NCBI GenBank assembly: GCA_015056625.1
Contig: SVFY01000002.1
Coordinates: forward strand, 159,488 to 223,487
Reading direction: 5' to 3'
Source: Butyrivibrio sp.
GTDB lineage: Bacteria > Bacillota > Clostridia > Lachnospirales > Lachnospiraceae
DNA: 64,000 nucleotides
The notes under the pieces are model-generated. The model was not told the origin of the DNA. It did no database searches and was given only the letters and a program-made list of their open reading frames with translations. The translations under genes were made by a program, and so were the position numbers. Below are positions 1-64,000 of the stretch, piece by piece. Within the stretch, counting starts at the first letter, position 1. The number at the start of each line of letters is the position of its first letter.

Positions 1-2
1 AG

Positions 3-692
3 CCTACTTTAGACGGATATCGTACTATTATCCATACATCCAAGCTTTATCAGCCATTTGTAAACTCAGTTATTACAACTATCCTTGGAACACTCCTTGG
101 ACTTGTAATGAGTACTTTGGGAGGCTATGTACTTTCTCAGTATGATATGCCAGGAAGAAATGCCCTTGCGTATTTCCTTCTTTTCACCATGATCTTCTCA
201 GGTGGTATGATCCCTGAGTACTTGGTAATGAAGCAGCTTGGCCTTGTAAATAAAATGTGGATCCTGGTTGTTAAGCATGGTATGAATGTTTATAACCTGG
301 TTCTTATGAGAAACTTCTTTGAAGGCATTCCGGGATCACTGTTTGAAGCTGCCAAGATCGATGGATGTTCTCCGATGGGAATCTTCTTTAAGATCGTCCT
401 TCCTCTTTCAAAAGCAGCTCTTGCATCAATCGGACTTATGTTTGCAGTAACAGTATGGAATGACTATTCAACAGTACAGATATACATCACAAATCGTGAT
501 CAGGTTAACTTCCAGTATATTCTGAGAGTTATGGTCATGGATGGTGATACGCCAACTACAGCATATAAGGTATCTCAGAGTACACTTTATTACTCAGCTA
601 TCGTATGTGCGATCCTTCCTTTCATGCTTCTGTATCCTTTCCTTCAGAAGTACTTTGTAAAGGGTGTTAATGTTGGTGCTGTAAAAGAGTGA
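3..692 (+). CDS. CUT1 sugar ABC transporter permease (LplC/YtcP-like), 5' end cut by window
   Basis: This is the inner-membrane permease subunit of a carbohydrate importer. The ORF track begins at an internal Met (108), but the frame stays open to the window edge and reads ...QPFVNSVITTILGTLLGLV before that Met. The NS..T stretch is typical of the first transmembrane part of the MalG-like domain, so the gene is truncated by the window and 108 is not its start. The permease EAA loop is visible as EAAKIDGCSPMGIFFKIVLP, the contact site for the ATPase. Several hydrophobic helices follow, and the tail ending FVKGVNVGAVKE is characteristic of the LplC/YtcP subgroup used for complex polysaccharide fragments. 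The partner permease and binding protein should lie upstream, outside the window. A hairpin follows the stop codon. The family call is firm; the substrate is inferred from the downstream esterase and GH43 genes. Confidence 0.9.
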   Translation, partial: PTLDGYRTIIHTSKLYQPFVNSVITTILGTLLGLVMSTLGGYVLSQYDMPGRNALAYFLLFTMIFSGGMIPEYLVMKQLGLVNKMWILVVKHGMNVYNLVLMRNFFEGIPGSLFEAAKIDGCSPMGIFFKIVLPLSKAALASIGLMFAVTVWNDYSTVQIYITNRDQVNFQYILRVMVMDGDTPTTAYKVSQSTLYYSAIVCAILPFMLLYPFLQKYFVKGVNVGAVKE

Positions 693-711
693 TCAATTCT
701 TTCAAATGATA

Positions 712-743
712 AGCCGCTTAGGTACCTAAGCGGCTATTATTTT
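712..743 (+). terminator. Perfect 24-base palindrome hairpin after the permease gene
   Basis: AGCCGCTTA-GGTACC-TAAGCGGCT is a perfect inverted repeat followed by ATTATTTT. The T-run is interrupted, so it may be a leaky terminator or an mRNA-stabilising stem that lowers expression of the enzyme genes relative to the transporter. Confidence 0.7.
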
Positions 744-769
744 GAAAAGATGTAATTTAGGAGCTTGTT

Positions 770-1492
770 ATGAGACATATTTTCTGGGCAGGAGATTCAA
801 CAGTTGCCTGCAATAAGTTTAATACATATCCCCAGACCGGGATTGCTCAGGCTTTTGACAGATATACAAAAGAAGACGTGGTTATAGTCAACCATGCAGT
901 CAACGGCAGGAGTACCAAGAGCTTTATTGACGAGAGCAGGCTGGCTGCTATTTACAATGACATAACTGAAGGTGATTACCTTTTTATCCAGTTTGGTCAC
1001 AATGATGAAAAGATAAATGACCCCACAAGATACACTGACCCCCACGGTGAGTTTATCGTAAATCTTGGGAAATTTGTAAATGTAGCGAGAAATAAGAAAG
1101 CATATCCAGTGTTTATTACATCTGTTGAGAGAAGGCTCTTTGATGAAGAGGGAAAGCTTAAGCCTTCAGAACATACAGAGTACGTAAAGGGTATGAAGGA
1201 GGCTGGAGAAAAGTTTAATGTCCCGGTGGTGGATCTTTTTACTATGAGCCGAAGCTTTCTTGAAAAATGCGGAGATGAAGAATCCAGAAAGTACTACATG
1301 AATCTTAAAGAAGGTGAAGCTAAGTGGGCTCCTGAAGGACTTACTGACAATTCCCATCTTAAGTACGAGGGAGCAATGCTGTATGCGGGAATGATAGCAA
1401 AGGAACTTGTGGATCTTGGAGACCACTATGAGAGCCTTATTGCGGATAAGGTTATTCTTGATGGCTCCATGAACATAGAAACAAATGGATAA
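770..1492 (+). CDS. SGNH/GDSL hydrolase, rhamnogalacturonan acetylesterase-like (CE12-type)
   Basis: A 240-residue protein with the blocks of SGNH esterases in order: GDST with Ser10 as likely nucleophile, the Asn-containing AVNGRS near residue 44, GHND at 76-79, and the C-terminal DNSH with Asp193 and His196 completing the triad. The arrangement resembles CE12 rhamnogalacturonan/xylan acetylesterases such as RhgT. These remove O-acetyl groups so that glycosidases can act. No signal peptide is present, so it probably works in the cytoplasm on imported oligosaccharides. An upstream TTTAGGAG is placed well for the ATG. It lies 12 bases before the first GH43 gene, which supports co-transcription. 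The fold and catalysis are clear; the exact acetylated substrate is inferred. Confidence 0.85.
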   Translation: MRHIFWAGDSTVACNKFNTYPQTGIAQAFDRYTKEDVVIVNHAVNGRSTKSFIDESRLAAIYNDITEGDYLFIQFGHNDEKINDPTRYTDPHGEFIVNLGKFVNVARNKKAYPVFITSVERRLFDEEGKLKPSEHTEYVKGMKEAGEKFNVPVVDLFTMSRSFLEKCGDEESRKYYMNLKEGEAKWAPEGLTDNSHLKYEGAMLYAGMIAKELVDLGDHYESLIADKVILDGSMNIETNG

Positions 1493-1504
1493 GGCGGTAG
1501 GAAT

Positions 1505-3136
1505 ATGAGATTATCAGATCTTGGAAATGGCAGATTTAGAAATCCTGTGCTTTTTGCAGATTACAGCGACCCTGACGTAATAAGAGTCGTTGATACTTTT
1601 TACATGACTGCCAGCAGCTTCAACTACACACCAGGTCTTCCAATACTTACTTCAAAGGACCTGGTAAACTGGGAGCTTGTTAATTATGCACTGGATAATA
1701 TCAAAGAGGAAAGATATGATATCCCAAGGCATTCAGAAGGAGTCTGGGCTCCGGCGATAAGATTTCATGACGATATGTTTTATATTTACTATGGAATGCC
1801 TGACGAAGGCTACTACGTAGTAAGAACTAAAGATCCCCTTGGTAAGTGGGATGAGCCGGTTTGTGTTCTTGAAGGAAAGGGACTTATAGATCCCTGTCCC
1901 TTCTGGGATGATGATGGAAAAGCCTATATTGTACATGGCTATGCCAAGAGCAGGATCGGGTTTAAGAGCATTCTTGGAATCTTTGAAATGAGTCCTGATG
2001 GACTTAAAGCTGTTTCAGAAGATCATTTCATTTTTGATGGTAATGACCCAAAACATCCTGCAGTTACAATTGAAGGCCCCAAGATCTATAAAAGAGATGG
2101 ATATTATTATATCTGGGCTCCAGCGGGAGGTGTAAGACCTGGATACCAGGTTGTGCTTAGAAGCCGTGATATTCATGGCCCTTACGAGATAAGGACAGTA
2201 TTAGACCAGGGCCGCAGCGTTATAAATGGACCTCATCAGGGAGGTCTTGTAGATACTGAGGATGGGAAAGAGTATTTCCTGCATTTTCAGGACAGAGGTC
2301 TCTACGGCAGGATATGCCACCTTCAGCCGGTTTCCTGGAAGGATGAATGGCCGGTAGTTGGAGACGATAAAACTGGAACCGGCTGCGGCGAACCGGTTTA
2401 TGAGATGGATATTCCTGTAAAAAGAGATGCTGGCTATGAGAGGACATATCTATCTTCATCAGATGACTTTGAAGGCGGAAAATATGGACTTATGTGGCAG
2501 TGGCTTGGAAACCACAATAGCTCTTTTTATGGGAAAACTGATAAAGAAAATGGACTTCGCCTATATGCTCTTAATCTTTCAAAGGAGAAAGAGCCAGTCA
2601 TTTGGAAAAGCGCCAATGTTCTGACTCAGAAGATAATATATCCGTTATTTGATTGTGACATAAGCTTTAGAGTCTTAAATCTTAAGGATGGAGACAGGGC
2701 AGGGGTATGCATGACTGGAGGGCAGTATATCACAGCCTATGTCGAAAGAACAAATGGCGATCTTGAGCTTAAGGTTGCAAAGTCTGTAGGCGGTGATGGC
2801 GATAAAAAAGAAGAAGTCTTTAGCTCTTTTTTGCTTAAAGAGGTAATTAAGGATCCTGAAGATATAAGTATCAGGATGAGATTTGGATATGATGAAGAAG
2901 TAAGCGGAGTTGATCTTTACTATCAGGATGTAAATGTTCCCTACAGCGGAAAGAATCCGCATCTGTCCATGTATCTGATCCTTCCTGATGGCGGTTTAAA
3001 GGATCTTTCCGTGAACTTTGAACCATTAGATCACACCTGGGTAGGAGCCAAGATCGGTATATTTGCGCTTTCTAAAAATGTAGCTAAGGATCCTGGCTTT
3101 GCTGATTTTCACTATGTGACTGTAAATGAATTGTAA
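1505..3136 (+). CDS. Family 43 glycoside hydrolase (beta-xylosidase/arabinofuranosidase type)
   Basis: A 543-residue two-domain enzyme. The N-terminal five-bladed propeller carries the three GH43 acidic residues: the base in YSDPDV (about Asp22), the pKa-modulating Asp129 in LIDPC and the acid Glu190 in IEGP. WAP and the aromatic-rich YYYIWAP segment are also typical. Residues about 320-540 match the concanavalin-A-like beta-sandwich found at the C-terminus of beta-xylosidases (the DFEGG..MWQW..N region and the closing IGIFALS). No signal peptide is seen, so the enzyme is cytoplasmic and acts on imported short oligosaccharides. It sits between the esterase and the ankyrin-GH43 gene with short spacing. 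The family is certain; whether it removes xylose, arabinose or another pentose cannot be decided from sequence. Confidence 0.92.
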   Translation: MRLSDLGNGRFRNPVLFADYSDPDVIRVVDTFYMTASSFNYTPGLPILTSKDLVNWELVNYALDNIKEERYDIPRHSEGVWAPAIRFHDDMFYIYYGMPDEGYYVVRTKDPLGKWDEPVCVLEGKGLIDPCPFWDDDGKAYIVHGYAKSRIGFKSILGIFEMSPDGLKAVSEDHFIFDGNDPKHPAVTIEGPKIYKRDGYYYIWAPAGGVRPGYQVVLRSRDIHGPYEIRTVLDQGRSVINGPHQGGLVDTEDGKEYFLHFQDRGLYGRICHLQPVSWKDEWPVVGDDKTGTGCGEPVYEMDIPVKRDAGYERTYLSSSDDFEGGKYGLMWQWLGNHNSSFYGKTDKENGLRLYALNLSKEKEPVIWKSANVLTQKIIYPLFDCDISFRVLNLKDGDRAGVCMTGGQYITAYVERTNGDLELKVAKSVGGDGDKKEEVFSSFLLKEVIKDPEDISIRMRFGYDEEVSGVDLYYQDVNVPYSGKNPHLSMYLILPDGGLKDLSVNFEPLDHTWVGAKIGIFALSKNVAKDPGFADFHYVTVNEL

Positions 3137-3154
3137 AGAGCTTTCGGGGGAAAT

Positions 3155-5095
3155 ATGGAACAATTCCAAAAGAAAAGACTTGCTTCATATATTGATGAAA
3201 AGGACCTTGGGAAAGTAAGGCAGATCCTTATAGATGACCCTAACCTGATTGATGCGGACCTGTTTTTTGCAGCGGCAAAAACAGGAGACTTGCCACTTGT
3301 AAGGTATCTTGTTGAGTACTCAAGGATAAGCCTTAATGAATATGACAGTGACCACAGACATGTGCTTTTTTATGCTGCTATGTCAGGAAATCTGGAACTA
3401 TTTAAATATCTTGTTGAAAAGTGCGGTATGGACCCTCTTGAGGGGGATAAAAATCTTATTACCTGCTGGGATATTGTCCATGACAGTTTTCCAGAGATCG
3501 ATAAGTATCTGGAAGAGAGATTTAAAGCAGGATATGAGCAATTTTACAAAAATCCCATAAGAACAGGCTTTTTCCCGGATCCTTCAATCTGCAGAGTTGG
3601 AAGTGACTACTACATGGTAAATTCTTCCTTTATCTTTTTTCCATGTATTCCAATTTCTCACTCAAGGGACCTTGTTCACTGGGAAATAATCGGTCATGCC
3701 ATCACTGATCCAAAGTGGGCTTATCTGGATAAGCTGGAAGGTGGACGAGGCTACTGGGCTCCTGATATTTCTTACCATGATGGAAGATTTTATATTACAG
3801 CAACCTACAGGCTAAACGATGTTCCACCGGTGTATAGGCGCCAGATCGTGGTATCTTCAGACAAACCACAGGGCCCTTACACAGAGCCTGTATTCATAGA
3901 CGAAGATGGCATCGATCCCAGTATTTTTAATGACGATGACGGGAAAAGATACATGCTCCTAAACAGAGGAGCCAGGATATTTGAGCTTGATAAGACTGCA
4001 ACCAAAAAGATATCTGACGCGACGCTTTTGTTTTATGGAGACCATAAGAGAGCTCCTGAGGGCCCCCATCTTTATAAAAAGGATGGCTATTACTACCTTT
4101 TGGAGGCAGAGGGCGGAACAGGCCCAGGCCACAGGGTGACTGTGTCAAGGTCAAAAGAGCTTTTTGGAGAATATACTCCCTGTCCCTATAACCCCATAAT
4201 GAGGCAAAAGGACGATAAAGCAGCCCTTCAAAGATGTGGCCACGGTGATCTTGTGGATACCCCTGATGGCAGATGGTACATGGTATATCTTTGCGGCAGG
4301 ATGATAGGAGATGGATACAGCGTTTTAGGAAGAGAAACAGCACTTGATCCTGTCACCTGGACGCCTGATGGCTGGCCTTTAGTTAATGATCTTAAGGGTC
4401 CGTCTGCTATGCAGAAAAAGCCATTTCCAGAAATTGAAGCTGCTGAAAATATGAACACGTCCGAGATTTCCCCTTGCGGACTATTTTTGGATCACATGAC
4501 ACCAAGACCTTTTGAAGATGGTGCGGTAAAATGCAGTGTGACTTATGAAAATGGAACAGCTATAAGAAGCTATGCTATAAGGGGTAGCAGACATGCACTT
4601 TCAAAAGTGGAAAGCAGAAATATTGTGCTAAGAAGGCAGACCTCTTTTAAATTCAGATATAGCGTTTTATTAGATATTCCGCAAATGCATGAAGGGCAGA
4701 GCGCAGGAATAACAGGTTACTACGATGAGAATACTTTTTTCGAGTTTGGAATAATGAAAAAAGAAGGCGGCATTTATGTTTACTCAAATGAGCATATTGG
4801 CGATCGGGATAAGACTATTATCAGTGATGCTGCAATACCTGAAGTTACAGAAGCTGTCTGCTTTAACGTGGACACGGATTACTTTACAAGGGTGCTGTCA
4901 TATAGTACCTTGAGTAGTGGAAAAACCAGTCATGCAAAGATACATGTAACACTTGAGAATGTAAATTATCTTTGTGATGAGGGACTTAAAAAGGGCAAGA
5001 GATTTACAGGTGCGCTTGTTGGCATGTATGCAGTTCGCCTGGCAGAAGAGCTTACAGCGTTCTTTCATCATGAAAAGTACGAGGATTTAATATAA
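3155..5095 (+). CDS. Ankyrin-repeat/GH43 fusion glycosidase
   Basis: A 646-residue protein whose first about 125 residues are not glycosidase. They show ankyrin-type helix-turn-helix repeats: DLFFAAAKTGDLPLVRYLVE, then VLFYAAMSGNLELFKYLVE, then a degenerate third unit ending in FPEIDKYLEERF. From about residue 135 a GH43 propeller begins, with all three catalytic acids present (FPDPS Asp142, GIDPS Asp254, PEGP Glu302). A C-terminal beta-sandwich follows after about residue 440. No signal peptide or membrane segment is visible, so it should be cytoplasmic. The reading frame is continuous across the junction and the GH43 part starts normally, so this is a genuine fusion and not a frameshift join. 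Ankyrin repeats usually bind proteins; the partner is unknown. The gene ends 2 bases before the ABC exporter. Confidence 0.9.
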   Translation: MEQFQKKRLASYIDEKDLGKVRQILIDDPNLIDADLFFAAAKTGDLPLVRYLVEYSRISLNEYDSDHRHVLFYAAMSGNLELFKYLVEKCGMDPLEGDKNLITCWDIVHDSFPEIDKYLEERFKAGYEQFYKNPIRTGFFPDPSICRVGSDYYMVNSSFIFFPCIPISHSRDLVHWEIIGHAITDPKWAYLDKLEGGRGYWAPDISYHDGRFYITATYRLNDVPPVYRRQIVVSSDKPQGPYTEPVFIDEDGIDPSIFNDDDGKRYMLLNRGARIFELDKTATKKISDATLLFYGDHKRAPEGPHLYKKDGYYYLLEAEGGTGPGHRVTVSRSKELFGEYTPCPYNPIMRQKDDKAALQRCGHGDLVDTPDGRWYMVYLCGRMIGDGYSVLGRETALDPVTWTPDGWPLVNDLKGPSAMQKKPFPEIEAAENMNTSEISPCGLFLDHMTPRPFEDGAVKCSVTYENGTAIRSYAIRGSRHALSKVESRNIVLRRQTSFKFRYSVLLDIPQMHEGQSAGITGYYDENTFFEFGIMKKEGGIYVYSNEHIGDRDKTIISDAAIPEVTEAVCFNVDTDYFTRVLSYSTLSSGKTSHAKIHVTLENVNYLCDEGLKKGKRFTGALVGMYAVRLAEELTAFFHHEKYEDLI

Positions 5096-5097
5096 CC

Positions 5098-6873
5098 ATG
5101 GGAAATACTAATCATGATACATCGGTATATTTTGAAAGCTATGAAAAACACAAAGGAAAGCCCTTAATGATACTTATTGGGCTATATAAAGGAATGTACT
5201 CCAATTTCTTCTGGTCCACATTCTTTTATATAATAAAGCACAGCCCTGTATGGGTGCTTCCAATAGTTACTGCAAACATCATAAACAGTGTCACAAATGC
5301 TGATCCTAATGTTTACAGGATAATTGCCCTGGATGCTGTTTTGATGGTAATTCTTTTGATACTAAACGTTCCAATGAATCAGCTTCATATTCATTTTAGG
5401 AGCAGAGCGGTAAGGAAAGTTGAAGCAGGTCTTAGAAGTGCACTTGTTCATAAGATCCAGGTTTTATCCATACCACATCAAAAGGAGATGCTCTCAGGAA
5501 GACTTCAGTCCAAGATAATAAGGGATGTGGAGTCTGTGGAGACACTTTCAGATCAGCTTTTTGTATCACTTATCAATATATTCATAAACGTGATCGTTGC
5601 TCTTTCTGTAACTATTTCTAAGAGTATTATTGTTTTTTTGTTTTTTCTGTTTACAGTTCCTATTGCTGCGGTACTGGTTGTTGGCTTTAAAAAGCCAATA
5701 AAGAAGCACAATCAGAAGTTCAGAAAAGAGATGGAAGAAACCAGCGCCAAGGTTATGGAGATGGTGCAGCTGGTTCCTGTAACAAGGGCCCACGGTCTTG
5801 AAAATGAAGAGATAAGCAGGATGGATACCCAGGTGGATCTAATTGCCCAGGCTGGCTATTCCCTGGATATCATACAGGGGCAGTTCGGAGCTGTAAGCTG
5901 GGCTATTTTCCAGATAGCTCAGGTTCTTTGCCTTACCTTTACCGCTGTTTTGTCTGTAAAAGGAAAGGTTCAGGTTGGAGATGTGGTCCTGTACCAGAGC
6001 TACTTCACTACCATCGTAGGTCAGATATCATCTCTTTTGACACTTCTTCCAATAATTTCAAAGGGCCTTGAGTCAGTTACAAGTATTGGCGAGATTTTAG
6101 AGTCACCCTATGTTGAAGACACAGAAGGTAAAAGCGATATTGGCCCATTAAAGGGAGAGTTTGATTTTGAAAACATTGGCTATGCTTATCCTGACAGCCA
6201 GGATGAGATAATTTCAGGGCTTACATTTCACGTAAATCCTGGAGAAACTGTTGCCTTTGTTGGCGAGTCCGGGGCAGGAAAGAGTACCATCATGAACCTT
6301 CTTGTGGGCTTTGGAATGCCATCTAGTGGTAAACTTCTTATTGATGGCAGGGACATAAAGGATATAAGCCTTCAGAGCTACAGAAAACAGCTTGCAGTTG
6401 TTCCTCAGAACACCATTCTTTTTTCAGGGACAATAAGAGATAATATTCTTTATGGAGCCAGTGATATATCTGAGGAAAAGCTTTCCCAGGTCATTGAAGA
6501 AGCCGGGCTTAAAAGCGTTATAGATAAGCTTCCTGCTGGGCTTGATACTGTGGTAGGAGAGCACGGCGATAAGCTATCCGGAGGACAAAAACAAAGGATT
6601 TCTATAGCAAGAGCCCTTATAAGAAACCCCAAGGTAATCCTGCTTGACGAGGCTACATCAGCTCTTGATGCTATCTCAGAAAAAGAAGTCAGCTACGCCC
6701 TTGACCATATTTCAAGCAAGTGTACAACCTTCATTGTGGCCCACAGGCTGGCAACCATAGAAAAGGCTGACAAGATAATCGTTATTGATAATGGCACCAT
6801 TGCTGAGGTTGGAAGCTTTAAAGAGCTCATGGATAAAAAGGGAATATTCTACAGAATGGAGATGACAAAATGA
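5098..6873 (+). CDS. ABC exporter half-transporter, fused permease-ATPase
   Basis: A 591-residue type IV ABC protein. The N-terminal membrane domain (about residues 20-330) has six hydrophobic segments and the EAGLRSALVHKI intracellular coupling region. The ATPase domain carries Walker A GESGAGKST at about 389, the signature LSGGQKQR at about 493, Walker B VILLDEAT with Asp517/Glu518, and the H-loop VAHRL. All catalytic motifs are intact. Such proteins normally export lipids, drugs, peptides or glycans as homo- or heterodimers. Here the gene lies inside a sugar-degradation operon, 2 bases after the ankyrin-GH43 gene and overlapping the next start codon, so its transport role may be linked to sugar use. 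No partner half-transporter is adjacent, which suggests a homodimer. Substrate unknown. Confidence 0.9.
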   Translation: MGNTNHDTSVYFESYEKHKGKPLMILIGLYKGMYSNFFWSTFFYIIKHSPVWVLPIVTANIINSVTNADPNVYRIIALDAVLMVILLILNVPMNQLHIHFRSRAVRKVEAGLRSALVHKIQVLSIPHQKEMLSGRLQSKIIRDVESVETLSDQLFVSLINIFINVIVALSVTISKSIIVFLFFLFTVPIAAVLVVGFKKPIKKHNQKFRKEMEETSAKVMEMVQLVPVTRAHGLENEEISRMDTQVDLIAQAGYSLDIIQGQFGAVSWAIFQIAQVLCLTFTAVLSVKGKVQVGDVVLYQSYFTTIVGQISSLLTLLPIISKGLESVTSIGEILESPYVEDTEGKSDIGPLKGEFDFENIGYAYPDSQDEIISGLTFHVNPGETVAFVGESGAGKSTIMNLLVGFGMPSSGKLLIDGRDIKDISLQSYRKQLAVVPQNTILFSGTIRDNILYGASDISEEKLSQVIEEAGLKSVIDKLPAGLDTVVGEHGDKLSGGQKQRISIARALIRNPKVILLDEATSALDAISEKEVSYALDHISSKCTTFIVAHRLATIEKADKIIVIDNGTIAEVGSFKELMDKKGIFYRMEMTK

Positions 6874-7712
6874 TGCAATTAGGAATAAGATTTCACGACA
6901 CAAAAGAGATTCCATTTGAAGACAGACTTAAAAGTATCAAAGATCAGGGCTTTGACTGCGTTCATATAGCTCTTTCAAAGGTACCTGGTTTTACTGCCGA
7001 TACAGACGCACTTAATCCTGGTTATGCAATGTATTTGAGAAATGCTTTCAGGAAGGCTGACCTGGATGTGGCAGTTCTTGGCTGCTATCTTAATCTTGCA
7101 AATCCCAATCAGGAAGCCCTTAAAAAGACTCAGGAGAAGTATTTTGCTCACCTGCGATTTGCCAGCATCCTTGGATGTGGCATGGTGGGAACAGAGACTG
7201 GTGCTCCAAATGAAGCATATTCCTATGACAAGGAGGCCTGCCATTCAAAAGAGGCTCTGGAAACCTTTATTACAGGCTTAAAGCCTGTTGTAAAGTGTGC
7301 TGAAAATATGGGCGTGATCATTGCCATCGAGCCAGTTTACAGACACATAGTCTATGATGCAAAAAGGGCAAGAGAGGTACTTGACAGGATTGAGTCACCT
7401 AATCTTCAGATAATATTTGATCCGGTAAACCTTCTTTGGACCGACAACTATGAAAACAGATATGAAGTTATTGATGAGGCCATAGACCTTCTTGGGAAGG
7501 ATATCGCCATGATACACCTGAAGGATTCGATCCTTATGGAGGATAGCGTAAAGAGCGTCGGCTGCGGATTTGGTGAGATGAAGTATGACAGTATCATAAA
7601 ATTCGCACTGGAGAAAAAGCCTTTTATTCACGCAACTTTAGAAGATACCAAGCCTGAAACAGCAGCGCAGTCCCTTAAGTGTATAAAAGATGTGATAGCT
7701 TCCTTATCATAA
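6870..7712 (+). CDS. Sugar phosphate isomerase/epimerase-like TIM barrel protein
   Basis: A 280-residue protein of the xylose-isomerase-like/AP endonuclease family 2 TIM barrel group. Recognisable parts are the opening MQLGIRFHD, the GCGMVGTETGAP strand end, the metal-ligand Glu in IAIEPVYRH, the Asp/Asn pair in IIFDPVNLL, and HLKDS with a metal-binding His. These enzymes isomerise or epimerise keto-sugars or related acids using a divalent metal. The ATG overlaps the stop codon of the ABC exporter (ATGA), so the two are translationally coupled. It ends the first operon just before a strong terminator. The family is well supported; the substrate is probably a pentose or uronic acid derivative, but this is a guess from context. 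Confidence 0.85.
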   Translation: MMQLGIRFHDTKEIPFEDRLKSIKDQGFDCVHIALSKVPGFTADTDALNPGYAMYLRNAFRKADLDVAVLGCYLNLANPNQEALKKTQEKYFAHLRFASILGCGMVGTETGAPNEAYSYDKEACHSKEALETFITGLKPVVKCAENMGVIIAIEPVYRHIVYDAKRAREVLDRIESPNLQIIFDPVNLLWTDNYENRYEVIDEAIDLLGKDIAMIHLKDSILMEDSVKSVGCGFGEMKYDSIIKFALEKKPFIHATLEDTKPETAAQSLKCIKDVIASLS

Positions 7713-7718
7713 AAACAG

Positions 7719-7746
7719 GCCCCTGACTTAAATGTCAGGGGCTTTT
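7719..7746. terminator. Terminator between convergent genes
   Basis: GCCCCTGAC-TTAAAT-GTCAGGGGC followed by TTTTATCATTT on the + strand. It ends the sugar operon. The minus-strand gene ends inside the T-run side, so the same stem could work for it in reverse, although the A-run on that side is shorter. Confidence 0.88.
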
Positions 7747-7747
7747 A

Positions 7748-9859
7748 TCATTTCTGCAGATGCTCAAGCTGTTTTGTCAGGACATCTGGAACTTCGATCT
7801 CATCCTTCTTGAGCTTATGTATAGCGTTGCTTATAGGCTTGGCAACATTGTTTATGTGGGCTACGTAGTGGTTTATGAGTTCGGTGTACTGAGGGTTATC
7901 GCTTAGTTTTTCCCTTACTTCCTTTGAGAAAGGACAGAAGGTAAACAGAATTTCTCTTGCAACTTTATTGAGCCTTGGTGAACTGTTTGACTCAAATTTT
8001 ATATAGGCAAGATAATCGCCAATAAAGACATTTTTGTAGTTGTTAGAGAACTTTTTTAGGTCTGTTCTAAGCTTTTCTTTGTTCTCAGAAGACAGAGCAG
8101 AGTTCTTTTTAAAGAACTGAAGATAATCGCAGTACATGGAGGTCAGGGACGGATCTGTGACATCGTTCCAGTGAACGCCCTGAACTGTCTTGCACATTTC
8201 CCATCTGAATTCTCCAAAGAGCTTTATCATGGACTCTTCGGTGTTTTCTGTATTGAAGATAGAAACGATCATTCTTGCTTTGGTTCTTCTGTTCTTGCCA
8301 TTTATTTCCTGCCAAAGACTTGCTCTGCTTCCTACATTTGGCATCAGGATCATGTAAGGAGTTATATCATCGTCATAGTAGAGCTGTGTGATCCCGATCT
8401 CAGGATCTGAAAATACAGCCTGCCTGCAAAATACGCTGTAATCAATGGATCTTATCATTTCAAAGTAGCCATTTACCTTGCTTGATGTAAGGTATGCCAT
8501 ATCGAGAGGGCGAAGCACGTTCTGGGAGTCAAACACAGGAACAAAGGATGAGATCCTTCCGAAGGTCATTCTGTTACCAAGTGAAAAGAGATTATGGATC
8601 TCGAATTCCAGACGCTTCATGGAATTGTTCATCATAGCTTCCATCTGTGCTTCATTTATTGACCCGCTGGTTTTTTGCTCCCTTAGGTATGTGGGCCAGT
8701 CCTGATCAAATTCGTTCTTGGATGGATCAGCTTCCAGCATATAGACCTTTTTGAGCCACTCGTATAAGAGCAGTACATTTCCGTCAGGATCGGGAGTGTA
8801 GGACTTTGCCATGTTGCACAGGATGGTAGTATTTTTTTCTCCTGCCAGTTCTTCATCAACAAAACCAAACATGAAGAACATCTTAAGCTCTATAGGAAGG
8901 TTTTCATCTGTAAGACTCTTTAAAAAGCATGGAGTGAAGATCTCATAAAATGAAGTGGTAATATTCCTTCTAAGTGCTCTGGCTTCATCGGATGAGTCAT
9001 ATCTGTTTTCGTTAGCTTTAAATTCTGATATCTGTTCTTCGAATTTAGCAGCTGTTTCCGGTGGAACAGCAGAGTAGTTCAAAATAGTTGTAAGGGCATT
9101 GACGATGGTAGTAGCGGGCTCTCCGCCAGACTCTGATCTTTCAAGGTCATCCAGCTTTGCCCTTATCATCTTCATGGTCTGCCTGAAGGCTGTGGTCTTT
9201 TTGTTTAAGGTTTTTCTATAGGCATTTATTTCCTGAACATCCTCTGAAAGTCCATTGTAAATGGTGAAAGAAGTCATGACTATTCCGACAGCTATGTCCA
9301 TGCTTAAGGGATAGAAGACCTTTTTTAGTGATGCTTCATTGTCCTTTAAACTGCGGCAATAATTTACTGCCCACTCAGGAATCCTTCTGGGCTTTTCAGG
9401 AGCAATTATTTCCTCCATTTCAGGGAATGGCTTTTCTGGTTCGCCAACCTTAATGCAAAGACTTGGGTAATCAGCATAGTCTGCCATAAGCTTCTCATAT
9501 TCACCAATGGCAATGTCGTATTCCTGGTCAAAAACAGCGCAAACAGAAGTAGCACTGCTTATGGCTGTGCTTGCCAGTATAGGAGCTATTTTGGGATTGC
9601 TTCGGATAATGTTAGGAATATCGTCTAAAGATTCAAAGGGATATGAATAGACAGCAGATTCTTCTAGTGCTTCATAGGTATAGATATAGGGCTTTCCCGG
9701 TTTTTCAACAGCGCCGGCAAAACCACCTACTGTAAGCTTTATATCAGTATTTATGCTGGATACTTTTATTGATCCTTTTATGACGACTTCAATGGAATTA
9801 ACTTCATCTGTGCCCGCTTTATGAAGTATCTGACCTTTTTCAAGTTTAAGAATGCCCAT
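7748..9859 (-). CDS. Large unknown protein with cyclic-nucleotide-binding-like N-terminus
   Basis: A 703-residue soluble protein whose function I do not recognise. Its first about 110 residues read like a Crp-type beta-roll: ILKLEKGQILHKAGTDEVNSIEVVIKGSIKV resembles the opening strands of cNMP-binding domains. The usual phosphate-binding cassette (GE..L..RS) is not present, and no DNA-binding helix-turn-helix follows, so it is not an ordinary Crp regulator. The remainder looks mostly alpha-helical, with acidic and Lys/Glu-rich stretches and no signal peptide or membrane segment. It is preceded on the minus strand by tmcAL with a 72-base gap and may be co-transcribed with it. A regulatory or scaffold role is possible but unproven. 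Confidence 0.75.
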   Translation of the reverse strand: MGILKLEKGQILHKAGTDEVNSIEVVIKGSIKVSSINTDIKLTVGGFAGAVEKPGKPYIYTYEALEESAVYSYPFESLDDIPNIIRSNPKIAPILASTAISSATSVCAVFDQEYDIAIGEYEKLMADYADYPSLCIKVGEPEKPFPEMEEIIAPEKPRRIPEWAVNYCRSLKDNEASLKKVFYPLSMDIAVGIVMTSFTIYNGLSEDVQEINAYRKTLNKKTTAFRQTMKMIRAKLDDLERSESGGEPATTIVNALTTILNYSAVPPETAAKFEEQISEFKANENRYDSSDEARALRRNITTSFYEIFTPCFLKSLTDENLPIELKMFFMFGFVDEELAGEKNTTILCNMAKSYTPDPDGNVLLLYEWLKKVYMLEADPSKNEFDQDWPTYLREQKTSGSINEAQMEAMMNNSMKRLEFEIHNLFSLGNRMTFGRISSFVPVFDSQNVLRPLDMAYLTSSKVNGYFEMIRSIDYSVFCRQAVFSDPEIGITQLYYDDDITPYMILMPNVGSRASLWQEINGKNRRTKARMIVSIFNTENTEESMIKLFGEFRWEMCKTVQGVHWNDVTDPSLTSMYCDYLQFFKKNSALSSENKEKLRTDLKKFSNNYKNVFIGDYLAYIKFESNSSPRLNKVAREILFTFCPFSKEVREKLSDNPQYTELINHYVAHINNVAKPISNAIHKLKKDEIEVPDVLTKQLEHLQK

Positions 9860-9931
9860 AAGACCTCCATGACGATATAATCATCTAATATATATGTTAT
9901 TACGTTCAGAGGCATACTTCAAGCATTATAA

Positions 9932-11185
9932 TCACAAGACAAGCTGTTTTAGACTGTATTCTGAAGAAATTCCATTGCAGGAGAGAGAATTATATATCTG
10001 ACTTGCAATCAGTGTTTCATCAAGCAATCTCTTTTGAAGAGGAGACAGCATCTTGTCAGCATCTTTAAGTCTGTTAAGAACAGGAATTGAACCGTTTTCT
10101 GCTATGACTTTTAACAGGTCGGAGGAAGAAGATCTAAGAGCAAGAACTCTGGCGTAGGCAGTGAAGTCGTCTTCCTTGTACTGCCTCATGTTTTCTTCTG
10201 TGATATTTAAAAGAATGTGCATAAGGCACCTGCTGATTCTGGTATGTACAAGATTTTTGGTTTTTAAGAGGTTGCAGAAAGTGCTGAAACCATCAATGTG
10301 ATCGAGATTTGAAATGATCCTGTTGGAAATATCTCTGGTTACGTCTAGGTACTTGGTGTAACCTTCAGCTTTTTCAAGGACCAGCTTGTACCCTAAAAGA
10401 GCAGAGTAGTCGTTACTTTGCATAAATCTGCCTTCATAACCGGAAATTGATTCTATTGAAGTTCTGGGCATTACACCATCAAGGATAAATGGGGCGTTGA
10501 GCTTTACTCTGTCGCTAAGGCCTGAAAGGAGCCTTGCTCTTATGCCGGCAGCTGAAGGAATGCTGCCAAGCTCTTCACTGTGGAAAGGCCTGCCAACACG
10601 CTGAACTGCATATGGGGTTATGAAGCGGTTTTTCTTGTTAAGTGCCCTTAGATATTCAATTCCAAGTATGGTATTAGGAGAAGATAAAAGATCTTCATAT
10701 TCTGCCTGATCATAGCCTTTTGAAGTGTTTTTTAGCTGCTCATTAAGGGCCTTGGCCCTTGCAGCAGGAAAAGAAAGCCCATCTTTTAAACCGGTGCTAA
10801 GAACATCCTTATAAACAGGGGGCTCATTTGAAATGATATCTGATATTTCATAAAGCTTATTTACATCCGGGAATTCACTGCCAAAGCAAAGATAGTCAAT
10901 ACATCCAAGACCTGAAAGAATAGAAACTGCGCCCTTTGCAAAATACTCAGCACTTCCAAGACTGTAATAGATTGGAAGCTCAATGACAAGGTCAGCTCCC
11001 AGATTTACAGCACACTTTGCTCTTGTAAACTTGTCGATAATAGCAGGAGCTCCTCGTTGAACGTAATCACCACTCATGACCACAACGACTCTGTCTGCAT
11101 GGAGATCTTTTCTGCATTTGTCGATGAGGTATTTATGGCCGTTATGGAAAGGATTGAACTCAGCAATTATACCGATTGTTTTCAT
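9932..11185 (-). CDS. tmcAL: tRNA(Met) cytidine acetate ligase TmcAL
   Basis: A 417-residue nucleotidyltransferase-like protein. The N-terminus IIAEFNPFHNGHKYLI contains the HxGH nucleotide-binding motif near residue 15, and VVMSGDYVQRGAPAI is the hallmark of the TmcAL/YlbM family. In Bacillus this enzyme activates acetate with ATP and transfers it to C34 of elongator tRNA-Met, giving N4-acetylcytidine at the wobble base. Length matches the family (about 400). It is divergent from ackA, which makes or uses acetyl phosphate. TmcAL consumes acetate, so the neighbourhood is functionally sensible; ylbM-like genes often sit near pta/ackA in Firmicutes. Confidence 0.93.
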   Translation of the reverse strand: MKTIGIIAEFNPFHNGHKYLIDKCRKDLHADRVVVVMSGDYVQRGAPAIIDKFTRAKCAVNLGADLVIELPIYYSLGSAEYFAKGAVSILSGLGCIDYLCFGSEFPDVNKLYEISDIISNEPPVYKDVLSTGLKDGLSFPAARAKALNEQLKNTSKGYDQAEYEDLLSSPNTILGIEYLRALNKKNRFITPYAVQRVGRPFHSEELGSIPSAAGIRARLLSGLSDRVKLNAPFILDGVMPRTSIESISGYEGRFMQSNDYSALLGYKLVLEKAEGYTKYLDVTRDISNRIISNLDHIDGFSTFCNLLKTKNLVHTRISRCLMHILLNITEENMRQYKEDDFTAYARVLALRSSSSDLLKVIAENGSIPVLNRLKDADKMLSPLQKRLLDETLIASQIYNSLSCNGISSEYSLKQLVL

Positions 11186-11214
11186 TTTTCAGCACCTTTT
11201 GTACAATTTTTTCC

Positions 11215-11244
11215 TTGTTATTAAATTATAATATAAAGTATCAT
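11215..11244 (+). promoter_or_regulatory. Probable ackA promoter
   Basis: TTGTTA and TATCAT with 18-base spacing lie about 50 bases before the ackA start, in the short divergent gap with tmcAL. The AT-rich tract between them could also carry the opposing tmcAL promoter (TATAAT on the minus strand). Confidence 0.5.
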
Positions 11245-11295
11245 AGTGGTGGAAGTTTTTTGAAATACTCAAATTGGAAAAGAGGAATATTTAAA

Positions 11296-12489
11296 ATGAA
11301 AGTTTTAGTTATCAACTGTGGAAGTTCTTCACTTAAGTTTCAGCTTATCGATTCAGACACTGAGGCAGTTATCTGCAAGGGCCTTTGCGAAAGGATCGGA
11401 ATTGATGGAAGCCAGATCGTCTACACTCCAAGTGGAAAAGATAAGATCACAAAGGTAACTCCAATGCCAGATCATAACAGAGCTATTGAGCTTGTTATTG
11501 AGGCTCTTACAAACAAGGAAGACGGCGTTGTATCCCTTGACGAGATTGGAGCTGTAGGTCATCGTATCGTACACGGCGGAGAGAAATTCACCAAGTCTGT
11601 TGTTATAACAGATGAAGTTATAAAGGCTATTGAAGAAGTTTCTGACCTTGCTCCACTTCACAACCCAGCTAACCTTATTGGTATCAGAGCTTGTCAGAAG
11701 GCTATGCCAGGTGTTCCTATGGTGGCTGTATTTGACACAGCATTCCATCAGACAATGCCACAGGAGGCTTATCTTTACGGACTTCCTTATTCATACTATG
11801 AGAAGTACGGCATCAGAAGATACGGCTTCCATGGAACAAGCCATTCTTATGTAAGTAAGAGAGCTGCGCAGATCCTTGGAAAAGACGCTAAGGACCTTAA
11901 TGTTATCGTATGCCACCTTGGAAACGGTGCTTCTGTATCTGCAGTTAAGGGCGGTGAGTGCGTTGATACATCAATGGGTCTTACTCCACTTGAAGGACTT
12001 ATCATGGGAACAAGAACTGGTGATATCGATCCTTCAGTTGTAGAGTTCATTATGAAAAAAGAGAATTCTACAGTAGCTGATGTAACAAATCTTCTTAACA
12101 AGAAGTCTGGAGTATTTGGCCTTTCTGATGAGCTTTCATCAGACTTTAGAGACCTTGAGGATGCTTATGTAAAGGGACATGCAGGAGCTAAGAGAGCAGT
12201 AGATGCTTTTGCTTACAGAGTTCTTAAATACATTGGCGCATATGTGGCTGCTATGGGAAGTGTTGATGCTATCTGCTTTACAGCTGGTGTTGGTGAGAAC
12301 AGCGGATTTGTAAGAAAGCTCATCTGCGAAAGATTGTCATTTATCGGAGCTACTTTGAACGAAGAGGCCAACAAGGTTCGCGGAAAAGAGCAGATCATCT
12401 CTGGAGATGACAGCAAGGTTACACTTATGGTAGTTCCTACCAATGAAGAGCTTGCTATTGCAAGAGATACATACGCACTTTGCAAATAA
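11296..12489 (+). CDS. ackA: Acetate kinase
   Basis: Converts acetyl phosphate and ADP to acetate and ATP in the cytoplasm, a main energy-yielding step in anaerobic fermentation. The ORF track starts at 11176 but includes a 40-residue extension that overlaps the tmcAL start. The family start MKVLVINCGSSSLKFQL lies at 11296, preceded by AAAGAGGA, so I use that start (397 residues, the normal length). Visible motifs are the N-terminal NCGSSS, the active-site region GHRIVHGG, HGTSHSYVSKRA, HLGNGAS, the GTRTGDIDP segment and TAGVGENS near the C-terminus. No phosphotransacetylase gene is adjacent, unlike the common pta-ackA pair. A strong terminator follows. Confidence 0.97.
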   Translation: MKVLVINCGSSSLKFQLIDSDTEAVICKGLCERIGIDGSQIVYTPSGKDKITKVTPMPDHNRAIELVIEALTNKEDGVVSLDEIGAVGHRIVHGGEKFTKSVVITDEVIKAIEEVSDLAPLHNPANLIGIRACQKAMPGVPMVAVFDTAFHQTMPQEAYLYGLPYSYYEKYGIRRYGFHGTSHSYVSKRAAQILGKDAKDLNVIVCHLGNGASVSAVKGGECVDTSMGLTPLEGLIMGTRTGDIDPSVVEFIMKKENSTVADVTNLLNKKSGVFGLSDELSSDFRDLEDAYVKGHAGAKRAVDAFAYRVLKYIGAYVAAMGSVDAICFTAGVGENSGFVRKLICERLSFIGATLNEEANKVRGKEQIISGDDSKVTLMVVPTNEELAIARDTYALCK

Positions 12490-12516
12490 TTCTTTTGAAT
12501 TGTTAAATGAGTAATT

Positions 12517-12562
12517 AAAAAGCACATTTCATTTGCTATAAACAAATGAAATGTGCTTTTTT
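12517..12562. terminator. Bidirectional terminator between ackA and the RpiB-like gene
   Basis: AAAAAGCACATTTCATTTG and CAAATGAAATGTGCTTTTTT form a long perfect stem with a 7-base loop. It has A-rich 5' and T-rich 3' arms, so it can stop transcription from both sides. Confidence 0.93.
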
Positions 12563-12597
12563 GATGCCATTAACATGGCCAAATGGGCTGTTTTTTA

Positions 12598-13242
12598 TTA
12601 TGCGCCCAGGATCTCGTGTACACATGCCTTGATAGCATCATCTTTGCAGTTGGCATCGAAGTACTCAAGGAAGTGCTCACCCTTAAAGGCACCCTTTACA
12701 AGGTCCTGATCAAGACTCTTTAAGATAGTTGGAACATCCTGTACAAGGGTCTTTTTTCTTACTTCATCAAGGATCTTTTTGTTGCGCTGTTCAGGAACGG
12801 CTCTTTCTCTTGGATAACCCTGTCCGCTCTCTTCTGAGAAGAGCTTTTCAAAGCTATACTCGAGATTGAGTTCTGCGCCCCAGCCTGACTTAAGAGCAAA
12901 GTTCATGGCAATTGCGTTGCCATCGTTAACCTGAGCAAATGTGTAAGCGTCAAGGGGATCAGTTACGTGTCCGCAGATAACGCCTGGGAAGCTGTTGCAT
13001 GCAAGCATTGCGCCTTCACCAGTACCGCAGCCTGTAACTACGTAGTCAGCAGCACCAGAATTTAAAAGAACGCAGGCAAGGATACCATTCTGAACGTATG
13101 TAAGCTGTGCCTCATCGTCAGAAGAGTACATACCGTAGTTAAATACTTCAAAGCCGTGCTGGTCAGCAACCTTCTTAAGGGCTTTATAGATCATCTCGTT
13201 CTTGGCAGCCTGGCTGTTTTCGTTAATAAGAGCAATTTTCAT
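12598..13242 (-). CDS. RpiB/LacA/LacB family sugar-phosphate isomerase
   Basis: A 214-residue protein of the RpiB/LacAB fold. Typical parts are the opening MKIALINENSQ, the strand-turn VVTGCGTGEGAMLACNSFPG (RpiB proteins have a GTG(I/E)G(M/A) anion loop with a catalytic Cys nearby), and the DPLDAYTFAQVNDGNAIAMNF region. These enzymes interconvert aldose and ketose phosphates such as ribose 5-phosphate/ribulose 5-phosphate or galactose 6-phosphate/tagatose 6-phosphate. It is longer than standard RpiB (about 150), with a C-terminal extension seen in a clostridial subgroup. It is a single gene with a good minus-strand promoter, a GGAGG site and a palindrome in its leader, pointing to independent regulation. 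The precise sugar is not known. Confidence 0.85.
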   Translation of the reverse strand: MKIALINENSQAAKNEMIYKALKKVADQHGFEVFNYGMYSSDDEAQLTYVQNGILACVLLNSGAADYVVTGCGTGEGAMLACNSFPGVICGHVTDPLDAYTFAQVNDGNAIAMNFALKSGWGAELNLEYSFEKLFSEESGQGYPRERAVPEQRNKKILDEVRKKTLVQDVPTILKSLDQDLVKGAFKGEHFLEYFDANCKDDAIKACVHEILGA

Positions 13243-13263
13243 TAACCTTTACCTCCATTTTAT

Positions 13264-13277
13264 AATAAGTACTTATT
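13264..13277. promoter_or_regulatory. Perfect 14-base palindrome in the RpiB-like gene leader
   Basis: AATAAGTACTTATT is a perfect palindrome lying just downstream of the predicted minus-strand start of transcription and before the GGAGG site. Its position fits a repressor operator; the regulator is unknown. Confidence 0.5.
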
Positions 13278-13286
13278 TCTGTAATA

Positions 13287-13315
13287 ATTTTATATTTATG
13301 CCTGTTTATTGTCTA
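13287..13315 (-). promoter_or_regulatory. Promoter of the RpiB-like gene
   Basis: Read on the minus strand: TAGACA, 17 bases, TAAAAT. This is close to the sigma-A consensus and sits about 45 bases before the ATG. Confidence 0.65.
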
Positions 13316-13392
13316 CGAAATAAAGGCGATTGTGTGCTTTTTTCAAGGTTTTATTCAATCGTGAAACATGTTAATCAAATCTTAATTTTTAC

Positions 13393-13421
13393 TTTAATGC
13401 AAGATGATTTCGTGGTATACT
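13393..13421 (+). promoter_or_regulatory. Extended -10 promoter before the TPR protein
   Basis: TGGTATACT (an extended -10 element) lies 40 bases before the TTG start, with a weak TTTAAT 17 bases upstream of the hexamer. Confidence 0.55.
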
Positions 13422-13461
13422 ATCACAGGTTTATTTTTTTGTTTTTAAAGGGATAAGAGAA

Positions 13462-14868
13462 TTGAGTACTGCAAGAACTACAGGCTATAGGACCTCTGAC
13501 AGGAGCTATAGCAGAAACGTAAAATTAAAAAAGAGAAAGAAGAGAAGCAGAGTAAATATAAGGAAGATCGGTATCATTGCTGCAACAACCCTTTTGGCTG
13601 CTGCTGCAGGATATGCGATCTACAGCCATCTTCCAGTAGTTAAGGTCAATAAGGCTATCGCAGCTGGAGATAAGTATTCTCAGGATGCTGACTATGAGGC
13701 TGCCATTGATTCATACGCAGAGGCAATAGAGATAGACAGCCATTCTGTCACAGCTTATAGCAATATGGCAGGTGCTTATCTTAGCATAGACGACTATGAA
13801 TCTGCCAAGCAGACACTTTACAATGGCTTTATTGAAACTGAGAACGAGGGACTTTTGGACAACTACCATGCTGTCATCATGAATGAGGCTGTCAGGGTGA
13901 TCAATGACCAGCAGGCTGATATGAGTACTGTGCTTGCTGTTGAGAAGGTTCTTTCTGAAGATAACAATAACAGCGATGCGATCGGACTTCTTGATTCAGC
14001 CTATTCAAGAGTCTTTGACGATGCATACAGCTATGATGTGAATGCACTTTTCAGGCCTGACAGTGTCACCAGCGCTGAGGGTAGTGCCAAGTTCACATAT
14101 GCGGAATATGAGGCCTTTGTAAAAGAGCTTTTGTCAATTTACAGTGCTTCTCCAAGTGATGAACTTAAGGAAGTGATCCTTAAATATGCTACACCTTCAG
14201 ACATTTCTTTTACCATCTCTGTTTCAGATGCTGCAAGCTACAATGAGCTTTTGGCAACTATAGAGAGCACAGTTTCAGGAAGTGATTCCATTACTTCCAT
14301 GAGAGACTGCTTAACTAATGCTTCTGATGTCCTTGGAATCTTTAGTGATATCTTTGAACAGCTTGATGTTGGAAATGTTGATGAGCTTAGAAGCTTCGTT
14401 GTTTCAGATGAGTACCTCGCCTTAAGGGATATATTCCTCAAAGATGAGCCAACACCTCAGGAGAACACAACTTACGTACCTATCAGCAGGGAGGCCATTA
14501 TCCTCAACAACAATGAGGGACAGTGGTCCTACAGATTCCTTAATTTTGAAGAGAATCCTTCTACAGATGGAGTTATAACCCTTTGGGCTAATTTCTTTGA
14601 AGATGACGGTGTTCAGAGGAATGCTATTTCCTATGAACCTAAGTCTATAGAAGATAACTATTATCCACACACCAAGTATTCTGTAACTTACCTGTACAGC
14701 TATATTACATCTGGTAAGGCTACTAAGGTTCCCAAGATGAACTACAGGCTTGATACCACAGTTACTACTCAGGATGGGGATCAGATCGAAACTATCGTAG
14801 GTGACTGGGGTGGAGAGAATGAGTGGACAATGGATATTGAAACCATCGAGTCTAGGATAAAGGCATAA
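13462..14868 (+). CDS. Membrane-anchored TPR-repeat protein, function unknown
   Basis: A 468-residue protein starting with TTG (AAAGGG lies 9 bases upstream; no usable ATG is nearby). The N-terminus is very basic (KLKKRKKRSRVNIRK), followed by one hydrophobic segment at about residues 36-57 (IIAATTLLAAAAGYAIY). It is therefore anchored with the bulk outside the membrane. Residues about 65-130 contain tetratricopeptide-like units (YEAAIDSYAEAIEIDSHSVTAYSNMAGAYL). The middle is helical and acidic, and the C-terminal about 130 residues look like a beta-rich domain. It is followed by thiN after 12 bases. I do not recognise a specific family; a cell-envelope or assembly role is only a guess. Confidence 0.8.
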   Translation: MSTARTTGYRTSDRSYSRNVKLKKRKKRSRVNIRKIGIIAATTLLAAAAGYAIYSHLPVVKVNKAIAAGDKYSQDADYEAAIDSYAEAIEIDSHSVTAYSNMAGAYLSIDDYESAKQTLYNGFIETENEGLLDNYHAVIMNEAVRVINDQQADMSTVLAVEKVLSEDNNNSDAIGLLDSAYSRVFDDAYSYDVNALFRPDSVTSAEGSAKFTYAEYEAFVKELLSIYSASPSDELKEVILKYATPSDISFTISVSDAASYNELLATIESTVSGSDSITSMRDCLTNASDVLGIFSDIFEQLDVGNVDELRSFVVSDEYLALRDIFLKDEPTPQENTTYVPISREAIILNNNEGQWSYRFLNFEENPSTDGVITLWANFFEDDGVQRNAISYEPKSIEDNYYPHTKYSVTYLYSYITSGKATKVPKMNYRLDTTVTTQDGDQIETIVGDWGGENEWTMDIETIESRIKA

Positions 14869-14880
14869 ACCGGGGCTTTT

Positions 14881-15546
14881 ATGGAACCAAAATGCGTTAT
14901 TATATCTGCAGGTAGTTTTCCTAATATTGAAATAGACCTAAGAGAAGGGGATCTGTGTATCGCCTGTGACGCTGGCTTTAAATATGCTCAGCAGCTTGGG
15001 ATACTTCCAGATCTTATTGTCGGAGATTTTGATTCAGCAAAAGCAGCAGGCCTTGACGTCACAAGGGGAATAGAAGAGATCGCCCTAAGTGATCCAGACA
15101 GGATTGTTAAGCTGGATGTAAAAAAGGATGACACTGATACGCTTCGTGCTGTTAAGATCGGACTGTCAAAGGGCTATAAGAAATTCTATCTTTATGGCGC
15201 TTTGGGAGGCAGTCGCCTTGATCATTCTCTGGCCAACATACAGACTCTTTTGTTCATCAAAAGAAATGGCGGCACAGGATATATAATGACAGCGGATACT
15301 ATGCTGATGGTTGCTGAAAATGAGACCATCCGTTTCCATAGAGGAAATACAGGCATGATCTCAGTCTTTTCACTGTCTGAGGTATCAAAAGGCGTGACCC
15401 TTAAAGGGCTTATGTACAACCTTGAAAAGGCTAATCTGACCAATGATTTTCCGCTTGGCGTTAGTAATGAATTTATTATCGACGAGGAGGCAGAGATCAC
15501 CGTAGAGGATGGAACGCTTTTGATAACGGTGTTCTGGGGACAATGA
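14881..15546 (+). CDS. thiN: Thiamine diphosphokinase
   Basis: Makes thiamine diphosphate from thiamine and ATP in one step. The 221-residue protein shows the family signatures: CACDAGFKYAQQLGILPDLIVGDFDS, the DxDDTDT stretch LDVKKDDTDTLRAV, and GGSRLDHSLANIQTL. The C-terminal beta region (GMISVFSLS, GLMYNLEKANL, GVSNEF) matches the thiamine-binding domain. Length is typical of Firmicute ThiN. The stop codon overlaps the start of the CDF transporter (ATGA), so the two are translationally coupled. No TPP riboswitch is visible upstream, in line with the enzyme acting on salvaged thiamine and being constitutively expressed. Confidence 0.93.
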   Translation: MEPKCVIISAGSFPNIEIDLREGDLCIACDAGFKYAQQLGILPDLIVGDFDSAKAAGLDVTRGIEEIALSDPDRIVKLDVKKDDTDTLRAVKIGLSKGYKKFYLYGALGGSRLDHSLANIQTLLFIKRNGGTGYIMTADTMLMVAENETIRFHRGNTGMISVFSLSEVSKGVTLKGLMYNLEKANLTNDFPLGVSNEFIIDEEAEITVEDGTLLITVFWGQ

Positions 15547-16712
15547 TCAGTTTTCTTGCGAGATTTTTTATAAAAGATCATAAACAGGTGGATTCACCTA
15601 TTGTAAGGCAAAGCTATGGAATGCTCAGTGGAGCGTTTGGCATTGCCTTTAATATTATTCTGGTTATTTTCAAGATAATCGCAGGAGTACTTAGTGGCTC
15701 CATTGCGGTATTTTCAGATGCCTTGAACAATCTGTCTGATGTTACATCTTCTGTTGTTACCCTTATTTTCTTTAAGCTTTCTGGAAGAGATGCTGATGAG
15801 GAACATCCCTTTGGTCACGGAAGGCTTGAATACGTAGCAGGGCTTATAGTTTCACTTCTTATCATTATTATGGCAGTGGAACTTCTAAACGGTTCTATTA
15901 TGAAGATCATTCACCCTGAGGACGTGGAGCTTTCTTTTGTCATCGTTCTTATTCTTGTGGTTTCCATTTTTATCAAGTTTATAATGTTTGCTTCATATAT
16001 GCAGACAGCGAAACTGATAGACAGTGCCACAATCAGGTCTGCAGCCATGGATTCTTTGTCTGACGTACTTTCAACCAGCATCGTTTTGGTTTCTCTTATC
16101 ATATTTGAAGTTACAAAAATAAACGTAGATGGTTACGCAGGTATAGTGGTGGCGCTTTTTATCTTTAAAACAGGCATAGATGCTGCAAAGGATACGATAA
16201 ATCCACTTCTGGGAGAACCTCCTAGCAGAGAATTCTTAAGGGAAATAGAAAGAACGGTGCTCACTCATGAATGTGTGCTGGGAGTACATGACATTGTGGT
16301 CCACAATTATGGACCCAGCAGAGTTATGATGTCTCTTCATGTGGAAGTACCTTCAGATGAGAATCTCATTACTATACACGACATCATTGACGAGATAGAA
16401 AAAGAGCTTCGGCAAAAATACCACTGCACTGCCGTTATCCATATGGATCCTGTTGACAGCAGCGATTCAGAAGCTATGGCTATAAAGAGCTGGCTCACTC
16501 TGAACATTGAAGAGATCGATCCATCTATTCAGTTCCACGACCTTAGGATTGTAAGAAAAGAAGGGGAGAAGCCTATTGTGGAGTTTGATCTGGAAGTGCC
16601 TTACAGGTACAAGATGGCTGATGATGAGCTTGTTAAGCTTTTAGAGTACAGGCTCAGGGAGATAGGTGAAGAATATAGCTATGATATAACGGTAGATAAA
16701 AAGGAAAAATAA
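15543..16712 (+). CDS. Cation diffusion facilitator (CDF) family transporter
   Basis: A 389-residue membrane protein with about six hydrophobic helices in the first 210 residues. The metal site residues of CDF antiporters are visible in FSDALNNLSD (Asp-x-x-x-Asn/Asp type) and in the conserved HPFGHGRLEYVAGL segment; the later helix contains SAAMDSLSDVLST. The C-terminal half has the ferredoxin-like cytoplasmic domain (GVHDIVVHNYG..MSLHVEVP). It then continues into a second domain of about 90 residues (IQFHDLRIV..VEFDLEVP) that repeats the same pattern, so it is longer than classical CDFs. It probably exports Zn, Mn or Fe ions against protons. It is translationally coupled to thiN, although there is no obvious functional link. 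Confidence 0.92.
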   Translation: MISFLARFFIKDHKQVDSPIVRQSYGMLSGAFGIAFNIILVIFKIIAGVLSGSIAVFSDALNNLSDVTSSVVTLIFFKLSGRDADEEHPFGHGRLEYVAGLIVSLLIIIMAVELLNGSIMKIIHPEDVELSFVIVLILVVSIFIKFIMFASYMQTAKLIDSATIRSAAMDSLSDVLSTSIVLVSLIIFEVTKINVDGYAGIVVALFIFKTGIDAAKDTINPLLGEPPSREFLREIERTVLTHECVLGVHDIVVHNYGPSRVMMSLHVEVPSDENLITIHDIIDEIEKELRQKYHCTAVIHMDPVDSSDSEAMAIKSWLTLNIEEIDPSIQFHDLRIVRKEGEKPIVEFDLEVPYRYKMADDELVKLLEYRLREIGEEYSYDITVDKKEK

Positions 16713-16731
16713 TCTGGGGAGATGAAAAAAT

Positions 16732-18423
16732 ATGTTGTGGGTAAATAAGTTAAAAAATGATCTAAAGGGTGTGCTTAAGGAACACCCTTTATCTGTGACT
16801 GTATTTTTTATAGCCTGTGTCATTGCAGGAATACATGAGGATTTTTATATCGGAGAAATCCTTAAATTTCTCTTTATATTTCTGTTTATGATAACCCCCT
16901 GTTTTTTAGCTGTGGAGACAGGACATTTCTCATTAAAAGAGCTTAATATCAAGAAGACGATACCGTATCTTATAACGATCATCTTTTCCTGTGTGTTGTG
17001 TGCTGGCTATGCCTTTTTGTTGTCGTTTAAATACGATGAAGCAGTACATAAAAAGGGAAGTCTTTATGTTCCATATACATACATCGAAAGGCTTGTGATC
17101 GTATATTTGGTCATTACCATTGCCTTTAGTATTTACAGGATGTATAGAGACTGTGGCCTCTCTCTTGAACAGTACAGTGTAAGGGCATTTCTTGGCGTGG
17201 TTAAGGCTGGATTCTTATACGGAGTATTAGCTGTAGGAAGTCTTCTTCTTATCTATGCATTTAATGCACTTTTGTTTGATATTCCGGCAGAAACTCTTAT
17301 CGAACTTACTATTCTTGGAGCAGTTCTTTTTCCAGGAGTTGTCATTGGACTTTCAAAGGTATCAGAGAGTCTTGGCAAGTTTTCAAAAGTACTTATGGGC
17401 TATGTACTGCCTGCAATAGTGGCCATAGCATGTCTTATTGTGTATATCTATATTATCAAGATAATCGTTGTAAGGACTATGCCTTCAAATGAAGCGTTTT
17501 CCATTATGACAGGTATATTTGTGGCGGGGCTTTTTATCTGGACAACAGCCCAGGGCTGCACAGAAGATCCTTTGCACAAGTACCTTTTGTTTTTCCCAAT
17601 TGTCTTTTCACCATTTATAGTTGTTCAGATAATATGTCTATCCATGAGGATAAGGCAGTATGGCATAACAAGCAGCAGGTACCTTGGAATACTGCTCATT
17701 GTTTTTGAGATCGTATATGTGGCATATTATGGAGTTTGCAGAATTAAGGGCAGGGGAGTAGGCGGATTTTTGTTTGTGATGCTTACAGCGCCTTTTATTA
17801 TCTACTACCTGATCCCCGGTATCAATGCGTACTCGGCGATTACAAATTCACAGTCAAAGGTAATTGAAAGATATCTTGATGCTTCAGCAAAAGGCGAGGA
17901 AACCTCGGATTTCAGGTCAGCCAAGTCTGCTTTGTACTCTATAAAAACTCAGGGAAGCATTGAAGGCATGAGATATGTAGAAAAGCTGAAGGGGAAGTAC
18001 TCTCAGGAACTTATTGAGTCCATAAACACCATTGGCTATGAAGTAAATTATGACGAGGGAGTAAAAACTGTAATTTATGCAAATATCAGTAATCCTGTGG
18101 TAAAGATAGAAGGATATAAATACCTCAAAAATGCGGATATATCCATATATAACAGTGAAACAGATCCTACCAAGGTCCCTGTATATGAGCACTATGACAG
18201 GGAAAAGCCTCTTGGGACAGTCAATATAAAGGATATGGTCCTTGAGCTTAAAAAACTGGAGGAAGAGGATGCTGGTTTTGAAGAAAAGGGAAAAGTTCTC
18301 GATAAAGTAATACCTCTTGAAAATGGAGCGGGGCTATATATCTATGACCTTGACACTGAGGTGACAGAGGATGGGCTTTTGGATTCAGTAAGTTATAGTG
18401 GCTATTACCTTTACAATGACTAA
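16732..18423 (+). CDS. Polytopic membrane protein, DUF4153-like
   Basis: A 563-residue protein with roughly eleven hydrophobic segments in residues 20-375 (for example VTVFFIACVIAGI, YLITIIFSCVLCAGYAFLL, FLFVMLTAPFIIYYLIPGI). A soluble C-terminal domain of about 185 residues follows, rich in Lys, Glu and Tyr (IKTQGSIEGMRYVEKLKG). This layout agrees with the DUF4153 family common in Clostridia, but I assign it from overall organisation, not from a decisive motif. It follows the CDF gene by 19 bases and probably closes that operon; the next gene has its own promoter. No enzymatic motif is visible and function is unknown. Confidence 0.7.
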   Translation: MLWVNKLKNDLKGVLKEHPLSVTVFFIACVIAGIHEDFYIGEILKFLFIFLFMITPCFLAVETGHFSLKELNIKKTIPYLITIIFSCVLCAGYAFLLSFKYDEAVHKKGSLYVPYTYIERLVIVYLVITIAFSIYRMYRDCGLSLEQYSVRAFLGVVKAGFLYGVLAVGSLLLIYAFNALLFDIPAETLIELTILGAVLFPGVVIGLSKVSESLGKFSKVLMGYVLPAIVAIACLIVYIYIIKIIVVRTMPSNEAFSIMTGIFVAGLFIWTTAQGCTEDPLHKYLLFFPIVFSPFIVVQIICLSMRIRQYGITSSRYLGILLIVFEIVYVAYYGVCRIKGRGVGGFLFVMLTAPFIIYYLIPGINAYSAITNSQSKVIERYLDASAKGEETSDFRSAKSALYSIKTQGSIEGMRYVEKLKGKYSQELIESINTIGYEVNYDEGVKTVIYANISNPVVKIEGYKYLKNADISIYNSETDPTKVPVYEHYDREKPLGTVNIKDMVLELKKLEEEDAGFEEKGKVLDKVIPLENGAGLYIYDLDTEVTEDGLLDSVSYSGYYLYND

Positions 18424-18445
18424 TTATAAAGGTTTTGTTAAATGC

Positions 18446-18475
18446 TTGTCATTTAGCCTGCCTATGAGATATACT
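18446..18475 (+). promoter_or_regulatory. gpmI promoter
   Basis: TTGTCA and TATACT separated by 18 bases, about 60 bases before the gpmI start, which has a strong GGAGG site. Good sigma-A match. Confidence 0.75.
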
Positions 18476-18534
18476 ATGCAAGGAAATTGTAATAATTGTT
18501 TTAAGCTTATAGCTTGGAATGGAGGATATAAATA

Positions 18535-20082
18535 ATGAGAGGTTCAAAACCTACAGTTCTTTTAATACTTGATGGATACGGGATCAACGAGAACCCTGAG
18601 GGAAATGCCATCGCAATGGCCAAGACTCCTGTTATGGACGGCCTTATGAAGGATTACCCTTTTGTAAAGGGATATGCTTCAGGACTTGCTGTTGGTCTTC
18701 CTGATGGTCAGATGGGTAACTCTGAGGTTGGTCATATGAATATGGGCGCTGGTAGAATTGTTTACCAGGAGCTTACAAGAATTACCAAGTCTATCGAAGA
18801 TGGTGATTTCTTTACCAATGAAGGACTTATGTGCGCTATAAACAACTGTAAGGAAAAAGACAGTGCGCTTCATATGTACGGTCTTGTTTCTGACGGCGGT
18901 GTACACAGCCACATCACACATATCTATGGCCTTTTAGAGCTTGCTAAAAAGAATGGCCTTAAGAAGGTATATGTTCATTGCTTCCTTGATGGAAGAGATA
19001 CTCCTCCTGAGAGTGGAATTGACTTTGTACAGCAGCTTGAGGACAAGATGAAGGAGCTTGGCATTGGTGAAATCGCTTCAATTTCTGGCCGTTACTATGC
19101 AATGGACAGAGATAACAACTACGACAGAGTTGAGATCGCTTACAATGCGCTTACAAAGGGCGAGGGCAACAAGGCTAATTCTGCTCACGAGTGCATGGTT
19201 AATACATACAAAGATGGCAAGACAGATGAGTTCGTTGTTCCTACAGTTATCATGAAGAACGGAGCTCCTGTAGCTACTATCAAGGATGGAGATTCAATCA
19301 TTTTCTATAACTTCCGTCCAGACAGAGCAAGAGAGATCACACATTGCTTCTGTGATGATGAGTTTGACAAGTTTAACAGAGGTAAGCGCCTTGATGTAAC
19401 TTATGTATGCTTTACTGATTATGATCCACTTATTCCTAACAAGGAAGTTGCTTTCAAGAAGGTTCTTCTCAACAACACCTTTGGTGAGTGGCTTGCAGCT
19501 AAGGGACTTAAGCAGGCACGTATCGCTGAGACAGAGAAGTATGCTCACGTAACATTCTTCTTTAACGGCGGCGTAGAGCAACCCAATGAGGGTGAGGACA
19601 GAGTCCTTGTAAACAGCCCTAAGGATGTTCCTACATATGACCTTAAGCCTCAGATGAGTGCTCCTGAAGTTTGTGAAAAGATCCTTGATGCGATAAGTTC
19701 ACAGAAATATGACGTTGTAGTTGCCAACTTTGCAAATCCTGACATGGTTGGCCATACAGGAGTTATCCCAGCAGCAGTTAAGGCTATCGAAGTGGTTGAT
19801 GAGTGCGTAGGTAAGATCGTAGATGCAGTTAAGTCAGTTAATGGCACAATGTTCATCTGTGCTGACCACGGTAATGCTGATATGATGATCGATTATGAGA
19901 CAGGCGAGCCATGGACAGCTCACACAACTAACCCTGTTCCATTCATCCTTGTAAACTATGATCCTGCATATACTCTTAGAGAGGGCGGATGCCTTGCAGA
20001 TATCATTCCTACACTTATTGAATGCATGGGAGAGCAGCAGCCAGCTGAGATGACAGGAAAGAGTCTTCTTATCAAGAAATAA
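18535..20082 (+). CDS. gpmI: 2,3-bisphosphoglycerate-independent phosphoglycerate mutase
   Basis: Glycolytic enzyme that interconverts 3- and 2-phosphoglycerate using two Mn ions. The 515-residue length is standard. Key residues are visible: metal ligand Asp in LLILDGYGIN, the phosphorylated Ser63 in QMGNSEVGHMN, the substrate loop DGRDTPPESG, SGRYYAMDRDNNYDR, FNFRPDRARE, and the second metal cluster in CADHGNADMM and WTAHTTNPVPF. It has its own strong promoter, a GGAGGA site and codon use typical of highly expressed genes here (CTT for Leu, AAG for Lys). secG follows with its own promoter. Confidence 0.98.
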   Translation: MRGSKPTVLLILDGYGINENPEGNAIAMAKTPVMDGLMKDYPFVKGYASGLAVGLPDGQMGNSEVGHMNMGAGRIVYQELTRITKSIEDGDFFTNEGLMCAINNCKEKDSALHMYGLVSDGGVHSHITHIYGLLELAKKNGLKKVYVHCFLDGRDTPPESGIDFVQQLEDKMKELGIGEIASISGRYYAMDRDNNYDRVEIAYNALTKGEGNKANSAHECMVNTYKDGKTDEFVVPTVIMKNGAPVATIKDGDSIIFYNFRPDRAREITHCFCDDEFDKFNRGKRLDVTYVCFTDYDPLIPNKEVAFKKVLLNNTFGEWLAAKGLKQARIAETEKYAHVTFFFNGGVEQPNEGEDRVLVNSPKDVPTYDLKPQMSAPEVCEKILDAISSQKYDVVVANFANPDMVGHTGVIPAAVKAIEVVDECVGKIVDAVKSVNGTMFICADHGNADMMIDYETGEPWTAHTTNPVPFILVNYDPAYTLREGGCLADIIPTLIECMGEQQPAEMTGKSLLIKK

Positions 20083-20112
20083 TTGACTAACTGGTCCTGA
20101 ATGTGCTATATT
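20083..20112 (+). promoter_or_regulatory. secG promoter
   Basis: TTGACT, 18 bases, then TATATT with an extended TG one base upstream (TGCTATATT). It begins immediately after the gpmI stop codon. Confidence 0.75.
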
Positions 20113-20160
20113 ACTTTTTGCGTGTTTTAGAATTCTTTGAACTTTTTTGGAGGTTTTTTC

Positions 20161-20403
20161 GTGAGCGTTTTAGATTACGTTTTTGGAGTTGTATTTATCA
20201 TAATTTGCCTTGCGCTTTGCACACTTGTGCTCGCACAGGAAGGTAAGAACCAGGGACTTGGTGCTATTCAGGGAACAGTTGAGAACACATACTGGGGCAA
20301 GAATAAGGGCCGTTCAAGAGAGGGTATCCTTAAGAAAGTGACAGTAGCTCTTTCATTTGCTTTTATCATTCTTGGCATTGTTCTTAACATGGGTATTTTT
20401 TAA
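20161..20403 (+). CDS. secG: Preprotein translocase subunit SecG
   Basis: Small membrane subunit of the SecYEG protein-export channel. The ORF track starts at 20137, but a GGAGG lies at 20149-20153, inside that extension and 7 bases before a GTG at 20161. The true product is therefore VSVLDYVFGVVFIII..., 80 residues, the normal SecG size. Two transmembrane helices are visible (VFGVVFIIICLALCTLVL and KKVTVALSFAFIILGIVL). Between them lies the conserved cytoplasmic loop QEGKNQGLGAIQG, the family hallmark. In many Firmicutes secG is followed by rnr and smpB, as here. Confidence 0.95.
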   Translation: MSVLDYVFGVVFIIICLALCTLVLAQEGKNQGLGAIQGTVENTYWGKNKGRSREGILKKVTVALSFAFIILGIVLNMGIF

Positions 20404-20431
20404 TAGAAAATACAAATCATATTAACTTTTC

Positions 20432-20466
20432 TGGGCACTCTACTACAAGGTTAGTTGGGGTGCCCA
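20432..20466 (+). terminator. Weak hairpin after secG, possibly overlapping the rnr promoter
   Basis: TGGGCAC and GTGCCCA flank a 21-base loop and are followed by TATTTTAT. The stem is short, so this is only a candidate terminator or attenuator. Confidence 0.4.
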
Positions 20467-20482
20467 TATTTTATGGTATTAT
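20455..20482 (+). promoter_or_regulatory. Candidate rnr promoter
   Basis: TTGGGG, 16 bases, and an extended -10 TGGTATTAT ending 6 bases before the first ATG of rnr. Transcription starting at the usual distance would begin at or next to that ATG. Confidence 0.45.
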
Positions 20483-20488
20483 AAAGAT

Positions 20489-22753
20489 ATGAGTAAAAAT
20501 AAGAGCCTAAAGCGCATGGATGAGCAGCTTTTTGGCAGAGATAAAAAGAAAAACTACATAACAGGACAGTTCGTATCAAGTGGAAGAGGCTTTGGATTTG
20601 TGGAAGTGGAAGGTAGAGATGAGGATATCTTTATTCCTGAAGAGTACGTCCACGGGGCTTTCCACACAGATACTGTTGAGGTTGAGATACTGCCAGAGAG
20701 CACTGGAAAAAGGCAGGAAGGCAGAATAAGAAACATCCTCATAAGGGGCATGGAAGAGGTGGTTGGAACCTTCCAGGGGGAGACTAACTTTGGCTTTGTG
20801 ATCCCTGATAACAACAAGATAGAAAACGACATCTTTATTCCAAGGGAACACACAAATGGAGCTGTTACCGGAGATAAGGTGGTAGTTACAATAACTGACT
20901 ATGGCGATCCTATTGCTCACCGCAAGCCAGAGGGCAAGGTGAAGGAAGTTATTGGCAATATCAATGATCCAGGGGTAGATATCATTTCAATAGTCATGGG
21001 ATACGGGATACCCTATGAGTTTCCTGAGAAGGTAATAAACCAGGCAAACAGATGCCCTGACAGCGTCAGCGAAGCGGACATGTACGGAAGGTCAGATCTT
21101 AGGAATGTGACAATGGTCACAATTGATGGCGAAGATGCCAAGGACCTGGATGATGCAGTCAGCCTTCATATTGATGAAGAAGGCAATTATCATCTTGGCG
21201 TCCATATAGCTGATGTGACTAATTACGTGCAGGAGAGTTCTGCTCTTGACAGGGAAGCTTTTAAGAGAGGCACCAGCGTATATCTTGTAGACCGGGTTAT
21301 ACCTATGCTTCCCCACAGACTGTCAAATGGTATATGCTCACTTAATCACGGTGAGGACCGACTTGCTCTAAGCTGTCTTATGACCTTTGATGTTAATGGC
21401 GGCCTTATTGACCACGATATAGTTGAGTCTGTAATCAATGTCAATGAGCGCATGTCTTACACTGATGTGGCCAAGATCTTAGAGGATAAGGATCCTGATA
21501 CCATTGAAAGGTATAAGGAGCTTGTTCCTATGTTTGAGGATATGGCTAAGCTTTCGCTTATCCTTCGAGGCAAGAGGGAGAAGAAGGGCGCCATCGACTT
21601 TGATTTTCCTGAGTCCAGGATAATACTGGATAAGGAAGGAAATCCTGTTGATATTGTTCCTCATGAGAGAAATGTGGCAACCAGGCTTATAGAGGACTTT
21701 ATGCTTGCTGCCAATCAGACAGTGGCTGAGCATTTTTATTATATGCAAAGTCCCTTCGTATACAGAGTGCACCAGCAGCCTGATCAAGAGAAGATTGCAT
21801 CTTTATCTTCATTTGTATCAAAATTTGGTCATCACATTAAGGTGCGCAAGGATGATGGTGTAAGGCCAAAAGAGCTTCAAAAGCTCCTTAAAGGTATTCA
21901 GGGAACCAAGGAAGAGCCAGTGATCAGCAGGATGGCTTTAAGATTCATGATGCAGGCTAAATACAGCACTGAATGCACAGGCCACTTTGGACTTGCATTT
22001 GATTATTATTGTCATTTCACATCCCCCATCAGGAGATATCCGGACCTTCAGATACACAGGATCATCAAGGATCATTTGAGGGGCAGGATGAATGAAAGAA
22101 AGGCTGATCACTACAGGGAGATCCTTGATGAGGTGGCCAAGCACTCATCGGAGACAGAAAGACGTGCTGAAGAAGCTGAGAGGGAAACTGACAAGCTCAA
22201 AAAAGCCCAGTTCATGGAAAACCATGTGGGAGAGCGATTTGAGGGACTTGTTTCAGGTGTAACTGCCTATGGCTTTTTTGTGGAGCTTGAAAACAGCTGT
22301 GAGGGAATGGTCAGAGCAGCTTCAATGGAAGACGATTTCTACGTATATGAAGAGACATCAATGAAGCTTGTGGGCGAAAGATATCACAAGGAATACACCA
22401 TCGGCCAGAAGGTCATGATAAAGGTAGTGGGAGCTGACAGGCTTACCAAGACCATAGACTTTAAGCTTGCAAGTGATGACCCTGAAGATGATACCAACGA
22501 CTTCGTTGAATACTCTGATGGACGCAAAGCTGTAGAGAAAAGAGCAAACAAGATAAGAAGACTCTCCATGGAAGCAGCTGATGACAGAGAAGCTTCTGAT
22601 CCCGGCTCTGGCAGGAAAACTACCAGCAAAGCAAAAGAAGATAAGAAAAAGTCCACAAGAAAAGTTTATAAGGTACATAAATACAAGAAATCTGCCACCA
22701 GCAAGGCTGCAAGAACAGCCCAGGGCAAAGGCAGATCCAGGAAAAAGAGATAA
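20489..22753 (+). CDS. rnr: Ribonuclease R
   Basis: A 754-residue processive 3'-5' exoribonuclease that degrades structured RNA, including defective messages released by tmRNA. Domains in order: N-terminal cold-shock-like OB folds ([19 protein letters not shown] and [11 protein letters not shown]); the RNB catalytic domain starting near [14 protein letters not shown] with the metal-binding Asp cluster; [27 protein letters not shown] and [14 protein letters not shown]; an S1 domain ([19 protein letters not shown]); and a Lys/Arg-rich tail of about 60 residues. No Shine-Dalgarno sequence is seen before the ATG at 20489, and a second ATG at 20515 is also without one. It directly precedes smpB (2-base gap). 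Confidence 0.97.
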
Positions 22754-22755
22754 CA

Positions 22756-23226
22756 ATGGCAGAAGATAATAAGGCAAGAAAGCTAATAGCAAATAACAAA
22801 AAAGCATATCACGACTACTTCATCGAAGAAAAGTATGAAGCGGGACTTGAACTGTTTGGCACGGAAGTTAAGTCGCTCAGGCAAGGTAAGTGCAGTATCA
22901 AGGAGTCATGGATCAGCATAGATAAAGGTGAAGCCTTTATCATGGGTATGAATATAAGTCCTTATGAGAAGGGAAATATATTCAATAAAGATCCGCTTCG
23001 TGTTAAAAAGCTCTTGCTCCATAAGGCTGAGATCAGAAAACTTGACCAGCAGAAAATGGTTCAGGGCTATACACTGGTACCTTTAGAGGTGTATTTTAAG
23101 AATGGAAGAGTCAAGGTCGAAATAGGACTTGCCAAGGGTAAAAAACTCTATGACAAGCGTGCAGATATGGCTAAAAAGGATCAGCAAAGAGAGGCTGAAA
23201 AAGAGTTTAAGCAAAGGTTCAAATAA
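22756..23226 (+). CDS. smpB: SsrA-binding protein SmpB
   Basis: Binds tmRNA and places it in the A site of stalled ribosomes, mimicking the missing tRNA part. The 156-residue product has the family blocks: [29 protein letters not shown], the [24 protein letters not shown] core, and the basic C-terminal tail [23 protein letters not shown] that reaches into the mRNA channel. It starts 2 bases after rnr, so the two are certainly in one operon. Its RNA partner ssrA is encoded 1.5 kb downstream. Length and motifs are normal. Confidence 0.98.
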
Positions 23227-23258
23227 ACCTTTGACTTAAGGAGGATATAACTACGATC

Positions 23259-23846
23259 ATGCCTGAAGATAAAGATGGATGGTTAGATCAGCTAAAACAG
23301 GTTGAGACAGCTGATGGAATAAGGTACACAGGTAGTAAGGAAGCTTATCTTAAGTTTCTGAGGACTTTTTATACCACTTTAGAGGATAAGGCAGACGAGA
23401 TTGAAAACTCCTACAAGAATGGCGATATGGAGTTTTGTACTATAAAAGTCCATGCACTTAAGAGCACAGCCAGGATAATAGGAGCAAGGAAGCTTTCAAA
23501 GCTTGCTGAGAAGCTGGAAGAAGCGGGTAAGAAAAGGGACTTAAAAACATTTGATGAACATATATATGAGCTTCTTACCATGTTCAGAGGATATAAAGAA
23601 AACCTTGCAAGTCTTCCAGTTGAAAAAGATCTCATGAAGAAAGAACCTATTTCAGATGATGCTTTACTTGATGCCTATGGAGCGCTAAAAAGCTTTGCTG
23701 CGCAGATGGATGTGGATGCCATCAGAATGATCCTTGATGAACTTGCTATTTACGAATTGAAACCAGCTGATCAGGAGAAAATTGAAACAATTAACAGAAA
23801 ATTGTTACAATTTGATTGGGATGAAATAGAAAAGCTGTTACAATAG
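23259..23846 (+). CDS. Hpt domain phosphotransfer protein
   Basis: A 195-residue protein with a histidine phosphotransfer helix bundle. The phosphorylatable residue is His65 in KVHALKSTARIIGA, which matches the Hpt consensus HxLKGxA-like pattern well. The preceding GSKEAYLKFLRTFY is the usual first helix. The C-terminal about 75 residues (DDALLDAYGALKSFAAQMDVDAIRMILDELA) look like a second helical module similar in pattern to the first but without a phosphorylatable His. No kinase gene is adjacent. AAGGAGG lies 14 bases before the ATG, a longer spacing than usual. It stands between smpB and a response regulator and probably exchanges phosphate with that regulator. Confidence 0.88.
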   Translation: MPEDKDGWLDQLKQVETADGIRYTGSKEAYLKFLRTFYTTLEDKADEIENSYKNGDMEFCTIKVHALKSTARIIGARKLSKLAEKLEEAGKKRDLKTFDEHIYELLTMFRGYKENLASLPVEKDLMKKEPISDDALLDAYGALKSFAAQMDVDAIRMILDELAIYELKPADQEKIETINRKLLQFDWDEIEKLLQ

Positions 23847-23883
23847 TAGTATGAATATACTGCACCCCGGAGGATGTGTATCG

Positions 23884-24651
23884 ATGGCTGTTAACAGAGC
23901 AATTGTAATAGGACAAAAGGAATCATTCTTTATCAAGGTACTTATCAAAAAGATGCTTGATGGCATGATCCAGACAAAGTATGTTCAGAATACGGTCGAT
24001 GAGATCAACAGGAATATTAACGAAGCTGATATTGCTGTTTATTATATGGACTCCGGAGAGGTGATAGAGCCCGGTATCTTAAGGTTTATAGTAGATACAC
24101 TTAAAGACAAGGAAAAGAAGCTGATCCTTATAGGAGACCCTGCTGACACCAGGTTTTTAAATGACGATATTCCAGATGACATTCTCTATCAGGTTCTTCC
24201 AAGACCACTTGATAATGACAAGTTTATGTCTGTAATATCTGAGTTCTTCAATAAAAACTCAATGGATGAGTTTAAAAAGAGCATTCTGGTTTGCGATGAT
24301 GATCCCAATTATCTGGGCCTTGTAAGAGAGTGGCTTAAGGACACATACAAGGTATCAGTAGTAACATCAGGACTTCAGGCTATCAAGTGGCTTGGAAAAA
24401 ATAAGGCTGATCTTATTTTACTCGATCATGAAATGCCTGTAACAACAGGCCCACAAGTTCTTGAGATGTTAAGGGCAGATGAGGAGACCAGATCTATTCC
24501 AGTTATGTTCCTTACTGGTAAGAGTGATAAAGAGAGTGTACTTGCAGTTGTAGCGCTTAAGCCTGAAGGATATTTCCTAAAGAACATCGAGAAGGAAGAA
24601 CTTCTTGAAAAACTTTCGCAATTCTTTGCACTCCAGGTTGCAAAAAGCTAA
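23884..24651 (+). CDS. Response regulator with two receiver domains and no output domain
   Basis: The ORF track begins at 23851, but CCGGAGGA precedes the ATG at 23884, so I take that start (255 residues). The C-terminal half is a complete receiver domain: acidic pocket VCDDDP, phospho-acceptor Asp181 in ILLDHEMP, the conserved Thr in FLTGKSD, and Lys in GYFLKNI. The N-terminal half (AIVIGQKESFFIKVLIKKML..ADIAVYYMDSGE..LILIGDP..VLPRPLD) has the alternating strand-helix pattern of a receiver but lacks the acidic pair, so it is a pseudo-receiver. There is no DNA-binding or enzyme domain, so output is likely by protein contact. It follows the Hpt gene closely and ends just before the ssrA promoter. 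Confidence 0.87.
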   Translation: MAVNRAIVIGQKESFFIKVLIKKMLDGMIQTKYVQNTVDEINRNINEADIAVYYMDSGEVIEPGILRFIVDTLKDKEKKLILIGDPADTRFLNDDIPDDILYQVLPRPLDNDKFMSVISEFFNKNSMDEFKKSILVCDDDPNYLGLVREWLKDTYKVSVVTSGLQAIKWLGKNKADLILLDHEMPVTTGPQVLEMLRADEETRSIPVMFLTGKSDKESVLAVVALKPEGYFLKNIEKEELLEKLSQFFALQVAKS

Positions 24652-24663
24652 ACCGACAGGTTA

Positions 24664-24692
24664 TTGATTTAATCTGTGTTTATGTATATACT
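24664..24692 (+). promoter_or_regulatory. ssrA promoter
   Basis: TTGATT and TATACT with 17-base spacing, 20 bases upstream of the mature tmRNA 5' end, leaving room for a short 5' leader that RNase P would remove. Confidence 0.75.
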
Positions 24693-24711
24693 GAAAAAGC
24701 AAATTAAATAT

Positions 24712-25066
24712 GGGTTAGTAAAGGTTTCGACAGGGATTTTGAAGCTGGAGAAGCTATCCGCAGGACGGTGCGTTAAACCTCAAATTAAAATTAAACGCTG
24801 AAGATAATTTAGCATTTGCTGCCTAAGGGCAGCTCGTGGACTTAAGTACACCTACATATTTAAGTATCCGCGTCAAAACTTGTAGGAAACGACATGGCAA
24901 GTGCCCCGAGGCTGTGGTCGTATAAGGGGCTACAGATCATTTTTGGTTGCCTATTACTGAAGATGTGATGGAACAGGAATGCAGAATTCCGAAATAACAG
25001 GCTATGATAGTAGAAGGACAGGGGATGAATTTTTGGACGCGGGTTCGACTCCCGCCTAATCCACTA
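24712..25066 (+). ncRNA. ssrA: Transfer-messenger RNA (tmRNA, SsrA)
   Basis: Rescues ribosomes stalled on broken messages by acting as tRNA-Ala and then as mRNA. The 5' acceptor strand GGGTTAG pairs with CTAATCC at the 3' end; pair three is G-U, the identity mark read by alanyl-tRNA synthetase. TTTCGACAGGG follows the 5' strand as usual. The T arm is GCGGG-TTCGACT-CCCGC, followed by CTAATCC, discriminator A, then CTA instead of an encoded CCA. The reading frame for the tag starts at GCT (24797) after TTAAAC. The pseudoknot-forming segments lie between about 24830 and 25020. Mature ends are judged from base pairing and are accurate to a few bases. Confidence 0.95.
24797..24826 (+). other. tmRNA tag-peptide reading frame
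   Basis: GCT GAA GAT AAT TTA GCA TTT GCT GCC TAA encodes AEDNLAFAA. The Ala-Ala end is the protease recognition signal; the residue before it is Phe, where Leu or Val is more usual. The resume codon GCT is inferred from the preceding TTAAAC and from similar clostridial tags. Confidence 0.85.
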
Positions 25067-25097
25067 AAAAAAGCGGCTAAGTTGAGCCGCTTTTTTT
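25066..25097. terminator. Bidirectional terminator of ssrA and proB
   Basis: A7, then GCGGCT-AAGTTG-AGCCGC (extended by A-T pairs), then T7. It lies right after the tmRNA 3' end, and proB ends 5 bases beyond on the other strand. Confidence 0.93.
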
Positions 25098-25101
25098 ATG
25101 T

Positions 25102-25902
25102 TTATATTTCCTTGGCAACAAATAATGTTCCAACTTTTTTCTTTTCTATGATGTCATAGAGTTTTTCAGGATTTTTTCCGTTAGTAACAAGAACGTCAAT
25201 GCCATGTGAAGTTGCAAGCTCAGCAGCTTCTAACTTGGTGATCATTCCCCCGGTTCCGCGATTTGACCCTGATCCTGATGCAAGGCTCTTTAATTCTTCA
25301 GTTATTTCCTCAACTCTGCTGATCACTTTTGCATTCTTGTCTGTCTTGGGATTGCCATCATAAAGGCCATCAATATCTGAGAAAATAATGAGCTTGCATG
25401 CGTTGCAGAACACAGCTACAACAGCAGAGAGCATATCGTTATCCGAAAAGAGTTTTTTCTCTGATTCGATCTCAGTGTGGCTTACGGAGTCATTCTCGTT
25501 GACGATTGGGATGATATGGTTTTCAAGGAGGGCATCAAAGGTGTTTTTTAAGTTTTCACTTCTGATGGGATCAGCAATATCTCCGTTGTCCAAAAGGATC
25601 TGTCCAACCATTCTGCCATATTCACTAAAGAATTTGTCATACAGGTGCATAAGCTCAGTCTGACCAACAGCAGCAGCGGCCTGTTTCAACCTGATCTCTT
25701 TTGGCTTTTGTGAAAGTCTCATCTTTCCTGCACCAACTGCAATGGCACCAGAGGAGACAAGCACAAGGTCATAACCAAGGTTCTCAACACCAGCTAAAGC
25801 CCTGCACAGATGATCAAGTGCTCTGATATCTATATTTCCCTCTTCATTGGTGATGGTAGAAGTACCGACTTTTACCACAATTCTCTTTTTACTTACAGCC
25901 AT
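25102..25902 (-). CDS. proB: Glutamate 5-kinase
   Basis: First step of proline synthesis: phosphorylates the gamma-carboxyl of glutamate. The amino acid kinase fold is clear: KRIVVKVGTSTIT, LVLVSSGAIAVGAGKM, AAAAVGQTELMHLYD, PIVNENDSVS, FSDNDMLSAVVA and IIFSDIDGLY, then the ATP-site region GTGGMITKLEAAELA. The product is 266 residues and lacks the C-terminal PUA domain that brings many ProB proteins to about 365. PUA-less versions exist and remain active. The partner proA lies about 27 kb away, so the usual proBA pair is split. Expression is from a short AT-rich upstream region; AAGGAAAAAC is the ribosome site. Confidence 0.95.
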   Translation of the reverse strand: MAVSKKRIVVKVGTSTITNEEGNIDIRALDHLCRALAGVENLGYDLVLVSSGAIAVGAGKMRLSQKPKEIRLKQAAAAVGQTELMHLYDKFFSEYGRMVGQILLDNGDIADPIRSENLKNTFDALLENHIIPIVNENDSVSHTEIESEKKLFSDNDMLSAVVAVFCNACKLIIFSDIDGLYDGNPKTDKNAKVISRVEEITEELKSLASGSGSNRGTGGMITKLEAAELATSHGIDVLVTNGKNPEKLYDIIEKKKVGTLFVAKEI

Positions 25903-25952
25903 TTTGTTTTTCCTTCTTTTATATTTTAAAGTGTTAAATTGAAAATCTTAAT

Positions 25953-25979
25953 AAAAAAGTCGCTTTTTGGCGACTTTTT
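25953..25979 (-). terminator. Terminator of the minus-strand unknown gene
   Basis: AAAAAGTCGC-TTTTTG-GCGACTTTTT forms a stem 8 bases beyond the stop of the 189-residue protein gene on the minus strand, separating it from proB. Confidence 0.85.
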
Positions 25980-25987
25980 CGCGTTAG

Positions 25988-26557
25988 TTATGGATTTTCA
26001 TGGTACTTGTCATAGATCTCAGTGAGATATGTCTTGACTATCTGGATGTTGGACATCTTGCGAAGATCTGCATTGCCCATGTTTACAGCAATTTCATCTG
26101 CAAGAAGGAGCATATCATAGATCTTTAACTTGAATTCATTACGACTGAGCTGATCCACATTGATCTCCATAAGTGGAGCACCAAGCTTCATTGTAACATT
26201 TTCATCAGCGATACCTGTCTGAACGATGCGGCTCTCTGGATCAAAGTTTACATAGAGGATGAGCTTTTCCTTCTCGTGCTTCTTCAAAGTAGTAGGAGTC
26301 TGGTGAGAAGCATCCATCCACTCGTAGAGATCTGCCTCATCAGGGTTCATAAGGAACTTGGTGAGTTCTTCTCTGTGTTTCTCAACATACTGCATATATT
26401 TGCTGGCATTAGGACCAGTATAAGCCAGTTCTACCTTGACACCGTTATCAGTTTTAACAAGACGACATTTTTCAGCAACTTCCTTGATCTTAAGGGAGGT
26501 TTCTGTGTTGCCGATCATCTTAAAAGTGCCGGTTTCCAATTCCTGCTTAAATTCCAT
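25988..26557 (-). CDS. Conserved-looking small protein of unknown function
   Basis: A 189-residue soluble, acidic protein that I do not recognise. There is no signal peptide, membrane segment, metal motif or DNA-binding motif. It starts MEFKQELETGTFKMIGNTETSLKI, has a Lys/Glu-rich middle (HEKEKLILYVNFDPESRI) and ends in a helical part (MSNIQIVKTYLTEIYDKYHE). The start is supported by AAGGAGAAC just upstream on the minus strand, and a clear terminator follows, so it is a real single-gene unit. It is divergent from ftsK. Coding character (consistent codon use across the frame and a proper ribosome site) supports expression; function cannot be inferred. Confidence 0.75.
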   Translation of the reverse strand: MEFKQELETGTFKMIGNTETSLKIKEVAEKCRLVKTDNGVKVELAYTGPNASKYMQYVEKHREELTKFLMNPDEADLYEWMDASHQTPTTLKKHEKEKLILYVNFDPESRIVQTGIADENVTMKLGAPLMEINVDQLSRNEFKLKIYDMLLLADEIAVNMGNADLRKMSNIQIVKTYLTEIYDKYHENP

Positions 26558-26606
26558 TGCGTTCTCCTTGTCTGTTTGTAAGTAACTACCTATAAATCAG
26601 TTGTTA

Positions 26607-26638
26607 GTATAGCATAAAGAATTTAAAAATGATATACT
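26607..26638. promoter_or_regulatory. Divergent -10 elements between the unknown gene and ftsK
   Basis: TATACT occurs on the + strand at 26633-26638 (towards ftsK) and as AGTATA at 26607-26612 (minus strand, towards the 189-residue gene). Neither has a convincing -35 element. Confidence 0.4.
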
Positions 26639-26702
26639 ATCTAAAGTCTGAGACTTGGCTTTTCAGATTTAGTATTAGAGAAAGTTTTGTAACGGGTAAG
26701 AA

Positions 26703-29522
26703 ATGGCTACTAATAACAGGGGAAATTCAACCAGGGGAGCTGAAAAAAAGAGCTCATCCAGGTCTAAAAGTGCATCAAAAAAGGCAAGACCTCAGGAGGA
26801 AGAAATCCTTGACTACTCCTTAAAGAGTGAGCTTGTGGTCATTGGAGTGGTGGCACTTACCATCTTTTTATTCCTATGTAATTTTGGCATATGTGGTGCT
26901 TTTGGAAACGCTGTAAGTGGCGTTTTATTTGGCTTGTTTGGATTTACAGCCTATATTGCACCTATTGTAATTCTTGGCACAGTTGTGATATCTATTGCAA
27001 ATTTTGGCTCCAGCGCATCAACAAGGAAGGTCGTATCTGGAATAGTTCTTTTCTTCCTTGTTGGGATCATTGCGGAGCTTTTGTCAGGACGTCCTCAGTC
27101 CGCTGAATCCTATGATATAAAAATGATCTATTCTCAGGCCAGTGAATATCGAAATGGCGGAGGTGTTTTCGCCGGTTCTCTTGCCTATCTTTCATACAAA
27201 TATCTTTCACTTGTGGGATCTGTTTTGCTTATCCTGCTTCTTTCAATTGCTGCAATTGTGGTATTTACCCAGCACTCCTTTGTGGGAGGACTTAAAAAGG
27301 GCGGAAGGCGCATTATAGACAGAACCCGTCAGGAAGCTGACAACTACAGGGACTACGCTGAAAAACGAAGGGAAAAGATGGAACAGCGAAGAGCCCAGGT
27401 GGAGGAGGAAAGACGACTTTTGCTTGAGCAAAAAGAAGATGAGAAGATCCTTCGCATGGAGAAAAAAGTTGCTGGCGTCATGCTGGATACTGAGCTCAAA
27501 AAAGAAGAGGATGAGGAACAGCCTGATAAAAAGATCAAGATCCACGGAGAAGATGACAAGTCAGATAATAATCTCTTTATCCCCGATGAAGATGAGTTTC
27601 ACGACGACATTCATGAGATCACTTTAAAGAATGCAATCGATGAGATATGCAGTGCTGACGAGGACATTTACGAAGAGTCTTACGAAGATTCATCTTATAA
27701 AGACTCTTATAAAAGCTCTGTTAAAGACTCTTATGTCGAGGAAAGTGAAGAGGAAGAGGAGACTAAGACAGAGAATGCTCCTATTAAACTTGTTGCAAGG
27801 AGCGCAGATGAACCGGAAAGCGACCATGATCCACTTCCAGATGTACCGATTCACGCAGAGCATCTTGGTAATGGCATGAATGGTGAATATGTAGTTCACG
27901 CCCAGGACCACTTGTCCATCTCATACGGGGCAAATACCAGCATAAATGGCGCTTCCAAGGCGTCTACAACCTCTTTGGGACCAGGACCTCACACCACAAG
28001 CCCTGGCATGGAAAAAGAGATTGAGAAGCATAAAAAAGCGGTGAATAAGAAGTATGTATTCCCGCCTTTGACTCTTCTTGAAAAGGGCGTCAAGAATAAA
28101 AACACTGACACAGCAAGACAATTAAAGGAGACAGCTCTTAAGCTCCAGGAGACACTCAGGACCTTCGGAGTAAATGTTACTGTCACTGATATAAGTCAGG
28201 GCCCTGCAGTTACAAGGTTTGAACTTCAGCCTGAAGCGGGAGTGAGAGTCAATAAGATAGTATCCCTTGCTGATGACATCAAGATGAATCTTGCTGCCAG
28301 CGATATCAGAATAGAGGCTCCGATTCCAGGTAAGGCTGCAGTTGGTATTGAGGTTCCCAATAAAGAGAACCAGGCAGTTGCCTTAAGAGACCTTTTTGAG
28401 TCACAGGAGTACAAGAACTTTTCATCAAAGCTTGCCTTTGCAGTAGGTAAGGATATTGCGGGCAAGACTGTTGTAACAGATATAGCCAAGATGCCGCACC
28501 TTCTTATTGCAGGTGCTACAGGATCAGGCAAATCTGTCTGCATCAACACTATCATCATGAGCCTTATCTATAAGGCTGATCCAAAGGATGTACAGATGAT
28601 CATGATCGATCCTAAGATAGTGGAGCTTTCAGTGTACAACGGTATTCCACATCTTATGATCCCTGTTGTGACAGATCCTAAAAAGGCTGCAGCAGCGCTT
28701 AACTGGGCAGTTGCAGAGATGACGAGCAGATACAAGAAATTTGCTGATACAGGAGTCAGGGACTTAAAGGGTTATAACAAGCTTCTTGCTGAGAAAAATG
28801 ATCCAGACAATCCACCGCTTCCACAGATTGTAGTCATAGTGGACGAGCTTGCTGACCTTATGATGGTTTCAGCCAACGAGGTTGAGGATGCTATCTGCAG
28901 ACTGACACAGCTTGCCAGAGCTGCAGGTATCCATTTGATAATCGCAACTCAGCGTCCATCAGTAGATGTTATTACTGGTCTTATCAAGGCCAATATGCCA
29001 AGCAGAATAGCATTTGCAGTGTCAAGTGGTGTTGACTCAAGAACTATCCTTGATATTAACGGAGCTGAAAAGCTTCTTGGTAAGGGTGATATGCTCTTTT
29101 ACCCGCAAGGCTACACAAAACCGGCCAGAGTTCAGGGAGCGTTTGTTTCAGACAAGGAAGTACAGGCAGTTACTGATTTCCTGAAAAACCAGGGAATTGA
29201 CTCTTCATATAGCGAAGAAATTGAGATGCAGATAAACAGTCTGCAGAGCCAGTCCGGTGGAGGAGGCGGAAGTTTTGGTTCTTCTGATCCGGATTCAGGC
29301 AGAGATGAGTACTTTGTTCAGGCAGGGAACATAATCATAGAAAAAGAAAAGGCTTCCATCGGAATGCTGCAAAGGGTATTCAAGATTGGCTTTAACAGAG
29401 CCGCAAGGATCATGGATCAGCTTTGCGAAGCCGGAGTAGTTGGAGATGAGGAAGGGACCAAGCCCAGAAAAGTACTGATGTCAAAAGCGGAGTTTGAATC
29501 TTATTTAAACGGAGGAGAGTAA
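26703..29522 (+). CDS. ftsK: FtsK/SpoIIIE-type DNA translocase
   Basis: Pumps chromosomal DNA through the closing septum. The 939-residue protein has an N-terminal basic segment and four hydrophobic helices at about residues 40-195. A coiled-coil linker follows ([26 protein letters not shown]), then a long acidic Ser/Tyr-rich linker with repeated DSYK/DSSY units. The motor domain carries Walker [10 protein letters not shown] near residue 603 and Walker [12 protein letters not shown], then [17 protein letters not shown] gamma DNA-reading domain closes the protein ([23 protein letters not shown]). All motor motifs are intact. Four rather than one or two helices fits the FtsK/SpoIIIE/SftA group. 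fhs begins at the base after its stop codon. Confidence 0.96.
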
Positions 29523-31199
29523 ATGGCTGTAAAGAGTGATATCGAAATTGCACAGGAAGCTAAGATGCTTCACATCAGAGAGGTGGCAGAAAAGCTGTCT
29601 ATTACTGAGGATGATCTTGAGTACTATGGCAGGTACAAGGCAAAGCTTACGGAAGAATACCTCTCAAAGGTACAGGGGAATAAGAAGGGCAAGCTTATTC
29701 TCGTAACTGCGATCAATCCTACTCCCGCAGGTGAAGGCAAGACCACAACCAGCGTAGGACTTGGAGATGCACTTAACAGGCTTGGCTACAAGACTGTAAT
29801 TGCACTTCGTGAGCCTTCCCTTGGACCATGTTTTGGTATTAAGGGCGGAGCTGCAGGTGGTGGATATGCACAGGTTGTTCCTATGGAAGACCTTAACCTC
29901 CACTTTACCGGAGATTTTCATGCAATAACTGCTGCAAACAACCTTTTGGCCGCACTTCTCGATAATCACATACAGCAGGGTAATGAACTTGGTATCGACA
30001 CCAGACAGATCATCTGGAAAAGAGCTGAGGACATGAACGACAGAGCTCTTAGAAATATTGTAGTAGGTCTTGGCGCCAAAGCTGATGGCGTTCCAAGAGA
30101 AGATCATTTTGTTATAACAGTTGCTTCAGAGATCATGGCTATTCTTTGTCTTGCCAGCGACATGAATGACTTAAAGGCAAGACTTTCAAGAATAATCGTT
30201 GCTTATACAAGAGATGGCGAGCCTGTAACAGCAAAAGACTTAAATGCTGTTGGCTCTATGGCAGCTCTTTTGAAGGATGCAATAAAGCCTAATCTTGTTC
30301 AGACCCTTGAGCACACACCAGTTATTGTTCACGGCGGACCTTTTGCTAATATAGCCCATGGCTGTAACTCAGTAAGAGCAACCAAGACAGCTCTTAGCAT
30401 TTCAGACTATACTGTTACAGAGGCAGGCTTTGGTGCTGACCTTGGAGCTGAGAAGTTCCTTGACATCAAGTGCAGGATAGCAGGTCTTAAGCCTGATGCA
30501 GTTGTGCTTGTTGCAACAATAAGAGCCCTTAAATACAACGGCGGTGTTGCTAAGGCTGATCTTGGAACAGAGAACCTCGATGCTCTTAAAAAAGGTATCG
30601 TCAATCTTGAAAAGCACATTGAGAACATCCAGAAATACGGTGTTCCTGTAGTAGTTACTCTCAACGCATTCCTTACAGATACCCAGGCAGAAATGGATTA
30701 TGTAAAGGCCTTCTGTGAGGAGAGAGGCTGCAAATTTGCCCTTTCAGAAGTATGGGCTAAGGGCGGAGAAGGTGGAGAAGCTCTCGCTAAAGAAGTTATC
30801 GAGACAATAAACACCAAGCCATCTAATTACGCTCCAATTTATCCTGATGATATGTCTCTTCAGGATAAGATAACTACCGTATCAAAAGAAATATATGGCG
30901 CAGATGGTGTAAACTTTGCACCAGCAGCCCTTCGCCAGCTTAAGAAGATCGAAGAGATGGGATTTGGAAAGCTTCCAGTATGTATGGCTAAGACCCAGTA
31001 CTCACTCTCTGATGATCCAGCACTTCTTGGAAGACCAAGAGATTATAACATCACTGTTCGTGAGGCATATGTATCTGCAGGAGCAGGCTTTGTAGTTGCT
31101 CTGACAGGCGCAATTGTTACAATGCCAGGTCTTCCCAAGAGACCAGCAGCCTTTGATATTGATGTCAACGAAGAAGGCAAGATCGTAGGATTATTCTAA
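29523..31199 (+). CDS. fhs: Formate-tetrahydrofolate ligase
   Basis: Activates formate with ATP to form 10-formyl-THF. The 558-residue length is standard. Visible signatures are the P-loop [14 protein letters not shown], the family pattern [40 protein letters not shown], and the C-terminal [16 protein letters not shown]. The GGAGGAG ribosome site lies inside the end of ftsK, with no gap between stop and start, so the genes are co-transcribed. It feeds FolD directly downstream. In organisms of this type the pair supplies one-carbon units for purines and formyl-Met; other Wood-Ljungdahl genes are not in this window, so acetogenesis is not implied. Confidence 0.98.
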
Positions 31200-31208
31200 G
31201 GAGCTATT

Positions 31209-32072
31209 ATGAGTGCTACTTTAATTGATGGTAAGGTTATTTCAGGTCAGATAAAGGACGAGCTTAAGGAGAAATGCAAGGCGCTTAAGGACAAGGGGAT
31301 AGAGGTAACTTTAGCTGTTATCCTTGTTGGAAGTGATCCGGCATCCCAGGTATATGTAAGGAACAAGAAAAGAGCCTGCGAGTATATTGGCTATAATTCT
31401 CTTTCCTATGAGCTTCCGGAAGATACCACTATGGACAAGCTTCTAGAGCTTATAAATGAGCTTAATGACAGAAGTGATGTGGATGGTATTCTGGTACAGA
31501 TGCCGCTTCCAGCCCATATGGATGAGAAAAAAGTCATAAATGCCATAAGGCCTGACAAGGATGTGGATGGATTCCATCCAATGAATGTCGGAGCACTGAT
31601 GGTAGGAGATAAGGGCTTCGTATCCTGTACTCCTGCAGGCGTTATCCAGCTTCTTAAAAGAGGACTTCCAGGATACGACATCTCTGGAAAAGAGTGTGTC
31701 ATTGTAGGACGATCCAATATTGTTGGTAAACCAATGTCTCTTTTGATGCTAAGGGAAAATGCTACAGTTACTGTGGCACATTCCAGGACCCGCAATTTGG
31801 AAGAGGTGTGCAAAAGAGCTGACATAATAATTGCAGCTGTAGGTAAGGCAGGGGTGATCACAAAAGACCATGTTAAACCTGGCGCTGTGGTGATCGATGT
31901 TGGCATCAACAGAGGAGATGACGGAAAACTTTGCGGAGATGTAAAGTTTGATGAGGTTTCTGAAATTGCCAGTGCTATAACTCCGGTTCCAGGAGGAGTA
32001 GGTCCTATGACCATAGCCATGCTTATGAATAATTGCTACGAAGCTGCATTATCACATAAATTGGGAGATTAA
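31209..32072 (+). CDS. folD: Bifunctional methylene-THF dehydrogenase/methenyl-THF cyclohydrolase
   Basis: Interconverts 5,10-methylene-THF and 10-formyl-THF with NAD(P). The 287-residue protein shows YVRNKKRACEYIGY with the catalytic Lys region, DGILVQMPLPAHMDE, PDKDVDGFHPMNVG, the nucleotide-binding CVIVGRSNIVGKPMSLLM and the C-terminal PVPGGVGPMTIAMLM. It follows fhs by 9 bases with GGAG in the gap, forming a one-carbon operon with fhs. The stop codon directly abuts the next ATG. Family and role are certain. Confidence 0.98.
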   Translation: MSATLIDGKVISGQIKDELKEKCKALKDKGIEVTLAVILVGSDPASQVYVRNKKRACEYIGYNSLSYELPEDTTMDKLLELINELNDRSDVDGILVQMPLPAHMDEKKVINAIRPDKDVDGFHPMNVGALMVGDKGFVSCTPAGVIQLLKRGLPGYDISGKECVIVGRSNIVGKPMSLLMLRENATVTVAHSRTRNLEEVCKRADIIIAAVGKAGVITKDHVKPGAVVIDVGINRGDDGKLCGDVKFDEVSEIASAITPVPGGVGPMTIAMLMNNCYEAALSHKLGD

Positions 32073-33518
32073 ATGAAGTGTCCTAATTGTGGCCTTGAGA
32101 TTCCGGATGGACATATGTATTGTGACCGCTGTGGCCTTGAGATCAATTTCGTACCAGACTTTGAGCCTGAGGTTGAAAATGAGATCAACGCCACATTGTC
32201 CGGAATGGCAGATGAACTAAATAAAGAGGATCGAAAAAAAGAAGAGAAGAAAAAGAAGAGACAGAAGCTTATCCGCGCCATTACTTCAAAATGGCAGATC
32301 ATTCTTGTTTCTGTACTTGTTCTTGCTCTTTTGATCTGTGCGGCATTTTACTTTTTTGCCTTCAACAACAAGTCTTCGCTCTACTACCTTAGTATTGCTG
32401 AAAGTGAAAAGACCTCCGGTAGTATTGAGGATGCTATCATGATACTTAAGAATGGACATGACGATCATCCAAATAATACGGATATAATATTCAGAATGTC
32501 AGACTATTATCTGGAGGAAGGAAAGACTGATGAGGCAGTTGATTGCTTAAAGCTGATCACAGATGGAACAAACTTCCCAGATCAAAAGGTTTTAAGCGCC
32601 TATGAGAGCATCATCTCCATCTACAGGCAAAGTGGAGAGTATGATAAGATCGCAGAAGTTTTAAGCGGCAGTGATAATCCTGTTGTAGAGGACCTTAGGA
32701 AGAGGTTTGTGCCTGCAATGCCTGTCATGAGCCCTGGTTCTGGAACTTATACAGAAGTAAGTGTGGACATTAAGCTACTTGAGGGAACCTCAAACAAGAT
32801 CTATTACACAGTCAATGACGGCGAACCGGATTCTGGAAGCATTCTCTATGACAATGAGATAGTGCTGGATGGCGATGGAACTTATAACATCAAAGCGGTT
32901 GCCATCAATGAGTATGGAATATCAAGTCCTGTGTCAGAGTGCGAGTATATTGTGGAAAAAGGAGCCCCTGCAGAGCCTGAGATAATGGAACCAAGTGGTG
33001 ATTATAATCAGAACACCATGATAGTAGCCGTTGCTGAGGCTGGAACTTCTATCTTTTACACCACTGATGGCAGCGATCCAACCATGGAGTCTAAGCAGTA
33101 TGTTTCTCCTATCACCATGCCTGTTGGAACCAGCCACTTCAGGTTTATTGCCTATGACAACGACGGCAACTGCAGTGAAATAGTGGACAGGCAGTATCAT
33201 CTTGTGTATACGAGACTTGTATCTACAGAGCAGGCAGTCAATAACCTGGTAAACACTTTGGTAAGACTTGGCTATCTTTTGGACAATTCAGGAAAAGCCA
33301 TAGGTGTAGCGGGACACAATGAGTATATATACAACTCTGTGATAGAGATCCAGGGTGCAGGTGAGTATTATGTGGTAGTTGAAAACCACGTATCTAACGA
33401 TGGCACTGTGGCACCTACTGGACTTATGTATGCTGTCAACACTCATGACGGCGCAGTAAACAGGCTTGGCTATGATTCAAGCGGTAAATATACCCTTATC
33501 ACAATATCAAACAGGTGA
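32073..33518 (+). CDS. Zinc-ribbon/TPR membrane protein with chitobiase-type C-terminal repeats
   Basis: A 481-residue protein of mixed architecture. It opens with a zinc ribbon, CPNC..CDRC (Cys3, Cys6, Cys17, Cys20), then a Lys-rich stretch. One transmembrane helix follows at about residues 74-97, so the ribbon faces the cytoplasm. Beyond the membrane are TPR-like units (IEDAIMILKNGHDDHPNNTDIIFRMSDYYLEEG..). Two repeats of a chitobiase/beta-hexosaminidase C-terminal-like or FN3-like fold come next: IYYTVNDGEPDSGSILYD and IFYTTDGSDPTMESKQY share the YYT..DG.PD pattern. The final about 90 residues resemble no family I know. It begins at the base after folD. Function unknown; a cell-wall sensing or binding role is only a guess. 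Confidence 0.82.
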   Translation: MKCPNCGLEIPDGHMYCDRCGLEINFVPDFEPEVENEINATLSGMADELNKEDRKKEEKKKKRQKLIRAITSKWQIILVSVLVLALLICAAFYFFAFNNKSSLYYLSIAESEKTSGSIEDAIMILKNGHDDHPNNTDIIFRMSDYYLEEGKTDEAVDCLKLITDGTNFPDQKVLSAYESIISIYRQSGEYDKIAEVLSGSDNPVVEDLRKRFVPAMPVMSPGSGTYTEVSVDIKLLEGTSNKIYYTVNDGEPDSGSILYDNEIVLDGDGTYNIKAVAINEYGISSPVSECEYIVEKGAPAEPEIMEPSGDYNQNTMIVAVAEAGTSIFYTTDGSDPTMESKQYVSPITMPVGTSHFRFIAYDNDGNCSEIVDRQYHLVYTRLVSTEQAVNNLVNTLVRLGYLLDNSGKAIGVAGHNEYIYNSVIEIQGAGEYYVVVENHVSNDGTVAPTGLMYAVNTHDGAVNRLGYDSSGKYTLITISNR

Positions 33519-33639
33519 GTGATACTTTAGCAGTTTAAAGGTTTAACGCTTGAAATTTTATTGGCCATCGTTTATTATTATTAAATTGAGTGTGCAAAAT
33601 TGTTTAGGGGAACAATATTTTATTGGTAGGAGGATTACT

Positions 33640-34512
33640 ATGTTCAAGATTTTGGAGGTCAAAGAGCTGACAACAAACATTTTTCAGATGATTGTTGAGG
33701 CTCCACGTGTGGCTAGTGCCTGTTTACCAGGACAGTTTCTGATCATTCGTGTTCACGAAGATGGCGAGAGAATACCTCTCACAATTTGTGACTATGACAG
33801 AGAAAAGGGGACAGTAGAAATTGTAGTTCAGGCTATTGGCGCTGAGACATTAAAGCTTTCAAAGCTTAAGGCTGGTGATGAGCTGGCTGACGTCGTAGGA
33901 CCTTTAGGCAAGGCTTCAGATCTGGTTTATGAAGACATCGAAGAACTAAAGAAAAAGAAGATCGTATTCATCGCAGGTGGTGTTGGTACAGCTCCAGTAT
34001 ATCCTCAGGCTAAGTGGCTCAAGGAACATGGCGTTGACTGCGATGTTATCATCGGCGCAAAGAACAAGGATCTTGTTATCCTTGAGGATAGATTTAAAGA
34101 GGTTTGTAACCTTCATATCACAACAGATGACGGTTCCTACGGAAGAAGTGGAATGGTTACTGTAGCGCTTCAGGATCTTTGGAACGAGGGCAACAGGTAT
34201 GATCACTGTGTTGCTATTGGACCGATGATCATGATGAAATTTGTGTGCAAGCTCACCAAGGAACTTGGTATTCCTACAGTAGTTAGCATGAATCCTATTA
34301 TGGTTGACGGAACAGGTATGTGCGGAGCCTGCAGACTTACTGTTGACGGCGAAGTTAAGTTTGCCTGTGTAGATGGCCCTGAGTTTGATGGTCACAAGGT
34401 TGATTTCGATCAGGCTATGAATCGAATGAAACTCTACAAGACAGAAGAAGGAAGGCTCATGCTTAAAGCCCAGGAAGGTGACACACATCACGGCGGTTGC
34501 GGTAATTGCTAA
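33640..34512 (+). CDS. NADH-dependent ferredoxin:NADP oxidoreductase small subunit (NfnA-like)
   Basis: The ORF track starts at 33550, but TAGGAGG lies right before the ATG at 33640, giving 290 residues, which fits the family. The protein is a ferredoxin-reductase-type FAD/NAD module: the FAD-binding GERIPLTICDYD, the NAD-binding IVFIAGGVGTAPVYPQAKWL, and a C-terminal [2Fe-2S] site of the PyrK type (GMCGACRLTVDGEVKFACVDGPEFDG). With the next gene it forms the two-subunit NfnAB flavoprotein, which couples NADH and reduced ferredoxin to NADPH formation by electron bifurcation. In many genomes the same pair is labelled as a sulfide dehydrogenase-like protein and glutamate synthase small chain; the two-gene arrangement here favours NfnAB. 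Confidence 0.88.
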   Translation: MFKILEVKELTTNIFQMIVEAPRVASACLPGQFLIIRVHEDGERIPLTICDYDREKGTVEIVVQAIGAETLKLSKLKAGDELADVVGPLGKASDLVYEDIEELKKKKIVFIAGGVGTAPVYPQAKWLKEHGVDCDVIIGAKNKDLVILEDRFKEVCNLHITTDDGSYGRSGMVTVALQDLWNEGNRYDHCVAIGPMIMMKFVCKLTKELGIPTVVSMNPIMVDGTGMCGACRLTVDGEVKFACVDGPEFDGHKVDFDQAMNRMKLYKTEEGRLMLKAQEGDTHHGGCGNC

Positions 34513-34535
34513 TAATCTGAAATAGGAGATACGAT

Positions 34536-35921
34536 ATGGATGGATTTGTAAGAGTTCCTGTTCGCGAACAGGATGCAAAAGAAAGAGCCAAGAACTTCAA
34601 GGAAGTTTGTCTTGGCTACAACAAAGAAGAAGCTGAAAATGAAGCAACAAGATGTCTTAACTGCAAAAATCCCAAGTGCGTAGAAGGATGTCCTGTATCA
34701 ATCGATATCCCCGCATTTATTCAGCAGGTTAAGGAAGGCAATGTAGAGGGTGCTTATCAGACCATCAGCAAGTCAAGTGCACTTCCAGCTGTATGCGGAA
34801 GAGTATGCCCACAGGAGAGCCAGTGTGAAGGAAAGTGCGTAAGAGGAATCAAGGGCGATCCTGTTTCAATTGGTAAGCTTGAGAGATATGTTGCAGACAC
34901 TGCAAGGCAGATGGGCATCGTTCCTGAGGGAGCCAAGGAGAAAAAGAACAAAAAGGTAGCGGTTATCGGTTCTGGTCCTTCCGGACTTACATGTGCCGGA
35001 GATCTTGCGAAGATGGGCTATGACGTAACAATCTTTGAAGCACTTCATGAGGCAGGCGGAGTACTTGTTTATGGTATTCCTGAATTCCGTCTTCCTAAGG
35101 ATGCTGTTGTTAAAAAGGAGATCGAGAACGTTAAGGCTCTTGGAGTAAAGCTTGAGACAGACGTTGTTATTGGTAAGTCAGTTACTATCGATGAACTTAT
35201 GGAGAAGGAAGGCTTTGAGGCAGTATTTGTTGGCTCCGGAGCAGGACTTCCAAGATTTATGAATATTCCTGGTGAGCAGGCATTGGGTGTATTCTCAGCC
35301 AATGAGTACCTCACAAGAAGCAACCTGATGAAGGCATTTGATGAGAACTCAACTACACCTATCATGAGAGCTAAGAAGTGTGTAGTAGTAGGTGGCGGTA
35401 ATGTTGCTATGGACGCAGCAAGAACAGCTCTTCGTCTTGGAGCAGAGGTTCATGTTGTATACAGACGTGGTGAGGAAGAGCTTCCTGCACGTAAGGAAGA
35501 GGTACATCATGCTAAGGAAGAGGGTATCATATTTGACCTTCTTACTAACCCTGTTGAGATCCATGAGGATGAGAACGGATGGGTAAAGAGCATCACATGT
35601 ATCCGTATGGAACTTGGAGAGCCAGATGAGTCAGGCAGAAGAAGCCCTGTAGAGATTCCTGGATCAGAGTTTGAAATTGAATGCGATGCAGTTATCATGG
35701 CTCTTGGAACATCACCTAATCCTCTTATTTCATCAACAACCAAGGGCCTGGAGATAAACCGCAGAAAGTGCATCGTTGCCAATGAAGAGACAGGCCAGAC
35801 ATCCAAGGCAGGTGTATTTGCCGGTGGAGATGCTGTAACAGGAGCAGCAACAGTTATTCTTGCAATGGGTGCAGGTAAAGCTGCAGCTAAGGGTATCGAC
35901 GAGTATCTCTCCAATAAATGA
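34536..35921 (+). CDS. gltA: NfnB-like large subunit (glutamate synthase small-chain family)
   Basis: A 461-residue flavoprotein with two [4Fe-4S] binding Cys groups at the N-terminus (CLNCKNPKCVEGCP at 40-53, then CGRVCPQESQCEGKC). A first dinucleotide fold follows (VAVIGSGPSGLTCAGDLAKMG), then a second one (KCVVVGGGNVAMDAARTALRLG), and the FAD-binding end VFAGGDAVTGAATVILAMGAGK. Automated pipelines often call this family gltA. No glutamate synthase large chain is nearby, while the NfnA-like subunit is directly upstream (23-base gap), so NADPH-forming NfnB is the better functional name. The protein would carry the deep FAD where bifurcation happens. A strong terminator follows. Confidence 0.9.
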   Translation: MDGFVRVPVREQDAKERAKNFKEVCLGYNKEEAENEATRCLNCKNPKCVEGCPVSIDIPAFIQQVKEGNVEGAYQTISKSSALPAVCGRVCPQESQCEGKCVRGIKGDPVSIGKLERYVADTARQMGIVPEGAKEKKNKKVAVIGSGPSGLTCAGDLAKMGYDVTIFEALHEAGGVLVYGIPEFRLPKDAVVKKEIENVKALGVKLETDVVIGKSVTIDELMEKEGFEAVFVGSGAGLPRFMNIPGEQALGVFSANEYLTRSNLMKAFDENSTTPIMRAKKCVVVGGGNVAMDAARTALRLGAEVHVVYRRGEEELPARKEEVHHAKEEGIIFDLLTNPVEIHEDENGWVKSITCIRMELGEPDESGRRSPVEIPGSEFEIECDAVIMALGTSPNPLISSTTKGLEINRRKCIVANEETGQTSKAGVFAGGDAVTGAATVILAMGAGKAAAKGIDEYLSNK

Positions 35922-35948
35922 TCGCATGTAAAAATCTTTAAGGCTTTT

Positions 35949-35990
35949 AGAGCATAGGATCAGATATGATCTGACCTATGCTCTTTTTTT
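35949..35990 (+). terminator. Terminator of the nfnAB operon
   Basis: AGAGCATAGG..TCAGAT and ATCTGA..CCTATGCTCT form a long stem with a short loop, followed by an uninterrupted run of Ts. Confidence 0.93.
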
Positions 35991-35996
35991 GTAATT

Positions 35997-36039
35997 CTTA
36001 AGAAATCTTAAGAAATTTCGACGGTAAATCTTAAGAATT
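35997..36039 (+). promoter_or_regulatory. Triple CTTAAGAA(A/T)T repeat, operator candidate
   Basis: CTTAAGAAAT occurs twice in direct tandem (35997 and 36007), exactly 10 bases apart, and a third near-copy CTTAAGAATT lies 23 bases on (36030). Period and motif resemble direct-repeat boxes of OmpR/PhoB-family response regulators. It lies upstream of the MORN-gene promoter. Confidence 0.55.
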
Positions 36040-36086
36040 TGCTGTTAACATGAGGGTAACAGATATTATAGATGACCAAGGTGTGG

Positions 36087-36092
36087 TATAAT
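36087..36092 (+). promoter_or_regulatory. Extended -10 element of the MORN-protein gene
   Basis: A perfect TATAAT preceded by TGG (TGGTATAAT), 34 bases before the ATG. No good -35 hexamer is present, so it may depend on an activator at the upstream CTTAAG repeats. Confidence 0.6.
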
Positions 36093-36126
36093 ATCAAAGA
36101 TTGTGAGAATGGAGAGAGACTAAATA

Positions 36127-37179
36127 ATGGATAAACAGGAAAAGATAAAAATTGCAATTACTGCTGGTATTGCAGCAGTTATTTTACTGATACTGGTTTT
36201 GGTTCTAACGCTTTCAGGCGCCAAGGACAGTGGCGATGAACAAAAGCTTAATGAAAACATTCAGGAATATGCTGAGGGGGCAGCCAGCCTTGCTTCAATC
36301 ACAGATGCCATAACTGCTTCCCAAGAGGCTTCAAGCAGCCAGTCAACTGAAGATGAAAAAGAGGAGAGTAGCAGCGCTTCAGATTCTTCCAGCACAGACG
36401 TACTTACAACTACTGCAGGTATGGAAAAGGCCAAGGAGACAGTTTCAGGAAACAGTTTTTATGCTACTGATAAGGCAACATTAAAAAATGTCTATAAGAA
36501 CCTTAAGATCGATGTGGATATGCAGCTTAAAGAGCTTAGCTCATACTGGGCAAGTGACAATATGACTGCTGTGAGAGACCTTGTTCACCTTGAGAGATAT
36601 GAAGCTATGTCATATCAGCTTAGTGGCAGCAATGATTTCTACTACTACGGCGAGACAAATGGTGAAGGCAAGCCAAATGGCACAGGACTGGCTGTATATG
36701 GAGATGATCAGTACTATTATGGACAGTGGTCTGATGGTGTAAGAAGCGGCGATGGAACCTGGATCTCTTTTTACCCGGGATACAGTCAGTATGTTGTGAC
36801 TGAGCACCTATTCACAGGACAGTGGGCTAATGACCTTCCAAATGGCAAGGGACAGGAGCACTATGATTATAACTATGCCGACATGAATACAGCTGACTAT
36901 TACCTTCAGAATGCTATTGGTGAGTTTTCTGACGGGCTCTACAACGGAGAGATGTATATAATCACTGTGGACAAGGATGAGAAGACCATTGAGTGGGAAG
37001 GAACATGCAAAAAGGGATCATGGGAGCAGGTCCTTTACACTACAGTGGACAGCAAGGGCAAGATCCCATATCTCTCACAGATAGAAGATTCAGACCGCCA
37101 TCTGTATATGACCTTGGAAGGCGCTAAAAACAACGGCGTAAGAGGCATTATCTACGGCGGAAACGTAAAAGGATATTGA
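36127..37179 (+). CDS. Membrane-anchored MORN-repeat protein
   Basis: A 350-residue protein with one N-terminal transmembrane helix (about residues 10-32, AITAGIAAVILLILVLVLTLS). A Ser/Glu-rich, low-complexity linker follows (SSSQSTEDEKEESSSASDSSS). The outer domain has MORN-like units with the Tyr/Gly pattern, such as YYYGETNGEGKPNGTGLAVYG, YYYGQWSDGVRSGDGTW and HLFTGQWANDLPNGKGQEHYDYN. MORN repeats bind lipids or proteins; in bacteria many are secreted or envelope proteins of unknown role. It starts from its own promoter behind the CTTAAG repeats and is followed by rlmH almost without gap. Confidence 0.85.
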   Translation: MDKQEKIKIAITAGIAAVILLILVLVLTLSGAKDSGDEQKLNENIQEYAEGAASLASITDAITASQEASSSQSTEDEKEESSSASDSSSTDVLTTTAGMEKAKETVSGNSFYATDKATLKNVYKNLKIDVDMQLKELSSYWASDNMTAVRDLVHLERYEAMSYQLSGSNDFYYYGETNGEGKPNGTGLAVYGDDQYYYGQWSDGVRSGDGTWISFYPGYSQYVVTEHLFTGQWANDLPNGKGQEHYDYNYADMNTADYYLQNAIGEFSDGLYNGEMYIITVDKDEKTIEWEGTCKKGSWEQVLYTTVDSKGKIPYLSQIEDSDRHLYMTLEGAKNNGVRGIIYGGNVKGY

Positions 37180-37180
37180 T

Positions 37181-37660
37181 TTGATAAAGATAAGCGTTAT
37201 CTGTGTTGGTAAAATAAAGGAAAAATACTGGATAGATGCCATAGCAGAGTACTCCAAGAGGCTTTCCAGGTACTGCAAGCTAAGCGTGATCGAAGTTGCA
37301 GATGAAAAGACTAAGGAAGGTGCATCTGATCCAGAGTGCGATGTGATAAAAAAGAAGGAAGCTGAAAAGATCCTTAAAAAGATTGAAGATGATGGCCTTG
37401 TTTGTACACTGGAGATCAAAGGAAAGCGCTTTAAATCCGAGGAATTTGCTTCGTTTATTGACGAGAGCGCAAACAGGACCAGTCACATCCAGTTTATTAT
37501 TGGGGGATCTTTGGGACTTCATAAAAGTGTCCTTGAAAGGTCAGATATGGCCATTAGCTTTTCAGATATGACATTTCCTCATCAGATGATGAGAGTGATC
37601 TTATTAGAACAGATTTACAGAGGCTTTCGTATCACAAACGGAGAGCCTTATCACAAGTAA
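37181..37660 (+). CDS. rlmH: 23S rRNA pseudouridine-1915 N3-methyltransferase RlmH
   Basis: SPOUT-class methyltransferase that modifies pseudouridine 1915 in helix 69 of the large ribosomal RNA. The 159-residue product opens IKISVICVGKIKEKYW and ends with the knotted cofactor site: FIIGGSLGLHKSVLERSD, SFSDMTFPHQMMRVILLEQIYRGFRITNGEPYHK. Family length is 155-160, so the start is right. The start codon is TTG, 2 bases after the MORN stop, with AAAGGA upstream. It shares the operon with the MORN gene and precedes phoH. Confidence 0.97.
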   Translation: MIKISVICVGKIKEKYWIDAIAEYSKRLSRYCKLSVIEVADEKTKEGASDPECDVIKKKEAEKILKKIEDDGLVCTLEIKGKRFKSEEFASFIDESANRTSHIQFIIGGSLGLHKSVLERSDMAISFSDMTFPHQMMRVILLEQIYRGFRITNGEPYHK

Positions 37661-37680
37661 TATGGGGATAGATTTTTTAT

Positions 37681-38733
37681 ATGAGCGAGATTACAGAACT
37701 TAGGCTCTCACTTACAGCAGAGGATGAGAGAAGTATTTTTGGGGACAATGACAACTACATAAGGAAAATCGAAAAGAGCCTTTCTGTAGAGATAATCGAC
37801 AGAAATGGTGAGCTGCACATCATTGGAGACAGAGAAGGTGTCAACAATGCATCACAGATCATAAGGGATCTTGTCAAGTTATCAAGAAGGGGCTCTATGA
37901 TCGAGGAGCAGAGCATTGATTATGCCATTTCTCTTAAGAAGGATAAAGAGAAAATGGGACTTTCTGAGGATGAGGAAAAGAATACTTTATCCTACATCGA
38001 TACTGATGTTATATGTCATACGATAAATGGTAAACCAATTAAGCCCAAGACTCTTGGGCAAAAGAAATATATTGATGCCATAAGAAATAAAATGATCGTC
38101 TTTGGCCTGGGACCAGCAGGTACCGGCAAGACATATCTTGCTATGGCAATGGCCATTACCGCATTCCAGAGGGAAGAGGTAGGCAGGATAATACTTACAA
38201 GGCCAGCAATTGAGGCGGGAGAAAAACTTGGATTTTTGCCTGGAGATCTCCAGAGTAAGGTGGATCCATATCTTCGGCCCCTTTATGATGCTCTTTATCA
38301 GATAATGGGTACTGAGAACTTCTTAAAAAACATGGAAAAAGGACTTATTGAGGTTGCACCCTTAGCCTACATGAGAGGAAGAACTTTGGATAATGCCTTT
38401 ATCATTCTTGATGAGGCCCAGAACACAACTCCTGCTCAGATGAAGATGTTCCTTACACGAATTGGCTTTGGCTCAAAGGTGATCATTACTGGTGACGCAT
38501 CTCAGAAGGACCTTGCACCAGACGCAAAGTCTGGCCTTGATATTGCAGAGAATGTCCTTAAGGGAATTGATGATATAGCTTTCTGCAACCTGACAAGTGC
38601 GGACGTAGTAAGACATCCACTTGTCCAGAAGATAGTCAAAGCCTACGAGGACTACGAAAAGAAAGCAGCAAACAAGCAGACCAGGAAAAAAATACAGAAG
38701 GTGGAGAAGCAAAGGTCAAATGGAAGGGGATAA
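37681..38733 (+). CDS. PhoH-like ATPase
   Basis: A 350-residue cytoplasmic P-loop protein of the PhoH/YbeZ family. It has an N-terminal KH-like RNA-binding domain (IRKIEKSLSVEIIDRNGELHIIGDREG) and the ATPase core with Walker A GLGPAGTGKTYLAMAMA near residue 144, RPAIEAGEKLGFLPGD, and Walker B NAFIILDEAQNTT. The family functions with YbeY in RNA maturation and quality control. As in most Firmicutes it stands in a cluster with a PgpH-position membrane protein and ybeY; the coding ends overlap by 14 bases with the next gene. The Lys-rich tail ends the protein. Confidence 0.93.
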   Translation: MSEITELRLSLTAEDERSIFGDNDNYIRKIEKSLSVEIIDRNGELHIIGDREGVNNASQIIRDLVKLSRRGSMIEEQSIDYAISLKKDKEKMGLSEDEEKNTLSYIDTDVICHTINGKPIKPKTLGQKKYIDAIRNKMIVFGLGPAGTGKTYLAMAMAITAFQREEVGRIILTRPAIEAGEKLGFLPGDLQSKVDPYLRPLYDALYQIMGTENFLKNMEKGLIEVAPLAYMRGRTLDNAFIILDEAQNTTPAQMKMFLTRIGFGSKVIITGDASQKDLAPDAKSGLDIAENVLKGIDDIAFCNLTSADVVRHPLVQKIVKAYEDYEKKAANKQTRKKIQKVEKQRSNGRG

Positions 38734-39928
38734 GACAAAAGCCAGATATAATCTGATCTACATAGGACTTTTTATTTTTACAGGTATCTTTGTTTTTGCT
38801 TTTTCTTTTGTGGTTGGAAAAAGCTATGAGGCTATCCTTAGAAATACAGTAGTTTCAATGCTCGCCTCCGGAACAGTTTTTTTTATGATAAAAGACGCCA
38901 TGGGAAGGGGACCAGAGGGCTTTTCCTACGATAACTATTACAGGAAATCAAGATTTATTGTAGTCTTTGCCGGAATGGTTGTTCTTTCATGCGTGTTGTC
39001 ACTTGTTCCTAATGAGTTCTGGCCATATATGTCTCTTTTTGTGATACTGGCACTTTTTTCAAACAGTGAGATTGGAATGATAGCTGGTATCTCTTTTACC
39101 ACAATCTCAGTCATGCTTGAGGAAAACGGCAGCTACGGGGAGCTGTTTATGTATGTTCTTGCAGGTGCTGTTGCCATAGCGCTGTTTCGTGACCTTAAGG
39201 AGACCACCGCAATTGGCCTGCCTGTGTTCATATCACTTTTGACGCAGGCGGTGCTTATTATTGCTTATAACGTGCTTTTCCAGAACAGGACTTTTTCCAT
39301 AAACATCCTGATACTTCCAATCCTTAACCTTATGCTGAACCTGATAATCCTCCTGGTTTTCCTCAACATGTTTGGAGTTTATGTGATCAGAAAATCTAAT
39401 GACATGTACATGGAGATAAACGATGTGGCATATCCGCTGCTTGTTAAGCTCAAGGAAAAGGATAAGGATGAGTACTTCAGAGCGATCCACACAGGGTACC
39501 TTGCAGAAAGGATTGCACTGGGACTAGGATTTAATGACAGAGCAGTAAAGGCCTGCGCTTATTATCACAGGATTGGTGTTTTGGATGGCGGACTTAAGTG
39601 GGCTGATGTTGAGCACTACTATGTAGACAACAATTTCCCTATAGAGGCGGTGGAATTCCTTCACGAATATATCGAGCCTCCCAAGGGGGGCGTCAAGTCA
39701 AAAGAGGCGCTGGCAGTTCAGCTGTCAGAGACCGTTATCGCCTCAATAATGTATCTTATCAAACAGAATAAAGATGCTAAAATAGATTATGACAAGCTTA
39801 TTGATAATCTCTTTGACAAAAAAGAGGCCAGCGGCGAATTAAAAGATTATGCGGTTACCTTCATGGAATATGACAGGATGAGGGCGATTTTAAAGAAAGA
39901 GAAGCTTTACTATGACTTTTTACGTTGA
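38720..39928 (+). CDS. PgpH-position membrane protein with degenerate HD domain
   Basis: A 402-residue protein between phoH and ybeY, the position normally held by PgpH (7TMR-HD, a c-di-AMP phosphodiesterase). About seven hydrophobic helices occupy residues 10-225. The cytoplasmic part (about 235-402) aligns in pattern with an HD domain (AIHTGYLAERIALGLGFNDRAVKACAYYHRIGVL), but the metal-binding HD pair reads HR at His283-Arg284. PgpH proteins have YYHDIGK at this place. The large outer domain before the helices is also missing, and the protein is only about half the usual length. It is probably catalytically inactive. It overlaps phoH by 14 bases and ybeY by 17. Confidence 0.8.
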   Translation: MEGDKTKARYNLIYIGLFIFTGIFVFAFSFVVGKSYEAILRNTVVSMLASGTVFFMIKDAMGRGPEGFSYDNYYRKSRFIVVFAGMVVLSCVLSLVPNEFWPYMSLFVILALFSNSEIGMIAGISFTTISVMLEENGSYGELFMYVLAGAVAIALFRDLKETTAIGLPVFISLLTQAVLIIAYNVLFQNRTFSINILILPILNLMLNLIILLVFLNMFGVYVIRKSNDMYMEINDVAYPLLVKLKEKDKDEYFRAIHTGYLAERIALGLGFNDRAVKACAYYHRIGVLDGGLKWADVEHYYVDNNFPIEAVEFLHEYIEPPKGGVKSKEALAVQLSETVIASIMYLIKQNKDAKIDYDKLIDNLFDKKEASGELKDYAVTFMEYDRMRAILKKEKLYYDFLR

Positions 39929-40415
39929 GAACGAAGTGGATGCAAAGTTTGATTTTGATATAGAAGAGCTGTCCATACTGGTTGCTGGTAAGGTTCTTGA
40001 AACAGAAGGGTGCGACCACGACGTGGAGATCGGACTTACCATCACAGATGATGATGGTATAAAAGAGCTTAACAGCCAGTTCAGAGATATTGATAAGCCA
40101 ACAGATGTCTTATCTTTTCCCAACGTAAGCTATGAAACTGCCGGGGATTTTAGTGTTTTTGAATCTGACCAGAAGATTGATCTTATAAATCCTGACACAG
40201 GAAAGATAATGTTTGGGGACATTGTCATAAACGAAAAGAGGGTCAGGGAGCAGGCAGTGGAGTACGGTCACAGTGAAAAGAGGGAATTTGCTTTTTTAGT
40301 GGCACATTCAATGCTTCATCTTTGTGGCTATGACCACATAGATAAGGACGAGGCTGCCGTTATGGAAAAAAAGCAGGAGGAGGTTCTAAGTAGCCTTGGC
40401 ATCACAAGGGACTGA
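39912..40415 (+). CDS. ybeY: Endoribonuclease YbeY (rRNA maturation factor)
   Basis: Single-strand-specific metallo-endoribonuclease needed for 16S rRNA 3'-end maturation and ribosome quality control. The 167-residue product has TDVLSFPNV, GDIVINEKRV and the zinc site HSMLHLCGYDH (H-x3-H-x5-H) near residues 137-147. It overlaps the end of the HD-like gene by 17 bases, so translation is coupled. The common followers dgkA and era are absent; a flippase gene comes next. Confidence 0.97.
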   Translation: MTFYVENEVDAKFDFDIEELSILVAGKVLETEGCDHDVEIGLTITDDDGIKELNSQFRDIDKPTDVLSFPNVSYETAGDFSVFESDQKIDLINPDTGKIMFGDIVINEKRVREQAVEYGHSEKREFAFLVAHSMLHLCGYDHIDKDEAAVMEKKQEEVLSSLGITRD

Positions 40416-40457
40416 GAACTTTAGTATTTATTAGTATTGTTGTGGGAGAACGCCGAA

Positions 40458-42098
40458 GTGAAGACGTATGCTGAAGCTAAGCGAATAAGACCTGATATTC
40501 TTACAGCAGCAGTTTATATCTCTGCATGTATTCTCATGGTCTTTTTTATCATATCAGAAAAGATATTTGGAGATAAGGGAATGTATTTTGCTGCAGGCCC
40601 ATTGTCCATATATCTGCTTTTTTATCTTGGACTTGTTCTATCGGTTCAAAAAGCTGTTTATATAATGGTAAGGCTAAGAGCAAGAAGGTCACAGTATTTA
40701 AATGCTGAGGCCAATATGCAAAGGTCCATGAGGATCTTTTCTCTGGCAGGGATTTTTGCAGGAGTACTTCTTATTCTTTCATGCTTTTTTATCTCTACCA
40801 AGGGATTTGGAACAGAGAGAGGCTATATTCAGATCATAATAGCCGGAGCCAGCGTTCTTTTCCTGGGAATACAGGGCGTCCTTCGCGGATACCTTCAGGG
40901 AATTGGCTATACCAAGCCTATAGTGATCGCAGATATGCTTGTGGCGATAGTTTCCTTTGTGTCAGGGATCATTATATCCGGAATCCTATATAAATACGGT
41001 ACTAAGGTAAATGATCTGTTCCATGTGGATGAATTCTCCTCAGTCTATGGATCTGTTGGTATGATGGCAGGAATATTCATAGGTTCACTTACAGGATTCA
41101 TACAATCAGTAATAAGCTATAACCTAAGGAAAAATGAGATTGCCAGCTTTGTTAAGACTGGAGCACCAAGATATCTTGATAATAAAAATGATGTAATAAC
41201 AGGGATAAGGCCTATCATGCTTCTTTACTGTGCGCCTGCTCTGGCCCTTATCTTTGATCAGTGCTTTTACTCCTTATACATGAGAAAAGCACATGATGAT
41301 ATTGATTTTAAGACCGTTTATGGAATGGCCTTTGGAAGAGTTGAGATTTTGACGGCTCTTTTTGTGCTCATTTGCTCCATTCCATTTATCAAATCTCTAA
41401 ACAGGATCATGGCTAGAGTTGAGAGGGATGAGCATGAGGGCTCAAGAGAGAGATTCAGGGGATTTATGCGGTTTTCTAATATGCTCTTTATTCCTGTAGC
41501 TGTGTTTGTATTTGCAGCAAGTGATCTTTTGATGACCTCAGTTTATGGAAAGAGCAGTGACCTTGCCAATTCATCACTGATGCTTGGTTCGCTCATTATA
41601 TATTTTGCGGGTTATATGGTTATGTTCTCATGGCTTTTAAGTCACATGGGAAAGTCAGTTCTTACAATGCTGAACACTTTGGTGTGCCTTGCCTGCCACG
41701 TGGCATTTATGATCTTATTTGTGCCGGTTCTGGGCCTTGGGATCTACGGGGTACTACTTTCTGTGATAGTAGCAGCGGCTATTTACGATATCCTTAATCT
41801 CCTGGAGCTTTCCAAGATCCTTTCAAACAGGCAGGAGTATGTTAAGACATTTTTGATGCCTCTGCTTTCATCAGCAATTGCAGGTGCAGCTGTTTTCATG
41901 CTTGGAAGGCTGCTTGCAGGGCTTATCGGAGAGATTCTGACACTTATAATCTGCGTGGTTGTATTCTGGGTTTTGTACATGATCGCAATGATCTTCCTAA
42001 GAGGTATAAGAGCCCATGAGCTTCGCAAGGTATTTTTAGGACAGCTCTTTTATGGCATAGCAACAATGATACAGACAGAAGAGCGGTATGAGGGATAA
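40458..42098 (+). CDS. MOP-superfamily flippase (SpoVB/MurJ-like)
   Basis: A polytopic membrane protein of about 546 residues with some 14 hydrophobic helices. The track uses TTG at 40437, but GGGAGA at 40444-40449 is correctly spaced for the GTG at 40458, which I prefer. The sequence GIQGVLRGYLQGIGYTKPIVIADML resembles the conserved helix of the oligosaccharidyl-lipid flippases (SpoVB, MurJ, Wzx), and the C-terminal part is a second six-helix bundle. It probably flips a lipid-linked cell-wall precursor or polysaccharide unit. MOP exporters cannot be divided reliably by eye, so MurJ, SpoVB and MATE-like roles all remain possible. It ends 2 bases before the next gene. Confidence 0.8.
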   Translation: MKTYAEAKRIRPDILTAAVYISACILMVFFIISEKIFGDKGMYFAAGPLSIYLLFYLGLVLSVQKAVYIMVRLRARRSQYLNAEANMQRSMRIFSLAGIFAGVLLILSCFFISTKGFGTERGYIQIIIAGASVLFLGIQGVLRGYLQGIGYTKPIVIADMLVAIVSFVSGIIISGILYKYGTKVNDLFHVDEFSSVYGSVGMMAGIFIGSLTGFIQSVISYNLRKNEIASFVKTGAPRYLDNKNDVITGIRPIMLLYCAPALALIFDQCFYSLYMRKAHDDIDFKTVYGMAFGRVEILTALFVLICSIPFIKSLNRIMARVERDEHEGSRERFRGFMRFSNMLFIPVAVFVFAASDLLMTSVYGKSSDLANSSLMLGSLIIYFAGYMVMFSWLLSHMGKSVLTMLNTLVCLACHVAFMILFVPVLGLGIYGVLLSVIVAAAIYDILNLLELSKILSNRQEYVKTFLMPLLSSAIAGAAVFMLGRLLAGLIGEILTLIICVVVFWVLYMIAMIFLRGIRAHELRKVFLGQLFYGIATMIQTEERYEG

Positions 42099-42100
42099 CT

Positions 42101-43324
42101 TTGAGCAAGAAAATATTCGTATGTGGCGGCGGCGCATCAGGAATGTGTGCTGCCATATATGCTGCAAGAAATGGTGCACAGGTGTGCATAATTGAAAAAA
42201 ACGACTGCCTGGGCAAGAAACTCTCCATGACAGGAAACGGAAGATGTAATCTCACTAATCTGGACATGAGAGAGGACTGTTATAATGCTGCCTCCAGGAG
42301 CAGGATGAGAGACTGGCTGCAAACGTATGGCTCGGAAGATGTCATATGTTTTTTTAAATCGCTCGGAGTTGTGGTAAAAAGCGAAGATGGCTATATCTAT
42401 CCTGTATCTGGCCAGGCAAAAACTGTTGTGGATGCCCTTAAAAATGAGATCCAAAGGCTTGGGATAGAGGTTGTTTACAAGGAGCAGTTAAAAGCAGTTA
42501 ATGGCCTTGAAAATGACAAAGTAGAGATCGTTACAGATAAAAACCGCTATGAGAGTGACAAGTGCATTATCGCAGTTGGCTCCTTATCTGGCGTAAAGAG
42601 TACCATGTCAACAGGAGATGGCTACTACATCTGTAAAAAGCTGGGAATGAACATAAAGGATACGTATCCTGCACTTGTTGGATTTAAGGCTGAGGAGGAA
42701 GAAAATCTTCCTGATAAGGGTGTAAGGTGCGATGCAAGGATTTCCTTTATCCTTGGAAGCGAAGTCTTAGCAAGCGAGCAGGGAGAGCTTCAGATCACTT
42801 CAGATGGAATCTCAGGAATTCCAGTAATGCAGGCTTCAAGAGATGTAATAAAATTTGTGGAAGAAAAAAAGCCTGTATATGCGTCCATAGATTTTTTCCC
42901 TGATTATGATGAAGAGGACTTTTTATCCCTTAAAAAGGATATGCTGAGGCTGAAGGACGAAAGAACGGTATCAGAGTTCCTTGTTGGATTTGCCAACCAG
43001 GGCGTGACAGATATGATACTTGGCAGAATGAAGCTGTCAAAGTCTATGAAGATGAAGAATATTTCAGATTCCATGGCGGAGTGTATCCTTGATAGCTACA
43101 GAAACTTAAAGATAAAGCTAAAAGACAGCTACGGTTTTGCTGCATCTCAGGTAACAGCTGGAGGAGTCAGCATAGCTGAGATTGGAAATGATTTTTCTTT
43201 TAACAAAAACAGAAATATTTACTGCATAGGAGAGCTTCTGGATGTGGATGGCAGATGCGGAGGCTACAACCTTCAGTTTGCTTTTACAAGCGGATCCATA
43301 GCAGGATGTGCATCTTCCCTATAA
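42101..43324 (+). CDS. FAD-binding flavoprotein, BaiN/HI0933-like family
   Basis: A 407-residue flavoprotein starting with TTG; GAGGG lies just upstream in the end of the previous gene. The N-terminal FAD site is IFVCGGGASGMCAAIYAARNG, followed by the family-specific KKLSMTGNGRCNLTN. Near the C-terminus come VTAGGVSIAEI and CIGELLDVDGRCGGYNLQFAFTSG, the closing FAD contact. Members are annotated as aminoacetone oxidase family or BaiN-like reductases; one member (BaiN) acts on bile-acid intermediates, but most are uncharacterised. The family call is certain, the substrate unknown. It lies in a row of short-gap genes with another FAD protein. Confidence 0.93.
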   Translation: MSKKIFVCGGGASGMCAAIYAARNGAQVCIIEKNDCLGKKLSMTGNGRCNLTNLDMREDCYNAASRSRMRDWLQTYGSEDVICFFKSLGVVVKSEDGYIYPVSGQAKTVVDALKNEIQRLGIEVVYKEQLKAVNGLENDKVEIVTDKNRYESDKCIIAVGSLSGVKSTMSTGDGYYICKKLGMNIKDTYPALVGFKAEEEENLPDKGVRCDARISFILGSEVLASEQGELQITSDGISGIPVMQASRDVIKFVEEKKPVYASIDFFPDYDEEDFLSLKKDMLRLKDERTVSEFLVGFANQGVTDMILGRMKLSKSMKMKNISDSMAECILDSYRNLKIKLKDSYGFAASQVTAGGVSIAEIGNDFSFNKNRNIYCIGELLDVDGRCGGYNLQFAFTSGSIAGCASSL

Positions 43325-43341
43325 GGAATAAGATTTGATAC

Positions 43342-45000
43342 ATGATAAAAATTGGACAGATAAAGCTTGAGATTGATGAAAACACCACATATGATGAGGA
43401 GAAACTAAAGAAAAGACTCTTGCAGAAGGCTTCAAAAAAGCTAAAAATCTCTCCTTCTGAAATTACGGACATAGAGATTTTAAAGCACTCAATTGATGCC
43501 AGAAAGAAACCTCTTTTATTTGATGTTTATGTGGTTTTGGTCAAAGTAAAAACAGGCGAAGAAAAGATAGTTAAAAGAGTCAAAGATAGTAATATAACTG
43601 TTTATGATAAAAAAGACTATGACTTTTGGAAAGCTGCGGGGATAAGCCCATTTAGCTGTGATAAAAAGGTGGTCATAGTAGGTGCTGGACCTGCTGGCCT
43701 TTTTTGCGGCTATGAACTTGCAAAGCACGGCTTTAAACCCATCATCCTCGAAAGAGGCGCAGATGTTGATAAGAGGACAGAAATAGTAAACAGCTTCTGG
43801 AAGGATGGAAAGCTTGACCCTTGTACCAACGTGCAGTTTGGAGAGGGAGGCGCAGGGACTTTTTCTGACGGCAAGCTAAATACCATGGTCAAGGACAAGG
43901 ATGGAAGACTGGACAGAGTCCTTGATATTTTTGCAGCCCATGGCGCACCTTACAGGATAAAATACGAGGCCAAGCCCCATATTGGAACTGATATCTTAAG
44001 GGACGTTGTTAAGAGTATCAGAAATGAAATCATAGACCTTGGAGGTCAGGTTATCTTTGAAAGTCAGGTAACAAACATAAAGCTTGGGTCAGATGGAAAT
44101 GTGGAGGCTGCTGTCTGCGGAGAGACGGAGTACCCCTGCGATTATCTTGTTCTTGCAATTGGCCACAGCGCCAGAGATACGTTTTATATGCTAAAGGACA
44201 AAGGCGTCAGCATGCAGCCCAAGCCCTTTGCTGTAGGCTTTAGGGTAGAACATCCCCAGAGCCTTATCAATAATTCCCAGTACGGGAAAAAAGATATAAG
44301 CCCTTTGTCTGCTGCTGCCTACAAGCTTACAACTACAACAAACTCAGGAAGAGGAGTATATTCATTTTGTATGTGCCCTGGAGGGTATGTGGTCAATGCA
44401 TCCTCCGAAGAAGGAATGCTTGCTGTCAATGGTATGAGCTACAGCGGACGAGATGGAAAAAACGCCAACTCTGCAATAATCATTACTGTCGATCCCAAGG
44501 ATTTTGGCGGGGACGACGTGCTTTCAGGAGTGGAGTTCCAAAGAAGACTTGAAAAGAAGGCCTTTGATCTTGCAAATGGTAAGATCCCTGTAGAGTATTA
44601 TGGGGACTTTAAAAGAGCTGTTTTAAATGACAGCATAGGCGAAATCTGTAGTTGTCATATAGATGAATCATTTTGCCCTCAGATGAAGGGTGATCATGAG
44701 TTTGCCAATGTTCATGAGATTCTTCCAGATGATTTAAACAGTGCATTTGTTGAAGGAATGGAGAGCTTTGGAAAGACCATTAAGGGCTACAATGACGACA
44801 GGGCGCTGGTATCAGGTGTTGAGAGCAGAACTTCATCACCTGTTAGGATAAACAGAGATCAGGATGGCTATTCTGAAAATATAAAGGGGCTTTTCCCCTG
44901 CGGAGAAGGCGCCGGATATGCAGGAGGCATCATGTCTGCGGCAATGGATGGTATAAGGATCGCGCAGCTTCTTGCAAGAAAGGCGGCTTTAGTTGACTAA
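43342..45000 (+). CDS. Uncharacterised FAD-dependent dehydrogenase (COG2509-type)
   Basis: A 552-residue protein. The first about 110 residues form a small alpha/beta domain (LKKRLLQKASKKLKISPSEI..KKPLLFDVYVVLVKV). The dinucleotide fold follows: KKVVIVGAGPAGLFCGYELAKHGF, then NVQFGEGGAGTFSDGKLNT, YLVLAIGHSARDTF, and the C-terminal GLFPCGEGAGYAGGIMSAAMDG. This order is typical of the COG2509 flavoproteins, which are widespread and lack a known reaction. The coding end overlaps the start of the 5-formyl-THF cyclo-ligase gene by 8 bases. Family recognition is strong, function unknown. Confidence 0.9.
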   Translation: MIKIGQIKLEIDENTTYDEEKLKKRLLQKASKKLKISPSEITDIEILKHSIDARKKPLLFDVYVVLVKVKTGEEKIVKRVKDSNITVYDKKDYDFWKAAGISPFSCDKKVVIVGAGPAGLFCGYELAKHGFKPIILERGADVDKRTEIVNSFWKDGKLDPCTNVQFGEGGAGTFSDGKLNTMVKDKDGRLDRVLDIFAAHGAPYRIKYEAKPHIGTDILRDVVKSIRNEIIDLGGQVIFESQVTNIKLGSDGNVEAAVCGETEYPCDYLVLAIGHSARDTFYMLKDKGVSMQPKPFAVGFRVEHPQSLINNSQYGKKDISPLSAAAYKLTTTTNSGRGVYSFCMCPGGYVVNASSEEGMLAVNGMSYSGRDGKNANSAIIITVDPKDFGGDDVLSGVEFQRRLEKKAFDLANGKIPVEYYGDFKRAVLNDSIGEICSCHIDESFCPQMKGDHEFANVHEILPDDLNSAFVEGMESFGKTIKGYNDDRALVSGVESRTSSPVRINRDQDGYSENIKGLFPCGEGAGYAGGIMSAAMDGIRIAQLLARKAALVD

Positions 45001-45562
45001 ACAAGATGCAAGAAAAGAGGCGCTTTTAAAAAGAGATGCTCTTTCACAAGATACGATCAAAAGGTACAGCAGGATCATATCTGAAAAGCTTAAAGCTCTT
45101 TTGCCCTATAAAGAAGCTGGGAACATCCTTATCTACGCCTCCATGAGAAGCGAAGTCATTACGGATGAGATAATTTTAGATGCGCTTTCTGAAGGGAAAA
45201 AAGTCTTTTGCCCCAAAGTTATCGACAGGCAAAATGGAGTGATGATGTTTTTGGGGGTCAATTCCATTAAAGACTTAAAAAAAGGATATTTTGGCATAAG
45301 AGAGCCTGAAATACCTGATGGATATGAAGAGCCAGCCTTTTTAGGAAGTGATAGCGTCGTTATCATGCCACTTGTCTGCTTTGATGATAAGAAGAACCGC
45401 ATAGGTTACAGCGGGGGATTCTATGACAGATATCTGGCAAATCATGGAAACCTTAAGACCATTGCGATTGCCTTTGAATGTCAGCATGTAAAGGGAGAGA
45501 TACCTGTAAACGACTATGACATTGCGCCAGATATGATAATTACTGAAGAAAGTATTTACTGA
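44993..45562 (+). CDS. 5-formyltetrahydrofolate cyclo-ligase
   Basis: Returns 5-formyl-THF to the active folate pool by making 5,10-methenyl-THF with ATP. The 189-residue protein has the N-terminal DARKEALLKRDALS, the ligand region NILIYASMRSEV.T.. and the conserved nucleotide/folate motif RIGYSGGFYDRYLA, followed by AFECQHV. Start is TTG within the end of the preceding gene (8-base overlap), so translation is coupled. Works in the same pathway as fhs and folD 12 kb upstream. Its stop overlaps the ATG of the AraC-type gene by one base. Confidence 0.94.
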   Translation: MTKQDARKEALLKRDALSQDTIKRYSRIISEKLKALLPYKEAGNILIYASMRSEVITDEIILDALSEGKKVFCPKVIDRQNGVMMFLGVNSIKDLKKGYFGIREPEIPDGYEEPAFLGSDSVVIMPLVCFDDKKNRIGYSGGFYDRYLANHGNLKTIAIAFECQHVKGEIPVNDYDIAPDMIITEESIY

Positions 45563-46503
45563 TGGGAAGAAAAAAGAGAGATACAATTGAATTTCGTTTT
45601 TATGAAGTACCCCAAGGCCAGGATTGTCTGGCTCTTCTTGGTGAGAGCTGGATAAGGGTTTATGGGATTGATGAAAAGTATCTTCACTTCCACAATCTTT
45701 TTGAGGTTGGATATTGCAGGAATGGGAAGGGCGAGCTTGTACTGGATGAGGAAATAAGACAGTATGAGACTTCAATGTTTTCCATAATCCCAGCCAATTA
45801 TCCCCACACTACCTTAAGCCCTGTGGCCAATTTCTGGGAGTATCTGTTCTTTGATGTAGATCAGATACTTAGAATGATCTATCCGGGAAATCCTACAAAA
45901 CAGAGAGAAGCAGCGGAGATAATCGACAAAAACGCTGACCTTATATACGAGCATGAACATCCTGAGATGGCCGAGGTGATCAAAAGGATCATGGAGGAGA
46001 TGAGGGATAAAAAGCCTTACTACATTGAGACAACCCAGAATCTTCTAAAGGCATTTGTTCTGATGCTCATCAGGTATCAGAGCCAGCAGGAAGCTGCAAG
46101 GAAGATGAGTATTGATGGAGATGATGGCTCTGCGATGATGCTCATAAGGCCAGCACTTGAGTATATAGACAAAAACTATGCTGATCCTATAAAGGTATCT
46201 GAGCTTGCTGAGAGCTGCAACATAAGTGAGCCCCATTTCAGGCGGATCTTTGTTGATACCATAAATATGTCGCCCGTTGACTATCTCAATCTTGTAAGGA
46301 TACAAAATGCCTGTAAGATAATGAATAAGACAGATCATTCCATGGAGGTTGTGGCATCTGAGTGCGGTTTTTCAACTTTCTCTACATTTAACCGCAACTT
46401 CAGGAAATTCCTTGATACTTCGCCATATCAGTGGAAAAAGAACAAAGACAACTACGAAAATAAACTCCTTAATTACAACATAAACGCTTTGAAGGGATGG
46501 TGA
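45562..46503 (+). CDS. AraC-family transcriptional regulator
   Basis: A 313-residue regulator. The N-terminal half is a cupin sugar-sensing domain (YLHFHNLFEVGYCRNGKGELVLDE..SIIPANYPHTT). The C-terminal about 100 residues hold two helix-turn-helix units: IKVSELAESCNISEPHFRRIFVDTINMSPVDYLNLVRI and MEVVASECGFSTFSTFNRNFRKF. It precedes the CUT1 transporter and beta-galactosidase locus, so it probably controls these genes in response to a galactoside. It nevertheless overlaps the cyclo-ligase gene by 1 base and may also be transcribed with it. A terminator separates it from the transporter. Confidence 0.92.
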   Translation: MGRKKRDTIEFRFYEVPQGQDCLALLGESWIRVYGIDEKYLHFHNLFEVGYCRNGKGELVLDEEIRQYETSMFSIIPANYPHTTLSPVANFWEYLFFDVDQILRMIYPGNPTKQREAAEIIDKNADLIYEHEHPEMAEVIKRIMEEMRDKKPYYIETTQNLLKAFVLMLIRYQSQQEAARKMSIDGDDGSAMMLIRPALEYIDKNYADPIKVSELAESCNISEPHFRRIFVDTINMSPVDYLNLVRIQNACKIMNKTDHSMEVVASECGFSTFSTFNRNFRKFLDTSPYQWKKNKDNYENKLLNYNINALKGW

Positions 46504-46568
46504 CAAAAGTTACTTAAAGGTTTACGAAAACTTTTTGTTCACATTTTCGACATATTTGATTGAAAATG

Positions 46569-46601
46569 CACATTTTATACTTTAAAATGTGTATTTTTTT
46601 T
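46569..46601 (+). terminator. Terminator after the AraC-family gene
   Basis: CACATTTTA-TACTT-TAAAATGTG followed by TAT8. The stem is AT-rich but perfect and has a long T-run. Confidence 0.75.
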
Positions 46602-46610
46602 ACCCTTAGT

Positions 46611-46619
46611 TGTTATAAT
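46611..46619 (+). promoter_or_regulatory. Extended -10 promoter of the sugar transporter locus
   Basis: TGTTATAAT: a perfect TATAAT with the extended TG, about 130 bases before the binding-protein ATG. There is no clear -35 hexamer, as expected for a promoter needing an AraC-type activator. Confidence 0.6.
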
Positions 46620-46635
46620 GTACACATAAACCGAT

Positions 46636-46654
46636 CGGAAACACCAAGTTTCCG
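46636..46654. promoter_or_regulatory. Inverted repeat in the leader of the binding-protein gene
   Basis: CGGAAAC-ACCAA-GTTTCCG, perfect 7-base arms, about 10 bases after the likely transcription start. It may be an operator or an mRNA 5' hairpin. Confidence 0.55.
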
Positions 46655-46750
46655 TCAAAATGTATAAGCCTATGTCACAGGTACTCATCTGACATATGTG
46701 CAATGTACATAAAGGTTGCAAATCATTTTTTCATTTAGGGAGGGTAAAAA

Positions 46751-48136
46751 ATGAAAAGAAAAGCACTATCAATTTTCCTTGCATCAGCTATGTCACTTTC
46801 ACTTTTAGCTGGATGCGGTGGCGCAGCAGACACAGCTACAACCACAACTGACAACACAGCAGACAACACAGCAGAGGCTCCAGCACAGGACGCAGCTACT
46901 GAGGCAGCTCCTACAGCTGACGTTGCATCTGAGGGTGAGCATGAGCTTTCAGTTTATGCTTGGGATAAGAACTTCAACATCCCTGCACTTGAGGCTGCTG
47001 AGAAGGCATATCAGGCAGTAGATCCTGACTTCAAGCTTAACATCGTTGAGCAGTCAGCATCATCAGACGTTGAGAATGCTGTCACACTTGCTGCTTCATC
47101 AGGCGATTACAGCCAGCTTCCTGACATAGTTCTTTTCCAGGATCACTACATCCAGAACTACGTAACAAACTATCCTGATGCATGGCTTGACCTTGAGGAT
47201 GCAGGAATTGACTGGTCAGACTTCGGTGCTGAGAAACTTTCATACTCTACAGTAGGCGGCAAGCACTACGGCGCTCCTGTAGACAACGGAACAGCAATTT
47301 TTGCTTATCGTACAGACATTCTTGAAGAGTGTGGCTACACAATTGATGATGTAACAGGAATCACTTGGGATGAGTGGCTTGAGATTGGCCGTGTTGTTAA
47401 AGAGAAGACAGGTAAGTACCTTGTTTCTATGGACCACAACGGAGACGATCTTCCTTACATGATGATGCAGGCTGAAGGCCAGTCACAGTGGAAGGATGGA
47501 GAGCCTAACTTCGTAAACAACGACACATTAAAGCAGGTTCTTAATGTTATTATCACAGGTGCTAAGGACGGCGTTATCTATCTTTGCAACGACTGGTCAG
47601 AGTACACAGATACATCAATCATCGGCGACCAGGTTGCTGGTGTATTCAATGGTAACTGGATCATTCCTACAATGCAGCAGGTATCTGAGAACAGTGGTAA
47701 GTGGGCGATCACAACAGCTCCTACACTTTCTGGAAAAGAAGGATACGCAGCTAACGGTGGTTCTTCACTTTACGTAACAAGCAACTGCTCAAAGCCTGAG
47801 CTTGCAAAGGCATTCCTTGCATACACATTCGGCGGCGGAGAAGGTGCTATGGCTACATATGATGACGCTCTTAGAAACGGTGGCGTTATCACATGCTGCA
47901 TTTCAGCTTCAAAGTCTTCTGTATACCAGGAAGGTGTTGATTTCTTCAATGGCCAGTCAATCTATGCTGATATCGTTTCAATGGGTGCTAACGTTCCTGT
48001 AGTAGAGCAGAACGATTTCCACTACTCAGCACGTACACAGATCCAGGCTGCTATCACAAACGTTATCAACGGATCAGACCTTGATACAGAGCTTCAGAAT
48101 GCAGAAGATCAGGTTAGATTTGAGATGGGGCTTTGA
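46751..48136 (+). CDS. Sugar ABC transporter substrate-binding lipoprotein (CUT1)
   Basis: A 461-residue extracellular binding protein. The signal peptide ends in the lipobox LLAGC, with Cys22 as the lipid anchor. A Thr/Ala/Asp-rich spacer of about 45 residues follows (DTATTTTDNTADNTAEAP) before the binding domain begins at ELSVYAWDKNFN. The fold is the family 1 solute-binding type, with sugar-contact regions such as LPDIVLFQDHYIQNY and FNGNWIIPTMQQ. It is strongly expressed, judging by GGGAGGG, a good promoter and biased codons. The two permeases follow after a structured gap. Its ligand is probably a galactose-containing oligosaccharide, inferred from the downstream GH2 enzyme. Confidence 0.94.
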   Translation: MKRKALSIFLASAMSLSLLAGCGGAADTATTTTDNTADNTAEAPAQDAATEAAPTADVASEGEHELSVYAWDKNFNIPALEAAEKAYQAVDPDFKLNIVEQSASSDVENAVTLAASSGDYSQLPDIVLFQDHYIQNYVTNYPDAWLDLEDAGIDWSDFGAEKLSYSTVGGKHYGAPVDNGTAIFAYRTDILEECGYTIDDVTGITWDEWLEIGRVVKEKTGKYLVSMDHNGDDLPYMMMQAEGQSQWKDGEPNFVNNDTLKQVLNVIITGAKDGVIYLCNDWSEYTDTSIIGDQVAGVFNGNWIIPTMQQVSENSGKWAITTAPTLSGKEGYAANGGSSLYVTSNCSKPELAKAFLAYTFGGGEGAMATYDDALRNGGVITCCISASKSSVYQEGVDFFNGQSIYADIVSMGANVPVVEQNDFHYSARTQIQAAITNVINGSDLDTELQNAEDQVRFEMGL

Positions 48137-48182
48137 CCTTGATTACTTAACGAGGTTTTTCACGAGTTTAGTAAGCTAGGTC

Positions 48183-48216
48183 GTTCTGGCGAGCACCTCT
48201 GGTGCGAGAGCAGAAC
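48183..48216 (+). other. Two-tier RNA hairpin after the binding-protein gene
   Basis: Outer arms GTTCTG/CAGAAC enclose an internal loop (GCGA against GAGAG) and inner arms GCACC-TCT-GGTGC. Likely an mRNA-processing or stability element separating binding protein from permeases. Confidence 0.55.
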
Positions 48217-48218
48217 TT

Positions 48219-48272
48219 CCTTATGAATATGGAATCATTCAAATGATCATCCTTATGAATCTGGAACCATTC
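48219..48272 (+). repeat. Two imperfect 22-base direct repeats
   Basis: CCTTATGAATATGGAATCATTC at 48219 and CCTTATGAATCTGGAACCATTC at 48251 differ at 2 of 22 positions and start 32 bases apart. They lie between the binding-protein and permease genes. Confidence 0.7.
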
Positions 48273-48296
48273 GAGATTTATTCAAAACATTCATAC

Positions 48297-48320
48297 GGGG
48301 AATCGGACTTCCGATTCCCC
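48297..48320 (+). terminator. GC-rich hairpin before the permease genes
   Basis: GGGGAATCGG-ACTT-CCGATTCCCC is a perfect 10-base stem followed by TATTTACT, a poor T-run. It could be a partial terminator or a 3' end protector that keeps binding-protein mRNA more abundant than permease mRNA. Confidence 0.55.
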
Positions 48321-48369
48321 TATTTACTAGAAATAATAAAGCTATTTAATGTCACAAAGGGGGACAACA

Positions 48370-49269
48370 ATGGGAAATAAGAAAAAAATGGGGCTCCTTG
48401 CCAAGCAAAGAGCTGCTGGATGGGCTTTTCTCTTTCTTGCGTCCGCAATGATCGTTGTTATGAGCTTTTACCCTATGGTACGGGCCCTTATTACATCATT
48501 TAAAACGGGCTCTTCAGCCAATCTTCAATGGGCAGATCCAATCATTTACAATTATAAGAGAATGTTTCAGGACAAGATGTTCATGAGATCAGTAGGAAAT
48601 ACATTCCTTTATCTCATTATCCAGGTTCCAATCATGCTTGTTCTGGCAATTCTGCTTGCACAGCTTTTAAATAACAAAGATCTTAAGTTCAAGGGACTTT
48701 TCCGCACATGCATATTCCTTCCTTGTGCTGTATCACTTGTTTCTTACTCACTTATCTTTAGATCGATCTTTGCTACACAGGGTCTTATAAATATCATCCT
48801 TCAGAAGATCGGAATCATCTCTGAGGGAATAAACTGGCTTGGAACCACATCTACTGCAAGAATCGTTATCATTATTGCCCTTATCTGGAGATGGACAGGA
48901 TATAACATGGTTTTCTATCTTGCAGGACTTCAGAATATCGAATATTCAGTGTATGAGGCAGCCAAGATCGATGGTGCAAATGGATGGAAGACTTTCTGGT
49001 ATGTAACAGTACCGCTCCTTAGACCAGTTATCATTATGACATTCATTATGTCAATAAATGGTACTTTGCAGCTCTTTGATGAGTCAGTCAACCTGACAAA
49101 CGGCGGACCTGCAAACACCACGATCACAATGTCTCACTACATTTACAATAACTCATTTGGACAGGGCGTTGCCAACTTTGGTTATGCATCTGCCATGTCA
49201 TTCTTTGTATTTATCCTTGTTGCTATACTTGCAGCAATAAACCTGAAAGTAGGTGATACACGTGACTAA
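48370..49269 (+). CDS. CUT1 sugar ABC transporter permease (MalF-like)
   Basis: First membrane subunit of the importer. AAAGGGGG is well spaced for the ATG at 48370, so I prefer it to the track start at 48349 (299 residues). Six hydrophobic helices are visible; the coupling loop is EAAKIDGANGWKTFWYVTVPLL. Near the end comes NGGPANTTITMSHYIYNNSF, typical of MalF-like CUT1 permeases. It overlaps the second permease start by 8 bases. No ATPase gene is in the locus, so it presumably shares an ATPase encoded elsewhere. Confidence 0.95.
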   Translation: MGNKKKMGLLAKQRAAGWAFLFLASAMIVVMSFYPMVRALITSFKTGSSANLQWADPIIYNYKRMFQDKMFMRSVGNTFLYLIIQVPIMLVLAILLAQLLNNKDLKFKGLFRTCIFLPCAVSLVSYSLIFRSIFATQGLINIILQKIGIISEGINWLGTTSTARIVIIIALIWRWTGYNMVFYLAGLQNIEYSVYEAAKIDGANGWKTFWYVTVPLLRPVIIMTFIMSINGTLQLFDESVNLTNGGPANTTITMSHYIYNNSFGQGVANFGYASAMSFFVFILVAILAAINLKVGDTRD

Positions 49270-50101
49270 GACTAAGAAAAAATACAATAAGAGTGCTACA
49301 CAAAAAAGACTCATTCCTACATACATTTTTCTTGTTATAGCGTCATTTTTCTCGGTATTTCCTCTGTACTGGATGTTTACTGCCGCAACAAATATGACTG
49401 TTGATGTATCAAGAGGTAAATTGTGGTTTGGCACACACCTTGTAGAAAACTTTAATAACCTTGTGGCATCTACAAACCTTTGGAAAGCCTTCGGGAATTC
49501 ATGCCTTTACTCAACAGCCCAGACCATACTTTGTATCTTTGTATGTTCACTGGCTGGATATGGGTTTGAGCTTTATCATGACAAGGGAAAAGACATTTTA
49601 TTCGCCATACTTCTTATGGCAATGATGATCCCTGGTGTTGCTACCATGATCCCTCTGTTTACAATGATGAGTAAGTTCCATTTTCTCAATACAGTATGGG
49701 GCTTTGCACTTCCAGGTATCTCTACACCATTTATGATCATGATGTTCAGGCAGAACTCACGTAATTTCCCTCCGGATATCATGGAGGCAGCAAGAATAGA
49801 CGGCCTTTCAGAATTTGCCATATTCTTCCGCATGTATATGCCTGTAATGAAGTCTACTTACGCAGCAGCTGCAGTTATTGTCTTTATGAATTCCTGGAAT
49901 GCTTATATGTGGCCAAGAGTCGTAATGACAGACAACAGAGCACAGACAATGCCAATGCTTATTGCAAACCTTGCTGGAGGCTATACAATTGACTACGGAA
50001 TGCTGATGATGGGAGTATTGTTCTGTTCACTTCCTACCATGTTTGTATTCTTCGTGCTTCAGAGACAGTTTGCTGAAGGTATAACAGGTTCTGTTAAATA
50101 A
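49262..50101 (+). CDS. CUT1 sugar ABC transporter permease (MalG-like)
   Basis: Second membrane subunit of the importer. The track starts at GTG 49253, but AGGTGAT directly precedes a second GTG at 49262, which is better placed; the product is then 279 residues (TKTKKKYNK...). Six hydrophobic helices; coupling loop EAARIDGLSEFAIFFRMYMPVMK; and the MNSWNAYMWPRVV segment in the last third, typical of MalG-like proteins. The overlap with the first permease shows translational coupling. It is followed by the GH2 gene after 19 bases. Confidence 0.95.
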   Translation: MTKTKKKYNKSATQKRLIPTYIFLVIASFFSVFPLYWMFTAATNMTVDVSRGKLWFGTHLVENFNNLVASTNLWKAFGNSCLYSTAQTILCIFVCSLAGYGFELYHDKGKDILFAILLMAMMIPGVATMIPLFTMMSKFHFLNTVWGFALPGISTPFMIMMFRQNSRNFPPDIMEAARIDGLSEFAIFFRMYMPVMKSTYAAAAVIVFMNSWNAYMWPRVVMTDNRAQTMPMLIANLAGGYTIDYGMLMMGVLFCSLPTMFVFFVLQRQFAEGITGSVK

Positions 50102-50120
50102 AAAGATTGAGGAAAAAGTT

Positions 50121-53100
50121 ATGGAAAAATTTGTTTATGACATTGTTGGAGACCCTAAGGTATTTGAACAAAACAGGCTTCCGGCGCATTCTGATCATAT
50201 TGCTTTTAAGTCTTTTTCAGAGCTTATGGCAGGAAAAACAAGCTACAGGATACCCCTTGATGGAGTGTGGGAGTTCCACTATTCAAAAAACATCAAGGAT
50301 GCACCAGTAGACTTTTTTGAGAATTCTTACGACACCTTTGGATGGGACAGGATACATGTTCCTGCCCACATCCAGATGGAAGGGTATGACAAACCTCAGT
50401 ATGTAAACGTGCAGTATCCATGGGATGGAAGAGAGAGCCTCACACCCCCTGAAATACCACAGACCTTTAACCCTGTTGGTGACTACGTTAAGCACTTTTA
50501 TCTTCCAGAGGACTTTGGTAAAAACAAGGTACACATCTCATTTGAAGGTGTTGAGAGCGGCTTTGCGCTGTGGCTCAATGGACAGTATGTAGGATACAGC
50601 GAGAACTCTTTTGACCCAGCTGAGTTTGACCTTACAGATAAGCTGCAATCTGGCGACAACAGGCTCTGTGTAAGGGTGTTTAAGTGGACAAGCGGAAGCT
50701 GGTGTGAGGATCAGGATTTCTTCAGATTCTCAGGTATATTCAGAAGTGTTTATCTTTTAAGTATTCCGGTAACTCATCTGTATGACCTTAAGACAATACC
50801 TGTACTTGATGAAAGCTTAAAAAGCGGAAGCCTTAAGTTCGAGTTTACAACTATGGGCAGCGGCTCTATTGACCTTAAACTTTTGCATGAGGGAGAGAAG
50901 GTACTTGAGGGCAATATTCCTCTTTCTGACAGTGGAAACACTCATGGAAGCTGTGATGTGAATGGACCTTTGCTTTGGAGTGCTGAAGAGCCTAACCTCT
51001 ATGAACTTCTTCTTACTGTAAAGGATAAAGGCGGAAAAGTAACTGAGGTTATAAGGCAGAATGTGGGCTTCAGGCGCTTTGAGATGAAAGATGGCCTGAT
51101 GCTCCTTAACGGAAAGAGAATAGTATTTAAGGGCGTCAACAGACACGAGTTTTCAAATAAGAATGGAAGAGTGCCAAGTAAAGATGAGCTTTTAACTGAC
51201 ATTCTCACCATGAAGAGAAACAACATCAATGCCATAAGAACAAGCCATTATCCTGACGCATCCCCTCTTTATGAGCTGTGCGATATCTATGGCCTTTATC
51301 TTATTGCTGAAAACAACCTTGAGACCCACGGAACCTGGGAGCCTTTTGAGAGAGGCGCCAAGGGCGAGGACTACGTTGTGCCAAGGGATAATCTGGACTG
51401 GGAAGGACTTCTTTTAGACAGGGTAAATTCCTGCTATCAGAGGGATAAAAACCATCCTTCGATACTTATCTGGTCTTGCGGTAATGAAGCTCACGGCGGC
51501 GTTGTGCTTCATAAGATGGCATCTCTTTTCAAGGAGCTTGATAAGAACAGGCTGGTTCACTATGAAGGTCTTTTCCATGACAGAAGATATCCTGATACTT
51601 CTGATATGGAGAGCCAGATGTATCCACCAGCTGCTGCCATTAAGAAGTTTCTTGATGAGAATAAAGAAAAGCCTTTTATCTGCTGCGAATATTCCCATGC
51701 AATGGGAAATTCCTGCGGCGGAATGCATCTTTACACTGATCTTACTGATACAGAGCCAAGGTATCAAGGCGGATTTATCTGGGATTACATAGACCAGTCC
51801 ATAACTAAGAAGGACCGCTACGGAAAAGAATTTGAAGCATACGGCGGTGACTTTGACGAAAGACCAAATGATGGCAACTTTAGTGGCAATGGAATCTGCT
51901 ACGGCGATAGAACTCCTTCTCCAAAGATGCAGGAGGTTAAGTTCAACTATCAGAACATTTCCGTAGAGTTTGATAAGAGCGGCAAGAAGTTCAAGGTTAT
52001 AAACAAGAATCTTTTTGTCAACACGGACTCGTTTGACTGCTTTGCGCATCTTTCTGTCAATGGAATTGAAAAGTTGAAAGAAAAGATCGAGGTTTCAGTA
52101 ATGCCTCTTTCTACTAAGAGCTTTAATGTTCCTTCTGACATTCTTGAAAGCATATCGGTCATGGATGAGGCAAATTCTGTAAAGGATGAGAATACTGAGT
52201 ATGTTCTTACAGTATCCTTTGTCCTTAAGGAGGATAGTCTCTTTGCAGCTAAGGGCCATGAGGTAGCATTTGGACAGACTGTAGTAAAAAGCTCCTTTAA
52301 GGAGCATGAGTGCAAGCTTCCTCTTAAGTTTGTCCTTGGAAATAATAATGTTGGAATATATGGACAGGATTTCTCATGCATGTTCAGCTATCCAAATGCA
52401 AGCCTCTTATCCTATGTGTACTGCGGCCGAGAAATGATGATAAAAAATCCTCTTCCAAATTTCTGGAGAGCGCCAGTTGATAACGACAACGGTTACATGA
52501 TGACAAGCAGGTATTCCCAGTGGAAGATCGCAAGCCTTTATCCCACACTTAGAAGGCCTGATGCACCATTTGTAATGCCTGATGTTATTCCAGGCCCGAC
52601 AAGCATAACGATCAGATACACCTACTTTATGCCAACAACTCCAGAAACTGAGTGCCATGTGACCTATGAGGTGTTTGGTGATGGTGTCATCAGATGCGAG
52701 CTTGATATGGACCTTAATGAGGAGCTTCCAGACCTTCCTGAATTTGGAATGATCTTTAAGCTCTCAGCTGACTTTGACCAGGTATCCTGGTACGGACTTG
52801 GACCGGAAGAGACTTACGCTGACAGGAAACGAGGCGGTAAGCTGGGGCTTTATCAGAATGAGGTAAAAGACAACATGGCAAAATACCTTGTTCCTCAGGA
52901 GTGTGGAAACAAGTGTGATGTTCGCTTTGCCAAGGTTACTGACAAGCGCGGCAGAGGAATGATGTTCTTTGGAAGACCATTTAACTTCAGTGCACTGCCA
53001 TACAGCCCTCATGAGCTTGAAAATGCAATGCACCCATACGAACTTCCAAAAGTGCATTACACCTATGTAAAAACATCTCTTATGCAGATGGGAATTGCAG

Positions 53101-53192
53101 GAGATGACAGCTGGGGATCAAGACCTCATGAAGAATTCAGACTTCCAGGAAAAGGACAGTTAAAATATGATTTCTACTTCAGAGGAATCTGA
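50121..53192 (+). CDS. lacZ: Beta-galactosidase, GH2 family (LacZ-type)
   Basis: Cleaves terminal beta-D-galactose from imported oligosaccharides in the cytoplasm; no signal peptide. At 1023 residues it is as long as E. coli LacZ and has the same five-domain order: jelly-roll sugar-binding domain, immunoglobulin-like domain, the TIM barrel from about residue 330, a second immunoglobulin-like domain, and the large C-terminal beta-sandwich. Catalytic acid/base Glu456 is in WSCGNEAHGG and nucleophile Glu523 in CCEYSHAMGNS. RTSHYPDASPLYELCD and NRHEF are also conserved. It is the last gene of the locus and has GAGGA before the ATG. Substrate could be galactan or galactosylated hemicellulose fragments as well as lactose. 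Confidence 0.96.
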   Translation: MEKFVYDIVGDPKVFEQNRLPAHSDHIAFKSFSELMAGKTSYRIPLDGVWEFHYSKNIKDAPVDFFENSYDTFGWDRIHVPAHIQMEGYDKPQYVNVQYPWDGRESLTPPEIPQTFNPVGDYVKHFYLPEDFGKNKVHISFEGVESGFALWLNGQYVGYSENSFDPAEFDLTDKLQSGDNRLCVRVFKWTSGSWCEDQDFFRFSGIFRSVYLLSIPVTHLYDLKTIPVLDESLKSGSLKFEFTTMGSGSIDLKLLHEGEKVLEGNIPLSDSGNTHGSCDVNGPLLWSAEEPNLYELLLTVKDKGGKVTEVIRQNVGFRRFEMKDGLMLLNGKRIVFKGVNRHEFSNKNGRVPSKDELLTDILTMKRNNINAIRTSHYPDASPLYELCDIYGLYLIAENNLETHGTWEPFERGAKGEDYVVPRDNLDWEGLLLDRVNSCYQRDKNHPSILIWSCGNEAHGGVVLHKMASLFKELDKNRLVHYEGLFHDRRYPDTSDMESQMYPPAAAIKKFLDENKEKPFICCEYSHAMGNSCGGMHLYTDLTDTEPRYQGGFIWDYIDQSITKKDRYGKEFEAYGGDFDERPNDGNFSGNGICYGDRTPSPKMQEVKFNYQNISVEFDKSGKKFKVINKNLFVNTDSFDCFAHLSVNGIEKLKEKIEVSVMPLSTKSFNVPSDILESISVMDEANSVKDENTEYVLTVSFVLKEDSLFAAKGHEVAFGQTVVKSSFKEHECKLPLKFVLGNNNVGIYGQDFSCMFSYPNASLLSYVYCGREMMIKNPLPNFWRAPVDNDNGYMMTSRYSQWKIASLYPTLRRPDAPFVMPDVIPGPTSITIRYTYFMPTTPETECHVTYEVFGDGVIRCELDMDLNEELPDLPEFGMIFKLSADFDQVSWYGLGPEETYADRKRGGKLGLYQNEVKDNMAKYLVPQECGNKCDVRFAKVTDKRGRGMMFFGRPFNFSALPYSPHELENAMHPYELPKVHYTYVKTSLMQMGIAGDDSWGSRPHEEFRLPGKGQLKYDFYFRGI

Positions 53193-53224
53193 TAATAGAA
53201 TGATCATAGAATTTTGAAGTGTGT

Positions 53225-53256
53225 CCCGGATGCCTTTTGGTATCCGGGGCTTTTTT
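53225..53256 (+). terminator. Terminator of the beta-galactosidase locus
   Basis: CCCGGATGCC-TTTT-GGTATCCGGG, then GCTTTTTTG. A strong, canonical hairpin. Confidence 0.95.
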
Positions 53257-53278
53257 GCCTTTAAAAGCTCATGAAAGC

Positions 53279-53307
53279 TAGACATTTCAGTGTTCATATG
53301 TGATAAT
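53279..53307 (+). promoter_or_regulatory. proA promoter
   Basis: TAGACA, 17 bases, then GATAAT with extended TG (TGTGATAAT). Lies between the lac-locus terminator and proA. Confidence 0.65.
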
Positions 53308-53324
53308 CTAGTAGTGTGTTAAAG

Positions 53325-53345
53325 GCCCTGCAAATGATGCAGGGC
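53325..53345 (+). promoter_or_regulatory. Hairpin in the proA leader
   Basis: GCCCTGCA-AATGA-TGCAGGGC, a perfect 8-base stem about 10 bases into the predicted transcript, followed by TTAGTTTT. It may be an attenuator or a 5' stabiliser. Confidence 0.5.
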
Positions 53346-53374
53346 TTAGTTTTAAAATGAAGGGATGAAATGGC

Positions 53375-54619
53375 ATGAATCTTACAGAACTTTGCAAAAA
53401 GGCAAAAGCTGCTAAATACGAAGTGGCCAGCCTTTCTACCACCCAGAAAAATGATGCACTTACATTTATAGCTGATGAGCTTGTTTCAAATAGTGACAGT
53501 ATTATTAAGGCCAATGCCCTGGATGTCAAAAAAGGACAGGAAAATGGTATGCATGAAGGTCTTGTTGACAGGCTCCTTCTCAATGAAAAAAGGATTGAGG
53601 CTATAGCAGAGGGACTTAGGCAAGTGGCAGCACTTCCAGATCCTAATGGCGAAGAGCTTGAGCATTTTGAAAGACCCAATGGCCTTAAGCTTAAAAAGGT
53701 AAGGGTTCCACTTGGCGTTATAGGTATCATATATGAATCAAGACCCAACGTTACAGCAGATGCCTTTGCTCTTACATTTAAGGCTGGCAATGCAGTAGTT
53801 CTAAAGGGCGGAAGTGATGCTATAAACAGCAATATCGCAATAGCTGATGTGTGCAGAAATGCACTTACTAAAAAGGGCATTACACCTGATGCCATTCAGC
53901 TCATTGAGGATACAGACAGAAAGGTTACTGCTGAGTTTATGAAGATGAATGAGTACGTTGATGTGCTTATTCCAAGAGGCGGTGCCGGACTTATAAGGTC
54001 TGTAGTTGAAAATTCCACAATACCTGTAATAGAGACAGGCAGCGGCAACTGCCATATCTATGTGGATAAGGAAGCTGACCTTGATAAAGCCATTCCAATT
54101 ATCATAAATGCAAAAACCCAGAGGATCGGTGTCTGCAATGCAGCAGAATCACTTATTGTCCATGAGGATATAAGAGAAAAGTTCTTACCACTCTTTTCAA
54201 AGGCCATGAAGGAACACAGCGTTGAAGTAAGGGCAGATGAGGGCAGCAAATCCTTTATAGATGGCGCAATAGACGCCACAACTGATGATTTTGGAAAAGA
54301 GTACCTTGACTACATCATCTCAGTTAAGACAGTTAAGGATGTGGATGAAGCCATAGAGCATATCAACAGATATAATACCGGCCATTCTGAATCCATAATT
54401 ACTGAAAATAAAACTACAGCCCAGAGGTTCCTTGACCGCGTTGATGCAGCATGTGTCTATGTCAATGCCTCAACAAGATTCACTGATGGCTTTGAATTTG
54501 GATTTGGTGCTGAGATAGGAATAAGCACACAGAAGCTCCACGCCAGAGGCCCAATGGGACTTAGGGAACTTACCTCCTACAAATACCAGATTTATGGAGA
54601 AGGGCAGATTAGAGGATAA
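53375..54619 (+). CDS. proA: Gamma-glutamyl phosphate reductase
   Basis: Second step of proline synthesis: reduces glutamyl 5-phosphate to glutamate semialdehyde with NADPH. The 414-residue protein belongs to the aldehyde dehydrogenase fold. Visible are [40 protein letters not shown], the [13 protein letters not shown] region, [12 protein letters not shown], the catalytic Cys in [14 protein letters not shown], and the C-terminal [30 protein letters not shown]. Its partner proB is 27 kb upstream on the other strand. It has its own promoter with a leader hairpin. The aldolase-like gene begins 1 base after its stop. Confidence 0.97.
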
Positions 54620-54620
54620 C

Positions 54621-55718
54621 ATGAGTTTAGAGTATTTAGATGAACGAAAGCACATAATAGATGTATCCAGGGAGCTAAATGAAATAGGTCTTCTTGTAAG
54701 GACCTGGGGAAACATAAGCTGCAGGATAGATCAGGATCATTTTCTCATTACTCCAAGTGGTATAAGGTATGAAGACCTTACCCCGGAGATGATAGTTTTA
54801 GTTGACCTTAATGATATGTCCTATGAAGGTGACTACAAGCCATCAAGTGAAAAGCTTGTTCACGCGGCTGCTTACAAGGCAAGAAAATACTGCGATTTTA
54901 TCATCCACACTCATCAGGTATTTGCATCTTGCGCTGGAACCCTTGGTATCAAGAAGGTCTTTTCATATTTCGAAGATGAAGATGTCACAATACCTGTAGC
55001 ACCTTACGCACTTCCAGGTACACAGCAACTTGCAGACAATGTGGCAAGGACTCTTAATAAATTCAAAGCTTCAAATGGGATAATAATGTCCAATCATGGA
55101 ACCTTATGCCTTGGAGAAACATCCAATGAAGCTTTGTTTGAGGCAGAGATGATGGAAACTGCCTGCAGGAATTTCCTTGAAGATGTGTGCAAGATGGATA
55201 TGCCTCACGGAGTAGAGGAGATGTTCTCATCTCATCTTGAAAATGGTGAGATCATTTACGATATTGACGATACTCCCGAAAGAGTAAAGACAATACACAA
55301 GCAGGTTTATTCAAAGCGAGGAGACGTTAAATACATAGTTCACAACAAGTCTGAAGCGGTAATGATGGTATCAAGAAGAGCTAACCACATGAAACCGCTT
55401 CTGGACGACTTTGCCCAGCTGATCGGTGTATCAGTTAAGATCCCTTCAAACGAAGGCGAGATCTACCACAACATCAAGAAAAAGGTCAATGTTTTGTTTG
55501 TACCTAACGACGGAGCTTACTGCTTTGGACCTTCAAAGGATGACGCTGAAGCAGTTGCAATGGTACTTGATAAGGGCTGCATAGCCTATGTGGCTGCAAT
55601 GAGGAACGGTGAGGGACATTATCTTTCACTGTTTGACTGCATTAAGATGAATCGCAATTACAGAAAAAACTATTCCAAGCTTGCAGAAACAGTAGAACAT
55701 GGTGAAAAGAATGATTAA
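54621..55718 (+). CDS. Tandem class II aldolase/adducin-like protein
   Basis: The track starts at 54594 inside proA, but GAGG precedes the ATG at 54621 (365 residues). The N-terminal about 210 residues match class II aldolases such as L-fuculose-phosphate aldolase: VRTWGNISCRI, TPSGIRYEDLTPEMIVLVDL, the catalytic/metal region SSEKLVHAAAYKARKYCDFIIHTHQ with the His-x-His zinc ligands, and IMSNHGTLCLGET. The remaining about 150 residues (GDVKYIVHNKSEAVMMVSRRANHMKPLLDDFAQLIG) show a similar pattern without the zinc histidines, so a second, degenerate copy is likely. The usual protein has one domain of about 220. It starts 1 base after proA, so they are co-transcribed. Substrate unknown. Confidence 0.85.
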   Translation: MSLEYLDERKHIIDVSRELNEIGLLVRTWGNISCRIDQDHFLITPSGIRYEDLTPEMIVLVDLNDMSYEGDYKPSSEKLVHAAAYKARKYCDFIIHTHQVFASCAGTLGIKKVFSYFEDEDVTIPVAPYALPGTQQLADNVARTLNKFKASNGIIMSNHGTLCLGETSNEALFEAEMMETACRNFLEDVCKMDMPHGVEEMFSSHLENGEIIYDIDDTPERVKTIHKQVYSKRGDVKYIVHNKSEAVMMVSRRANHMKPLLDDFAQLIGVSVKIPSNEGEIYHNIKKKVNVLFVPNDGAYCFGPSKDDAEAVAMVLDKGCIAYVAAMRNGEGHYLSLFDCIKMNRNYRKNYSKLAETVEHGEKND

Positions 55719-56775
55719 AAAGCCAGAGAATATAAAAAGAGGAGATACTATAGGGATAACAGCACCATCTTTTGGAGCTGCCACAGAGCCCTACAGCCTA
55801 CTTATCGATATCGCTGAAGACAATTTAAGAAACAGAGGCTTTAAGATAACAGAGGGGAAAACCTCTAGGCTTGGTGATGGAATCGGTATCAGCACTGACC
55901 CAAAGTTCTGCGGCGCAGAGCTTATGGAGTTTTACAAAAGAGATGATATTGACGCCATTATCTCTGCAGGCGGCGGAGAGCTCATGAATGAGACCATAAC
56001 TTATGTGGACTTTGACGAGCTTAAAAATTACAAGCCAAAATGGTATGTTGGATATTCAGACAACACCAATTTTATCTTTCCTCTTGTGACAATAACCGGA
56101 GTACAGGGAATCTATGGACCGTGCATAAATGGTTATGCCAAGGTCTGGGAGGATACTGAAAAGGATACTTTTGCTATTTTAGAAGGAAGCAAAAGCTCTT
56201 TTAAAGGCTACAACATGTTTGTAGAACCACAGGATGAGGAAGCTGAAATAGCAGAATATACAGATGAGTATCTTAGGGCACCCTACAGTCTTAACGCTAA
56301 AAGAGAACTGATATCATTTGTGCCTGATGGGGCGAAGATGGTAAATGCAAACAAAACCCACATTAACATGCAGGGAGTGCTCCTTGGTGGATGCCTGGAT
56401 GTACTTGCAAATCTTGTGGGAACAAGGTTTGACAGGATGAAGGAGTTTGTGGCTGACAATAAAAGGATCATCTGGGTATTAGAAGCCTGCGATCTTAGTC
56501 CAATGTCAATAAGAAGGACACTTTGGAACCTGAGGGAAGCTGGCTGGTTTGATACTGCATCCGGCTTTTTGATCGGAAGACCAAGGGCATCATGGAAGCA
56601 GGAAATGCTTGGGGTTGATCAGTATAATGCAGTGACAGATGTACTAAAAGAATTATCTGTTCCTATAGTTATGGATGCAGAGATTGGACACATTGATCCC
56701 ATGCTGCCAATAGTATTCGGCGCAGAAGCAAGCATTGATGCAGATGGAAATGATCTTTTGATAAACTACCTGTGA
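55711..56775 (+). CDS. S66 family peptidase (LD-carboxypeptidase/MccF-like)
   Basis: A serine peptidase of family S66. The track begins at 55699, but the GGTGA at 55701-55705 favours the ATG at 55711, giving the usual opening KPENIKRGDTIGITAPS (354 residues). The catalytic triad is visible: Ser116 in the nucleophile elbow GYSDNT, Glu258 in LEACDL and His327 in IGHIDP. Members remove D-alanine from muropeptides during cell-wall recycling or cleave the antibiotic microcin C; a soluble cytoplasmic protein without signal peptide suits either. Its start lies inside the end of the aldolase-like gene (8-base overlap with 55718). It ends the proA operon; no clear terminator follows. Confidence 0.9.
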   Translation: MIKKPENIKRGDTIGITAPSFGAATEPYSLLIDIAEDNLRNRGFKITEGKTSRLGDGIGISTDPKFCGAELMEFYKRDDIDAIISAGGGELMNETITYVDFDELKNYKPKWYVGYSDNTNFIFPLVTITGVQGIYGPCINGYAKVWEDTEKDTFAILEGSKSSFKGYNMFVEPQDEEAEIAEYTDEYLRAPYSLNAKRELISFVPDGAKMVNANKTHINMQGVLLGGCLDVLANLVGTRFDRMKEFVADNKRIIWVLEACDLSPMSIRRTLWNLREAGWFDTASGFLIGRPRASWKQEMLGVDQYNAVTDVLKELSVPIVMDAEIGHIDPMLPIVFGAEASIDADGNDLLINYL

Positions 56776-56844
56776 TTTTCCTGAGTTTTCTTTTTGTTCA
56801 CATTATTTTGTAATAAATTAATGTGCAATTTCGTGAGCTGTGTA

Positions 56845-56850
56845 TATAAT
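56845..56850 (+). promoter_or_regulatory. -10 element of the secreted-protein gene
   Basis: A perfect TATAAT, 38 bases before the ATG, without a clear -35. GGAGG lies just before the start codon. Confidence 0.55.
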
Positions 56851-56887
56851 ATAGTTATCGATAAAAAACCTTATGGAGGTTAACGTT

Positions 56888-57577
56888 ATGAAGAAGACTA
56901 TAAAAATATTGCTTAGTGTTGCTTTAGTGGTGGCTTTGGCACTGGGAATGCCTTCAACCAAGGCTTACGCTGGAAGTGAGATCCCTGAATATTTTGATTT
57001 TGGATTTGGAACAGTTAAGATACCTGCAGGTGGGCAGCAGAAGATGTGGCTTAGGTCTACTTATGACTACAATTACTTCATCGAAGGAAGCACAAGTGAT
57101 GCCACATATCTGGAATGTGATTTTAAGCAGGGATCGAGGGATGTTGTTATTCATATTGGTGAAGATGAGCAGGGAAAAAATGTTTTCTTCCATTTCTACG
57201 TAAGTGATGAGAGAGTGCAGGACAAAGATATTCATGATTGCGTAGAGGTATATGTCCAGAATATAAAGCCAACAAATCAGACTCTTGCAGTTCCGATTGC
57301 TCGTGGAAAGACGGGAAGCATTGTTCAGACTGGAAAGGTATCAATGCTCTATAATGATAAGAACGTTCCTATGGCTTCATTTTCACTTACAAAGGGTGAG
57401 GGACATATGGCAAGCTATGGACAGGCAGGAGTTGTAAGTAGCGGAGCAAATTATATAGAGCTTGTAACTGGCGTTGAATATGCTACTCCTGTAATATCTC
57501 CTTCAGATAAAGAGGTAATGAAGGCCAATGGTATTGCTGGTGTTTCTGTTAATGGTAAGTTGATCGACTGGCCATAA
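56888..57577 (+). CDS. Secreted protein of unknown function
   Basis: A 229-residue protein. The track starts at 56873, but GGAGG at 56875-56879 sits within that extension and points to the ATG at 56888 (MKKTIKILLSVALVVALALG). The N-terminus is a standard signal peptide, probably cleaved after KAYA (about residue 27), without a lipobox. The mature part is beta-rich, with many Gly, Ser and Tyr residues and one pair of Cys (LECDF and HDCVEV). I recognise no family. It has its own -10 element and a strong terminator, so it is a single-gene unit. Probably released or wall-associated; function open. Confidence 0.78.
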   Translation: MKKTIKILLSVALVVALALGMPSTKAYAGSEIPEYFDFGFGTVKIPAGGQQKMWLRSTYDYNYFIEGSTSDATYLECDFKQGSRDVVIHIGEDEQGKNVFFHFYVSDERVQDKDIHDCVEVYVQNIKPTNQTLAVPIARGKTGSIVQTGKVSMLYNDKNVPMASFSLTKGEGHMASYGQAGVVSSGANYIELVTGVEYATPVISPSDKEVMKANGIAGVSVNGKLIDWP

Positions 57578-57591
57578 ATTATTGCATTAAA

Positions 57592-57619
57592 AAAGGCAGC
57601 TCATAGAGCTGCCTTTATT
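57592..57619. terminator. Bidirectional terminator between the secreted protein and potD
   Basis: AAAGGCAGCTC-ATA-GAGCTGCCTTT with A-rich and T-rich flanks, positioned right between the two convergent stop codons. Confidence 0.9.
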
Positions 57620-57621
57620 TA

Positions 57622-58686
57622 TTAGTTGGCTGATTTAACTTTCATCCATGCATCGTTATAGAGCTTATCACCATAGTCTCCGAGATATTTGAAGGCCTCA
57701 AGCTTCATTGTGGAAAGGTCTGGGAAAGCTACCTTGGAACCTTTGATATCCTCATCTTCAATGTTGTTCTGAGCTTCAATGTTTGGAGTGGAGTAGGTGA
57801 TGTACTCAAAGTTCTTAAGGGCTATATCGCCTCTGCACATAAAATCGATCCATTTCTCCGCATTCTCAACGTTTTTGGATCCTCTTGTGACAACCCATGA
57901 ATCGATCCAGATATTTGATCCCTCATCAGGAACAACGTATTCAAGATCTCTGTTTTCTCTTACTGTATAGATCGCTTCTCCTGAGTAGATAACTCCAAGA
58001 GCAGCTTCGCCGCCGATCATCTTATCCCTTACCTGATCAATTACATAGGCCTGAACCAGAGGCTTCTGCGCAATAAGATCTTCAGTTGCCTTCTCAATCT
58101 CAGCAGGATCTGTTGAGTTGAGAGAGTAGCCATTTTTGATAAGTGCTACCATGTAGGCATCTCTTACGGAATCCTGCATAAGGATCTGTCCGCTGTACTT
58201 GGGATCCCACAAAATATCCCAGCTGTTTACTGGATCTGTGACCATGGTCTTGTTGTAGAGAATACCAACTGTTCCCCAGCAATAGGGAACTGAATATTTG
58301 TTGCCTGGATCGAATACTTCTGAATTTTTGAAATACTCATCGCCAATGTTTTTGGCATTTGGAATATTGTTAAAATTAAGAGGCTGGATCATATCTTTTT
58401 CGATGAGCTTCTGGATCATGTAATCTGAAGGACAAACCACGTCGTAGGCTGAAGTGTCCTGAGCCAGCTTGGCAAACATGATCTCGTTTGTCTCAAACAT
58501 ATCGTAGATAACATCGATTCCTGTTTCTTCCTCAAACTGTTCGATAACATCCTCGTCAATGTATTCACCCCAGTTGTAAACATAGAGCTTTCCATTGCTT
58601 CCCTGGCCGGATGAGCTGCCACAGGCTGATAGGCATCCGATCAGCATAGCTGATACAAGTGCCACTGATAATAGTCTCTTTTTCAT
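57622..58686 (-). CDS. potD: Spermidine/putrescine ABC transporter binding lipoprotein
   Basis: Polyamine-binding lipoprotein of the importer. The signal peptide ends in a lipobox, CLSAC, with Cys22 modified. The opening of the mature protein, KLYVYNWGEYIDEDVIEQFEEETGI, is the PotD/PotF hallmark, followed by DVVCPSDYMIQKLI, YSVPYCWGTVGILYN and the Trp/Asp-containing ligand pocket (DSWDILWDPKYSG). 354 residues is normal. It is the last gene of the potABCD operon on the minus strand, 7 bases after potC, and reaches the shared terminator. Confidence 0.95.
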   Translation of the reverse strand: MKKRLLSVALVSAMLIGCLSACGSSSGQGSNGKLYVYNWGEYIDEDVIEQFEEETGIDVIYDMFETNEIMFAKLAQDTSAYDVVCPSDYMIQKLIEKDMIQPLNFNNIPNAKNIGDEYFKNSEVFDPGNKYSVPYCWGTVGILYNKTMVTDPVNSWDILWDPKYSGQILMQDSVRDAYMVALIKNGYSLNSTDPAEIEKATEDLIAQKPLVQAYVIDQVRDKMIGGEAALGVIYSGEAIYTVRENRDLEYVVPDEGSNIWIDSWVVTRGSKNVENAEKWIDFMCRGDIALKNFEYITYSTPNIEAQNNIEDEDIKGSKVAFPDLSTMKLEAFKYLGDYGDKLYNDAWMKVKSAN

Positions 58687-58693
58687 AATCCTC

Positions 58694-59473
58694 TTATTTC
58701 TCCTTGGCTTTATTATTTGGCGATCTGTATATGATCATCAAAAGAGATAACACAACTATAAATATTATAGCAGAAAGAGCGTAAATTTCAGGCTGAATTC
58801 CTCTTTTTACCTCATTGTAGATAAGAGTAGACAAGGTTTCAAAACCTGACCCCTTGGTAAAGTACGTGATGATAAAGTCGTCCAGGGACATGGTAAATGC
58901 CATGAGGGCTCCCGATACTACACCGGGCATGATCTCGGGAAGCATGGTCTTTCTGAAAGCGTATAAAGGTGTTGCTCCAAGGTCCAGGGCTGCTTCATAC
59001 ACATAGAAGTTTAGGTTCTTTACCCTTGGCATCACACTTAGCATTACAAAGGGAATATTAAATGTGATGTGAGCCAGAAGGATAGTAGTAAAGCCAGCTC
59101 CAATGTGAAGGAACCTAAACAGCAGCATCAGTGAGATACCAGTGACGATATCTGCATTGATCATGGGGATATTGGTGATGCCCATAACCACTGAGCGAAG
59201 CTTTGAATTAAGTCCGATCATGGCAATACAGGTGATAGTACCTATTATCGTTGAAAAGATAGTTGCCAGGACTGCAATGGACAGTGTGTTTACCAAAGCG
59301 CTTGCAACAGCCTGATCAGAAAAGAGCCTTGTGTACCACTTAAGTGTAAAGCCGCCCCATTTAGCTCTTGATTTACTTGAGTTAAATGAAAGGATGATAA
59401 GTGTAACAATAGGCGCATACATGAAGATAAGGATAATGGAGAGGTATATCTTTTCAAATACTTTTTTCATCAA
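58694..59473 (-). CDS. potC: Spermidine/putrescine ABC transporter permease
   Basis: Second membrane subunit of the polyamine importer. The 259 residues contain six hydrophobic helices, and the coupling loop is EAALDLGATPLYAFRKTMLPEIMPG. FTMSLDDFIITYFTKG is characteristic of PotC. The gene overlaps potB by 4 bases (TCATCA region, ATGA-type coupling) and is followed by potD. It works with PotA (ATPase), PotB and PotD at the membrane. Confidence 0.95.
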   Translation of the reverse strand: MMKKVFEKIYLSIILIFMYAPIVTLIILSFNSSKSRAKWGGFTLKWYTRLFSDQAVASALVNTLSIAVLATIFSTIIGTITCIAMIGLNSKLRSVVMGITNIPMINADIVTGISLMLLFRFLHIGAGFTTILLAHITFNIPFVMLSVMPRVKNLNFYVYEAALDLGATPLYAFRKTMLPEIMPGVVSGALMAFTMSLDDFIITYFTKGSGFETLSTLIYNEVKRGIQPEIYALSAIIFIVVLSLLMIIYRSPNNKAKEK

Positions 59474-60297
59474 AGTATACCTCCTTCCTTATCAGAAAGG
59501 CTCTCGATGATCATGTTAAGAAGAATGAATATCATAAGAACAATTGATAATCCACTTCCTAAGTGCCAGTCATAAACCTGAGTGAACTGCTGCTCAATTA
59601 TATTACCAATAAGAAGAATCTTGGATCCGCCAAGCATTGTAGAAATAGCAAAGGTTGTCAGTGCAGGAATAAACACCATGGTTATACCGCTTATGATTCC
59701 GGGAACAGACAGTGGAAGAGTGATCCTAAGGAAGGTCTGGACCGGACCAGCACCAAGGTCTCTTGCGGCATTTATGATATTGTCATCTATCCTTGATAGT
59801 GAATTGTAGATAGGCAGTATCATAAAGGGCAGGAAGTTATAAACCATACCAAGCACGATTGCACCTGAAGTGTTGATGATATTTATGGTTGGAAGGTGCA
59901 AAAATTCAAGGATAGTGTTGATAACACCTTTTCCCTCAAGAAGGGTCATCCATGTAAGGGTCCTTAAAAGGAAGTTCATCCACATGGGCAGGATAAACAA
60001 GGTTACAAGATAGGTGTTTCTTGTAAGCTTCATTGAAGCAAGGATCATTCCCAAAGGATAGGCCAGTAAAAAGCAGATGACTGTGCTGATAAAGGCCAGA
60101 GCAATAGAGCGGTAGAGGGCCTTAAGATAGCCTGGTTCGGAGATCCTTGCAATATTGTTAAAAGTGAAAGCGCTGCTATTATCTGTTACGCCGTAATAGA
60201 TCACCATGGCAAGGGGCACTACTATAAAGATCACAGCCCAGGCGAGATATGGTGAAGCCATGATATATGCGCTTTTCCTGTTCTTAAATAGTTTCAC
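59470..60297 (-). CDS. potB: Spermidine/putrescine ABC transporter permease
   Basis: First membrane subunit of the polyamine importer, 275 residues with six hydrophobic helices. It begins [34 protein letters not shown] and has the PotB segment [21 protein letters not shown] and the coupling loop [25 protein letters not shown]. The start lies within the end of potA (14-base overlap) and the end overlaps potC by 4 bases, so the three are translated as a unit. Confidence 0.95.
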
Positions 60298-61357
60298 TTA
60301 TTGCCTCCTCGTCCTCTGAAACAGGAACATTCATGATCTGGATATTGAATGGATCTACCTTGATGCCAACATTTGTTCCAACTTCTGAGAGCCTGGTGGA
60401 ATGTACAAGCCACTCGTAGCCGCAAGCTTCAACGTCCATCTCATAGTGAACGCCCTTAAAGGTAAGATCTGTCACTACACCAGTGATAGTGCCTTCTGAA
60501 GGAGCTACAAGCTCAACGTCTTCTGGCCTTATAACTACGTCAACAGGCTTGTTCTCTCCAAAGCCCTTATCGACGCAGGCAAATTTTGTGCCAAGGATAT
60601 CAACAAGCTCATCTCTGATCATGGTTGCTCTGATGATATTGCTGTCACCGATAAAGTCAGCAACAAAGGCGTTCTCAGGCTCATTGTAAATGGTCTCAGG
60701 AGAGCCTTCCTGCTGAATGTAGCCCTGGTTCATAACAACGATGTGATCAGACATGGTAAGAGCTTCCTCCTGATCGTGAGTTACGTAGATGAAGGTGATA
60801 CCCAGCTCTTCCTTGAGCCTTTTAAGCTCGTACTGCATGTCCTGGCGCATCTTAAGATCAAGGGCCCCCAAAGGCTCATCAAGTAAAAGAACCTTGGGCT
60901 CATTTACGATAGCTCTTGCAATGGCAATACGCTGCTGCTGACCACCAGAAAGAGAGTCTGGCATACGATTTTCAAAGCCTTCAAGGTTAACAAGCTTAAG
61001 AGCATACTTGATCTTGTCCTTGATGTAGCTGTCAGACTTGTTTTTTATCTTAAGTCCAAAGGAAATATTTTCTGCGATGCTCATATGGGTAAAAAGAGCG
61101 TACTTCTGAAATACAGTATTGAGCTGCCTCTTGTTAGGGGCCAGGGATGTGATATCCTGTCCGTCAAAGACAACCCTTCCCTGATCAGGCTTCTCAAAAC
61201 CACCAATTATCCTCAGAGTCGTGGTCTTGCCACATCCTGAAGGACCAAGAAGTGTCACAAAAGAATTCTCGTATATGTCGAGGTTAAGGTCATCCAAAAT
61301 AAGCTGACCATCATAGGATTTTGAGATATGCTCAAGTGTTATAAGGCTTTTACCCAT
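60284..61357 (-). CDS. potA: Spermidine/putrescine ABC transporter ATPase
   Basis: ATP-hydrolysing subunit of the polyamine importer. The 357 residues hold Walker [10 protein letters not shown] (38-46), the Q-loop, the signature [14 protein letters not shown], Walker [13 protein letters not shown] and the switch His in YVTHDQEEA. The C-terminal about 110 residues form the TOBE regulatory domain ([21 protein letters not shown]). First gene of the operon, with AGGAGA before the ATG and a near-consensus promoter upstream. In this family high cytoplasmic spermidine slows transport through this subunit. Confidence 0.97.
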
Positions 61358-61402
61358 TATTTTGTCTTCTCCTATTATTAATAAAATACAGCAATCTACT
61401 TT

Positions 61403-61430
61403 ATTTTATATGAGCCTACAACTGTGTCAA
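61403..61430 (-). promoter_or_regulatory. potABCD promoter
   Basis: On the minus strand: consensus TTGACA, 16 bases, then TAAAAT, about 50 bases before potA. Confidence 0.72.
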
Positions 61431-61447
61431 TTACTTTTTTTGATATA

Positions 61448-61476
61448 TTTAAAGTTTGTTTTAGTTGTGATAGAAT
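61448..61476 (+). promoter_or_regulatory. Promoter of the lactonase-family gene
   Basis: TTTAAA, 17 bases, then TAGAAT with extended TG (TGATAGAAT), 48 bases before the GTG start. Confidence 0.5.
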
Positions 61477-61523
61477 GTGGTAAATAAGCGATTTTCAAAA
61501 TGGCTCTTTAGGAGGATAAGAAG

Positions 61524-62591
61524 GTGGCTGCAAAAGATAAGTATGTAGCATATGTGTCCAGCTATACATCAGGGCTTGGAACTAAGTACGGAATCAGGAT
61601 CTATGATGTAGATCTTAAGAATGGAAGAATGACCGAGAAACAAAAGGTTGAAATCACCAATTCTTCTTATATCGGAATTTCACACAGCGGTAAAACACTG
61701 TACTCTATCACTGACGACGGAGTAGAATCATACAAGATCTTAAAGGACGGAAGCCTTGAGTTTTTAAATGAGGCATCTATCAACGGCATGAGAGGCTGCT
61801 ACGTAAACGAAACCCAGGATGACAGATATCTTGTGACAGCAGGATACCACGACGGCAAGGTTACAATCCTTAAACTCAACAAGGACGGCAGCATCGGCGC
61901 TATTACTGATGAGAGATATCACAAGGGCCTTGGAACAGCAGCAGGACGTAATCACGTTCCTCATGTACAGTGTGTCAAGGTGTCCAAGGACAACAAGTAT
62001 CTGCTTGCTGCAGATCTTGGAATGGACAGGATCAATATTTATGCTCTTGATATGGAGACAGGCAAGATCAAGGATGCAGATGTCATCCACTGTGACCAGG
62101 AGTCTTCACCAAGACATATGCAGTTTTCAAAAGAGGGCAGGTTCCTCTATGTATGCCTTGAGCAGAAGTGTGCTATAGATGTTTACGAGTACCACGAGGA
62201 TGACAACGGCGTTCCTGAATTTAACAAGATCCAGGAGGTCAGCAACTCTGAGGAATCTGATTCAATCGGTGTTGCCTGCAGTGCGCTTTCTTTCTCAGAG
62301 GATTACAACTACCTTGTTAGCTCAACAGCTGGTGAGAACAACGCCATTGTATATAAGGTTGATAAAGAGACAGGTCTCTTAACAAAAAAGATCCAGCTGC
62401 CTGTAGCAGGAGAGTATCCTAAGGATGTAGCTCTTTTCCCTGACAACAAGCACCTGGTATCTTTAAACCATGAGTCTGATTCGCTTACATTCTTTACTGT
62501 GGATATGGAAGCAGGAACTATGGTCATGAATGGACCTGAACTTCCAATTTCAAGACCTAACTGTATCGTATTCCACAAGCTTGAGGATTAA
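61524..62591 (+). CDS. Lactonase-family beta-propeller protein (YbhE-type 6-phosphogluconolactonase)
   Basis: A 355-residue cytoplasmic protein predicted to form a seven-bladed propeller. Start is GTG with AGGAGG upstream. The blades show the repeating pattern of the lactonase family: YVSSYTSGLGTKYGIRIYDVD, GISHSGKTLYSI, DRYLVTAGYHDGKVTILKLNKDGSI, HVPHVQCVKVSKDNKYLLAADLGMDRINIY, SSPRHMQFSKEGRFLYVCLE, and GEYPKDVALFPDNKHLVSLNHESDSLTFF. In E. coli the relative hydrolyses 6-phosphogluconolactone in the pentose phosphate pathway. Many Firmicute members are uncharacterised, so the reaction is likely rather than proven. The stop codon overlaps the convergent aroC stop. Confidence 0.88.
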   Translation: MAAKDKYVAYVSSYTSGLGTKYGIRIYDVDLKNGRMTEKQKVEITNSSYIGISHSGKTLYSITDDGVESYKILKDGSLEFLNEASINGMRGCYVNETQDDRYLVTAGYHDGKVTILKLNKDGSIGAITDERYHKGLGTAAGRNHVPHVQCVKVSKDNKYLLAADLGMDRINIYALDMETGKIKDADVIHCDQESSPRHMQFSKEGRFLYVCLEQKCAIDVYEYHEDDNGVPEFNKIQEVSNSEESDSIGVACSALSFSEDYNYLVSSTAGENNAIVYKVDKETGLLTKKIQLPVAGEYPKDVALFPDNKHLVSLNHESDSLTFFTVDMEAGTMVMNGPELPISRPNCIVFHKLED

Positions 62592-63691
62592 TGATTTTTA
62601 TAAAAAGAGATGATGCTGTCTGCTCTGGATGCCATGTTTGATATCATAAGGTCAAGGAGCGTTACAGCACACATGGATTCAACAACTACCACGGCCCTTG
62701 GAACAACAACAGGGTCGTGACGTCCTTTAATATTTATTGTGATATTTTCCCCATCCTGATTGATTGTTTCTTGAGTGGAGGCAATACTCGGGGTGGGTTT
62801 TATATATGCTCTTAAAACAATTTCGCTTCCATCTGACATTCCGCCCAGGATACCGCCGCTGTGATTGGTCTTTTTGCTGATCTTTGAACCAACAGCCTCA
62901 AAGGCGTCGTTGTTTTCTGAACCATAATAAGTTGATACCTTAACGCCATCGCCTATTTCAATGGCCTTTACTGCGCCAATGCTCATTATGGCCTGTGAAA
63001 GGCGGGCATCGAGCTTGTCAAAGACTGGCTCGCCAATACCGGCAGGAACGCCTTTGATCCTGCATTCAATGACTCCGCCTAAGGAGTCGTTTTTTTGTCT
63101 GGCGCTCTCAATGAGATCCATGGCCTTTTTGTCAGCCTCTATATCAGGCATGGCAGTAGGAGTTGACAGCCTTGCGTTATAGTCAGTGACCTTGGGATCA
63201 ATTTCCACACTGCCGATGGCTTTTGTGTATGCGATAACTTCAATCCCCATTTTGCCAAGAAGCTTGGATGCAAGGGCACCAGCGGCAACGCGGCCTATGG
63301 TTTCCCTTCCTGAGCTTCTTCCGCCGCCTCTGTAGTCCCTGAAACCATATTTTTGATCAAAGCCGTAGTCTGCATGCCCGGGTCTGTAATACTTTGCTAT
63401 CTCACTGTAGTCAGAAGATTTTTGTGAAGTATTTTTCACCATAAGGGAAATCGGAGTTCCGGTTGTCTTACCATCAAAAACGCCTGACAAGATCTCAACA
63501 AGATCGTCTTCTTTTCTGGAAGTGGTAGCGCTTGAAGTTCCGGGCTTTCTTCTGTCTAAAAATTTTTGAATGTCTTCTTCGTTGAGATCGAGACCTGCAG
63601 GAAAACCGTCCAGCACGCATCCAAGAGCTTTACCATGAGATTCTCCCCAGGTTGAAACTGAAATATTTTTTCCAAATATAGATCCAGACAT
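62588..63691 (-). CDS. aroC: Chorismate synthase
   Basis: Last step of the shikimate pathway: makes chorismate from EPSP using reduced FMN. The 367-residue protein has the three family signatures: GESHGKALGCVLDGFPAG near the N-terminus, DYRGGGRSSGRETIGRVAAGALA in the middle, and RHDPVVVPRAVVVVESMCAVTLLD near the C-terminus. Length is typical. It stands alone on the minus strand, without other aro genes, and runs 4 bases into the end of the lactonase-family gene. Upstream lies an extended -10 with an overlapping inverted repeat. Confidence 0.98.
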   Translation of the reverse strand: MSGSIFGKNISVSTWGESHGKALGCVLDGFPAGLDLNEEDIQKFLDRRKPGTSSATTSRKEDDLVEILSGVFDGKTTGTPISLMVKNTSQKSSDYSEIAKYYRPGHADYGFDQKYGFRDYRGGGRSSGRETIGRVAAGALASKLLGKMGIEVIAYTKAIGSVEIDPKVTDYNARLSTPTAMPDIEADKKAMDLIESARQKNDSLGGVIECRIKGVPAGIGEPVFDKLDARLSQAIMSIGAVKAIEIGDGVKVSTYYGSENNDAFEAVGSKISKKTNHSGGILGGMSDGSEIVLRAYIKPTPSIASTQETINQDGENITINIKGRHDPVVVPRAVVVVESMCAVTLLDLMISNMASRADSIISFYKNH

Positions 63692-63723
63692 ATGGTCACC
63701 TTTCTGATATAAAACTTGTTATA

Positions 63724-63744
63724 GGTATGCTAAATAGTATACCA
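63724..63744 (-). promoter_or_regulatory. aroC promoter -10 with overlapping inverted repeat
   Basis: On the minus strand TGGTATACT is an extended -10 element. It lies inside GGTATGC-TAAATA-GTATACC, an inverted repeat with one mismatch, which could be a repressor site. Confidence 0.5.
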
Positions 63745-64000
63745 AATAGAAATTGCATTGTGTATAAATGAAATATATTAACAGATTTTTAAATATCATA
63801 AAAATAAAATATAATTACATTTTTGCGTTTGAATATGATGATTTTTATGATTGTAAAGGAACTATAATAATAATAATAAGGAAAAGTGTTTTTATTATTT
63901 TTAACTGGCAGCGTATTCACGAAAGACTAACTATTAAAAGTCAATAGAAAAACAGCGATTTTTGAATAAAACATCATGAGATGTTTTAGATAGCCTGGAG
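63745..64000. other. AT-rich non-coding end of the window
   Basis: About 255 bases with no ORF worth calling on either strand. It is strongly AT-rich, with a short TAA-repeat tract (TATAATAATAATAATAAG at about 63863). The TATAAT at 63863 might be a -10 element for a + strand gene beyond the window; no -35 is visible. Nothing else was recognised. Confidence 0.5.

Follow-up and report, generated by a model that had tools for sequence, protein, structure and literature searches.

What does an ankyrin domain contribute to a glycosidase that acts inside the cell? The question is raised by a gene at positions 3155–5095 (plus strand) of a 64,000 bp stretch of Butyrivibrio DNA (the window, by which we mean the entire stretch analyzed), whose product joins ankyrin repeats to a GH43 catalytic domain. 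The usual accessory domain of a glycosidase is a carbohydrate-binding module on a secreted enzyme; the arrangement is out of the ordinary both in the kind of domain and in its location. We refer to this protein as GH43B and to the GH43 enzyme encoded immediately upstream as GH43A. The reading that we favor, with about even confidence, is that the ankyrin domain is an integral part of its own enzyme, rigidly docked, and that it shapes the enzyme assembly and/or the mouth of the active site.

Domain architecture of GH43B

GH43B is encoded by a single open reading frame of 646 codons plus stop, and Pfam confirms both of the domains that a preliminary description of this DNA had seen fused in frame, while adding a C-terminal one that had been overlooked. 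There are thus three parts. The first, the ankyrin segment, matches Ank_2 at residues 21–94 (E 6.5e-9; 36.7 bits against a cut-off of 27.3), and also exceeds the curated Pfam cut-offs for Ank_4 (34.9 against 22.7 bits) and Ank_3 (26.9 against 22.3 bits); it is the sole Ank_2 match in the window's own genome, a 2.74 Mb draft in 28 contigs. Solved ankyrin proteins are among the PDB sequence matches of this domain, and the Pfam clan matches agree with the stacked antiparallel helix pairs of the predicted structure in identifying the N-terminus as a true ankyrin fold. The second is the GH43 five-bladed propeller (residues 131–408, positions 3545–4378, plus strand), identified by Pfam (Glyco_hydro_43, E 9.4e-85; 284.9 bits against a cut-off of 32.2), AlphaFold2 and Foldseek. 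Its three acidic residues, the Asp general base D142 (3578–3580), the Asp pKa modulator D254 (3914–3916) and the Glu general acid E302 (4058–4060), are invariant across a 68-row GH43 alignment, and the catalytic domain is complete, as first described. The third is the GH43_C2 (X19) beta-sandwich at residues 475–642 (4577–5080, plus strand; Pfam, E 1.2e-21, 77.8 bits), in which F617 aligns with the Phe preceding the TGAFVG motif of the GH43 beta-xylosidase EcXyl43 (8uws).

The Pfam domain, the Asp/Asp/Glu triad and the propeller followed by a C-terminal beta-sandwich in the model place GH43B among the type III GH43 enzymes. No NCBIfam family scores above its cut-off for either GH43A or GH43B. 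Inspection of the GH43B N-terminus by eye reveals no signal peptide, in keeping with the original view of an intracellular enzyme and a fusion that is unusual for a glycosidase.

Predicted packing of the ankyrin domain

The structure of GH43B was predicted with AlphaFold2 from the 68-row alignment, giving a mean pLDDT of 94.3 and a pTM of 0.92 for the whole chain; this supersedes an earlier run on 27 close relatives in which the catalytic domain was poor (pLDDT 72, pTM 0.58). The ankyrin domain is modeled with pLDDT values of 96–98 as four helix pairs, an N-terminal cap plus three repeats, rather than the two clear units and degenerate third originally counted. The capping pair spans residues 2–27 (3158–3235; AlphaFold2 and alignment) and is absent from some relatives. 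It is followed by repeat 2 (helix pair at residues 34–55, 3254–3319), which ends with a conserved EYS motif, repeat 3 (residues 70–89, 3362–3421), the top-scoring single repeat, and repeat 4 (residues 104–123, 3464–3523), all on the plus strand; conservation and the model support all three repeats, and Pfam additionally supports repeats 2 and 3. The repeats are the better conserved part, with residues 36–108 averaging 2.75 bits per position against 2.27 for GH43_C2 and 1.60 for the cap. Four conserved ankyrin residues, E54, Y55, R68 and Y85, deviate from the ankyrin consensus as generally known.

There are two indications that the domain is held in place. First, confidence does not dip on passing from ankyrin domain to propeller, and there is no low-confidence linker at the junction between repeat 4 and GH43. 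Second, a freely placed ankyrin domain would by calculation lower the pTM to about 0.80–0.83, and the observed 0.92 arithmetically requires an ankyrin-to-enzyme error of about 5–6 Å, the pTM being an indirect measure of docking. On these grounds the prediction is of an ankyrin domain that sits docked against its own enzyme and does not swing freely. AlphaFold2 is capable of placing a domain confidently yet wrongly. The boundary between the two domains is clean enough for truncation and structural work.

Distribution and origin of the fusion

A scan of public genomes identified the same fusion at 28 loci, from Butyrivibrio isolates and metagenome-assembled genomes (MAGs), other Lachnospiraceae and one unclassified Clostridia MAG; matches ranking below these span the enzyme part only. 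Combining an ankyrin profile with a search for the enzyme part over 397 Lachnospiraceae genomes reveals the fusion in 29 of them, in many genera, plus one fragmented case. Ank_2 matches are present in 43 of 79 Butyrivibrio genomes, and in 35 of these the match lies within an open frame of 612–890 aa which, judged by its length, is the size of the fusion. A second family (f20), within a sample of the class, also carries it, in nine genomes of three genera.

Several relatives depart from this pattern. One Butyrivibrio MAG encodes an ankyrin-GH43 protein of 890 aa (L026, 3957–6626) whose linker and C2 regions contain low-complexity insertions, and four Butyrivibrio genomes (G011, G003, G065 and G013; L082, L084, L085 and L091) have strong ankyrin matches in frames of 368–393 aa, too short for the fusion. 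Two Prevotellaceae relatives of the enzyme (L077, 6231–9554; L078, 4813–8142) have about 590 extra N-terminal residues and represent a different fusion.

In a tree of the enzyme part the ankyrin-bearing sequences form a single clade (SH-aLRT 99), the sister of which consists of ankyrin-less BlXynB-type GH43 enzymes from Lachnospiraceae and Bacillus; one long-branch ankyrin-less sequence (L211) is placed inside the clade. A single clade with an ankyrin-less sister means that the domain was acquired a single time and then almost never lost, L211 being the one possible loss. All clade members other than L211 keep it, with GH43A variously fused, adjacent, unlinked or not found. Enzyme positions specific to the clade include residues 294–298 just before the general acid, residue 361 beside H363, residues 189–200, and the C2 loop containing F617. 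The proximity of several of them to catalytic motifs suggests that divergence of the catalytic region accompanied acquisition of the ankyrin domain.

The relationship between GH43A and GH43B

GH43A (1505–3136, plus strand) is a 543 aa protein with the Pfam architecture GH43-GH43_C2. It shares a frame with GH43B, and the two are separated by one stop and six codons (18 bases past the stop). GH43A adjoins GH43B at the majority of loci for which context is available, lying immediately upstream at most Butyrivibrio loci and in many other genera, and in two Bacillus genomes of the sister group it is directly upstream of a GH43B that has no ankyrin domain. Of the 40 genomes that encode GH43B, 39 have a GH43A-type gene, as against 12 of the remaining 357, and all nine genomes of the second family have one as well; this co-occurrence shows that GH43A and GH43B belong together functionally. 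Four genomes (G123, G467, G348 and G272) encode both enzymes in one chain of 1131–1189 aa, organized GH43-C2-Ank-GH43-C2, in which the capping pair is missing and the repeats come after the first enzyme's C2 domain via a short linker. A further locus (L163 in G171) has frames of 357 and 796 aa, with GH43A apparently split after its catalytic part and its C2 joined to the ankyrin-GH43B protein; G467, a near relative, has one full chain, and L163 may be either a frameshift or a real split.

These arrangements suggest that the ankyrin domain may dock the neighboring GH43A and hold the two enzymes together, such that two activities trim oligosaccharides in one complex. We regard this as possible but on balance doubtful. 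In its favor are the natural single chains, the adjacency and co-occurrence of the genes, and the GH43A tree, in which a single clade of fused forms is rejected (p-AU 0.0008). However, the GH43B tree does not reject such a clade (p-AU 0.64), and the proposal of at least three independent fusions was set aside on account of this disagreement. Co-occurrence was likewise dismissed as proof of contact between ankyrin domain and GH43A. First, all 11 genomes with only an ankyrin-less GH43B also carry a GH43A-type gene, and the co-occurrence therefore does not need the ankyrin domain. Second, the linked or fused lineage of GH43A is separate, in the GH43A tree, from most A genes of genomes in which ankyrin-GH43B is unlinked, and is absent from many genomes that retain ankyrin-GH43B; in G330 the matches are only at the level of paralogues, and the ankyrin domain is thus not confined to genomes with the linked lineage. 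Also against the docking of GH43A is the model, which would put the domain on its own catalytic unit. Loss of the capping pair was also considered as a mark of GH43A contact, GH43A being linked at 15 of the 17 loci without a cap and at 20 of the other 42 (Fisher p 0.007 before the tree is considered), but once the tree is taken into account this is unsupported despite the raw counts. The tether to the neighboring GH43 that was first suggested is therefore a mixed case: the 18-base gap, the adjacency and the four single chains are suggestive, while the missing lineage and the predicted docking speak against it.

A stronger form of the idea, which we hold more tentatively still, is that the ankyrin domain might be a dedicated assembly module mating two different cytoplasmic GH43 exo-enzymes, covalently or non-covalently according to lineage. 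If so, there would be an intracellular glycosidase complex with two activities in Gram-positive gut bacteria, which are otherwise assumed to use free cytosolic enzymes.

Other genes of the cluster

The remaining genes are those of an oligosaccharide import and degradation cluster. At the left end is a sugar ABC importer permease (3–692, plus strand; Pfam) cut by the start of the window, with a second permease and a lipoprotein-like open reading frame upstream of it in the genome, followed by a GDSL acetylesterase-like enzyme (770–1492, plus strand; Pfam and NCBIfam). To the right of GH43B are a xylose-isomerase-like TIM barrel protein resembling sugar epimerases (6870–7712, plus strand; Pfam and NCBIfam) and, between the two, an MsbA-type ABC exporter (5098–6873, plus strand; Pfam and NCBIfam), an exporter that sits within an import and degradation cluster and recurs beside the GH43 pair across many Lachnospiraceae genera. 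On the minus strand is a 703 aa protein (7748–9859), conserved beside the GH43 cluster in Butyrivibrio, whose only match is a sub-threshold one to a cyclic-nucleotide-binding domain (19.8 bits against a cut-off of 27.5). Further upstream (L237) a LacI regulator, the glucuronate isomerase UxaC and an altronate-dehydratase-type protein lie beside the importer, and these neighbors make uronic-acid-bearing oligosaccharides a plausible substrate.

Since ankyrin repeats serve generally to bind proteins, the domain could bind some other cell protein, such as the importer ATPase, a regulator or the ABC exporter, and so position the enzyme in the cell. The conserved departures from the ankyrin consensus and the frequent adjacency of the exporter and sugar permeases are compatible with this, but exporter, esterase and permease each vary among loci, leaving no partner that is constant, and the model docks the domain on the enzyme itself; we consider such binding unlikely. 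For the earlier suggestions of a tether to the esterase, the importer or the exporter, nothing other than gene order was found as evidence.

The ankyrin domain as a proposed docked part of the enzyme

We return to the docked domain. On this view GH43B, of the BlXynB lineage of GH43 glycosidases, would work in the cytoplasm as an exo-acting enzyme on imported oligosaccharides that probably derive from hemicellulose or pectin, and an ancestor of it acquired the N-terminal ankyrin domain once. According to the prediction, the domain packs rigidly onto its own catalytic unit near the beginning of the propeller, which is where the general base lies, and it would most likely fix the quaternary arrangement, the shape of the active-site mouth, or both. 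Where GH43A is adjacent or fused, it would also lie between the two enzymes and could hold a bifunctional unit. That the domain is kept whatever the linked partner most likely means that what it contacts does not vary, and the enzyme itself is the one such partner observed. Two observations weigh on the other side: the residues that set the clade apart near the active site can stem from a shift in substrate that had nothing to do with the ankyrin domain, and the existence of natural single chains argues for a function between two enzymes. More broadly, that a cytosolic GH43 enzyme carries a fixed ankyrin domain, gained once and kept in many rumen and gut Lachnospiraceae genera, suggests that intracellular trimming of oligosaccharides is organized by protein contacts.

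A variant in which the domain aids substrate binding, in the manner of a carbohydrate-binding module located next to the active site, seems to us very improbable. The final ankyrin helix stops about 19 residues ahead of D142, the model holds the domain rigidly in place, and the active-site loops differ in the ankyrin clade, but no sugar site is apparent in these results and ankyrin domains are not known to bind sugars. That two genes were joined by an error of assembly or annotation, for which no support was found beyond the draft state of the genome, can be dismissed, since independent isolates and MAGs of many genera share the fusion in one well-supported clade.

Comparison with known systems

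The nearest solved relative of GH43B is BlXynB, a GH43 enzyme of Bacillus licheniformis (PDB 6ms2, 6ms3), which is both its best sequence match (1e-122) and, as 6ms3, the best Foldseek match of the model (TM 0.92 on target, 41% identity). The two share the GH43 and GH43_C2 core, but BlXynB has no ankyrin domain, and the diagnostic residues of the ankyrin clade, several of them near catalytic motifs, differ in the ankyrin-less sister clade of BlXynB type. The combination of propeller, X19/GH43_C2 and Asp/Asp/Glu is likewise that of the GH43_11 and GH43_12 xylosidases and arabinofuranosidases with a C-terminal X19 domain (type III). Domain extensions of GH43 enzymes are mostly C-terminal, with one N-terminal case and none that is ankyrin, in the part of PMC6887791 drawn on here. 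Within the same genus, Butyrivibrio proteoclasticus has cytosolic GH43 enzymes, Xsa43H among them, for imported oligosaccharides, and some of these are multi-domain (PMC5217386); neither that article nor the genome paper (PMC2914790) mentions an ankyrin domain. Within the open-access literature, our search found no ankyrin-GH43 enzyme described, and in this sense multi-domain GH43 enzymes are already known and it is the ankyrin domain and the intracellular setting that are new.

The closest known parallel in mode of action, by analogy and not by kinship, is the ankyrin segment of the animal glutaminases KGA/GLS and GLS2, segments of which are also among the PDB sequence matches of the GH43B domain. 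These too are metabolic hydrolases, and three ankyrin helix pairs regulate them via enzyme assembly (PMC10912226). Their catalytic fold is unrelated, however, and their ankyrin segment is C-terminal, on a flexible linker and about 70 Å from the active sites (PMC10912226), whereas that of GH43B is N-terminal and predicted to be rigid.
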